Shown here in pieces: positions 1 to 42,569 of a stretch of DNA of 42,569 nucleotides. The notes below the pieces were generated by a model. The model had not been told where the DNA came from. It did no database searches and saw only the letters and a program-made list of their open reading frames with translations. The translations under genes were made by a program, and so were the position numbers. Within the stretch, counting starts at the first letter, position 1, and the number at the start of each line of letters is the position of its first letter. Source of the stretch: Mariniblastus sp. (GTDB lineage Bacteria > Planctomycetota > Planctomycetia > Pirellulales > Pirellulaceae); the NCBI GenBank assembly GCA_014237975.1, contig JABACA010000026.1, positions 1-42,569 of the forward strand, in the 5' to 3' direction.

Positions 1-560
1 CGCAGTTGCCACGCCTCGGAACGGGTGTTTTGCAAGTCGGAAGCATAGGTCGTGTTGATCATCCAACGCGTAATCCATTTACGATTGATTCGCCTGACCC
101 ATCCCAAACCGACCGATGCTTCATGTAAATCCTTGGGCAAACCTAAAGACGGGTCCGAGGTCAGTTGGGTATAGGAATATCCAGTAGTGATCATAGGGGG
201 CGGCGGACCGAAGATCGGATAGGTCGGCACCGTGATGGAAAGATCGTAGGCGTGCAGGCCCAAGCCACCCGAGACGGGTTCCCAATCGAAACCGAAAGAA
301 AAACGGGGCCTCATCAGTCGCCTGTAATCGATCGGCGGCTTGCCCCCTGGTGACCAGCCGATTTGGCTTGGCCCGGCAGCGGGCCCTGGTGCCATGGGAA
401 GGTCATCTCTCAAGGACCGGGAAGCCTCCTGCGGCGCCAAGGACGACCGGATCAATACGGGCATTTGCTCGCCCAGTTCGGGCGGCCTCTCCTGCCCATA
501 GCCGTTGGCCCCCAACCAGGGCAAAAGCACGGCCAAAACAACGAACTTCTTAAATCGCAT
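1..560 (-). CDS. Secreted outer-membrane barrel-like protein (DUF6268-like), C-terminus cut by window edge
   Basis: The frame opens with ATG at 560-558, preceded by AAGGA about seven bases upstream, and stays open to the window edge (186 codons seen). The protein starts MRFKKFVVLAVLLPWLGANGY, a clear Sec signal peptide, followed by a Pro/Gly-rich linker (about residues 25-85). After that come alternating hydrophobic/aromatic strands (SFGFDWEP, LHAYDLSITVPTYP, HEASVGLGWVRR, RWMINTTYASDLQNT). The pattern suits a planctomycete outer-membrane beta-barrel of the DUF6268 kind, where paired strands are joined by short turns. The family assignment is from memory of the motif style. The function (porin or structural barrel) is inferred. 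The rest of the barrel lies outside the window. Confidence 0.7.
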   Translation of the reverse strand, partial: MRFKKFVVLAVLLPWLGANGYGQERPPELGEQMPVLIRSSLAPQEASRSLRDDLPMAPGPAAGPSQIGWSPGGKPPIDYRRLMRPRFSFGFDWEPVSGGLGLHAYDLSITVPTYPIFGPPPPMITTGYSYTQLTSDPSLGLPKDLHEASVGLGWVRRINRKWITRWMINTTYASDLQNTRSEAWQL

Positions 561-729
561 GCATCATCCTTGATGACAAAACGGAAGGTCCCCCAAAAAG
601 ATTCGCAACCATCTCCTACTACCGGGCAACCAATTGAAAAATAACCAAAACAAATGACAAAGTCACGGTCTCGATAAACAGGTCACTGTCATACCAGCTA
701 GCAAGTCACCGGAACTGGCCGGAAATGGG

Positions 730-2037
730 TCACTTCCCAATTTCAATCTTCTCCCGCTTACCATCGATCGACAAACGCCACAGTTCACCGTTCTCCTGCA
801 ACAGGCCTTGGCATTTTTCGGCATCCTTCCACTTCACATCGATCCCAATCACAGCTCCCGTGTCGTCCAACGGCCCAACCTCGTCGACCACCGTATGTCC
901 AATAACGACGTGGTCCGCGGCATGTCGTTTCAGGATGTTTTTGATTTCCTCTTCCGTCGCCTGGCCACCCCAGGAAGCGGCGTACTGTTCGAAGTACCCG
1001 CGATACCAGAACGGGCCATGTTGATGTTTGACAGGGTTGGTGGCGGGCGTCAAACCGGTTGGCTGAGCTGGCGCTAAGCCGGCTCGAATCCTCTGGTTGA
1101 GTGTATCGACATCCAGCTGAGCCTGATCCAGCACGGGTGAATAACCACCATGGATAAACAACAGGTTGCCAACCGTCTCGACACCATTTTTTGAACGCCA
1201 CCAGCGACCGATCTCGGTGTCGTCGGCGAACAAACGATCGTAGTTCAGTTTCATACGGGCCGTCACGAAATGGTACTTGGGATTGATGTAACGCAGATCG
1301 CCGCCCATCACCATCGCCTCGTGATTGCCCAATATATAATGAACTTCGCCACCCACTTTTCGCGCCTGCCGTTCCAGGCGGTGAAGTAACCACATCAGCT
1401 CGGTCACTTCCGTTCCCCGGTCCACCAGGTCGCCAACCAAAACCAGGTGACCATCCCCCCAGATCCAATCGCCTTGTTGGTTGATAACTTTGTTCGCCTC
1501 CAGGAATTTGAGGGCATTCTGGTAGTTGCCTTCCAGGTCACTGATCGCCATCAATTTGGACGGCCGGGCCCAGGTCCCTTTGGGTGTCTGAGGAGATGCA
1601 GGGTCCAATGTGATCGACTTGACCGGTCCGGGTAAATCATCAATCACGAGTGGCTCTGTGATATCCTTGTAAGTTTTCTGGCTAACCTTGCCACCGGTCA
1701 TCATCAGGACTTCTGCCGTGGAGGCATCTTTCCAGATAACATACGGGCCATCATTGACATTGGCCGCCTTGATCCCAATCGGCTGGATAACGGTCGCCAA
1801 AAACTTGCCATCTCGAACGATGAATTCCACTACCGCCAAGTCGCCGGCGACCGGCTTGCTCGAGGCATTCAACTGGGTGGTGGGCAATGTGCCAAAAACT
1901 TTCCCACCAATGGTCCACTCGCCATTGGCCTGAACTGGGACCGTTTGAATCTCTTCGATCATCGCCCGGCGGACTTCCTGTCCATTCAATAGGCAGGGTA
2001 ACAGCACGAAGCAAACAAGCCAGAACAGTCGATACAT
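730..2037 (-). CDS. Secreted calcineurin-like (PPP-type) metallophosphatase
   Basis: Protein of 435 residues starting MYRLFWLVCFVLLPCLLNGQ, a Sec signal peptide. The frame is open further upstream, but this ATG places the hydrophobic stretch at the N-terminus. An N-terminal region of about 150 residues has no recognised domain. The phosphoesterase domain follows, with SDLEG (166-170), GDLVDRG (202-208), GNHE (237-240), and later GHTVVDE for the downstream metal-binding His. These are the PPP/Shewanella-like phosphatase motifs, so it should be an exported phosphomonoesterase using two metals. The first motif normally reads D-x-H-G; here the His is Glu169, so the metal site is unusual. The downstream neighbour in genome order (2154-2672, same strand, 116 bp away) is another exported phosphatase-fold protein, and the two may be co-transcribed. 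Confidence 0.85.
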   Translation of the reverse strand: MYRLFWLVCFVLLPCLLNGQEVRRAMIEEIQTVPVQANGEWTIGGKVFGTLPTTQLNASSKPVAGDLAVVEFIVRDGKFLATVIQPIGIKAANVNDGPYVIWKDASTAEVLMMTGGKVSQKTYKDITEPLVIDDLPGPVKSITLDPASPQTPKGTWARPSKLMAISDLEGNYQNALKFLEANKVINQQGDWIWGDGHLVLVGDLVDRGTEVTELMWLLHRLERQARKVGGEVHYILGNHEAMVMGGDLRYINPKYHFVTARMKLNYDRLFADDTEIGRWWRSKNGVETVGNLLFIHGGYSPVLDQAQLDVDTLNQRIRAGLAPAQPTGLTPATNPVKHQHGPFWYRGYFEQYAASWGGQATEEEIKNILKRHAADHVVIGHTVVDEVGPLDDTGAVIGIDVKWKDAEKCQGLLQENGELWRLSIDGKREKIEIGK

Positions 2038-2153
2038 CAATTGGTTCCATTCGTTTTTGTACCGGAGGCTGACCCTGCTGGCCTTATGGAAAGGCAGGGG
2101 ACCTGCGCCCACCGGCTGGTTAGCGTGACGATTCCTCTCCACCGCAGCGGGAA

Positions 2154-2672
2154 TCACTTCTTGCCTGATTGGCTACCATACCTGATTCGCATCGCCCGTG
2201 CTTCCCGCCCTTTGGTAGAAACGACAAACAGGCTGTCATATTCGTCGTCGTCGAGGGAAAAATTGCCTTTTCCACCAAGGCCTTCGACAATTTTGTCAGC
2301 GGTGTTGGAATGCCCAACAATCAGGACCACATCCCCGGGGTGCTTTTCTTTTATCTGATCAAACCATGACTTGTCGAGATCACCATAGAGTTTAACCGGC
2401 AAGGACATTTTGGCTGCCGTCGGACCAGCCGTGTTCCGCGTTCGCTCCGTATCAGTGGAATAGATATGGTTTACCCGCAGAATTTGCATCAGCTCGGCCA
2501 GCCTGTCAGATCTCTGAACACCCGCCTCGGTCAGCGCATCATGGCTGCCATCCCGATCGGCATGCCGAACGATGTACCAAGTCGTCGGCGGCGTCACTTC
2601 CTGGCTGTAGCCTGACGATACGAACAGACCCAACAGCAACCAAAGGCCAAACTTCACATCACACCGTATCAT
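2154..2672 (-). CDS. Secreted histidine phosphatase (phosphoglycerate mutase-like)
   Basis: Protein of 172 residues from ATG 2672, chosen because MIRCDVKFGLWLLLGLFVSS gives a signal peptide ending near GYSQ. The open frame extends upstream without a plausible leader. It has the branch-1 histidine phosphatase hallmarks: the catalytic RHAD motif (RHG variant) just after the signal, STDTERTRNTA (the second Arg/Thr motif) and VLIVGHSNT with the second catalytic His. It is shorter than most cytoplasmic PGMs and resembles the small secreted SixA-like or PGM-like proteins. The substrate cannot be told from sequence. It lies upstream of the metallophosphatase gene on the same strand. Confidence 0.85.
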   Translation of the reverse strand: MIRCDVKFGLWLLLGLFVSSGYSQEVTPPTTWYIVRHADRDGSHDALTEAGVQRSDRLAELMQILRVNHIYSTDTERTRNTAGPTAAKMSLPVKLYGDLDKSWFDQIKEKHPGDVVLIVGHSNTADKIVEGLGGKGNFSLDDDEYDSLFVVSTKGREARAMRIRYGSQSGKK

Positions 2673-2879
2673 CACATCCGCCTCAACTGAAAAACGAAAC
2701 AAGCTGCTTGTTGCAGTATCCAAATCTGCAGGCCAAGCCCCGGCAGCTCTGGCGTTGCCCATGTCTACCGTCCGATCGTCGATCGAAACCAAACAGAACC
2801 GGGCAGCCGATACCTTGACCAGCAACCCAGCGGCGAAGGGTGCCCGCCAGGCACGAGATCACTTACCGGCCGACATTTT

Positions 2880-3134
2880 CTAGCGAGCTTTCGAAAACAA
2901 TCCAATCACCAACAACAGTCCGACCGCACCGAGGGTGCCGCCGACAAGGCTATTAGCCAATTCGTTTCCAAACAAATCCAAACTACCAAACAACAAACTA
3001 AACAGACACGCACCCACGATACCCACGACAATATTCCCCAGGCAACCGAAACCGTGCCCCTTAACAATCATCCCGGCAAACATTCCACAAAGTGCACCAA
3101 TAATAAGTGCACCGATCAATCCGTTACCAATCAT
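2880..3134 (-). CDS. GlsB/YeaQ/YmgE family small membrane protein
   Basis: An 84-residue, very hydrophobic protein with three predicted membrane segments and many Gly residues: MIGNGLIGALIIGALCGMFA, then GNIVVGIVGACLFSLLF, then GGTLGAVGLLLVIGLF. This matches the transglycosylase-associated/GlsB-YeaQ-YmgE family, known as general stress-linked inner-membrane proteins of uncertain biochemical role. The length is typical. It is separated from the histidine phosphatase by about 200 bp. Confidence 0.85.
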   Translation of the reverse strand: MIGNGLIGALIIGALCGMFAGMIVKGHGFGCLGNIVVGIVGACLFSLLFGSLDLFGNELANSLVGGTLGAVGLLLVIGLFSKAR

Positions 3135-3533
3135 TTTTCACCAACCGTTTACTAATTCCTGACTTAGAACACCATACAACTTCCAACAAAGCCAACCCAA
3201 GGAGGTCAACCAAAAAAACCGCAGCAACATTCCGAATCCAATAACAATCGGAATAGGTTGACACGGCAGTTTGACATGGTGTCGTTGAACTTACTGCCGC
3301 ACATTTTGACCTATGAACGATTGATCAGCAATCAGTTAAGCCCGGCGGGAATTTCATGAACCAAAAACCAATCAGGAAAAACGGCTCATTTTGGTTGTAA
3401 ATCCATGAAAAGGTGGGCCGACAGCTTGTCGCGGAGCTCCACAAAAAACAAAAAAAAGCAGCCGTTCAGTAACGGCTGCCTATGCTGTTCCAAATCCAAG
3501 CACTAGTCAATGCAACTGACTTGCCAGCCAACC
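3135..3533. other. Intergenic region between the YeaQ-like gene and the tandem secreted-protein locus
   Basis: No gene is supported here. It holds the terminator at 3443-3479 (listed separately) and a 7-bp inverted repeat, CGGCAGT (3264-3270) with ACTGCCG (3293-3299). That repeat encloses a smaller GACA/TGTC pair, so the DNA could fold into a two-level hairpin about 130 bp upstream of the YeaQ-like start. A perfect AAGGAGGT at about 3200 on the plus strand has no start codon after it. Confidence 0.5.
3443..3479 (-). terminator. Intrinsic terminator of the 3534-5096 gene
   Basis: GCAGCCGTT (3458-3466) and AACGGCTGC (3471-3479) form a perfect 9-bp stem with a CAGT loop. Read on the minus strand it is followed by a long T-run (A-rich 3443-3457 on plus). 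It sits about 55 bp beyond the stop of the minus-strand gene ending at 3534. Confidence 0.9.
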
Positions 3534-5096
3534 TCAAAAACGATCCTCATACTTCTTGGACATTTCTTCCCGAATCTGATCGGTGGCCTGGTTGATATCT
3601 CGAAAAATCTCCATCGCTTTCGAATTGGCGGCTCCCACGTTCTGGTCAACGACCGCCCGTCGTTCCTGGGCCGCGGCTCCAATATTGAGTTGCTGCGAGT
3701 AGAAGGGGGCGTAGCTGTAACGGTATCCCCCACCCCATCTGTTTCCACGGTAAACGGGTGCCCGACCAAACGTCGTTGTCCCGATCACCGGGGTCGTCGA
3801 TGACATGTCTGATTGAATCTGGTTATTCGACTGATGGTACAGGTAGACCACGTATTTCATCGATTCAGAAACCCATTTGCCGTATTCCAGCATCTTGGGA
3901 TCGACGTTGGTGGTATTCAGCTGATCAATCTTCCGCGCCTCATTGTTGATCCAGAGAGCCGCATTCTCCAGGTTGGGGCGTCGCGAACTGGCAACCGAGT
4001 TGATCGAGTCCGTCACGTTTTGAAAATAACGTTTGGTGGCACGGCGGGCTGCCGTTTCTTCGTTTCTGCTACGAGGTGGTTCGGTTGCATCGGGAGACTC
4101 AACGGCCTGGGGCGAAGAAGCATCGGACTGCGCTACACCGCCCGAACTGACGGCCGAGTTAATCGCCGACAAGCTCACAACCCGTCGAACACCGAGTGGC
4201 GACAGCTTGCCGGTCATCGAGATTTGATCGCCTTCTGCCAAGACGGTCCAGCTATTGAATTCATCCAGCATCGCCCCTGCTTTGACCAGCGCATTGACCA
4301 TCATCCGCTTGACAATCGGCTGCAATGATTCGGTTGGTCCTGAAAAATCAACTACTAACCGGCTCTCTTTGTCCTCATTGACCTGGCATTCAAACACGAG
4401 TCCGCGAATCCCGCAAAACAGCTTGGTTGGATCCGGCTTGACTTTTTGAAACAGGGTGCTGTTGGCGATCGCCTGGCTGACTTGGACGGGGCTGAACACA
4501 TTCTGCAAGTCCATAATGAACGTCATTCCAGCGGATCCTGCCGCAGCAGCCCGACTCTTTTCAGCCAAGTAGGGGGACAGTTGATCCTGACTTGCCTCGT
4601 CAGCCCGCTGCAACCAGCGGGTTGCCGATTGCCGGTTGAGCGGAGAAACCACCGTCAACTGTTTTGGATTCATCACCAGGATGCAGGCATTTTCCAGCCA
4701 AATCACCTGGTGACCCGCCAGGCTGTCGAGGACACCATTGGAACGTTTAGCCAACAGTTCTACGTCCACCGCCTGCTGGAATTCGATGGCCGCCATTTCC
4801 CAATCGGGCGCCATATGGTGAATGTCCATTTCGGAAGCGATCACGACCTCTTCAGGTTTCCAGGGCGCAATGATCGGCCACATTTTTGCTGAATCGAGGT
4901 AGCGGGTAATCTCACGTTCTACCTTGCTCGACGCATTCGACTGTAGCGTGTTGGGTTTCATGATCAGTAAGGTATTGGCACTGTCGGGAACCTGCCTCAA
5001 CAAGTCCGTGTAATCGGCGGAGGCGGACTGTCCCGGAACCATCATTGACACAATGCTAACTGCCCAAGCAGCTACCAAATTCAGTCGTTTTTGCAT
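3534..5096 (-). CDS. Secreted protein of unknown function, tandem paralogue B
   Basis: Protein of 520 residues from ATG 5096 (AAGGA is 12 bases upstream); MQKRLNLVAAWAVSIVSMMV starts the signal peptide, which ends near SASA. I do not recognise the family. It is clearly homologous along its length to the next gene upstream (5240-6736). Both share a VPxSANTL motif just after the signal, a DS(I/L)xG segment, NRQxxTRW/NRQMTARW, LSPYL, a V(V/D)FxG(S/P) region near the middle, an A(L/R)WxxxxARxID-type region and a C-terminus ending (A/E)MSKKYxxxF. The Gly/Tyr/Arg-rich stretch near residues 440-465 looks disordered. It is probably periplasmic or in the envelope. It has its own intrinsic terminator, and the paralogue's terminator lies about 100 bp before its start, so it is likely transcribed separately. 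Confidence 0.85.
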   Translation of the reverse strand: MQKRLNLVAAWAVSIVSMMVPGQSASADYTDLLRQVPDSANTLLIMKPNTLQSNASSKVEREITRYLDSAKMWPIIAPWKPEEVVIASEMDIHHMAPDWEMAAIEFQQAVDVELLAKRSNGVLDSLAGHQVIWLENACILVMNPKQLTVVSPLNRQSATRWLQRADEASQDQLSPYLAEKSRAAAAGSAGMTFIMDLQNVFSPVQVSQAIANSTLFQKVKPDPTKLFCGIRGLVFECQVNEDKESRLVVDFSGPTESLQPIVKRMMVNALVKAGAMLDEFNSWTVLAEGDQISMTGKLSPLGVRRVVSLSAINSAVSSGGVAQSDASSPQAVESPDATEPPRSRNEETAARRATKRYFQNVTDSINSVASSRRPNLENAALWINNEARKIDQLNTTNVDPKMLEYGKWVSESMKYVVYLYHQSNNQIQSDMSSTTPVIGTTTFGRAPVYRGNRWGGGYRYSYAPFYSQQLNIGAAAQERRAVVDQNVGAANSKAMEIFRDINQATDQIREEMSKKYEDRF

Positions 5097-5138
5097 GCGT
5101 GCACCTGTTCCTTTGAAAAGTTGAATGGGAATCTCCCA

Positions 5139-5165
5139 ATCATAGAATCGCCAAAAAAAAACCAA
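5139..5165 (-). promoter_or_regulatory. Possible promoter of the 3534-5096 gene
   Basis: On the minus strand TTGGTT (5165-5160) and TATGAT (5144-5139) are separated by 15 bases. This would start transcription about 35 bases before the ATG and just after the upstream terminator. The spacer is short and the -35 box weak. Confidence 0.3.
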
Positions 5166-5181
5166 CTCGACGTCCTTGACC

Positions 5182-5220
5182 GAGCTAAAAAAAAATGCCG
5201 ATCCGTAAACGAATCGGCAT
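5182..5220 (-). terminator. Intrinsic terminator of the 5240-6736 gene
   Basis: ATGCCGAT (5195-5202) pairs with ATCGGCAT (5213-5220), with an inner CG/CG pair in the loop. On the minus strand the stem is followed by nine or so T residues. It lies about 20 bp past the stop codon. Confidence 0.88.
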
Positions 5221-5239
5221 CTTGGTTGACAGTCAAGGC

Positions 5240-6736
5240 CTAGAAATTCGTGTCGTATTTCTTGGACATTGCATTACGAACTTTAGAGGTTTCCGCGTCG
5301 ATTTCCCGAACGATCGCCTTGGCTCGGTTCTCACCCGCTTCAAAGGCCCGCCCACCGGCGATCTGGCGGTTCCGCGTATTCTGGTTGTACATCGAGTTGT
5401 ACTTGCCAGAGTAACGCCCCCAACGACCATAATAGCCGGTGTTGTAAGCGCCGCTCCACTGGTATCCGTAAGGCTCGGTATCGGAGAATTGCTGTTGATC
5501 CACATTCTTTTGGTAATTGGAATCCAGCAGGGAACCGGAGATATCCCGGAAACTGGAGGCAACGTATTGACCGTAATCAACGACGGCCGGATCAACATTC
5601 AGAACCGACAACTTGTCGATTTGACGAGCGTATTTGTCGTACCATTTGGCGTACGTTGCCATGCTTTTGTAATTTCGATTGTCCAATTCGTGAGTCAGTT
5701 GTGCGACATTGGTAAAGTACTGCAACGAACGGGTCTTCATATCGACCTCGGTGTCGCCAGAGCCTGCTCCGCCTGAACCGGCAAAATCAACCACCAAAGG
5801 ATGCTCGATCAGAGAACCGATCTGCCGCATGCCTTCGCTTGACAGGGCGCCCGTCATCAACAACTCCTTCGGCTTGACCTGCAGGTCCCAGCTGTCAAAG
5901 TCATCTATCATCAATCCGTTCCGCTTCAATGCGGCCAGCAGGATATCTTTACCCGACGAAGCCAGCGTGGCCGGACTACCGGTGAAATCCATTTTGAACG
6001 CCCCGGTGATCTTGTCATTGACCGTGATCCCCAGCGTAATGCCTTGGATCGTCATCAATGTATCACAGATACCGTCCAAATCCTCATCTTTGCAAACGTC
6101 AGAATTTTCAAGGCGTTTCTTGAGTTCTTTGTGGCTGACCACATCGTGGAAATCGAAGGCAACAATGATGTCCGCATTGTCATCGGCGAAATTAACTGCC
6201 TGCGTCAAATAGGGCGACAAGTTCATCCTGCCGGCCTTGCTTGACTGAACCCAGCGCGCCGTCATTTGACGGTTGGCGGGAGTCATGGCAGCCAATGTCG
6301 AATCATTGACCTTGACCAGGAAGGCATCGTTCGGCAATACAATCGCAGGGTTACCGTTGATCGAATCTAGATTTCCCTTGACCCGTTCAGAGACGTCTAC
6401 GATGTTGAGAGCATCACCCGCTTTTTCAAATACGGACACTTCCCAAATCGGTTCCATGTGCTCAAAGTCCATTTGAGCTGCCAACAAAAGTCGCTTCGTG
6501 TCCGGCGGCAAGAAACTGGCGCCCGCATTAAAGGCCTGAGACTTTTTCGCCTGCCAGTACTGCTTTTGCGCGATTTCACTTTTGAATATCTCCTGAGTTC
6601 GCACCAGGACCAACGTATTGGCCGATTGGGGAACCCACTTGGCTGCATCTTCAAATTGTGCATCTGCACTCATTGAGAAAATCATCGCAGCCGGGATTGC
6701 TAACATCATCCAACGAACTTGTTTAATTTTGTTCAT
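5240..6736 (-). CDS. Secreted protein of unknown function, tandem paralogue A
   Basis: Protein of 498 residues. ATG 6736 is preceded by GAGGAAGAG, a good ribosome binding site, and opens a signal peptide (MNKIKQVRWMMLAIPAAMIF, cleavage likely after SADA). The family is not recognised. The alignable motifs with the 3534-5096 protein are VPQSANTL, LDSINGNPAIVLPN, NRQMTARWVQ, LNLSPYL-like MNLSPYL, and a C-terminal AMSKKYDTNF. A short acidic insert, CKDEDLDGIC, resembles an EF-hand-like or thrombospondin-type calcium loop, and the paralogue lacks it. The region near residues 420-450 is rich in Tyr and Gly. An envelope location is inferred. The tandem arrangement points to gene duplication. Confidence 0.85.
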   Translation of the reverse strand: MNKIKQVRWMMLAIPAAMIFSMSADAQFEDAAKWVPQSANTLVLVRTQEIFKSEIAQKQYWQAKKSQAFNAGASFLPPDTKRLLLAAQMDFEHMEPIWEVSVFEKAGDALNIVDVSERVKGNLDSINGNPAIVLPNDAFLVKVNDSTLAAMTPANRQMTARWVQSSKAGRMNLSPYLTQAVNFADDNADIIVAFDFHDVVSHKELKKRLENSDVCKDEDLDGICDTLMTIQGITLGITVNDKITGAFKMDFTGSPATLASSGKDILLAALKRNGLMIDDFDSWDLQVKPKELLMTGALSSEGMRQIGSLIEHPLVVDFAGSGGAGSGDTEVDMKTRSLQYFTNVAQLTHELDNRNYKSMATYAKWYDKYARQIDKLSVLNVDPAVVDYGQYVASSFRDISGSLLDSNYQKNVDQQQFSDTEPYGYQWSGAYNTGYYGRWGRYSGKYNSMYNQNTRNRQIAGGRAFEAGENRAKAIVREIDAETSKVRNAMSKKYDTNF

Positions 6737-7354
6737 CTCTTCCTCGAAAATATTGACTGCCCAAATACCAAAACGGCGCGCGACCATTCATCGCTGCTTT
6801 GAGCCGGTTATTTGTTGTCTTAAAATCTGCACCAATTTTAGGTCTAATCACAATAAATTTCACTATTTATTATTGGAAATTCACAGCGATCGCGTGATTA
6901 AGTTCTTTTGGCAATTTCCTTGGACTTTTCCGGTCGTGCATTGGCCGATTGGGAGATCTCTCAATTTTAGTGGATTTAGCTTCAGTTGAGCCACTGAGAG
7001 TGTATCTGGCCGTAATTCGTTAGGTTTTATGCCCAGTTTTGAAAACCGGCGGCTGCTCAGCCAGCTTGCCTGTTGGGCTCAACGTGACTCAGCCACCCAA
7101 TCGGTAAACTTTTGGTAACCTGTCTGACACCGTGAGATGAACCGGGTTTCAGCCGATCGGCCGTATCAACCAACACAATTTTGAACGCTGCCTGATGAAA
7201 AGTGACGCATGCGGAAGACCGTTCAGATTGCAACTATCCGAAGGTAGACCGTCGAGCGAAAACGGTTATAAAATAGAATTTTGAGTTGATTTGTTCAGGC
7301 TGGCTGGCCATCGCGTGACGGCTGGCCTTTGCTTTTTAGATTGAGAATTCAATC
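6737..7354. other. Divergent intergenic region, about 620 bp
   Basis: No gene is supported. The left part is AT-rich and should hold the promoter of the minus-strand gene at 6736. A TATAAA at about 7268 could serve the plus-strand gene, but no convincing -35 box pairs with it. Near 7305-7340 a GGCC..GGCC segment followed by TTTGCTTTTT has some terminator-like character, but the stem is imperfect. Confidence 0.4.
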
Positions 7355-8263
7355 ATGATCGTTCAGCCCAACATACCCTTTTTCCGATTAACCAAAGAGC
7401 TTTGGCCGGTCATTACCTTGGTCACGGCTTATTCGATTGCTATCTCGGTGGTGGACGTTGAATTTCGACTGGAATCCAAAGTCGATGGGCTGGCGACATT
7501 ACCCGGTGCACTGATCGGCATTCTGTTGGCCTTTCGGACCAATGCCTGTTACCACCGCTGGTGGGAGGCTCGCATCCTGTGGGGAAAAATTGTCAACGAC
7601 TCGCGAAGCTGGGTCCGCCAGGTTCTTGAATTTGCCACGCCCTCGGTTCCCAATGGGCTTGCAAAACCAGATCGCCAATTAGTACGCATGTCGCATCGCC
7701 AAATAGCCTGGTGTTACACGTTGACGCGATCATTGAGAGGCCAGGATCCTTTTGTGGATGTCGAAGCCATGTTGCCAGACGACGAATTGGCTCAACTTCG
7801 AAACCAGAAAAACGTTCCCAACGCGATCTTGTTGAATCAGGCAGGCGACCTGCGAGACTTAAGAAATAGCGATCGAATCGATTCGTTCCAGCTTGTTCGG
7901 CTAGAGGACACACTGAGTCGATTGACGGATTCCATGGGTGGCTGTGAGAGAATCCGAAATACTCCGTTTCCCCAGTCGTACCAGCTGTGGATCAAGTACC
8001 TGATTTACCTGTTCATTATTTTTCTTCCTTTTGCGTTTGTTGAACTGCCGGCAATCGGCTTGATCTTAGTGTCCGTACCTATCGCAGTCGGTTTCCTGAT
8101 CATTGACCGTGTCGCGACCTACCTGGAAGACCCATTTGTCCATCGAGTTTCAAGCACACCGATGCTGACATTATCTCGCACCATCGAAATCAACATTCGC
8201 CAAATGCTGGACGAGCAAGACCTGCCGCCCATGATGGAGCCCGTCAATGGTGTTTTGTATTAA
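7355..8263 (+). CDS. Bestrophin-like (UPF0187) membrane channel protein
   Basis: Protein of 302 residues. The signature of bacterial bestrophins is plain: LLAFRTNACYHRWWEARILW near residues 64-83, followed by GKIVNDSRSW. Hydrophobic segments lie at about 17-33, 48-66, 213-232 and 236-252. The central loop (about 120-190) is hydrophilic. Bacterial homologues form pentameric ion channels (anion- or cation-selective) in the inner membrane. The length suits the family. The gene stands alone between divergent and unrelated neighbours. Confidence 0.88.
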   Translation: MIVQPNIPFFRLTKELWPVITLVTAYSIAISVVDVEFRLESKVDGLATLPGALIGILLAFRTNACYHRWWEARILWGKIVNDSRSWVRQVLEFATPSVPNGLAKPDRQLVRMSHRQIAWCYTLTRSLRGQDPFVDVEAMLPDDELAQLRNQKNVPNAILLNQAGDLRDLRNSDRIDSFQLVRLEDTLSRLTDSMGGCERIRNTPFPQSYQLWIKYLIYLFIIFLPFAFVELPAIGLILVSVPIAVGFLIIDRVATYLEDPFVHRVSSTPMLTLSRTIEINIRQMLDEQDLPPMMEPVNGVLY

Positions 8264-8672
8264 GCGCAGGACCGTCCGCCCATGTGGGCAGTGGCGCCTT
8301 GTATCAAGTAATGGGCGAACGTTCCTGGGTGGGGTGAAAGCACCTGTTGTTCGGCTCTTTTCGGTTTGATTCCGGAAGACTGCGACTTATTTCCCACCAC
8401 GCTCTTCGCACTGCCGGCCGGCGAAAATCGTTGTTATTTTCATTATTTTCGGCACATCTTAACATTCCGTTGCAGTATCCAAGGACATCCTGCCCGCCAC
8501 CTGCTGATTGACTCAAGCCATTTCCGGCAATCAGACGAACCCAGTTGATAACGGAACGTTTTGGTTCCCAAGCCCAACCCTGTAAAAACATGCAATCCCA
8601 GGACTCGGGGAGACATTGGTCATCCTCAAATAAATTTGCCTGGGTTTTGGTGAGCCATGGAGTGGCTCATTC
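8264..8672. other. Intergenic region, about 410 bp
   Basis: I see no supported gene here; a minus-strand open frame (8304-8591) has no recognisable features. A small GCCC-ATGT-GGGC hairpin at 8278-8289, just past the bestrophin stop, lacks a T-run. CCCAGG (about 8597) could pair with CCTGGG (about 8639), which precedes TTTT, but the loop is long. Confidence 0.4.
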
Positions 8673-10583
8673 ATGATTCGACCTCGATCCAACAAAATCC
8701 TCAGCTTGGCATTGCTCCTGGTAGCACTGGCCGTGTTGTGCGCCGGCTGTCGTTGTCACGAAAAGAAGCGGGCCATCTGGATCCCGCCGCTGCCGATCGC
8801 CCCGCAAAACCAGGACGGCAACCAGACTCAGATCATCTCTGAATCACTGTCGGATCTTTCATTTGCTGAATCTTCCTATTCCCAAGCGATGCAGTTGGAG
8901 AAAATGGGATCCGCAGAGTGCGTCGATTTTTACTTCTTCACCTTGCAGAATGTCTGGCCCGTCATTCAACAACAGCTGTTGGAAACAGAATACCCTCAAG
9001 GCCGAGCAGGTGACCTGTACCGCTCGGCCAGCAATAAACTGATTACGGCCGGGCAAAAGATGGGGCGATTCGATCCCCGGGTCGGATTGCAGATCCAAAC
9101 GGTTGACGGTTGGCAAACCATTCCCACCTCCTACTTTGGTTTCCCATGGGAACCGCATCAGTTCAATCATGTCGTGCCGGTCGGAGACTATTCCACCAAG
9201 GATCTGATTGAGTATTTTCGCTGTCCGGGCGTTGGGGTTTCCACGGTGGTCGTCCGGTGCCGGGAACCTGATGACCATTTTATGCGCAAACAGCAGTACT
9301 TTGCAGCAAGCATGCTGGTTCGGCCCACTGCTGAATCAAACGGCCAATTTGAAATTCAGTTTATCAATCCGATCAATTACTCGACGGTTGAAATGGCCGG
9401 TCGCTCCGTTCCCCTGAAACGCGATATATCCGCGCCCATTGTGTATCGCCTCAAGGATGAAGGGCGACAATACCTGACCGCCTTCCTGCAGCCAGGATCA
9501 ACCAAGAACACAACCGGCCTGTTCATGATCCAGCCATATCAACCAGGTAAAATCCCGTTGGTTTTTGTGCATGGCTTACTGTCGGATCCCCTGACCTGGG
9601 CCAACGTTGCCAATGAAATTCTGGCCCGACCCGATCTAATCGACAAATACCAGATCTGGGTATTTGAATATGCCACCGGTGAACCCTTCCTGCGGAGCGC
9701 TGCCGTGTTGCGACAGCACCTGCAGCAGGCGATGGCGCAAATCGATCCTTTGGACCAGGACCCCGCGCTGGACAAAACGGTTTTAGTTGGACACAGCATG
9801 GGTGGTTTAGTCGCACAGCTTCAGGTGACCTACAGTGGCGACGCCCTCTGGCAGGCCGTATCCCGCTGCCCAATCGATCAAATACGAATCCAGCCCGATC
9901 TGGCCAACCGGCTGGTTCAATCCTTTTATTTCAACCCGACACCGGAAGTTGCCAAGGTAATCTACATTGCCACGCCGCATGACGGGTCCCCTTGGGCCAA
10001 TCGACCCATCGGAAGATTGGGTTCGCTGCTGGTCGAGGAACCTTCCACTCAGGTCGCCGAGCATCGACAACTGATCGCCGATAATCCAGGTAATTTTTCA
10101 CGTGAATTCAGGAAACGCATTCCGACCAGCATTGACCTGTTACGGCCTAATAGCCATTTATTGAGAGCCATCTCGAAACTGGACACCCGCCCATCTGTAC
10201 AATTCCATTCCATCATCGGCATCTGGCGCCCCATGATTGGAGCATGTATTTCGGACGGCGTCGTCCCCGTCAAAAGTGCCGTTGTCCCCAACGTTGTCAC
10301 TCAAAAATTTGTTCACGCCAAGCACGAGAAAATCAACCAAACTCCCACGTGCATTAAAGAGCTGTTTTGCATCCTGCGCAGCCATTATGACACCATCGAT
10401 TTCATTCAGCCCGAACCGGGTGTCGCGCCGGGTGAGGTACTGCCCGAGACAAGCGAAACATCAATCGAGCCAGGTTTCTCGGTCCAGCCGGTTGTCGAGG
10501 CTCCGGCGGCTTTATTTCGTGAACCGGTGACCGAGTCGATGGTGCTGCCATTAAAGACAACCCCAAAGTCAGACATTCCCTGA
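8673..10583 (+). CDS. Exported alpha/beta hydrolase (lipase/esterase-like)
   Basis: Protein of 636 residues. The N-terminus (MIRPRSNKILSLALLLVALA, then VLCAGC) is a signal peptide, with a possible lipoprotein Cys at 26. The hydrolase core begins near residue 290: VFVHGLLSDPLTW carries the oxyanion region, GHSMGG holds nucleophile Ser375, IYIATPHDGSPWAN follows, and an Asp (SDGVVPV) and His (HAKHEKI) near residues 530-550 complete a triad. This resembles PGAP1-like or lipase-type hydrolases acting at the envelope. The first 280 residues have no recognised domain. The last 60 are Pro/Glu/Thr-rich and probably disordered. The substrate is unknown. Confidence 0.85.
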   Translation: MIRPRSNKILSLALLLVALAVLCAGCRCHEKKRAIWIPPLPIAPQNQDGNQTQIISESLSDLSFAESSYSQAMQLEKMGSAECVDFYFFTLQNVWPVIQQQLLETEYPQGRAGDLYRSASNKLITAGQKMGRFDPRVGLQIQTVDGWQTIPTSYFGFPWEPHQFNHVVPVGDYSTKDLIEYFRCPGVGVSTVVVRCREPDDHFMRKQQYFAASMLVRPTAESNGQFEIQFINPINYSTVEMAGRSVPLKRDISAPIVYRLKDEGRQYLTAFLQPGSTKNTTGLFMIQPYQPGKIPLVFVHGLLSDPLTWANVANEILARPDLIDKYQIWVFEYATGEPFLRSAAVLRQHLQQAMAQIDPLDQDPALDKTVLVGHSMGGLVAQLQVTYSGDALWQAVSRCPIDQIRIQPDLANRLVQSFYFNPTPEVAKVIYIATPHDGSPWANRPIGRLGSLLVEEPSTQVAEHRQLIADNPGNFSREFRKRIPTSIDLLRPNSHLLRAISKLDTRPSVQFHSIIGIWRPMIGACISDGVVPVKSAVVPNVVTQKFVHAKHEKINQTPTCIKELFCILRSHYDTIDFIQPEPGVAPGEVLPETSETSIEPGFSVQPVVEAPAALFREPVTESMVLPLKTTPKSDIP

Positions 10584-10667
10584 CGCCGTACCGGTAGCTC
10601 AATCCCGAACCACTGAGGGATGCCCCGGTAACCTCGTTACTGCCAAACCGATCTGGTTGTTACAGCG

Positions 10668-11054
10668 TCAATACCCATACACGGGGTAAACCGCCGCAGG
10701 CAACATGGGAACCGGATAATAACCCATCCGGCGCACGGGATAGACAGGAGCCATATAGGCCGTCACGACCGGTGCCGTCGGTACGTAGTAAGCCGACATG
10801 GTTGGAACCGGCACCGGCGACATCGGCACCACGGGAACTTGGGGCGCGTAATAAGCTGGGTAACCGACCTGCACTGGAACCACTGGTCGATACGTGGTGC
10901 AACGCGGAAACAGACGAGGTCTGGCAGTCACAACCGTGACCCGCGCCGGGTAGTAGGCCGTCACCAGTTGGGCCTCAGTTGTTTCTAATTGGCTCAGCGA
11001 AACTGTGCCCATCACGGTCATCAAAATTGCAAATAGTCTAATCGGTTTCTTCAT
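10668..11054 (-). CDS. Small secreted Pro/Tyr/Val-rich protein
   Basis: Protein of 128 residues with a signal peptide (MKKPIRLFAILMTVMGTVSL) and GGAG about eight bases before the ATG. The mature part is low-complexity: repeated short units such as TAYYPARV, PAYYAPQVPVV, PMSPVPVPTM, SAYYVPTAPVVTAYMAP, ending PVYPVYGY. No catalytic motif is visible. Such Y/P/V-rich proteins are common in planctomycete genomes and may be surface or matrix proteins, but that is inference. It converges on the alpha/beta hydrolase gene, with 84 bp between stops. Confidence 0.75.
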   Translation of the reverse strand: MKKPIRLFAILMTVMGTVSLSQLETTEAQLVTAYYPARVTVVTARPRLFPRCTTYRPVVPVQVGYPAYYAPQVPVVPMSPVPVPTMSAYYVPTAPVVTAYMAPVYPVRRMGYYPVPMLPAAVYPVYGY

Positions 11055-11348
11055 CTTCTGGACTCCATCGACGTCGTTGGTCAGCTATGGGTTTGGGCTG
11101 TGAATTCGGCCATTAAATCTGGCTGCATTTATATCAGGCCATCAGTATAGTTGCCACCTGCTCATGGTCGCAAAGTAAAAATCGGGTTATCATGCGAATG
11201 TTGCCAAACAGCACGACCGCAAGTCCCATATCGGCGAACCTGACATTGGTTTGGATATGGCCGGCAAGTCTTGGACAAGAAAATAGAGGGGCAACGATCT
11301 TTCCGACGGCAAAACCGGACAATCGATAGTCTTTGGTTCGCTACCAAT

Positions 11349-12329
11349 ATGTTTGTTTTTAAAGTACTTTTTTTTCTCGCAGCTGCGGTTTACCTGATTG
11401 GCGTTTGGGCCTGGACCGCCGGCGCCCTGTATTACGATGCGGGACAGCGATCTGCCTGGGGTTGGCTCTGGGTGCTGCTATGGACGACGTTGTGTCTGGC
11501 CCTGTTGGTATGTATCCACCCATTTTGGATTCCGCTGGTGTTGATCACCTTCATGGTCGCCGGCGTAGTCGGCTGGTGGCTGACCCTCAAGCCATCCCAC
11601 GATCGCAGCTGGGATCCAAATTTCTCTCAGCTGCCCCACATGACGATCGAGAACGACACCTTAACCGTTCACCAAATGCGTAATACCGAGTATCGCAGCC
11701 TGGACGATTACGACTGTCATTACGAAGATCGCCAGTACGATCTATCGAAACTATGCGGGATTGACTTCCTGATGTTGTTCTGGGGATCGGAAATCATGTC
11801 ACACCCGATGGCTGTTTTCGATTTCGGGAATGATCACCCTCTCTGTATCTCGATTGAAGTTCGCTATCGACTCAATGAATCGTACAGCGTCTTGAAAAAT
11901 ATCTATCGTCAAAATGAACTTATGTATGTCGTCTGTGATGAGCGTGACGCCATTCTGAGACGGACCATGTACAGTAAAAACAGCAACGTCTATTTGTATC
12001 GTCTGCAACTACAACAAGAGGAGTTGCGAATCATCCTGGATGATTACATTCGGCAGATCAACAAAATTTACGAGCATCCACGTTGGTACAATGTGATCAC
12101 GGCCAATTGCACTACCAGCATCTATCGTCAACTCACTCACCAACCCACTTGGAACTGGCGGATGTTGGTCAACGGACAGCTGGACCGAATGATGTACGAA
12201 CGGGGAACCTTTTTCCAGGGTTTACCGTTTGATGAGCTGAAGTCCCGTTGCTGGATCAACCGTCGTGCCAATGAAGCGCAACGGGATTCTTTCAGTCGTG
12301 AAATCCGACAGGGACTTCCCGGTTTTTGA
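11349..12329 (+). CDS. DUF4105 (Lnb-like periplasmic domain) membrane protein
   Basis: Protein of 326 residues from the first ATG (11349); a TTG start 78 bases upstream is possible but adds a charged, unconserved leader. Three hydrophobic segments occupy about residues 1-90 (MFVFKVLFFLAAAVYLIGVW, WGWLWVLLWTTLCLALLVCI, PLVLITFMVAGVVGWW). The soluble part matches the DUF4105/Lnb N-terminal domain: DFGNDHPLCISIEVR, then SVLKNIYRQNELMYVVCDERD, YLYRLQL, and NVITANCTTSIYRQL with the conserved NC-T-T-N-like site. That domain is thought to be a cysteine-peptidase-like fold facing the periplasm. Substrate and role are unknown. The gene converges on the AI-2E-type transporter. Confidence 0.82.
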   Translation: MFVFKVLFFLAAAVYLIGVWAWTAGALYYDAGQRSAWGWLWVLLWTTLCLALLVCIHPFWIPLVLITFMVAGVVGWWLTLKPSHDRSWDPNFSQLPHMTIENDTLTVHQMRNTEYRSLDDYDCHYEDRQYDLSKLCGIDFLMLFWGSEIMSHPMAVFDFGNDHPLCISIEVRYRLNESYSVLKNIYRQNELMYVVCDERDAILRRTMYSKNSNVYLYRLQLQQEELRIILDDYIRQINKIYEHPRWYNVITANCTTSIYRQLTHQPTWNWRMLVNGQLDRMMYERGTFFQGLPFDELKSRCWINRRANEAQRDSFSREIRQGLPGF

Positions 12330-12356
12330 CACTCAATCACTATCAGATGCAACCGG

Positions 12357-12376
12357 CAAACCCGCTACGGGGTTGG
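12357..12376. terminator. Possible bidirectional hairpin between convergent genes
   Basis: CAAACCCG and CGGGGTTGG around a CTA loop form an imperfect stem with two single-base bulges. It lies between the stops of the DUF4105 gene (12329) and the permease gene (12412). There is no T-run, so function is uncertain. Confidence 0.35.
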
Positions 12377-12411
12377 CAAATACCACAACGGACGTTGCGG
12401 AACACTCTGGC

Positions 12412-13539
12412 TCATCCCGTTTCAGGCTCCAGGTGATTCAATGCTTCCGGAACTTGCCAGCGCCCAGCCATCAATTCGGCAATCGGTCGACTCGGCGGAT
12501 TTTGGTAGAGGATAATCTTGATAATGGATACGATCGGTGTGGCCAGAAACATGCCAATGATCCCCCATACCAAACCAAAAAACATCAGTGCCAGCAACAG
12601 GAACACGGGGCTCACATCAAACGATTTCCCCATCCAGCGGGTCTCGATAACATTCCCGCTGACAAACTGGATTGTAGCAATCAAGACAAAACAGATGATG
12701 GCCGACGTGGGAGACATTTCGGAATTCAATACCAGAAATGGAACCGGTGCAACGGTGCTAATCAGAGGACCAATGTTCGGTATGAAGTTCAAAAGAAAGC
12801 AAAGCAACCCGAAAACAACCGCCAGGGGAACACCAAACAGCCAAAGGACAAAGCCAAATGTAAATCCAGTCACGGCAGAAATAATCGTCTTCATGAAGAG
12901 GTAACGACGGATCTGAGATTCGAGCTCCAGCAGGAACTGATTCGGACCACCGTCGCCAGAACGGCTTTCACCCCCGCTGAGAAGAAAGAAAACAAAAATC
13001 AGAATCAATACACTATAGGACAGCAGACTCGATAAGGACCCGGCGAACTGCAACATTTGACCTTGCACAAATGACGATATCGAGGCCAGCATCTCGTGCA
13101 TGCTCTTGCTAACCTCCAATGCCTTCTGGTCTTTGGGGCTGATCGATTCACCGTCAACGCCCGGCTTGGCAGACAGGTCCGACGATGGCTCGATCGACTT
13201 TTCCACCGATTTCGGGATGTGCATGGCAACCCATTCGACAATCCGTTTCATGCGGTCTTCGTAACGCCCTTTATTGGCTGCCAGGTCGTTGGCCGAAACG
13301 ATAATCATCAAAGAGAAACTGATCAGCAACGCAACCCCAACGCTGAACGTAACAACAAACGCAAAGAAGCGGTGCAACCGCAGTCGTTTTTCTACGAACT
13401 CCAATATCGGGCGACAGCCGATCACAACGAACAGGGCAATCACGAACGGCAACAGGACCGATTCAAGATAATCCAGGCTAGCGCCAACAGCGATCGTCGT
13501 CAGGACGACAAGGCAAACGGTCTGCGTGTTCTTTACCAT
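12412..13539 (-). CDS. AI-2E family (PerM/UPF0118) transporter
   Basis: Protein of 375 residues from ATG 13539, with GGGAT a few bases upstream. The layout is that of the PerM/AI-2E family: an N-terminal pair of helices (QTVCLVVLTTIAVGASLDYL, VLLPFVIALFVVIGCRPILE), a third helix (FFAFVVTFSVGVALLISFSL), a hydrophilic loop at about 85-170, then a C-terminal bundle of about five helices with the family's PNIGPLIS segment and GLVWGIIGMFLATPIVSIIK near the end. Family members include an AI-2 exporter and Na+/H+ antiporters, so the substrate is open. The K+ channel gene lies 65 bp upstream on the same strand and may be co-transcribed. Confidence 0.88.
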   Translation of the reverse strand: MVKNTQTVCLVVLTTIAVGASLDYLESVLLPFVIALFVVIGCRPILEFVEKRLRLHRFFAFVVTFSVGVALLISFSLMIIVSANDLAANKGRYEDRMKRIVEWVAMHIPKSVEKSIEPSSDLSAKPGVDGESISPKDQKALEVSKSMHEMLASISSFVQGQMLQFAGSLSSLLSYSVLILIFVFFLLSGGESRSGDGGPNQFLLELESQIRRYLFMKTIISAVTGFTFGFVLWLFGVPLAVVFGLLCFLLNFIPNIGPLISTVAPVPFLVLNSEMSPTSAIICFVLIATIQFVSGNVIETRWMGKSFDVSPVFLLLALMFFGLVWGIIGMFLATPIVSIIKIILYQNPPSRPIAELMAGRWQVPEALNHLEPETG

Positions 13540-13604
13540 TAACAAATCCCAGGAAAACGTCGTGGTTTTGTTTCAACCAAGGTGGCGTTTTCTGCACCGG
13601 CCCT

Positions 13605-14090
13605 TTATTGATTTTGCAGTTGGTGCAAATACTGTTTGAATTCACCCTTCGTCTCAGGTGCCACATTGGCAAACCAGAGTTTCTGCACCAGGAAAAACAG
13701 TAACGCGGTGCTCCAGCCAAACAGTAAAGTTCCATTCATGGCCTGGATGCCACACAAGAGTCGCCAACCGTCTGTCAACACAATATCGCCATAACCCAGC
13801 GTCGTATACGTCACTGAAGAAAAGTAAAGCGAACTTTCAAAGTCGGTCAACTGGCTCGCGTTCTCAAAAAACCAGTATGCAAACGCATAGAGTGCGATGT
13901 CCAAATAATGCTTGGACGCCAAGACGATTGCCGTGACGCCTAGAACCAAGGGGCGAACGGTCACGATCGAATGCCGCTTGGGTCGGACCTGGGCATACCA
14001 CCTGAGCCCGACCAAGAGGAAGGAAGTAGTAAATGCATGCAACGCGACCGTAACCGCGATGCCTACGATTCCGATGAATACTGGGAGCAT
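13605..14090 (-). CDS. Two-helix potassium channel (Ion_trans_2)
   Basis: Protein of 161 residues from ATG 14090; a TTG further upstream would add 33 unremarkable residues. Hydrophobic segments lie at about 1-29, 43-75 and 115-140. The selectivity filter is clear: SSVTYTTLGYGDI, with T97-L-G-Y-G-D102 preceded by the pore helix. It has no RCK/TrkA-N domain, so no obvious regulatory part; gating is unknown. The order TM-TM-pore-TM fits a minimal K+ channel with an extra N-terminal helix. Confidence 0.85.
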   Translation of the reverse strand: MLPVFIGIVGIAVTVALHAFTTSFLLVGLRWYAQVRPKRHSIVTVRPLVLGVTAIVLASKHYLDIALYAFAYWFFENASQLTDFESSLYFSSVTYTTLGYGDIVLTDGWRLLCGIQAMNGTLLFGWSTALLFFLVQKLWFANVAPETKGEFKQYLHQLQNQ

Positions 14091-14331
14091 ACTTTTCAAT
14101 CGATTAGTTGACGTTTGTCTCCTCAACAAGCAGACAAATATAATCCTCCAGCTAAAACTGACCAACGCGACTTTCTTGCTCAGGCTCAACTAGTAGCAAC
14201 CATTGATAGCCAACTTTTTTCGACCCAAAACGACCTCAAAAACGTTTTGCTGGTCAGGAATAAGCCACTTTGGTCATTCTCGACAGTATTTCTGTTGGTT
14301 AACCCCGATTTCCAACCGCCAGGACTGAAAT

Positions 14332-15411
14332 TTAATCGGCGACGTTTTTCCCGCTCGCCGCCAGTAGTTTCTGAAACCAGGATTGCTTCTGCTCGATCTT
14401 GTCCGGGCTTTGACGCATGCCCACAATCCCCATATCACCACACCAGAGATCTTCGGGTCCCTGTATGATGGCGCCTTCCACAAAAATATTGAAACGCTCG
14501 CGAACAACCTCAAGTGGCTCGGTCAGCAAATCGGTGAAATCAAAATCAAACCTGTCAAAGTTCACATTGCATTCGGAACCACGTTCAAACGCACGGATGA
14601 CAAAATCGGGATTGAACTGGTTTCTCCAGACGTCGAGTCCCTTGTCGAATTGCAAACCCACCTGGAATTGTGCGATGTAACCGATCAACGCCTTACTTAG
14701 ATCGCCGTCCATCATTCCATCCGCAAAGGCAATCACACAGATCTCTCCCAAGGGCGTGGTTGGATAACCGGCAATCACATGGTGCATGTCGTGAATTTTC
14801 AGCATATTGGAAAACACGGCGCCAGGCGTGCCGGGCAGGGGGAAATGGTTGTCCCGGTAATAGTCAATCAATACCTTGCCAAAGATCCCGTCGTCCATCT
14901 CCCGGTAGCTCTCGTATTGCGCGAGCAGTTTCTTGTCGCCATCGAGATGAAAAAAACTCTCCGTCATGATGACCGGGGCTTTCCACAAAGGCATCCCACC
15001 TTCACGACTGAGTGGACGAAGCTGGCAAATGGCCAACTCGGCGATCGAATTATGGCATAGCTTGTGTAGTTCCCTGGCAAACTTCTTGTTGAACCCCAAC
15101 TCGCTACCGAGGTGCTCAAAAGTATCGATTCTGGCTTGTTTGTTTTCTTCTTCCAAAAACGGCAGGATCCCGGCCATGTTCATGATGCCTTGCCGAATTT
15201 CGGGATCGGCAATCTTGTCAGCCAGCCCGGAAAAAGAGCCGTTCAGAGCATCCATATCGATCTCACTCTGAAACAGATATTGGCCGATCGCCTGGAGAGT
15301 CGCCCTGTGGACCTCGTGCAGCGGAAAGGCACCTTCGCCAGTAGCAACCGCCTTGAGAGCGCCCAAAATGTCATGGGCCTGCTGTCCTCGAATACAAAGG
15401 ATTTTTTTCAT
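14332..15411 (-). CDS. Coq4-family protein with N-terminal helical domain
   Basis: Protein of 359 residues from ATG 15411. The C-terminal half carries H207-D-M-H-H211, followed after exactly 11 residues by E223. This is the HDxxHx11E metal-ligand motif of Coq4, within the Coq4-like context KIHDMHHVIAGYPTTPLGE. Coq4 binds a metal and acts in ubiquinone biosynthesis in eukaryotes and proteobacteria. Residues 1-130 form a helical region (DILGALKAVATGEGAFPLHE, RIDTFEHLGSELGF) resembling a TerB-like domain; that part is tentative. Planctomycetes are generally held to use menaquinone, so a ubiquinone role is doubtful and the substrate is open. It is the last gene before a divergent promoter region. 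Confidence 0.75.
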   Translation of the reverse strand: MKKILCIRGQQAHDILGALKAVATGEGAFPLHEVHRATLQAIGQYLFQSEIDMDALNGSFSGLADKIADPEIRQGIMNMAGILPFLEEENKQARIDTFEHLGSELGFNKKFARELHKLCHNSIAELAICQLRPLSREGGMPLWKAPVIMTESFFHLDGDKKLLAQYESYREMDDGIFGKVLIDYYRDNHFPLPGTPGAVFSNMLKIHDMHHVIAGYPTTPLGEICVIAFADGMMDGDLSKALIGYIAQFQVGLQFDKGLDVWRNQFNPDFVIRAFERGSECNVNFDRFDFDFTDLLTEPLEVVRERFNIFVEGAIIQGPEDLWCGDMGIVGMRQSPDKIEQKQSWFQKLLAASGKNVAD

Positions 15412-15776
15412 CTTCTCGTCTTTCAAAAAAAACCGGGGTTGGATGGGCAATATTACCAGCTGGAAAAATTACCGCATCAACCAAGACAAATAAAGAGCGT
15501 GCAAGGGTAGCCAGCGGGCCACGAAAAACAGAACTAACCCATTTCAACACCCAACACCCAGGTTTGACTGATTCCTGCCGCCGTTTCGACGGCTGAACAC
15601 CGTGCCAATCGGCTACCATCGAAACGTCTCGGCTCACCTCGCCGCCAAGATGTTGACATTCCCTGTTAGGGATCAGTGGCTATAATTCAGCCAGTGGCTA
15701 TCGTAGTAGATCAGATCACCAGCTATCGGCCGTTCATTCCAGACAATTACAAATACCGGCGATTCCGAAACATAAA
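15412..15776. other. Divergent intergenic region, Coq4-like and CRTAC1 genes
   Basis: No gene is supported. The right half holds the promoter-like elements at 15653-15701 described separately. The left part should hold the promoter of the Coq4-like gene, but I cannot place it. Confidence 0.5.
15653..15701 (+). promoter_or_regulatory. Promoter and operator-like repeats upstream of the CRTAC1 gene
   Basis: A perfect TATAAT (15681-15686) lies about 90 bases before the ATG. TTGACA (15653-15658) is present, but 22 bases away, longer than the usual 17. Between them is a perfect inverted repeat TCCCT-gtt-AGGGA (15660-15672). The 10-base sequence CAGTGGCTAT occurs twice (15674-15683 and 15692-15701), the first copy overlapping the -10 box. 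The stretched spacer plus repeats suggest a regulated promoter, either activated by a factor that re-shapes the spacer or repressed at the repeats. This is inference. Confidence 0.5.
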
Positions 15777-18700
15777 ATGAAAACTCTCTTCCCCTATTCA
15801 CCGGTCGTTGCCGTCGGTCTTTTGGCCGCACTGTTCCTGCTGGAAGTTGGCTGCCAACGTCAACAACAATCCGAGAAAACCGCCGGATCGAATGAAAAAG
15901 AGGCAATCGTCGAGCAAATTGTTGATAGCGAGGAACTGATCCTTGCTCTAAATACCAAACTGTCGGCTCTCAAGAAAAGCGCGCTGAATCTGGAAATACC
16001 GGACCCCTTGGGACGGGAGCTGTTTGCAACGCAGGTTGAATTTTCACCCTGGGATTTTGCGTCATCAACATCGAGTGAAGTGCGAAATACCTCGAACGAC
16101 CAGTTGACCTTATGGTCGGCCGAATTGGAAAAAATAAGTTACTTTGACCATGCCAAGTTTTACATGATCCGCGGTCATTTTGATGAAACCGACCCAAACC
16201 GTTTCCAATCCGATGTAGGGTTTTACGGCCTGGCCAAATTAAAGGATGGAAAATGGCTGGCCGCCAAGGCCAATTGCAAGGTGGGATGGATCCACAGTGG
16301 CAAGGACGACGACTCCTGGAAAATTGCATCATGGACAACCACCGACTTCTCGGCAAACCGGTCCGATCATTTGATGTTCCGTGACACCCTGGAAGGGCTG
16401 ATTGGCGATCCATCCTTGAGTCAATTATTGCGAACATCCCAACATATGGGATTCGCCGAACAGATTTTTCAGTCGGGCAATTTGCAGTTAACCGGTTTCG
16501 AGTCACTGGCGGAGAAATTCAAGGAACCTAATCTGGAGCAGTACTTCAGGGTTCAACAGGCGGGGCAACACCCGGGAGTTGCGATCGTCGACTTCGACAA
16601 CGATGGATGGGATGATCTGTATCTTTGTGACGAGTGGCGCCCCAATCGGTTGTTAAAGAACGTCAATGGAAAAAAACTGGTCGACGTTGCCGCTGATGTT
16701 GGCTTGGACCTCGGCCCTACCACCAGCGCGATCTTTGCTGACTTTGACAACGACGGTGACCAGGATGCGATCGTCGGCTGCTTCTTTCAATCCTGCAAGT
16801 TGATGTTCAACGAAGAGGGGAAATATGTTGACCGCACCAGCCAGTACGTTTCCGTTGACTTGCCTAAACTGACAACGTCCATCTCGGCTGCGGATTACAA
16901 CAATGACGGTTTGCTGGACATCTACATTTCGACCTACGGGTTTCCAGCCGGTCGTAAATCGAGTCGTAGTCGTTACTGGACCATGGACCTGCTGAACCGC
17001 TCCGAAGCGACCGAGATGCAACTCAACCAGGAAGGGACTCACCGTATTCTGAATGCCCTCGGTCCACCAAACTTGTTGCTTATGAACACCGGAAATGGCG
17101 GCTTTCGCAGGGCCCCGGAAAACGACGATGTGCAACTTCATCACAACACATTCCAGTCAACCTGGTGTGACTACGACCTGGACGGTGACCCCGATCTGTA
17201 TGTCTGCAATGATTTTGCGCCAGACTTTCTGTTGAGAAACGACGGACCGGACGGATTCACCGATGTGACGCTCGAGACAGGTGGCGAAGACATGCTCGGG
17301 TTCGGAATGGGCGCTTGCTGGGGCGATTACGACCGGGATGGCGATTTCGACCTGTATGTCTCCAACATGTACAGTAAAGCGGGAAAAAGAATCACCAAAC
17401 AGATCGACGGATTGGACGAGCGGTTTTTCAGGATGGCGACCGGAAACCGTTTGTTTGCCAACGATCATGGGAAATTCAGGTTGGTCGTCGAACCGTCGGG
17501 AGAAGTCTCCGCGGCAGGCAAAGCGGGCTGGTCCTGGGGAGGACAGTTCGGCGATTTCAACAACGATGGTCGGCAGGACCTTTATGTCTGTTCCGGTTTT
17601 TTCACGGCGCCTGAAAAATATGCCTCGACCGTTGATTTGTGATCCGACTTTTGGCGCATGGTCGTGCGCACGGATGATCAATTGGGAGATGAGTTTTCGG
17701 AATCATCAAAGTGGAATGCCGATAAGAGTGTGCTGTACAACTTCATCGAAGAAGTCGAGGTCAATGGTGAAACCCAACGAGTTGTCAGCTCTCAAAGTGG
17801 ACATGAACGAAATCACCTGTTCATGAATCAAAAAGATCACGAACTGAAAGATGTCTCCCTGATTTCGGGCCTCGATTCGATTGCCGACGGCAGGGCCAAT
17901 GCGATTTGGGATTTTGATCGTGATGGCTTCCAGGACATCGTCTTGGTGAACGCCAACAACCCGCTGTTGCAACTATTTCACAACCAGCTGAAGTCTGCCA
18001 ACCCGACCAACTCGAATTTCATCGCCGTCCAACTGACGGGCGGGAATCAATCCGGGCAATCAACCACCGAATGGAGTAACCGGGACGGAATTGGCGCGGT
18101 GGTTAGCGTCGATGCCGGCGGCGTAACCTTGATTCGGGAAGCCCGGGCAGGCGAGGGTTTTGCAGCGCAAAACAGCAAGATTCTGCTTATCGGGATCGGC
18201 GATCAAACCGAGGCGAATGTGAGTGTCCAGTGGCCATCCGGCAAGAACCTGAATTACGGCATGGTCCCGGCCGGGAAACTGGCACACTGTTTCGAAGACA
18301 AATCGACCACGTTCAATCTGTCGGGTGTTGAATTAAAACCGTATGCGGCAAAAGATCCCTTCGTCGACGTCGCCAGACGGGCAGATCGGGGTCATTTCCA
18401 ACTGGCCGAGGATTCAGTGATTCCTCAACCGACACGGCTGATCCTGTATGTCACCATGGCAAGCTGGTGCCCCAATTGCAAACGCAACCAGCCGCTGGTG
18501 GCCCTCCTGCAAAAACAATTTGGAGACCAGATTCAGTTGATCGGGGTTCCCGTCGACCCGCAGGATACGGTCGCCAAGATGGAAGAATACCGGACCAAAT
18601 ACAAACCGGCTTACGAGTTAATCGATCCTATTCCTCCTGCCAAACTGAGTGACCTGGAAAACCTGATTACCACGATCTCCGACCAGGGAGCTCTGCCCAG

Positions 18701-18809
18701 CACGTTAATCACCGACCGGCAGGGCAACGTTATCATGGCCCTCGGTGGAGTTCCAAGTAGCTCAACCGTTGCCAAGCTGTTGGACCGTCTGCCCAATTCC
18801 AACGAGTGA
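15777..18809 (+). CDS. CRTAC1-type FG-GAP/ASPIC/thioredoxin fusion with in-frame TGA (candidate selenoprotein)
   Basis: One continuous frame of 1010 codons plus stop, broken only by TGA at codon 622 (17640-17642). Residues 1-26 form a signal peptide ending VGC (possible lipoprotein). An N-terminal domain (about 30-240) resembles a nuclear-transport-factor-like region. FG-GAP/VCBS repeats follow with Ca-type loops: DFDNDGWDD, DFDNDGDQD, DYNNDGLLD, DYDLDGDPD, DYDRDGDFD, DFNNDGRQD. After TGA comes SDFWRMVV, another repeat DFDRDGFQD, an ASPIC/UnbV domain (GIGAVVSVDAGG, VQWPSGKNLNYG) and a thioredoxin-like domain with C898-P-N-C901. The ASPIC domain needs the repeats before it, so both halves are one protein. 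Other genes here stop at TGA, so the code is standard. Either Sec is inserted or a TGT/TGC has mutated. Protein folding or redox partner work at the envelope is a guess. Confidence 0.85.
17640..17675 (+). promoter_or_regulatory. Candidate bacterial SECIS element after in-frame TGA
   Basis: Immediately after the TGA, the RNA can form a lower stem AUCCG/CGGAU (17642-17646 with 17671-17675), an internal U-rich bulge (17647-17653), and an upper perfect stem GCGCA/UGCGC (17654-17658 with 17665-17669). The apical loop is UGGUCG (17659-17664). Bacterial SECIS elements sit in this place, with a GU pair exposed in a small loop about 16-20 bases after UGA and a bulged U below it. From memory the E. coli fdhF element has a GGUC loop in almost the same register. 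The fold is by eye. Confidence 0.65.
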
Positions 18810-18814
18810 CCCGT

Positions 18815-18835
18815 TACCCCACTCGCTGTGGGGTA
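18815..18835 (+). terminator. Hairpin after the CRTAC1 gene
   Basis: TACCCCAC (18815-18822) and GTGGGGTA (18828-18835) make a perfect 8-bp GC-rich stem with a TCGCT loop, five bases past the stop codon. No T-run follows, so it may be a factor-assisted terminator or an mRNA-end stabiliser. Confidence 0.55.
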
Positions 18836-18924
18836 CCAACAAAAAATCCGAAATGACTTCTGTCCAAGGTATCATCACGACTGGATGGAAATTATCATTC
18901 TATAAAACTTAAATCATTTAACGG

Positions 18925-20850
18925 ATGGCTCAGATGCAACCGAAATCAAATTCACATTGGCTTCCCAAACTGTTTTGCACCGGGTTTGTTGTTCTGATTG
19001 GCGCACTGCTGCCAATCGTCGGCTGGGCACAGGACGAGCAACCCGTCGTTCCCGTCTTTAAGGATGGCGAAGCTCAAGTCGTCGAGGGATTCAAGAACCC
19101 AAAGGATTGGATTGAGCACGACCTGTTCGTCGAGACTGAATTTGATACCGATGGCGATGGAAAACCCGATCGGATGCACGTCTCGGTATCCCGGCAAAAG
19201 CAGACGGAGACCGAAGGACTCAAGGTTCCGGTCGTCTACGTAACCAGTCCCTATTTCGCCGGCGTTAGCGGCACCAACAAGGCGTACTTCTGGAACCCGG
19301 AACACGAACTGAACGCCGAGCCGCCCGAAAGAAAAAACCCGCCCCCGATCAAGCACCAGTCGCGGCGGCCCGTCATCTCGCGGTCCCATTTGAACGAATG
19401 GATTCCCCGCGGTTACGCTGTGGTCCATTCCTGTTCTCCCGGTACCGGGCTGTCTCAAGGCTGCCCCACGGTCGGTGGGCAGAATGAATCGCTCGCCCCC
19501 AAGGCGGTGGTCGACTGGCTGTGTGGACGCGCCAAAGGTTATACGTCGCTCGACGGGGACGAAGAGGTGACCGCCGATTGGTGCACGGGCAAAGTTGGCA
19601 TGACGGGTACTTCCTACAACGGGACCTTGCCGCTGGCGTGCGCCACCACCGGTGTCGACGGCCTGGAAGCGATTATCCCAATCGCACCCAACACGTCGTA
19701 CTACCATTACTACCGCTCCCACGGCCTGGTCCGACACCCGGGCGGTTACATGGGTGAGGACATCGACGTCCTGTATGACTTTATCCACAGTGGCGATCCG
19801 GAAAATCGAGAGCATTGCGATTGCGAAGTCCGCGACAAAGAGATGGCCGACAACATGGACCGCATCACGGGGGATTACAATGAATTCTGGGCGGGGCGGG
19901 ATTACCTGAACCAACTGGACAAGCTCAAGGCGCCCGTCTTGATGGCCCATGCGTTTAACGACTGGAACGTAATGCCCGAACACTCGGTACGGATCTACCA
20001 GGCGCTGAAGGAAAAAGGGGTTCCCGTGCAGTGCTTCTTCCACCAGGGAGGCCATGGCGGACCGCCACCGATGAAACAGATGAACCGCTGGTTCACCCGC
20101 TACCTGCACGGCGTTGAAAACGGGGTTGAAGACGACCCCAAGGCATGGGTCGTGCGTGAAAAAGCAAAACGGTCCGAACCGACCCCTTACGGCGATTACC
20201 CAAATCCCCAGGCCAAAGCAGTCGAGCTGTTCCCAACCTACCTCACTGGCCGATGGGGCAACACCATGCGAAGCGATCCACCCCAGGGTAAAGGGTGGTT
20301 AGTATTGGGACAGAGGTCGGGAGGAATTAAATTCGAAGATAGCAAACACACCTTTACCGATGACGTGTCACTGACGGGTACTGAACTGGCTCAGGCTGAC
20401 AATTCCGAACACCGAATCCTATTCGTCACGCCCGAATTGAAAGAATCGGTGCATCTTTCTGGCACGCCAAGTCTGTCGATCAAAGTGGCCAGTTCCAAAC
20501 CGGCCGCCAACCTGTCGGTCTGGGTCGTTTCGCTACCCTGGAAGAAACGGGGCCGCATCACCGACAACATCATCACCCGAGGCTGGGCCGACCCCCAGAA
20601 TCATAAATCGTTGACCGAAAGTGAGCCATTGAAACCGGGGCAGTTCTATACACTCAAGTTCGACCTGCAGCCCGACGACCAGGTGATCCCGGCTGGGCAA
20701 CAGATCGGTTTGATGATCTTTTCCAGCGACCGCGATTTCACACTCTGGCCCGAGGCGGGTACCGAACTGACCGTGGATCTTAACGCAACTTCGCTGCAAC
20801 TCCCCGTGGTGGGCGGTTCGGAAGCGTTCAAGAAAGCGGTCGGAAAATAG
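18925..20850 (+). CDS. Secreted Xaa-Pro dipeptidyl-peptidase-like (S15) hydrolase
   Basis: Protein of 641 residues with a signal peptide (LFCTGFVVLIGALLPIVGWA, cleavage near AQ). An in-frame ATG nine bases downstream (18934) is preceded by GGATGG and may be the true start. The peptidase S15 domain holds Ser230 in GTSYNG, Asp346 in AHAFNDWNV and His377 in HQGGHGG, in the standard order. The C-terminal 200 residues form the jelly-roll PepX_C domain (LSGTPSLSIKVAS, LSVWVVSLPW, GQQIGLMIFSSDRDF). Family members cut X-Pro dipeptides or hydrolyse esters such as cocaine and cephalosporin side chains, so the substrate is not fixed. In planctomycetes secreted S15 enzymes are thought to serve nutrient scavenging. 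Confidence 0.92.
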   Translation: MAQMQPKSNSHWLPKLFCTGFVVLIGALLPIVGWAQDEQPVVPVFKDGEAQVVEGFKNPKDWIEHDLFVETEFDTDGDGKPDRMHVSVSRQKQTETEGLKVPVVYVTSPYFAGVSGTNKAYFWNPEHELNAEPPERKNPPPIKHQSRRPVISRSHLNEWIPRGYAVVHSCSPGTGLSQGCPTVGGQNESLAPKAVVDWLCGRAKGYTSLDGDEEVTADWCTGKVGMTGTSYNGTLPLACATTGVDGLEAIIPIAPNTSYYHYYRSHGLVRHPGGYMGEDIDVLYDFIHSGDPENREHCDCEVRDKEMADNMDRITGDYNEFWAGRDYLNQLDKLKAPVLMAHAFNDWNVMPEHSVRIYQALKEKGVPVQCFFHQGGHGGPPPMKQMNRWFTRYLHGVENGVEDDPKAWVVREKAKRSEPTPYGDYPNPQAKAVELFPTYLTGRWGNTMRSDPPQGKGWLVLGQRSGGIKFEDSKHTFTDDVSLTGTELAQADNSEHRILFVTPELKESVHLSGTPSLSIKVASSKPAANLSVWVVSLPWKKRGRITDNIITRGWADPQNHKSLTESEPLKPGQFYTLKFDLQPDDQVIPAGQQIGLMIFSSDRDFTLWPEAGTELTVDLNATSLQLPVVGGSEAFKKAVGK

Positions 20851-20894
20851 TTCACAACACGTTCGAACATCACGTGTGTTGAATGTCGGCCGTT

Positions 20895-20922
20895 GGACAG
20901 CATCCAGCAAGCTGGGCTGTCC
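20895..20922. terminator. Strong hairpin between convergent genes
   Basis: GGACAGC (20895-20901) pairs with GCTGTCC (20916-20922), and CCAG/CTGG extends the stem inside, with a two-base AT bulge and CAAG loop. It lies between the S15 gene and the convergent FG-GAP gene and can form on either strand. No T-run on either side. Confidence 0.5.
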
Positions 20923-20938
20923 GCGGGTTGATGGATGG

Positions 20939-22135
20939 TTACTTACTTGGCTTACTCTGTTTGAGCCGGTTAAACAGCAAGTAGGTGCCACTCTTGCCAG
21001 CCACGGCAATGTCCGTTCGACCATCCTGGTCGAGATCGCCCGTGCGGATTTGCAGGCCGGTGCCCGCCGTCCCCCGATCAATTACATGTTTTTGGAACTG
21101 TTTCTTTTCCGGCAACCACTTGTAATAAAACAGGCAGGGGGGCTCCTTGCCGCCCGGGTCTTTTCCGTTGTGCGCAAAAACCCGTTTGCCCGTAATCAAT
21201 TCCGGCTGTCCATCCCCGTCCAGATCGGCCAGGTGCAGCGTGTGGGGCTGGGAAAAATCTTTGTCGATGACACGTTTGTTCCACTGGGTTGTTCCATCTT
21301 CCAGCGGTGGCAACTGTTCCCACAACGAGAGCCCGTAATCGTGACCGTTGCCGATGATGATGTCCGGCCGCTGGTCGCCGGTCCAATCCCGCACCAGGAT
21401 CGGCAAGCTGGCGTGGACTTGCCAATCGGCATGGAACGGCCAGTCGGGCTTGATCGTTTTCCCATTTTTCTCGCCGGGGTTTTCGTACCAACCGCTGCCC
21501 ACCAGGATATCGACGTCGCCATCGCCATCCAGGTCGCCGGCGCCCATCCCATGAGAATTTCCTTTGGCGTTAATGCGGACTCGTTCCAATTGGTAAGCCG
21601 CATTGGGCGAGTCCGCTGGTGCGACGAATTTCCAGACATTCATCGGCGCGTCACGTCCCCACGTATTGACCAGCCATTCCAGCTGGCCATCCCGATCGAG
21701 ATCGACCATCAATTGGCCCTCGTTGCGGCTGTCTTCGGTGTCGACCAGCAATTTTTTTTCCCACATCAAACCCAGGTTCAAGCTGTCGGCGCCCGGGTTG
21801 CGGTACCAGTGCACTTCGCTTGGCAAAAAGGAACCGGCCACCACGTCGATCCAACCGTCCCGGTCGACATCCATGGCATAATCACCGTTGCTCTCCACGT
21901 ATCCATTCCAGTCCTTGATTTCACGGACGGGCCGCGGCGTGAACTGAGGCGCGGCGTACCAGTTACGACCGGCCACCACATCCGTTTGTCCATCGCCATT
22001 GAAATCTGCCAGATCAATACCTTCGTTGGCATCGACCGTCAGCTGACGAATCTCCCAATGAATCTCTTGCCCACTCAGTGAATTCGCCGCGAAGCATGGG
22101 GGCAAAAGCAGCAATAGAAATAGGGTTTGTCGCAT
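20939..22135 (-). CDS. Secreted FG-GAP/VCBS repeat protein
   Basis: Protein of 398 residues; ATG 22135 has a good AAGGAAAG site. The signal peptide is MRQTLFLLLLLPPCFAANSL, ending near SGQE. Six or seven FG-GAP/VCBS blades follow, each with a Ca-binding loop: DFNGDGQTD, DVDRDGWID, DLDRDGQLE, DLDGDGDVD, DWTGDQRPD, DLDGDGQPE, DLDQDGRTD. This should fold as a seven-bladed beta-propeller stabilised by calcium. There is no catalytic domain, so it probably binds carbohydrate or protein outside the cell. It is unrelated in detail to the CRTAC1 gene nearby, since it lacks the ASPIC domain. Confidence 0.9.
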   Translation of the reverse strand: MRQTLFLLLLLPPCFAANSLSGQEIHWEIRQLTVDANEGIDLADFNGDGQTDVVAGRNWYAAPQFTPRPVREIKDWNGYVESNGDYAMDVDRDGWIDVVAGSFLPSEVHWYRNPGADSLNLGLMWEKKLLVDTEDSRNEGQLMVDLDRDGQLEWLVNTWGRDAPMNVWKFVAPADSPNAAYQLERVRINAKGNSHGMGAGDLDGDGDVDILVGSGWYENPGEKNGKTIKPDWPFHADWQVHASLPILVRDWTGDQRPDIIIGNGHDYGLSLWEQLPPLEDGTTQWNKRVIDKDFSQPHTLHLADLDGDGQPELITGKRVFAHNGKDPGGKEPPCLFYYKWLPEKKQFQKHVIDRGTAGTGLQIRTGDLDQDGRTDIAVAGKSGTYLLFNRLKQSKPSK

Positions 22136-22187
22136 CGGATCTTTCCTTGGTAAATCGCAAATCGGGTGACCGCATTATGCAATTTTA

Positions 22188-22200
22188 GACAGTCACTGTC
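22188..22200. repeat. 13-bp palindrome upstream of the FG-GAP gene
   Basis: GACAGT-C-ACTGTC is a perfect inverted repeat about 55 bases upstream of the FG-GAP gene start. It could be an operator. A 12-base match is expected by chance several times in a window of this size. Confidence 0.3.
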
Positions 22201-22254
22201 AGCCAGCCGGTAATCGGATTGGAAATTTTATTCCAACACGCAGGTCCAATGGCT

Positions 22255-23750
22255 TTACAGCCGCGCCAAGAAATCGTCCGCCTGCCGTAAATGCCCCGCT
22301 CTTTTCTCCGAATCCATTTTCTTTGCCATCGCACACATCATGGCCCATCTTGGGTTCTTAGCCAACTCTTCGACATGGCACCAGATCCATCGCCAATACA
22401 ATCCATCCCAGACTCGACACCAATCATCCTGGGATAGTGGCTCATTTTGCGAATGTAGGCGGAACCGGAAAAATAGGGTTTGGTCGTGATCAATCCGCCA
22501 TCCGCATGCTGGCTCATTGCGTAAACATTGGGCACCATCACCCAATCGTAACTGTCAACAAACATCTCCATGAACCAAAGGTAGATTTCGTCGGGATCAA
22601 ACTCACACAGGAACATGAAGCCGCCCAAGATCATCAACCGCTCGATGTGGTGACAGTAGCCTGTTTCCAGCACCCTTCGGATAGCATCATCAACAGGCAA
22701 AACACCTGTTGTTCCGTCGTAAAAACTTGCCGGTATGGAGCGAGAATGGTTCCAGTGATTGGTGGTTCTCATGGCAACCCCCAGGTCATCGTACGTGGCC
22801 CTCATGAATTCTCGCCAACCGATCAATTGGCGAACAAAACCTTCCAAAGAATTGAGCGGAACCGAGCTGCGTTCGCCATATTCAAGTGCGGCGGAAAGGA
22901 CGGCGGCCGGGGTCAACAACCCAATGTTCAGCATCGGCGTGAGGATGCTGTGCCAGAGCCAATACTCATTTTGTTCAATGGCATCCTCGTAATCACCAAA
23001 TAAAGAAAAGCGATTGTGCAGGAATTCTGTCAACCAGTCGCGAGCCGCTTCGTGAGAGGTTGGATAAATCAGCTGATCGATCGAACCCGGGTGGTCAGGG
23101 AAATTCTGGTTCACATAATCATGAGCTGCCAAGTCGATCGCGTCATGATGGGCTGGTTGTAATTTGGGAATGCTGGGCAGGATTCGTTTGGGAATTTTTT
23201 TTCGGTTTTCTTGATCAAAGCTCCATTGGTCACCGACAGGGTTATCACCCTGCATCAACACGTCCAATCGTCTCCGCTGATACTTGTAAAAATCTCCCAT
23301 GAACCAACGATTTTTTCCGGATCGGTACTCCGCGTTTTCCTGACGGGTGTTCAGAAAAAGAGGTGTCGCTATTGTCTTACGTTCAATCCCGAGTGATTTA
23401 CAATTACGGTCCAACCGCTGATTCAAAACGTCATCCACGAGTTCTGCAACAACAACACTTCCGTCGCATTCTTGAAAAGCTGTCGCCAGGTAGGATTCCA
23501 GAGTGTTCCGGTCCTCCCGAAATTCCACGTAATCCACCACCCATCCCTGCTGCTGTAAGCTTTCCGCATACCGCTTCATGGTGGCTCGATGTAGCCACAA
23601 CTTCTGTTTGTGAAACCTGGCCGGATACTGTGAATCGCCAAAAAACAGTGTGTCCTCGATCAAGGCAATCTGATCCGGATCGGCATCCAATCCAGGGTGC
23701 TGCTCAAACAGCTGGTTTGGAAAAATGAGAAGAGTGGTGTTTCTCGACAT
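22255..23750 (-). CDS. Cryptochrome/photolyase-related protein (DPRP family), frameshifted near its C-terminus
   Basis: The intact frame from ATG 23750 gives an N-terminal domain (TTLLIFPNQLFEQHPGLD, the DPRP start) and a long helical FAD-binding region with the diagnostic LNIGLLTPAAVLSAALEYGE, FVRQLIGWREFMR, GYCHHIERLMILGGFMF and MVPNVYAMSQHADGGLITTK. After KMSHYPR (residue 441) the reading changes to nonsense and stops at 22338. In the -1 frame the family ending resumes directly: DDWCRVWDGLYWRWI, then KNPRWAMMCAMAKK, ending LARL at 22258. Adding one G at AGG-ATG (about 22428-22430) restores a 498-residue protein of family length. I see no CxxC iron-sulfur motif of the PhrB subgroup. The role should be flavin-dependent light signalling or DNA repair if active. 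Confidence 0.85.
22426..22433 (-). other. Single-base deletion (frameshift) in the photolyase-related gene
   Basis: Minus-strand CCCAGGATGAT should read CCCAGGGATGAT to join KMSHYPR to DDWCRVWDG. It lies in a short G-run, where both real mutation and sequencing or assembly error are plausible. It is not a typical -1 slippery heptamer. Confidence 0.75.
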
Positions 23751-24116
23751 ACTGGAAACCGGTTTCGGTACAAAACGGACGCTTCACAAGCTCAAAATAG
23801 TGGTGGAAACTGAGACTCCTGTCCGCTGCACTTTTCTGACTTTTTGGGAAACCGTCGTTTCACTGGCTACCTTAACTGAGTATCGGCGATTTTGGTTGTA
23901 GAACTTCTAAATCCAGCTCGTGTCCGTAAAATGGTGCTCGACAGAGTCGACGACCGGTCCCGGCCATCACCGGTCGAGAAAAAAACTCGGATGTTATATT
24001 CGAGAACAGAAACAAGCCATGGTCACCTCAATAAAAACATGAGTATACTCGGCACGATACCGCCGCAATCGTTAGACAACCATTACTTTTAACAACCGAC
24101 ATTTGAAGTCGAATTT
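23751..24116. other. Divergent intergenic region between photolyase and aminotransferase genes
   Basis: No gene is supported. It holds a perfect 12-base palindrome GAAACCGGTTTC (23755-23766), four bases before the photolyase start codon, and a perfect 10-base palindrome GAGTATACTC (24040-24049) containing TATACT, a possible -10 box about 70 bases before the aminotransferase start. Confidence 0.4.
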
Positions 24117-25442
24117 ATGGACTCTCATTCAAAAACACCGAATCGCAGCCGCGAACTTTTTGAGCAAGCGAAAAATTATCTCCCCGGCGGAGTCAGTCGG
24201 AATACGATTTTTCGCCGACCGAACCCGGTTTATGCGCAATCCGGACAAGGATGTTACGTGACGGATGTCGACAGCATTCGCCGCATCGATTTCGCCAACA
24301 ACATGGCCTCGCTGATCCATGGGCATGCCCACCCGGCCATCATCAGAGCGGTTGAGGAACAGTTGCACCGGGGAACCGCTTTCACGATGGCCACCGTGAG
24401 CGAGTTCGAGTTTGCCAAACTGTTGTGTGAACGTGTGTCCCATTTTGACAAGCTGCGGTTTGTCAATTCGGGAACAGAAGCGGTGATGGCCTGCATCAAG
24501 GCTGCCCGCTGTTTTACCGGTCGCACCAAGATTGCCAAGGTCGAGGGAACCTATCACGGGACCTATGACTATGCCGAGGTCAGCCAAAAGCCGAAACCGG
24601 AAGAGTGGGGTGACTCTCAACGCCCCGCATCCGTACCGGTCGCCAGGGGCACTCCCCAAGCGGCGCTGGATGACGTGGTGGTCATTCCATTCAATAACGC
24701 ATCACTCGCCCGCCAGATCCTGGATACAGAAAAGGGCAACATCGCCTGTATCCTGCTCGACCCGATGCCTCACCGGGTTGGCTTGATTCCTGCCGCGAAT
24801 GATTTTGTTGAGATGTTGCGAACATGGTGCGATCAAAACGGTGCGTTGTTGGTCCTCGACGAAGTCATTACATTTCGCTCGGCTTACACCGGGGCAGGGG
24901 AGTGGTTCCCTGCCAAACCGGATCTGACGGCGATGGGGAAAATTATTGGAGGTGGATTCCCCGTCGGCGCATTTGGCGGACGCGACGACGTGATGGATTT
25001 GCTCGATCCCCAACAACAGCAGATCCCGTTTCCTCATTCGGGGACTTTTTCAGCCAATCCGATCACCATGACTGCTGGCAAGGTTGCCATGGATCTGTTG
25101 GATCAGGCGGCTGTCGATCAAATCAACGATTTGGGAGACTATGCCCGCGCATCCATTACCGAGGCCATTCGGGAATCGGCCATCGAAGCGTGTGTCACGG
25201 GTGCCGGATCGATGTTCCGGATTCATATGAAACCGGAACCACCCGTCGATTATCGATCGGCCTATATGAATCGTGTCGAACAGCAACAAATCAACCAGTT
25301 GGTAAACCACCTGTTCGATTCCGGTTTCATGATGATCAACACCTGTACCGCAGCGCTTTCGACCGCGATGAACCGCGAACATGTCGATCTGCTGGTGGAC
25401 AGCCTCTCGGTAGGCTTCCAACAGCTGGAGCGGTCAATTTGA
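24117..25442 (+). CDS. Class III PLP aminotransferase, glutamate-1-semialdehyde aminomutase-like
   Basis: Protein of 441 residues. It has the fold-type I class III landmarks: NYLPGGVSRN near the N-terminus, as in HemL, SGTEAVMACIKAAR (118-131) binding the phosphate, GTYHGTYD (144-151), LDEVITFR with Asp248 facing the PLP ring nitrogen, and TAMGKIIGGGFPVGAFGG with Schiff-base Lys275. It resembles glutamate-1-semialdehyde aminomutase most, but the canonical EPVxGN segment is here LLDPMPHRVGLIPA. I therefore take it as an aminomutase-like aminotransferase of unknown substrate rather than HemL proper. It has no obvious partner gene. Confidence 0.85.
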   Translation: MDSHSKTPNRSRELFEQAKNYLPGGVSRNTIFRRPNPVYAQSGQGCYVTDVDSIRRIDFANNMASLIHGHAHPAIIRAVEEQLHRGTAFTMATVSEFEFAKLLCERVSHFDKLRFVNSGTEAVMACIKAARCFTGRTKIAKVEGTYHGTYDYAEVSQKPKPEEWGDSQRPASVPVARGTPQAALDDVVVIPFNNASLARQILDTEKGNIACILLDPMPHRVGLIPAANDFVEMLRTWCDQNGALLVLDEVITFRSAYTGAGEWFPAKPDLTAMGKIIGGGFPVGAFGGRDDVMDLLDPQQQQIPFPHSGTFSANPITMTAGKVAMDLLDQAAVDQINDLGDYARASITEAIRESAIEACVTGAGSMFRIHMKPEPPVDYRSAYMNRVEQQQINQLVNHLFDSGFMMINTCTAALSTAMNREHVDLLVDSLSVGFQQLERSI

Positions 25443-25648
25443 TTTGGTGACGGGATTGATTCCTGCCTGGACAGCAATGTCCATCGCTTCAAATGGCAAC
25501 CTGACCGCCATCAACGACCGGCTGGAGGAAACCTCACTGGGTTCCTTCAAGCTGGCGAATTTGTGCCTGTCATGAAACCTCAATTTGTTTTGTTACGAAG
25601 TGGGTCAGGATGGTTTGAATTTCCCAACTGTCATGAGACAATCTGTTC

Positions 25649-27103
25649 ATGACCGTTTTTCTTGAAACATACTGGCCATTTCTCCTGGCCGCGGCTGAAC
25701 GACTTGTAGCCGTCGCGGCATCCATTCACGCGTTACTCAAAAAACGGGAAACGGCTTCTGTCATCGGCTGGGTCGGTTTGATCTGGCTGGCACCGTTTGC
25801 AGGCTCCCTGCTGTACTTCTGTTTTGGCATTAATCGTATTCAACGTCGCGGCAATGCGGTTCATCAAAAACTGCAAAAGGTACTTAACCAACTCACAATA
25901 CCGGTGCCCGAGGATGTTATCCAACAACTCGCCGAAGTCAAAACGCGGCACCGGCAATTCAAGCAAATCGTTGAAACGGTTGACAAGCTGACCCAGCGTC
26001 CTTTGCTGCCAGGAAATGACATCCAGCCGTTATTGAACGGGGACCAGGCGTATCCCGCCATGCTGGATGCAATCGCCAATGCCAAGATGTCCATCTCACT
26101 CGTTTCGTACATTTTCGACAATGACGAGACGGGACAAGTCTTTGTTGAGGCCCTGGATAATGCCAAGCAGAGGGGCGTTGAAGTTCGCGTCTTGATCGAT
26201 GATGTCGGCTCCAAATATTCCCGCCCCAGTGTGACACGTGATTTACAGAAACGAGGAGTTCCCTGCCATACGTTTTTACCGACCCTGGGGCCCCGCTTTG
26301 CCGCCTATGCCAATCTGAGAAATCATCGAAAAATCATGGTGGTGGACGGAGCCATTGGTTTCACGGGCGGCATGAATATCCGCCACTCCTGTTTACTGGA
26401 ACAGCCATCGCAACACCCAGTTCAAGATTTGCATTTTCGTTTTTCAGGCCCAGTCGTAAACCATTTACAAGAAGCGTTTCTGACCGACTGGGCATTCACC
26501 ACAGGTGAGATTCTCCAAGGCGAGAATTGGTTGCCCACGCTCCAATTCGATGGTCACGCACTGGCGCGGGGTATTACGGACGGCCCGGATGAAGATTTTG
26601 AACGATTGTTAATGACCATCCTGGCCGCCATCACCATTGCCGATCAGCGGATTGTGATCGTAACACCTTATTTCCTGCCGGACCCAAGCATGATCCGGGC
26701 CTTGGTTCTGGCCGTCATGCGGGGTGTCGAAGTGAATATCATGGTCCCCAGAGAAAACAACAGCCGCCTGGTCCAGTGGGCATCGTCCAGCCCGTTAAGC
26801 CAGGTGATCGAGGGTGGTTGCAATGTGTACTATAGCGCACCTCCCTTTGATCACACAAAACTACTGTTGGTAGACAGTGCCTGGTGCCTGGTCGGATCAA
26901 CCAACATGGATCCGCGCAGCCTGCGATTAAACTTTGAGTTCAATGTCGAATGTTACAGCCAGGAACTGATTGATCAGTTACTCGAGATCATCAACGCAAA
27001 GATGGAGCATGCTGTGCGGGTCAACGGCAAGGACATCACTGACCGTAACATCCTGCTTCGTTTGAGAGATGGCATCGCTCGACTGTTGACGCCCTACCTG
27101 TAA
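25649..27103 (+). CDS. cls: Cardiolipin synthase
   Basis: Protein of 484 residues with the Cls layout: an N-terminal transmembrane hairpin (TYWPFLLAAAERLVAVAASI, then VIGWVGLIWLAPFAGSLLYF) followed by two phospholipase D domains. HKD motif 1 is H226-R-K228-IMVV-D233, with IGFTGGMNI. Motif 2 is H402-T-K404-LLLV-D409, with CLVGSTNMDPRS. It joins two phosphatidylglycerol molecules into cardiolipin at the inner membrane. All catalytic residues are present and the length is normal. A conserved helical segment (about 60-110) precedes the first domain, as in other Cls proteins. Confidence 0.93.
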   Translation: MTVFLETYWPFLLAAAERLVAVAASIHALLKKRETASVIGWVGLIWLAPFAGSLLYFCFGINRIQRRGNAVHQKLQKVLNQLTIPVPEDVIQQLAEVKTRHRQFKQIVETVDKLTQRPLLPGNDIQPLLNGDQAYPAMLDAIANAKMSISLVSYIFDNDETGQVFVEALDNAKQRGVEVRVLIDDVGSKYSRPSVTRDLQKRGVPCHTFLPTLGPRFAAYANLRNHRKIMVVDGAIGFTGGMNIRHSCLLEQPSQHPVQDLHFRFSGPVVNHLQEAFLTDWAFTTGEILQGENWLPTLQFDGHALARGITDGPDEDFERLLMTILAAITIADQRIVIVTPYFLPDPSMIRALVLAVMRGVEVNIMVPRENNSRLVQWASSSPLSQVIEGGCNVYYSAPPFDHTKLLLVDSAWCLVGSTNMDPRSLRLNFEFNVECYSQELIDQLLEIINAKMEHAVRVNGKDITDRNILLRLRDGIARLLTPYL

Positions 27104-27153
27104 TGAAATCGGGGCTCGAAACCACAAAACACCAGCTCCAAGATCCTCCACAC

Positions 27154-28578
27154 TCATTTGCCAACAGGCAGTGTTTCAGTGTGCAGCACTCTCAATCCGG
27201 CAGGACTGTCATTGGTCCCAAACCAATCGGCACGGCCCGACGAACCATCGATCGTGATTCCCAGGAACCCTCCCTTGGCACTGAAATAGCGGTGATATTT
27301 GGCATTCCGCCCCGGGTTGCCCCCAAAGCTGTGTTGATCATTGATGGGACCGCATCCCATTTCGATCAATCCGGTTGCGGGGTCTTTCGAACAGTATTGC
27401 CAATGGCGATCGCCGCAAATGACGTAACAGTTTTCGAGGCCAGCCAAAAACTCCCTTAGTTCGCTACCTTCTGTAGCAAACCCGGGGTTGGAATGATTGT
27501 CGTTCTTCCCTTTTTTGTCGGGACCTACCAGGGGCCCTGGAGAGATCACAAACTTAAACGTCGCGTCGGATTCCAGTAGCGTCTTCTTTAACCAGGCTTT
27601 TTGTTCCGCACCCAATATGGTCTTCTGAGGCCCGTCGGTCATACGATTGGACGACCTGAAATCCCGATTTTCCGTCATCCAAATTTGTACATCTTTACCC
27701 CACCTCACCGTTCGAAATGTCTGCGGACCCATCGGCACCTGCTCTCTGAAAATCGCCAGTCCTTCATCAAACGTCAGATCACCATAATGCTGGCCCGGCC
27801 AACAGTCGTTTTTCAGGGTATCGTGATCGTCTTTCATAAAATAAGACGCCACCTGGCGGTGAAATTCCCGATTATGACCATAGCTGAACATCAAATTCCA
27901 CTTGGCCCGCGCCGCAGCTTTCGACCTGGCCAGAGGCACCTTGTCGTAGTAGACAATGTCGCCCGTATGGACAAAGAACATCGGGTCAAAATCGAGCATC
28001 CGCTGGTACGAACCATGGCCCTGCTTACCCGCATCAATACTGCGAACCGCTTGGCAGGTCGAGACAATGAATCGGACAGGCGTCGAGTTCTTGATCGGTG
28101 GCGCTGTTTTGAAACGGCCAGTAATCGAGCTGGCCTGTGTTCGACCAGCACACCGCCCGTCAATTCGCAATTCGTACTCGGAACCACTATCGAGCCCCAC
28201 CATTTCAAATTGAACCACAAAGTCAGAAGTGGGACTTGCGTTTCGCCACTTTGTCGACCGGATCTCTCCTGGCAAACCAGCTTTCCAGTAGACCAAGCGG
28301 ACCTGGCCTGCGACTCCGGGAACCACATCGGTAAGCATTTCGACTTGAGACTTTTGGTTGGGTTTCAGCCCCTCAGTCAAGATCGGCAATAATTCGAAAT
28401 TAGCCTCCTGGTTTTCTGTTAATCGAACCCAGACGACAGCGGAATCCTGATCGACTTCACCGATTTTGATCCCACTGGCAAAACCAGGCAATTCGTCCGC
28501 CCAAATCGACGGGGGGGCATTGGTTAATCCGGTCCATAGCAAAACCATTATCAGGTAAACAACCCGTCTCGATGGCAC
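27154..28578 (-). CDS. PhoD-like secreted alkaline phosphatase
   Basis: The start is uncertain: GTG 28578 gives VPSRRVVYLIMVLLWTGLTN as signal peptide and 474 residues; ATG 28668 would add 30 residues and ATG 28548 would remove 10. An N-terminal PhoD domain (GIKIGEVDQDSAVVWVRLTE) precedes the phosphatase domain: VSTCQ, HTGDIVYYD, the metal-binding MKDDHDTLKND, a segment IWMTENRDFR, and CGDRHWQY. These are the PhoD (calcium/iron-dependent phosphodiesterase/phosphatase) motifs. It should release phosphate from organic phosphorus in the periplasm or outside. It is divergent from the glycosyltransferase gene. Confidence 0.88.
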   Translation of the reverse strand: MPSRRVVYLIMVLLWTGLTNAPPSIWADELPGFASGIKIGEVDQDSAVVWVRLTENQEANFELLPILTEGLKPNQKSQVEMLTDVVPGVAGQVRLVYWKAGLPGEIRSTKWRNASPTSDFVVQFEMVGLDSGSEYELRIDGRCAGRTQASSITGRFKTAPPIKNSTPVRFIVSTCQAVRSIDAGKQGHGSYQRMLDFDPMFFVHTGDIVYYDKVPLARSKAAARAKWNLMFSYGHNREFHRQVASYFMKDDHDTLKNDCWPGQHYGDLTFDEGLAIFREQVPMGPQTFRTVRWGKDVQIWMTENRDFRSSNRMTDGPQKTILGAEQKAWLKKTLLESDATFKFVISPGPLVGPDKKGKNDNHSNPGFATEGSELREFLAGLENCYVICGDRHWQYCSKDPATGLIEMGCGPINDQHSFGGNPGRNAKYHRYFSAKGGFLGITIDGSSGRADWFGTNDSPAGLRVLHTETLPVGK

Positions 28579-28708
28579 CCGCTGCCAAAGAGGGCCGTTT
28601 TGTATGGCGGGCCCTGTGGATTCATGGAGGGGCAACTGGTTTGGTTTTCGGTGGTTTACGATTATCATCGTAGCAACTCGACATGGTTGGAAAAAGTTTA
28701 CGTTATTC

Positions 28709-29974
28709 ATGATACTCGTATTTAGCATTGTTTGCGCCTTCGCGTACCTCTTATTGATCCTGTTTCAGGCAACTTATGTAGGCCTGTATTCAAGACTCAT
28801 GGATCAAACGTCAATCGAATCTACCACAGAGCCATTTCAACCGACGACCTGCGTGGTCCTCTGCTTGCGCGGCCTGGATCCTTCTTTACCAGACTGCCTG
28901 AAGGGACTTGCCGCTCAATCTTATCCAGACTTTCAGTTGATTTGCGTCGTCGACGATTCGAACGACCCTGCGCTGGATGCTGTTCGGCAATATTCGGCTC
29001 AATTCCAACAGCCTCCCAAGATTCTTGTCATCGACCAAGCGGGATCTTTGCGCAGCCTAAAATGCTCGGCGCTACTGACGGCGTTCAACCACATCGTCAA
29101 TGCGGAAACCGCGTACGAGGTAATCGTGTTGGTCGATGCCGACACCTTGTGCGACGACCAATGGTTGCGAGATCTCGTGGCTCCCATGTCAAACCCGGAG
29201 GTCGATGCCACCAGTGGCAATCGCTGGTTTGAACCATGTGATGATTCGCTCGGGTCTTGGGTCAGACAAATCTGGAATGCTGCCGCGGTCGTCCAAATGG
29301 ATCTTTATGGGATTCCCTGGGGCGGTTCGTTGGCATTCCGCGCAACTCTTCTTGAGCAAACCGATTTCCTGAAACGCCTGGAAAGCGCCTTTTGCGAAGA
29401 CACCTTGCTCAGTGATGTATTGCGCAAGGATCGACGAACCTTACGGTCGGTCCGAAACCTGGTGGTAACTAATACGGAATCGACGACCTTGCCGGCCGCA
29501 ACCGGTTTCATTACCCGCCAATTGCTGACAACACGTTTGTACCACTGGTCATGGCCGTGCGTGATGCTGCATGCATCGAGTATCTTTGCGATCAACGTAG
29601 TCTCATTAGTTGCTTTGATAATCGCCATCTGCATGGCAGCGTGGTTGCCTGCCATGTTACTGCTGGCGGCCTTCATCGGATCACAATTGGCCAACATGGC
29701 CTTGCTGGGTTGGATTGGCAGAATCAATCATCGAAAGATAGAGGCCCGTCCGGCAGCCGATCAACAAACAAATCTGGCTGGCATCTCGCAAACCAAGTAC
29801 TTCCTGGCAGTCATGGCGTCGCCGTGGGTCCACGCCTGGGCCACCCTTTGTGCCGTTGGCCAATCCAAGATTCACTGGCGGGGGATTGAATACCGGATCA
29901 CCTCTCAGCGCGTCGAGATGTTGGAATATAAAAAGTATGAACCGATCACACCAAGCAACCTCTCCATTGATTAG
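28709..29974 (+). CDS. Membrane glycosyltransferase (GT2/GT21-like)
   Basis: Protein of 421 residues from ATG 28709, chosen because MILVFSIVCAFAYLLLILFQ places the first helix at the N-terminus; the frame is open upstream to 28604. The catalytic domain shows VVLCLRGLDPSLPDCLKGL, VVDDSNDPALDA, VDADTLCDD, GIPWGGSLAFR and CEDTLLSDVLR, so D1, D2 and ED (D3) motifs are present. TRLYHW resembles, but does not match, the (Q/R)xxRW motif. Two or three C-terminal helices (SSIFAINVVSLVALIIAICM, LPAMLLLAAFIGSQLANMAL) anchor it. It is reminiscent of ceramide glucosyltransferase/HpnI-type GT21 enzymes. The acceptor is probably a lipid, by inference. Confidence 0.8.
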   Translation: MILVFSIVCAFAYLLLILFQATYVGLYSRLMDQTSIESTTEPFQPTTCVVLCLRGLDPSLPDCLKGLAAQSYPDFQLICVVDDSNDPALDAVRQYSAQFQQPPKILVIDQAGSLRSLKCSALLTAFNHIVNAETAYEVIVLVDADTLCDDQWLRDLVAPMSNPEVDATSGNRWFEPCDDSLGSWVRQIWNAAAVVQMDLYGIPWGGSLAFRATLLEQTDFLKRLESAFCEDTLLSDVLRKDRRTLRSVRNLVVTNTESTTLPAATGFITRQLLTTRLYHWSWPCVMLHASSIFAINVVSLVALIIAICMAAWLPAMLLLAAFIGSQLANMALLGWIGRINHRKIEARPAADQQTNLAGISQTKYFLAVMASPWVHAWATLCAVGQSKIHWRGIEYRITSQRVEMLEYKKYEPITPSNLSID

Positions 29975-29992
29975 CAACTTGAGGTCGCCGAG

Positions 29993-31468
29993 TCAACTGT
30001 CAAGCGAGGTCAATGCGCGGTTAATTTGACCTGTCCAGAATTCGCTGCTTGCCAAGTCGGTCGCGGTTATTTCCTGGCGGTCATCGGCAGGATTATTGGT
30101 TGGCATGGTTGCAAGTTCAACCACTGAGCAGGTGGAATCACAACCACGTTGCAAAGTAGTCTCACCCGACTTCCGGTGCAGTGTCCATTGGCCTCCACCC
30201 GGACCTATCAAGTCAATGCCAATACAAAAATCTCCCGATCCAACCTGATCCACCGCCTGCAAAATTGCCGCGGATTGAGATTCCATCACGTTAGACTCGG
30301 ACGGCGGTTTGGAACGGGCCTTGCCCCAACGATCGCGGACGCCAAAATCCATGAATTTCAGAATGACCTCTTTGGTAATTTCCGGACATTTAATATCCGG
30401 CACAAACTGTTTCAGATTGGTCGAATCGAATGTCGGATCGCTGGTTTCATACGATTCATACGTCTTCACGTTTTCGAAATACTTGGCAGCAAACTCATTG
30501 TCATTGGGGCGAACATCGGACGGGCCGCAAAAAATGACGCCCGCTGAATTAAAATACTCGTATCCCGCCTCGATCACCTTGCGGGCCGTCACAAAGGTAT
30601 CCGGTACCAGGTTAAAGGTCCGACCATGAGCGTTGGGGTCCAGGAAAATCCGAGTCATGACCGCGGAAACCCAGTCTACCGGCACCAAATTACGAGGTTC
30701 ATCGCCTTGCATCGGCAGCCGAATGGGAGTTTCAATCACCCCTTGATCATTCCGTTTCTGCTCCGGCACCAACGTCGCCAACAGTCGCAGGTACATGTAC
30801 AAGCCATGGTAGGTCGATGTAAACCCGTTGTTGGAATCACCGACAATCACGGCAGGTCGGTAAATGGTTGTACTGCAACCCCCTTTCCAGGAACGCACAA
30901 GTTTTTCAGATTCAAACTTGCTGCGCTCATAGTCATTGCGAAATCCCTGGCCAAAATCCAAATCATCTTCCTTGACCAATTCCTCGCGCGTTCCGCAAAC
31001 ATAAGCAGTCGAAACGTAATGAAACTCGCGAGGTTCCATCTGATCCAACAGCTGCAACACGTGTCGCGTGCCACCCAGATTGGTTCGCCACGGTTCGGCT
31101 TCCATGCTTGCCCCATCAAACTGCAGGATCGCCGCATTGTGAATAACCCGCTGGCAGTGGGTGACCACCCATTGCAAATCATCGGAACTCAAGCCGAGGT
31201 TGGGTTCTGCCACATCCCCCTGCAAAACGACAGGTCGTGGTAACAACAAACCCAATTCCTTTTCCCAGCGTTGTAAAATCAACTCCACCCGCTGATGAAC
31301 ATCCAAACGCCTGGCAGGCCGCACCACCAGTGCCAGCCGCTGACCGGCCAGCAACAAATCCTTGATCAGGTATTGACCGACTAAACCGGTGGCCCCGGTC
31401 AACAAAACATAATCATGGCACAAGTTGGTTTTTGTCGAAACTGATTCAGTCACTTGGTTTTGATTCAC
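29993..31468 (-). CDS. Thioester-reductase/acyl-CoA-reductase-like SDR
   Basis: Protein of 491 residues from GTG 31468, with AAGG six to seven bases before it. The N-terminal Rossmann domain has LLTGATGLVGQYLIKDLL (NAD(P)-binding GxxGxxG), VIHNAA, YVSTAYVCGT and Y-E-R-S-K, the catalytic Tyr-x3-Lys, as in NAD_binding_4 (male-sterility/thioester reductase) proteins, which reduce acyl thioesters to aldehydes or alcohols. Residues 400-491 form a separate C-terminal part (SGDFCIGIDLIGPGGGQWTL, VVELATM) that resembles an SCP2-like sterol-carrier domain only faintly. It is convergent with the glycosyltransferase gene (18 bp between stops), which is suggestive of lipid chemistry but not proof. Confidence 0.8.
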   Translation of the reverse strand: MNQNQVTESVSTKTNLCHDYVLLTGATGLVGQYLIKDLLLAGQRLALVVRPARRLDVHQRVELILQRWEKELGLLLPRPVVLQGDVAEPNLGLSSDDLQWVVTHCQRVIHNAAILQFDGASMEAEPWRTNLGGTRHVLQLLDQMEPREFHYVSTAYVCGTREELVKEDDLDFGQGFRNDYERSKFESEKLVRSWKGGCSTTIYRPAVIVGDSNNGFTSTYHGLYMYLRLLATLVPEQKRNDQGVIETPIRLPMQGDEPRNLVPVDWVSAVMTRIFLDPNAHGRTFNLVPDTFVTARKVIEAGYEYFNSAGVIFCGPSDVRPNDNEFAAKYFENVKTYESYETSDPTFDSTNLKQFVPDIKCPEITKEVILKFMDFGVRDRWGKARSKPPSESNVMESQSAAILQAVDQVGSGDFCIGIDLIGPGGGQWTLHRKSGETTLQRGCDSTCSVVELATMPTNNPADDRQEITATDLASSEFWTGQINRALTSLDS

Positions 31469-31535
31469 TAACTTACCTTGGGGAAAAACAGAACCGATGC
31501 AAGAAGCTCACAAAAATCATCGGACGTGCGGTTTA

Positions 31536-31564
31536 TTGCAGACTAAAGATGCAATAATGATACT
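31536..31564 (+). promoter_or_regulatory. Possible promoter of the DUF1080 gene
   Basis: TTGCAG (31536-31541) and GATACT (31559-31564) are separated by 17 bases, a good spacing. It would leave a leader of about 145 bases before the start codon. Confidence 0.35.
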
Positions 31565-31715
31565 CTATATAAACCCTCGAGTCGCATCAAACCTAAATTG
31601 GGATTTAACACCACCAACCTGAGTCACTTCATTCTGACATTATTTCTGTATTATGCCTAAAATTGAATTCATCAGAAATCACAAAGTTACATGTTGTTCA
31701 AAACGGTTTTGCTGC

Positions 31716-32948
31716 ATGTCAAATCGGATTGATATGTTCATTACCACGTTGATCATTGGGCTCTTGATTCCGTCATCGGTAAGTGGACAGTCGGAAAAGC
31801 CGGTTCAAGATTTCAATCCGCCCCCCGGTTTAGGACTTACGGCGAATGACGTTGAAAATGGATGGATCGCGTTGTTTGACGGCAAGACACTCTATGGCTG
31901 GAAATCGGAATCGGATATCGACACAAACTGGCATGTCCAAGATGGCGAAATTCGAGCTAACCAGGGGGATGTGGGCCTGTTAAGGACCACCGCACAATTC
32001 GACAACTTCGAATTAAGATTGGAATTCAAATGCCCATCGCAAACCAACAGTGGTGTTTTCCTGAGAACCAGCCCACAGCCAAAGAATCCTGCCAACGATT
32101 GCTACGAACTCAATATTGCTGATGCAACCAATCCGTTTCCAACCGGATCATTGGTGGGGCGCAAGAAAACGGAAGCTGCCAAGTCCGCAGTCCACCCCTC
32201 GTGGAACCTGCTGCAGGTAACTGCTAAATCGAATCGTATCACAGTCTCCATCAACGGTCTCAAGGTGACCGAGTACGTCGACCCCCAACCGCTGGGCAAA
32301 GGATACATTGGCTTGCAATTCAACTCGGGACCGATCGCCTTTCGCAATATCCATCTCAAACCTCTCAACCTGGAACCGCTGATTGATCTCGACCTTCAAA
32401 AATGGAAGCTTGACCAACAACTGGAAAGCCGATTCACGGTTCGGGCGGGCGATCCGCTGGTCATGAACGTCAAAGGTGGAAAGGGACAAATTGAGACACG
32501 ACAATCCTATGCCGATTTTGTTTTCCAGATGGATTGCAAGACCCAAGCCCAAGGTCTTAATTCAGGTGTGTTTTTCCGCTGTATCCCAGGTGATGTAATG
32601 AATGGATACGAGAGTCAAATTCAGAATCAATACCAGGACGGCAAGCGCGAACAGGCGGTCGATTGTGGAACGGGTGGGATTTTTCGACGATATCCGGCGC
32701 GACGGGTCGTTTCTGACGATCTATTCTGGTTTTCCAAAACGATCGTCGCCACGGGACCCCATGTCAGTGTTTGGGTTAACGGTTACCAGGTGACAGACTG
32801 GTCCGACCAGCGGAAGCCCGATCCCAACCCAAGGAAAGGACGCCGACTGACGGCCGGAACGTTGATACTGCAAGGCCACGATCCAACGACCGACATCGAT
32901 TTCCGTAATATCAAGGTGCGAGAGATCAGGCAACGTCGACCGCGTTGA
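31716..32948 (+). CDS. Secreted tandem DUF1080 (3-keto-disaccharide hydrolase-like) protein
   Basis: Protein of 410 residues from ATG 31716; ATG 31734, with GGAT close before it, is an alternative. The signal peptide (MFITTLIIGLLIPSSVSG) is cleaved near GQS. There are two DUF1080 (laminin-G-like jelly-roll) domains. The first runs about residues 45-215, with WIALFDGKTLYGWK, WHVQDGEIRANQGDVGLL and NSGVFLRTSPQ. The second, about 220-405, has YADFVFQMDCKTQAQGLNSG and VFFRCIPGDVMNGYESQIQN. Some DUF1080 proteins hydrolyse 3-keto-glycosides. Planctomycetes have many copies, often associated with polysaccharide use. No sugar-utilisation genes adjoin it here. Confidence 0.88.
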   Translation: MSNRIDMFITTLIIGLLIPSSVSGQSEKPVQDFNPPPGLGLTANDVENGWIALFDGKTLYGWKSESDIDTNWHVQDGEIRANQGDVGLLRTTAQFDNFELRLEFKCPSQTNSGVFLRTSPQPKNPANDCYELNIADATNPFPTGSLVGRKKTEAAKSAVHPSWNLLQVTAKSNRITVSINGLKVTEYVDPQPLGKGYIGLQFNSGPIAFRNIHLKPLNLEPLIDLDLQKWKLDQQLESRFTVRAGDPLVMNVKGGKGQIETRQSYADFVFQMDCKTQAQGLNSGVFFRCIPGDVMNGYESQIQNQYQDGKREQAVDCGTGGIFRRYPARRVVSDDLFWFSKTIVATGPHVSVWVNGYQVTDWSDQRKPDPNPRKGRRLTAGTLILQGHDPTTDIDFRNIKVREIRQRRPR

Positions 32949-32971
32949 CTCCGGTTACCATGGCCTGGAGA

Positions 32972-33904
32972 TTATCCCTGCAGCTGGCGAAGAACTTTGG
33001 GAAGCGGAAAATGAACGCTCTCTTCTCGCACCATGCAGAGCTGGACATCGGCTTCGAACCGCTCCTTTAACCAATCAACACATTCTTCCACGACGGTTTC
33101 AGGAGCGCTCGCGCCAGCCGTTACCAGAACCGTCTCGTCACCGGTGAACCATTCGGGCACAATCTCCGAAGCGCCGTCAATCAAGTAAGATCGAACACTC
33201 GAATCTTCGGCAAGTTCTTTTAATCGTTGGCTGTTGGAACTGTTTTGACTGCCTAGCACCAGGCAAACATCTGCCTCGACCGACAGTTTACGCACCGCTT
33301 CCTGGCGATTTTGTGTGGCATAGCATATATCCTCTTTAGGAGGATTTATGAGATTTGGAAATCGGTCACGCAAACGGGCGATGATCCGGTTTGCATCGTC
33401 AACCGAAAGTGTCGTTTGAGTCAGATAAGCCAGTTTGGTGTCGGACGGCAGGTCCAACTTTCCAACATCTTCCTCCGTTTCAACCAAAACCATCGACTCG
33501 GGAGCTTCCCCCATGGTTCCAATCACTTCGTCATGACCTTCGTGCCCGATCAATAAAATGGTATATCCTTCCCGAGCATATTTAATCGCCTCAAGGTGTA
33601 CTTTGGTCACGAGAGGACAGGTTGCGTCGATCGCATTCAATTTACGTTCTTTGGCAACAGCCCTGATTTCAGGAGAAACACCGTGAGCCGAAAACAACAG
33701 GTTGGAACCGGGCGGCACCTCGGAAAGGTCGTCAACAAACAAAGCGCCTTTGTCACGAAACGTCTGAACCACATATTTGTTGTGGACGATTTCATGGTAG
33801 ACGTAGACGGGCGGCCCAAACTGTTGCAGAGCAAGGTCGAGGCTTTCAATGGCCATATTGACCCCGGCGCAAAAACCCCGTGGACTGGCTAACAAAATCT
33901 TCAT
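32972..33904 (-). CDS. ispH: 4-hydroxy-3-methylbut-2-enyl diphosphate reductase
   Basis: Protein of 310 residues from ATG 33904 (GGGGA site five bases upstream). It is the last enzyme of the MEP isoprenoid pathway, making IPP and DMAPP with a 4Fe-4S cluster. The three cluster cysteines are C12 (PRGFCAGV), C96 (DATCPLV) and C194 (EDICYATQNR). Substrate-binding His41, His74 and His124 and catalytic Glu126 (HEGHDEV) fall at the same numbers as in E. coli IspH. All key residues are intact, so it should be active. It lies divergently from a squalene/phytoene synthase relative, which would use the pathway's products. Confidence 0.97.
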   Translation of the reverse strand: MKILLASPRGFCAGVNMAIESLDLALQQFGPPVYVYHEIVHNKYVVQTFRDKGALFVDDLSEVPPGSNLLFSAHGVSPEIRAVAKERKLNAIDATCPLVTKVHLEAIKYAREGYTILLIGHEGHDEVIGTMGEAPESMVLVETEEDVGKLDLPSDTKLAYLTQTTLSVDDANRIIARLRDRFPNLINPPKEDICYATQNRQEAVRKLSVEADVCLVLGSQNSSNSQRLKELAEDSSVRSYLIDGASEIVPEWFTGDETVLVTAGASAPETVVEECVDWLKERFEADVQLCMVREESVHFPLPKVLRQLQG

Positions 33905-34075
33905 GGAATCCCCGGTCCGGCGTGAAATATCAAGGAGTATCGGCGTTAACCGCCAACTGCCACTGTTCATTTATTTGACCGTCACAGAGCCGTCGAGGCA
34001 ACGGTCTGGTTGATCCTGCCCATTAAACCCTATCCGAAGACGAACTTTTGACCATAATTAACAGGGAGTTCTAGA

Positions 34076-35035
34076 TTGAATTCCCAGGTTTTTGTGAATG
34101 TTTTTGTGACCTCCATGCAAGAAACCCGCCCACGTATTGAATTGAATCTGGCTGCTATCGAGACGGGTTACCGGAATTGCCGTATTGCTGCCAACCAGTA
34201 TTTCAAGCCTTACGCATGGATCGCCGCCAACTTGCCCAAGTCTCGCCGAGTGGGGCTGGACGCATTACTGTGCCACCTGGCCAAGTGCATCGAGATGTTG
34301 GATTTGGAGAGCTCCAATGAGTTGCCGCTTGACGTCTGGTGTGAAATACGTGACGACGTTGGCGACGCCTTAGCGGGACAGTGTACATCCACCGAACTGG
34401 CCGCATTGGCAGACACCTGCCAACGCTTCTCGGTTCCCAAGCAATACCTGTTCGACATGCTGGATGGCGCTGACTACTGGATCCGATTTCGTCAAATCAA
34501 CACGTTTGATGAATTGGAAGTGCTGGCGTATCGAATAGGCGGCGCCATGATGACAGCCACAGTACCCGTTCTGGGTTTCATTCAAGATGATTACGAAGTA
34601 GCAGCGTGCCGGCTGGGTAAGGCAGTTTTCCTGACTCAAATACTGGCGAATGCATTCAATGACGTGCGACGCAACAAAGTGTTTTTTGCCCAAGAAGATC
34701 TTCAGAAAACCGAATGGGAAATACACCGGTTTAAATTAAAACAAACATCAAAATCACTGCACGACCTGGTGGATCTCTATGCAACACGGGTCACCCAACT
34801 GTTCGAAGAGGGTGGGCAACTGGTGAACTACCTGGATTTTGATGGCAAACGGACAGTGAAATCGTTGATTTCGTTCCATTGGAACCTGTTAACCAACATG
34901 CAACGAAACCCGGATTCCCTGCTCAAACCAAACAAGATTTTAAGTAGTCGCAGCAGGTTCCTGTTGAAGACCAGGCACATGCTGGGAATGGAGGGGAATG
35001 TTCCAGTCATTCCTCAGGATACCGACCACCATTGA
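34076..35035 (+). CDS. Divergent squalene/phytoene synthase-family protein
   Basis: Protein of 319 residues. The start is TTG 34076, supported by AGGGAG eight bases before it; the next ATG (34115) has no such site. The fold is recognisable: NLPKSRRVGLDALLCHLAK, the LFDMLDGAD segment, LAYRIGGAMMTATVPVLG, and LGKAVFLTQILANAFNDVRR with VFFAQEDL, matching the family's order. However the catalytic Asp-rich motifs are altered: where DDxxD is expected the sequence reads IEMLD, and where DxxxD is expected it reads NAFND. This suggests changed chemistry or loss of the Mg-diphosphate activity. It lies divergently from ispH, an isoprenoid-gene context that supports the assignment. Confidence 0.75.
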   Translation: MNSQVFVNVFVTSMQETRPRIELNLAAIETGYRNCRIAANQYFKPYAWIAANLPKSRRVGLDALLCHLAKCIEMLDLESSNELPLDVWCEIRDDVGDALAGQCTSTELAALADTCQRFSVPKQYLFDMLDGADYWIRFRQINTFDELEVLAYRIGGAMMTATVPVLGFIQDDYEVAACRLGKAVFLTQILANAFNDVRRNKVFFAQEDLQKTEWEIHRFKLKQTSKSLHDLVDLYATRVTQLFEEGGQLVNYLDFDGKRTVKSLISFHWNLLTNMQRNPDSLLKPNKILSSRSRFLLKTRHMLGMEGNVPVIPQDTDHH

Positions 35036-35052
35036 TCGCCGTCGGGGACTAA

Positions 35053-36942
35053 CTACTCACCGAGCCCGACCATTTCCAATAGTTTCAGAGCGTTCGTGGT
35101 TTCGGCAATTCCCTTGCGCATTTGGTAATCAAACGTCATCCTCCGCTTTCCATCCTCTTCCACAAACTGTTCGGAGAAATGGACCGTGCAACAGGCTTTT
35201 GCCAATGCGTTCGTCGTGGCCAGATCCAAGTCGTGGGTCGAGATTGCCCCAATTGCGTTTTCGTCAATCAGTTTTCGCACCACGCGACTGACCGCGATAT
35301 TTCGCTCCCTTGAGTTGGTCCCCTGGAGGATTTCATCCAGCAGAAACATTACGGGTTTTTGCCCCGGCACATTCTGCTGCTGAGCCGTATCAACAATTTC
35401 TTTTAGTCGTTTTAATTCCGCCATGAAAAAGGAAACCCCGTCCGACAGGGAATCTACAATTCGCATACTGGTTTCAATGCGCAACGTCGACAGCTTCATG
35501 GACTCGGCACAGACCACACTCCCCATTTGAGCCAGTGTGACATTAACACCGATGCTCCGCAGCAATGTACTTTTTCCAGACATATTGGAACCCGTTACCA
35601 ACAGGACGGTTCCCGGCGGCCCCACTGTAACATCATTTGGCACCCGTGATTGATCAAGCAACGGATGACCCAACTGGCAACACTCCACCTGGTGACTTTC
35701 TGCCGAGGAATCCTTCATCGCGGGAAAGACCCATTCGGGATTATCCGCATGCAGCTTGGAGAGGGCCAACATCGCCTCCCACTGGCCCAGCGCATTGAAC
35801 CAGCGACCCGCTTTGGCGCCATGCCGGGATTTCCAGTTCTCCAACAGGTCGAGGATGTGGGCATCCCACAGAAACATGAATTCGAGTAACAGGTAAGCCA
35901 GGAACAGGATACCGTTGCGGCGGATATTGGCCAGCCAGTTCAACCACGACAAGTTGCCCACATGGCGGCGAACGTCGTCACCACTGCCAGTCAACTCACT
36001 CTGGATTTTCATCAAAAACGGCGAACGACTTTCGAATTCACCCACCATGTCAAACAGCTCGACGTAGTGGCCTATCTCGTTCTGATGAGATGAAATTCGG
36101 TTGAAGACATCATGCATTCCTCCCGCAAAAAAAACGGACAGGAAAAAGTTAATCGTCAGCGACACCAACAGGATGGAACCCGACACCTCAAGCGGCGCAA
36201 AGCTTGTCAACAACAGCAATAGCCCTGCGATGGTACTGAGTGATGTTAGTCGGCTGAGCCACAACAACCAGATCCGGCCCTGGAAGTAGTGAGGACTCTG
36301 CGACCACTCGATGAATCGACTCGGTCCTGCCTGGCTGGTATGCAGTTGCGCACACAAAAGGCGGAATCGCTCACGGTAGTCGTAATCTGACGCAAGCTCG
36401 GCGACCCCCGTTTGACGTTCAACAATCTCCTGATTGGACGCACCATTGAGTATCCATTGTCCAAGCGTATGAATACCCAGTGGGGTTCGCGCAGTCCCCA
36501 GTAATTTATACAGGGAACTTTCGCCCGCCAGGTCCAGATCATGAGCGACTGCCTGGAACTCACGTGGAACGGCAATCGGCGGCACCTTGATTTTTGACCA
36601 CTCCCGCTTGATCCGGGAAATCGACTCCCGATGCATCTCCACCAGTAACTTCGACCGCTTGATCTGCGCATGGATGCCTTCATGCAGAAAAGCAACCACC
36701 AGGAAACTGGTAAAAGCCAATGCTGCCAGGCAGTGCCAAAACAGCGCCAGCTGTGCGACATTGGCGAAACCAAGCAACAGGCAGCCCAGGAATACCAGGA
36801 ACGAGCCACCTCGCAAATAGCCGAATCGGCTCCATTGACTGACCGACCGCCGCAACAATTCTGTTTCTTCACGATGCTTGTTGGCGTAGAACTCCAGGGC
36901 CTGTTGCGTCGTGGCGGGTTGTCCTGGTTCAGGTCGGCTCAT
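35053..36942 (-). CDS. Membrane-anchored MutS-family ATPase
   Basis: Protein of 629 residues from ATG 36942; the upstream TTG extension adds little. Two helices near residues 45-95 (GSFLVFLGCLLLGFANVAQL, CLAALAFTSFLVVAFLHEGI) and further hydrophobic segments around 230-280 and 345-370 precede the MutS domain V: GSNMSGKST (Walker A), VMFLLDEILQGTNS (Walker B), STHDLDLA (His switch). The mismatch-binding domain I (Phe-x-Glu) is missing, so it cannot act as classical MutS. Homologues of this kind are described only as MutS-related proteins of unknown function. It is convergent with the synthase-like gene, only 17 bp between stops. Confidence 0.85.
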   Translation of the reverse strand: MSRPEPGQPATTQQALEFYANKHREETELLRRSVSQWSRFGYLRGGSFLVFLGCLLLGFANVAQLALFWHCLAALAFTSFLVVAFLHEGIHAQIKRSKLLVEMHRESISRIKREWSKIKVPPIAVPREFQAVAHDLDLAGESSLYKLLGTARTPLGIHTLGQWILNGASNQEIVERQTGVAELASDYDYRERFRLLCAQLHTSQAGPSRFIEWSQSPHYFQGRIWLLWLSRLTSLSTIAGLLLLLTSFAPLEVSGSILLVSLTINFFLSVFFAGGMHDVFNRISSHQNEIGHYVELFDMVGEFESRSPFLMKIQSELTGSGDDVRRHVGNLSWLNWLANIRRNGILFLAYLLLEFMFLWDAHILDLLENWKSRHGAKAGRWFNALGQWEAMLALSKLHADNPEWVFPAMKDSSAESHQVECCQLGHPLLDQSRVPNDVTVGPPGTVLLVTGSNMSGKSTLLRSIGVNVTLAQMGSVVCAESMKLSTLRIETSMRIVDSLSDGVSFFMAELKRLKEIVDTAQQQNVPGQKPVMFLLDEILQGTNSRERNIAVSRVVRKLIDENAIGAISTHDLDLATTNALAKACCTVHFSEQFVEEDGKRRMTFDYQMRKGIAETTNALKLLEMVGLGE

Positions 36943-37048
36943 ATTAAGAAACAAATCTCGGAAAGTACAAACTGGAATTACGGCCAAAACTGTAGTTATG
37001 GTTGATGATTGATCTTAATACAACGACCCAGCGATCCGATGTCCTCGA

Positions 37049-38338
37049 TCAAACTCCGCTTAATTCCGTTGCTCGTCGTACTCTCTCAACTGCAATAACA
37101 AACGCTGCCGTCCGCAAACTGACACCATGCTCATTGGCGGCTGCCCAAACTTCTTCGAAAGCGAGGGACAAAACGGAGTCTAATTGTTGACGAACCCGGT
37201 TCAGGTCCCAACTGTAATATTGTCGATTTTGAACCCACTCGAAATAACTGACCGTCACACCACCAGCATTGGCTAAAACATCTGGCATAACACAGACGCC
37301 TCGATCGAAAAGTATCTCGTCCGCGTAAGGATGGATGGGTGCATTTGCACCTTCCACAATATAACTGGCTTTGATCCTGTCTACATTGTCTTTCGTGATG
37401 ACGCCGCCCAGTGCCGAGGGGATCAACATATCAACTGGCAACCCCAACAGTTCTTCGTTGGAGATTTGGGTTGCACCCTTGCAACCCTCTAACGTGCGAT
37501 TTTCAATAACATGGTGCAGTACCGCAGGAATATCGAGACCGTCTTCATTGTAGTAGCCACCCGTAATGTCGCTTACGGCAACAATTTTAAACTCGGATTC
37601 GTACATGTATTTGGCAGCATGAGAACCGACGTTTCCAAAGCCCTGAATCGCAACGGAAATATCCTGTGGCCGCCGCCCAAGTCGACGCAGCATTTTAAAT
37701 GCCAGTATCCCCACGCCTCGACCCGTGGCTTCTTCGCGACCCTTTGCGCCGTAATCCTCAACCGGCTTGCCTGTAATGCATGCCGGATTGAAACCATTGT
37801 ATTTTTCCCACTGATTTCTCATCCACGCCATGGTCTCGGAATCGGTTCCCATATCCGGAGCCGGTATGTCCTTGTCCGGGCCGATAATCTCGTGAATCTG
37901 ATCAATGAACTTTCGGCTGACTCGTTCTTTTTCTTTCTTGCTCAATTGGCTGGGGTCGACACAAATTCCACCCTTGGCACCACCATAGGGAATGTTGACA
38001 ACGGCCGTCTTCCAACTCATCAATGATGCCAGCGCCCGGACTTCGTCCAAATCCACCTCCCAGTGGTATCGAAGACCACCCTTCATCGGTCCTCGGGCAT
38101 TGTTGTGCTGCACCCGGAAACCAACCAGAGTTTCAAGCCGACCATCGTCCATCTCGACGGGGACTTCAACCGTGACCTCGCGTTTGGGCTGCAGAAGTAA
38201 TTTACGAATTTCCGGAGGCATCTCTAAAATGTCCGCCGCGCGGTGAAAATAGAGCTGAACCGCTTCAAACGCTTTCATTGGATGACTTTTTGGTTGGGAA
38301 ACGGGCGTGGATGGTAAATTTGTAACGGGTAAATTCAT
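37049..38338 (-). CDS. gdhA: Glutamate dehydrogenase (Glu/Leu/Phe/Val family)
   Basis: Protein of 429 residues, the usual length of the small hexameric enzymes. Residues of the active site are visible: K86 in PMKGGLRYHW, K110 in MSWKTAVV, catalytic K122 in PYGGAKGGI and D162 in PAPDMGTD. The nucleotide-binding part has AIQGFGNVGSHAAK. It interconverts glutamate and 2-oxoglutarate with ammonium, using NAD(P). The Rossmann acidic residue could not be used to decide the cofactor. The first 20 residues (rich in Pro, Ser, Thr) may be a non-conserved extension; the conserved part begins at MKAFEAVQLYF (ATG 38278). Confidence 0.95.
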   Translation of the reverse strand: MNLPVTNLPSTPVSQPKSHPMKAFEAVQLYFHRAADILEMPPEIRKLLLQPKREVTVEVPVEMDDGRLETLVGFRVQHNNARGPMKGGLRYHWEVDLDEVRALASLMSWKTAVVNIPYGGAKGGICVDPSQLSKKEKERVSRKFIDQIHEIIGPDKDIPAPDMGTDSETMAWMRNQWEKYNGFNPACITGKPVEDYGAKGREEATGRGVGILAFKMLRRLGRRPQDISVAIQGFGNVGSHAAKYMYESEFKIVAVSDITGGYYNEDGLDIPAVLHHVIENRTLEGCKGATQISNEELLGLPVDMLIPSALGGVITKDNVDRIKASYIVEGANAPIHPYADEILFDRGVCVMPDVLANAGGVTVSYFEWVQNRQYYSWDLNRVRQQLDSVLSLAFEEVWAAANEHGVSLRTAAFVIAVERVRRATELSGV

Positions 38339-38463
38339 AACAATCGAAAGACCTGATACTGGTCGCTACTACGATGTTGAAGGAGGATCACTTACAATAA
38401 ATCAAATCGTCAATTGTATGTAGTTTTGTTCATTAATATGGGACGAAATCGTCTCGAAAACGC

Positions 38464-41340
38464 GTGACAGTCGATTCAAATCAATTCTGGAAGTTATTAT
38501 CCGATAGCGGCCTCGTAAACGGCGACGATTTGCAGAAAATTGTCGCCTCATTTGACGATGCACAAGCTGAAATTGACCGTCAACCCTCGTTTCAAGGACT
38601 GACCGAAGCCGAAACTCTATCCAAATGGCTCGTGCAGCAAAAGGTCGTTTCTGAGTTTCAAGCAGACATTTTGGCCAAGGGCGCAAGCGGTCCCTTTAAG
38701 TACGGAAATTATACGGTTGTTGGTCGTACAGTTTCCGGTCCACTGAAAGATAGTTTTTTTGCCGTCCACCGTGCAACCGGACATCCCGTCCTGTTGCAGT
38801 TTTTGCCAGGTCATGAGCCCGAGGATCTGGCTGCTTGGCAGCAGATTGATGCACTGGTTTCAGTCGTGTCGGAATTGGATTCCCCTCACCTGGCCGCGGT
38901 CTACGAGACAGTCGTGTTGCCCAACTACCGATTTGTCGCTTCACAACGACCGGTTGGGAAACCTCTCTCTGTTCGGATACCGCGGAAAGGTCGCATACCG
39001 TGGCAAGATGCCTGTAACGTGATCGGCCAGGTCGGACAAGCCGTCAAGAAAATGCATCATCGCGAGATCTCGCACAATGCGATTTCCCTGCGGACCATTT
39101 GGCAGTCCAGTAGCGTTCCATCCCAACTCAGAATTCAATTATTGCCAGACCTGGAATTCGAGTCGGAAGATGATCCCACCGTCGAATCCAGGCTTGATTA
39201 CCTGGCTCCAGAGCAGCCGGATAACGGTGGTTCTATGCCGGCCGATATCTTCGCCCTTGGTTGTGTGCTGTATCGCCTTATATCAGGACGGGTGCGTAAT
39301 CAGAATCACGACCTGGAAGCCCAGCAGAAAGCTCCCGAATCGGTATCGACTGAACTTGCAAAACACGAGCTTCCATTGCCGTTAGGCCAATTGATGGACT
39401 CGATGCTGGCGTTTAAGCCCCAGAGACGACCTTCCATCAAAAAAGTACTGGATGTTCTGGGAGAACTGGTTCCGTCTGCCGAAGAGACATTGCCCAAGGG
39501 GGAAAAACCTCTTTCGGAGCGCAGCTATCGTGAAGAGCTTAGTAAATTCAAGCCCGGATCCATCCAAACCAGCATCAAAAACTTGCCGGATATACAGCCA
39601 AAATCTATTGCGGCTCCGAACCCTGAAACATCTGCTTCTGCCAAGTATCTGCCTCGCCAGAAAAAAAACAAATGGATTCTCCCGGTAGCCACACTGGCGA
39701 CGTTTGCGGCGTTGGCGTTGATTGTGGTCGGCTTCTTGATATACGCCAATCAACAGGTTGTTGGTCAACTGGAACCGAACAGCCCCGGCCCAGATCCAAA
39801 AAAACCTGACCCAGTCGATGTGGCCGATCCGGCAGGGCCGGAGGAGCCCAAAATTGATCCGAACGCGAGGTGGATACAACAGCTGACCGACGACGACGGC
39901 GAGCGGTTATGGGAGACTCCCACGCTGGGTGAGCCTATCGACTTTTCATATATCCCCCCGGGGCCAAAACTGATTTTTGTCTTCCGTATGGCCGACCTGT
40001 TGAGTGAAGATCAGGGCCAATTTCTCGTTCAATCAATCGGTCCTCGCCTCAAATCACAACTTGACCTCTGGCAGAAAAAAACGGGAGTGCCACTCGACGA
40101 AATTGAACGGTTGACCATTTCGCTTCACCCGGTCGATTTTGAGTACCAGCCGGTGTTCATGGTGCAAACGACCACGCCCAAGGATCGTCAACGTCTGCTG
40201 GAAATGTGGAACAAACCTGAACTGACAAAACTGGAAACGGGTGCCCAGATTTATGTAGGCTCCGATTCCATGGCCTATTTTTTTACCGAAGGCGATTCGA
40301 ACCCTGAGAAGACGCAAAAATTTCTGATTGGCCCGGATGCATTGATTCGTGAATCTGCCGACCTGGCAGGAGCCGTACCATTGGCGGGAGCGATGAAGAA
40401 CCTGGCTGAGGTGACCGATCAAGACCGGCAGGTTTCGATCCTGTTTTTGAGAAATGCGTTATTCAATGACGAGGGACAGAAACTGATGGCTGGCAGCATG
40501 TCCGGGTTCAACCGGGAGCTGGCCGTTACCCTGAACGACAGTATTCGCGGGGGCCTGTTGAGTCTTCACCTGGATAATGGCAGTTTCCTTGAACTCAGGT
40601 TCGATCAAACCCTGGATCTTAAACCGAGTGAATTCCGGAATCGGTTGAAAGAAACGACCCAAAAGAGTCTCGATAAAATCACCCAATATGCAGTGTCCTC
40701 ACCGGCAAATGACTATTGGAATCCGGTTCGCTCAAGATATTCGTTGATGATGTTGAACCTCTATCAAGGACTGAGGATTGGAGTTGAACGACAACAGGTC
40801 ATTGTGAATTGCTGGCTACCGCCGATGGCGGCACACAATATTGTTGGTGGGACCGAGCTGTTGATGGCGTATGCCAATGGAGGGGGAGAAGTCGTCGCGC
40901 CAACCGCCTCGACCCAGGGGCCCCAGTCCATTCAGGAGCTGTTGGAGATGCCACGGAATCTGAACGTAACGACCAACCCGGACCTCAATATTCTGTTGTC
41001 AGATCTTCATGCCGAGATTATTGACGAGTTAGGGGATTTACCGTTCCCATTCGAAATCAAGTTACTGGGTAACGACCTGTTGACCGAGGGAATCACAAAA
41101 AACCAGCGGCCTGGCGAATTCGACATGCAACAAAAAACGCTCTCCGAGATCCTGACCGAAATTATGATTCGAGCCAATCCCAATAAAGACATTACGGGAC
41201 CCGCAGATCCCAATTGCAAATTGGTGTGGGTCGTTGGTCCAGACCCGGACAACCCCGATCAAAACATCATTCTGGTTACCACGCGAGGTGCGGCTGCTAC
41301 CAAATCGTATGAATTGCCAACCGTATTTCAGACCGAATAA
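38464..41340 (+). CDS. Membrane pseudokinase (Ser/Thr kinase-like) with large extracytoplasmic domain
   Basis: Protein of 958 residues from GTG 38464. N-terminal residues 1-80 resemble the helical start of planctomycete kinases (QFWKLLSDSGLV, LSKWLVQQKVVSEFQADILA). The kinase-like domain follows (81-320): the ATP-Lys position reads HPVLLQFL (Q112), the catalytic loop HRDxKxxN reads HREISHNAIS (E201), and the DFG region is PDLEF. Yet DYLAPEQ and ADIFALGCVLYRLISG are kept. It should not transfer phosphate. A transmembrane helix (404-428) follows, then about 500 residues outside, ending with a region like the secretin/TonB N-terminal fold (NLNVTTNPDLN, FPFEIKLLG). It is probably a receptor or scaffold. 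The 41544 gene lies 203 bp downstream. Confidence 0.8.
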   Translation: MTVDSNQFWKLLSDSGLVNGDDLQKIVASFDDAQAEIDRQPSFQGLTEAETLSKWLVQQKVVSEFQADILAKGASGPFKYGNYTVVGRTVSGPLKDSFFAVHRATGHPVLLQFLPGHEPEDLAAWQQIDALVSVVSELDSPHLAAVYETVVLPNYRFVASQRPVGKPLSVRIPRKGRIPWQDACNVIGQVGQAVKKMHHREISHNAISLRTIWQSSSVPSQLRIQLLPDLEFESEDDPTVESRLDYLAPEQPDNGGSMPADIFALGCVLYRLISGRVRNQNHDLEAQQKAPESVSTELAKHELPLPLGQLMDSMLAFKPQRRPSIKKVLDVLGELVPSAEETLPKGEKPLSERSYREELSKFKPGSIQTSIKNLPDIQPKSIAAPNPETSASAKYLPRQKKNKWILPVATLATFAALALIVVGFLIYANQQVVGQLEPNSPGPDPKKPDPVDVADPAGPEEPKIDPNARWIQQLTDDDGERLWETPTLGEPIDFSYIPPGPKLIFVFRMADLLSEDQGQFLVQSIGPRLKSQLDLWQKKTGVPLDEIERLTISLHPVDFEYQPVFMVQTTTPKDRQRLLEMWNKPELTKLETGAQIYVGSDSMAYFFTEGDSNPEKTQKFLIGPDALIRESADLAGAVPLAGAMKNLAEVTDQDRQVSILFLRNALFNDEGQKLMAGSMSGFNRELAVTLNDSIRGGLLSLHLDNGSFLELRFDQTLDLKPSEFRNRLKETTQKSLDKITQYAVSSPANDYWNPVRSRYSLMMLNLYQGLRIGVERQQVIVNCWLPPMAAHNIVGGTELLMAYANGGGEVVAPTASTQGPQSIQELLEMPRNLNVTTNPDLNILLSDLHAEIIDELGDLPFPFEIKLLGNDLLTEGITKNQRPGEFDMQQKTLSEILTEIMIRANPNKDITGPADPNCKLVWVVGPDPDNPDQNIILVTTRGAAATKSYELPTVFQTE

Positions 41341-41543
41341 CCGTAACAACAAGTTAATAATCTGTTATTTACGGGGATTACGTACAGCCCTCGGTTGTGT
41401 CGGGCACGGCTTTATCCCGAAACCATAGAATATCGACTGGCAGGATGGATCGGGCAAACGGAGGGAACCCTTTTCAAGTCCGGAACGTCAAATCCAAATT
41501 AGTTTACTTCCGACGGTACAGGTCATTTCCGAGGTACAACCTG

Positions 41544-42569
41544 GTGGAACCATTTACCATTCTTTGTGAAACATGTGCAGCCCGCCTGAAGGTCACGCAA
41601 CCCAAAGCGATTGGCCAAAAACTTGCCTGCCCAAAATGCAATAGCATGGTACAAGTCGCCGTGCCCGAAGGTGTTACCATCACCCCGGAAGAAACGGATG
41701 GCACCGCATCCAGTTTCGATTTCGATGATATCGAAAAAATTCTCCAGAAATCCACTGGAAAACCAACCAAGATCGCATCGTCGAATCCTCCGCCGCGACC
41801 TACTGCTTCGGATGCCGCAACGGGTGCTCCTCAATCCCGATCCGGTGACCAACCAGCCAGCCATCAAGGACCGGCAACCCAGCATGCGCCTGCTCCCGGT
41901 GAACAATGGACTTCGCCAGCCGCAAAGTCGAGACAGAAGTGGGTGATTGCAGGAGCGGTTGCTATCGGCTCCCTGTTACTGGTTTTTGCAGTGATTGGCA
42001 TGATTATTGGAAATTCGGGCTCGAAACAGGGGGACGCACCTACCCTGGCGGCGGGAGACTCAAACGCGAAAACAACCATCCCTGAAAAAGCCGAGAACAA
42101 CGCCGCCAAAGACACGGAAACACCACCATCAAAAACCGATCCGAAACAACCCGCCAACAACGGAGCCGTGTCTCCCGAAACCACTCCACCCATCTCCGAA
42201 ACATCGAAGGACGAAACGGCCACTCTCGACGACGGGCCAGATTCAGTGACCCGCCAGCCGGAAATGAACAACACGCCACCTGTTGTGCCACCCGCGGTTT
42301 CATCTGAGCAACCCGGCAAGCAGCCCACTAACGAGCCGCCGCCTGCCAGTAATGAAACTCCTGATGATGAGTCTAAACAGACGCGTCCCAATGGACTCGA
42401 TTCACTGTTGATTGGCATGGACAATAGTGGTGACGAGTCCGTTTTGAATTCCAACCTGGGCGAACTTTCCAACCTGCTCGAAAAAAAGGGCACATCGATT
42501 CTCGAAATCAACGACTTGATGGATTCCATGAACTTGCTGATTTTTTCATCGGTGGGGTCGTGCAGTTTC
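41544..42569 (+). CDS. Zinc-ribbon, single-TM protein with disordered linker, cut by window edge
   Basis: The frame is open from GTG 41544 (GAGG nine bases upstream) to the window edge, 342 codons. GTG is chosen because it is the only in-frame start that retains the complete zinc ribbon, CETC near residue 9 and CPKC near 30. The linker 50-130 is Pro/Ser/Ala-rich, followed by a membrane helix (WVIAGAVAIGSLLLVFAVIG, about 133-152). A long acidic, Thr/Pro-rich stretch follows (about 160-285), then LDSLLIGMDNSGDE and LGELSNLLEKKGTSILEIND, which may start a folded domain. This is a common planctomycete design: a cytosolic ribbon, anchor and periplasmic part. It follows the pseudokinase on the same strand and may act with it. 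Confidence 0.75.
   Translation, partial: MEPFTILCETCAARLKVTQPKAIGQKLACPKCNSMVQVAVPEGVTITPEETDGTASSFDFDDIEKILQKSTGKPTKIASSNPPPRPTASDAATGAPQSRSGDQPASHQGPATQHAPAPGEQWTSPAAKSRQKWVIAGAVAIGSLLLVFAVIGMIIGNSGSKQGDAPTLAAGDSNAKTTIPEKAENNAAKDTETPPSKTDPKQPANNGAVSPETTPPISETSKDETATLDDGPDSVTRQPEMNNTPPVVPPAVSSEQPGKQPTNEPPPASNETPDDESKQTRPNGLDSLLIGMDNSGDESVLNSNLGELSNLLEKKGTSILEINDLMDSMNLLIFSSVGSCSF

Follow-up and report, generated by a model that had tools for sequence, protein, structure and literature searches.

Introduction

Among described proteins, the best fold match to the protein considered here is cartilage acidic protein 1 (CRTAC1, PDB 9etn), which likewise has an FG-GAP beta-propeller followed by an ASPIC domain (fold match E 1.0e-26, TM 0.68 by target length; CRTAC1 profile match E 2.2e-31). 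We know of no selenocysteine (Sec) described in CRTAC1 and of no thioredoxin domain in it, and the Sec-bearing stretch of our protein lies outside the CRTAC1 sequence alignment, so CRTAC1 is no guide to the placement of Sec. With regard to decoding, the nearest systems are the fdhF-type selenoproteins of E. coli: in both, a UGA is followed by a 3′ hairpin with a G-rich loop that lies within published limits, and the loop in our sequence presumably resembles that of the fdhF SECIS. Unlike the fdhF type, several hairpin registers occur inside the one family described below, the Sec-propeller family. Finally, profile and fold matches identify a C-terminal domain held in common with the TlpA/ResA-like thiol-disulfide oxidoreductases, with the sequence WCPNC in our protein; unlike in TlpA/ResA, this thioredoxin domain is fused behind a Sec propeller.

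The 2026 catalogue of prokaryotic selenoproteins gives, in its accessible part, 119 families or subfamilies, and its table names none that is an FG-GAP/ASPIC or CRTAC1 protein (PMC13188914). Selenoproteins were reported in two planctomycetes in 2016, and table S9, which lies beyond the accessible part of that paper, could contain the Sec-propeller family (PMC4807772). Searches of one open-access library returned no text pairing UnbV with selenoprotein, or VCBS or FG-GAP with selenocysteine, while co-mention of CRTAC1 and selenocysteine in the passages available concerned peroxiredoxin 6 only. NCBIfam 20.0 gave no family-specific match for the protein and, among the matches listed, no Sec-propeller model, only thioredoxin-like and TPR parts; among those listed for 41 members of the family, eight fit the ResA-like WAxxUGC entry and one PrxU, via the thioredoxin-like domain and not the propeller. 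The suggestion in the original prediction that this might be a new selenoprotein family is supported by the catalogue table and the open-access searches, within the parts of those sources that were available. A CRTAC1-like selenoprotein family is apparently undescribed, in that Sec insertion would be of the standard bacterial kind, in a protein not listed with Sec before. The deep-Sep method, as set out in the accessible part of its description, retains a candidate only when its top ten hits include a Sec homologue already known or two or more Cys homologues (PMC12013277), and the small number of Cys counterparts may explain why filters of this type would have missed the family.

Results

The window, by which we mean the whole stretch of 42,569 nucleotides analyzed, belongs to a planctomycete genome (Mariniblastus sp.) of 5.0 Mb in 404 contigs, 94.8% complete. 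The gene opens at an ATG at 15777, runs for 621 codons to a TGA at 17640-17642, continues for 388 sense codons, and ends at a second TGA at 18807-18809. Its features are as follows.

15777..18809, + strand: putative selenoprotein gene, CRTAC1-type FG-GAP/ASPIC/thioredoxin-like, 1010 residues with TGA read as Sec
15777..15854, + strand: predicted N-terminal hydrophobic export segment, helix 9-23, ending LEVGC (sequence and model)
16023..16385, + strand: N-terminal mostly beta domain, residues 83-203 (predicted model, fold matches)
16575..17996, + strand: FG-GAP beta-propeller, residues about 267-740 (Pfam, conserved loops, CRTAC1 9etn fold match)
17640..17642, + strand: in-frame TGA, codon 622, proposed to encode Sec (107 distinct sequences have TGA where they align with it)
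17654..17669, + strand: SECIS-like apical hairpin GCGCAU-GGUC-GUGCGC; its loop, 17660-17663, begins 17 nt past the UGA
18087..18275, + strand: UnbV_ASPIC domain, residues 771-833 (Pfam)
18438..18788, + strand: thioredoxin/TlpA-like domain, residues 888-1004, WCPNC at 897-901 (Pfam, model, fold matches)

That the frame runs on for 388 codons past the TGA, through an ASPIC and a thioredoxin-like domain, had been claimed from inspection of the letters, and both the frame and Pfam agree; the Pfam thioredoxin-like matches, downstream of the TGA at about residues 882-985, are weak. Cys26 of LEVGC may represent a non-canonical lipobox-like site on an exported protein. Fold matches beyond CRTAC1 were to NTF2/SnoaL-like proteins and TlpA/ResA-like thioredoxins, and residues 83-203 probably form the NTF2/SnoaL-like portion that gives the matches to 3b8l and LinA. 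The propeller has seven DxDxDG-type loops, from which a count of its blades may be read, and Sec comes after the strand of the sixth.

The genome contains four further loci, each with exactly one in-frame TGA in the match, and all five copies found have TGA at the same residue within the motif DLU[S/T]xxWRxV. Across 99 genomes (this one and relatives) there were at least 150 matches; by hand count 146 of those listed span residue 622, and an in-frame TGA was present in 144 of these and absent in two, its exact place being checked in fetched loci only. A scan of GTDB contigs yielded at least 461 confirmed relatives, from which the best 80 were kept as named loci; these, together with 20 added fetched regions and further loci, make up the set in which the site itself was read. 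With gaps and sites outside the profile dropped, TGA occupied the site in 107 distinct fetched sequences (92 after 85% clustering) and another residue in 13. Persistence of the TGA in most homologues, one of the checks proposed at the outset, is borne out by these counts. Profile-placed TGA occurred in Planctomycetota, Verrucomicrobiota, Acidobacteriota, and Gemmatimonadota, and on sequence grounds the window gene is one of five TGA-bearing paralogues found in its genome and part of a large family in environmental bacteria of four phyla. Profile and alignments were built from TGA rows only, and the Sec column is invariant in them by construction because rows were chosen for TGA.

A base-calling error was considered and rejected on the indirect ground that the orthologues in two other genomes, with identities of 81% and 75%, have the same TGA. 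Three TGA-bearing family genes lie close together on one contig in each of four genomes (loci L040, L042, L045, and L048, at G003:C101, G007:C40, G017:C13, and G018:C32), which suggests local duplication. Divergent TGA-bearing relatives were also seen in Acidobacteria and Planctomycetota (L107 with two genes, L119, L135); in L107 the Trp after Sec is missing (DLULPF, DLULPY), so the sequence 3′ of the UGA differs there.

The original prediction had proposed looking for sel genes, and selA, selB, selD, and a tRNA-Sec gene are all present in the genome (SelA 576 bits; SelB 271 bits, over the cut-off and cut by a contig end; SelD 266.5 bits; tRNA-Sec 70.2 bits, with anticodon tca according to ARAGORN). 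In the 99 genomes, tRNA-Sec was called at 62 bits or more and SelA at 400 bits or more; the listed tRNA-Sec hits fell into one group of about 93-97 nt at or above 62 bits and a lower group at or below 58.9 bits, mostly shorter, which was taken for other tRNAs. Either tRNA-Sec or SelA was found in 43 of 45 genomes with a TGA homologue versus 23 of 54 others (Fisher 6.7e-9, genome kinship ignored), where the others are genomes with none among the matches listed and the majority of all assemblies are incomplete. The two exceptions, G022 and G087, are 83% and 81% complete; SelB was over the cut-off in both, and in G022 a fragment of SelA lies at the end of a contig. SelB was over the cut-off in seven of the eight genomes queried, all with a TGA homologue, and the eighth, G002, has tRNA-Sec. 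At L064 (G000:C356:18200-19105), the open frame that contains SelD has 733 codons, roughly double the length of the selD model, and may be a fusion.

With respect to the hairpin, the predicted upper stem GCGCA/UGCGC is present and is extended by a closing U-G pair that leaves the loop GGUC; the predicted lower AUCCG/CGGAU stem could form, but in the minimum-energy fold UGAUC/GAUCA and UUUG/CGGA are paired in its place. Published limits for bacterial SECIS elements, as stated in the accessible part of the source, are a loop of 3-9 nt, an upper stem of 4-16 bp, a G in the first two loop positions, a distance of 16-37 nt from the UGA, and a minimum free energy of -7.5 or lower (PMC13188914). The window hairpin falls within them (loop GGUC of 4 nt, stem of 6 bp, spacing of 17 nt, -13.3 kcal/mol), the energy limit itself discriminating little, with 55-93% of control windows in family genes passing. 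Taken alone, the window hairpin folds no better than chance (z -0.94; 33 of 200 dinucleotide shuffles give a fold that is as good or better), and the hairpin is significant only across the family.

Across the family, mean z for the 42 nt after the TGA was only slightly low, at -0.72 against synonymous shuffles (10.9% of the 92 sequences individually in the lowest 5%), compared with -0.21 to +0.09 for six control windows and +0.26 for the 13 non-TGA sites; one control window had a lower mean energy than the 42 nt after the TGA (-12.45 versus -11.55). Because such folding-energy z-scores discriminate weakly, a hairpin-specific synonymous test was used, scoring hairpins of 5 bp or more whose loop start contains a G and lies 16-30 nt from the TGA through 200 rounds of synonymous resampling. 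Hairpins of this description occur in 84.8% of the 92 sequences versus 29.5% in the shuffles (sd 4.5, maximum 43.5%), although for the window sequence itself the score chooses another hairpin. Codon choice points the same way: against usage in the same family genes, valine +7 is written GTC in 73 of 88 sequences (p 8e-16 for a background of 0.41) and valine +8 is written GTG in 69 of 74 (p 7e-29 for a background of 0.32). Judged by these patterns, the nucleotides 3′ of the TGA are constrained beyond the needs of the protein.

Ninety sequences with TGG at codon +4 were sorted by best pairing into one of three registers: A with 23 sequences, including the window, and loop GGUC; B with 51 and a loop that is mostly GGUCG; and C with 16 and a loop, mostly CGUGUC or CGUGAC, at 20 nt. 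Covariation tests in A and B are tilted towards structure because sequences were assigned by best pairing. Allowing for this, register B had 94.4% of cells paired versus 86.9% when shuffled and 25 cells changed on both sides versus 2.7, and its score of 0.294 exceeded that of every slid version (0.132 at most). Register A was weak, with 88.4% paired versus 86.9% shuffled, a value reached by 18 of 500 shuffles, and three double changes.

The UGA-plus-hairpin motif TGA-N9-TGGMG-N4-GTCGTG had 125 matches in 44 of the 99 genomes, compared with five for a control pattern, and 119 of the 125 fall in the 66 Sec-trait genomes; in 392 genomes sampled across the phylum there were 92 matches in 62 genomes versus nine for the control. 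Both sets are raw pattern matches, some of them plainly due to chance. One genome, G031, has 17 motif matches (control 1), five of them inside listed homologue matches, as well as three further listed homologues without the exact motif. In another, G373, four letter-for-letter identical motif copies (on contigs C123, C158, C339, and C804), of which three lie at the start of a contig, are apparently a repeated element unrelated to the Sec-propeller family.

Cysteine might have been expected at this residue in relatives; in a sample weighted towards Sec, it is absent from the close ones seen and was found only in two distant proteins from Pseudomonadota (L137, L143), both with Trp four residues after the Cys, the spacing seen in the Sec family. 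This rarity of Cys holds for the sequences sampled, that is the best 80 of at least 461 relatives and a profile built on TGA. The 13 non-TGA sites read T, E, G, F, G, C, C, Q, G, S, A, G, and T; among them the close relatives have E (L072), Q (L146), G (L166), S (L167), and A (L171), and a further close relative, L147, has a gap. A quick tree of 103 rows places the rows with E and A next to Sec rows and groups those with S, Q, and G in a single clade among Sec rows, with five changes needed between Sec and not-Sec. Sec rows conserve four residues, M511, M531, W585, and E677, each of which differs in most or all of the rows L146, L166, L167, and L171. Co-loss of these residues with Sec was dropped as a line of evidence, since several non-Sec rows keep them: all four are retained in L072, and M511 in six distant non-Sec rows.

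Discussion

The patterns detected indicate that the TGA at 17640-17642 is very probably recoded as selenocysteine. Under the proposed mechanism, the hairpin directly 3′ of this UGA would recruit SelB carrying Sec-tRNA(Sec), Sec would be inserted at residue 622 to give an exported protein of 1010 residues, and in the event that recoding failed a fragment of 621 residues would be released. Taken as a whole, the explanation comprising a selenoprotein, recoding through SelB and a hairpin, and a family of such genes is, on the evidence of sequence comparison, very probably correct.

That the read-through protein models well also counts in favour of recoding. The AlphaFold2 model with Cys in place of Sec and 41 aligned members (mean pLDDT 89.8, pTM 0.89) has residue 622 opening the helix 622-631 after the strand 616-620, and the predicted Sec622 sits after the sixth propeller loop next to the conserved D620 and W626. 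In thioredoxin-type enzymes, the reactive Cys or Sec sits at the start of a helix. From this placement and the CxxC domain, we infer an exported redox protein in which a redox-active selenol on the propeller might act on an envelope substrate and be recycled by the fused thioredoxin/TlpA-like CxxC domain in members that have one, with separate thiol systems taking that part in the others. A redox role for Sec622, with an envelope redox site as the favoured form, is a working hypothesis to which we would give somewhat less than an even chance. The fused thioredoxin-like domain is not a universal partner of Sec, because an aromatic-CxxC motif after Sec is found in 31 and lacking in 35 of 66 complete members. 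In a member set put together by choice from 41 of the 92 clustered sequences plus near copies, FG-GAP and ASPIC matches occurred in 41 of 41 and an AhpC-TSA match in 21.

An alternative explanation, with the same recoding, could be that Sec622 together with M511 and M531 forms a site for a soft metal, for example copper, rather than a redox selenol. This is consistent with the conservation of both methionines in 93 Sec rows (M511 0.99, M531 0.97), with their replacement in four close relatives that have no Sec (M511 by R, R, R, and G and M531 by D, D, G, and R in L146, L166, L167, and L171), and with the observation that Cys does not substitute for Sec in the close relatives seen. Three of these four rows are one clade, so that about two events are represented, and the E-bearing L072 keeps both methionines, as do six distant non-Sec rows for M511 and two for M531; since several non-Sec rows keep them, the two methionines are not tied to Sec alone, and we regard a metal site as unlikely. 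A broader and rather speculative possibility, for which the chances are low, is that the family is a class of Sec-dependent propeller enzymes in which a Sec opening a helix performs chemistry where Cys cannot replace it, perhaps with a soft metal held by two Met, and that it represents a main use of selenium in many planctomycetes and their relatives. The last part is suggested by the extensive duplication, as in the genome with 17 motif matches.

There are also ways to account for the TGA without selenium. The first is that another tRNA, for example one for Trp or Arg, reads the UGA. A hairpin after a stop can, as is generally known, promote read-through, and the residues at the site in close non-TGA rows are E, Q, G, S, or A and not Cys. 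Presence of the TGA, however, accompanies tRNA-Sec and SelA, with SelB in the exceptions, the hairpin is within published bacterial SECIS limits, and neither Trp nor Arg occurs at any of the 13 non-TGA sites while Cys occurs at two, all of which makes such read-through very unlikely.

Still less probable is that the TGA is an ordinary stop, giving a protein of 621 residues with a separate or decayed frame downstream of it. Most of the propeller would already be contained in the upstream product, and the downstream frame could start at an in-frame ATG at 17658, but a stop here would cut the propeller before the seventh DxDxDG loop, at 712. Moreover, the codon holds the same position in 107 sequences from four phyla with the downstream protein conserved in frame, and its presence tracks the Sec machinery. 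An ordinary stop also predicts TAA and TAG at the site; the 150 listed rows in which all stops were read through and counted contain one TAA, beside the TGA, and no TAG, this count standing apart from the site placement, which split frames at TAA and TAG and could not have revealed either there. An altered code in which UGA is a sense codon, for which only the in-frame TGA itself speaks, can practically be dismissed, because the 74 family genes with a terminal stop in view end in TGA (35), TAA (20), or TAG (19), 18 more running off the locus, 90 of the 92 family genes surveyed have no second in-frame TGA up to 400 codons upstream (exceptions L102 and L169), the window gene itself ends in TGA, and ARAGORN calls the tca tRNA a tRNA-Sec.

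For Sec at residue 622, as we propose, annotation that treats every TGA as a stop would truncate family genes, making several proteins in each genome look short or split. If the proposal is right, the beta-propeller joins the folds that carry Sec, in a family that spans four phyla with high copy number and few Cys counterparts in the sample seen, and the family would be a new system for asking what Sec does that Cys cannot.

The surroundings of the gene in the window gave no functional lead as judged by domain matches in ten neighbouring genes. Two of the ten were without any match, and the others matched peptidase S15, an AI-2E transporter, an ion channel, a photolyase-related protein, an aminotransferase, a phospholipase D-like protein, Lnb_N, and an alpha/beta hydrolase. 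Shortly after the terminal TGA, at 18815-18835, there is a strong hairpin (z -3.08) with a loop that lacks the early G of bacterial SECIS elements, possibly a transcription end signal.
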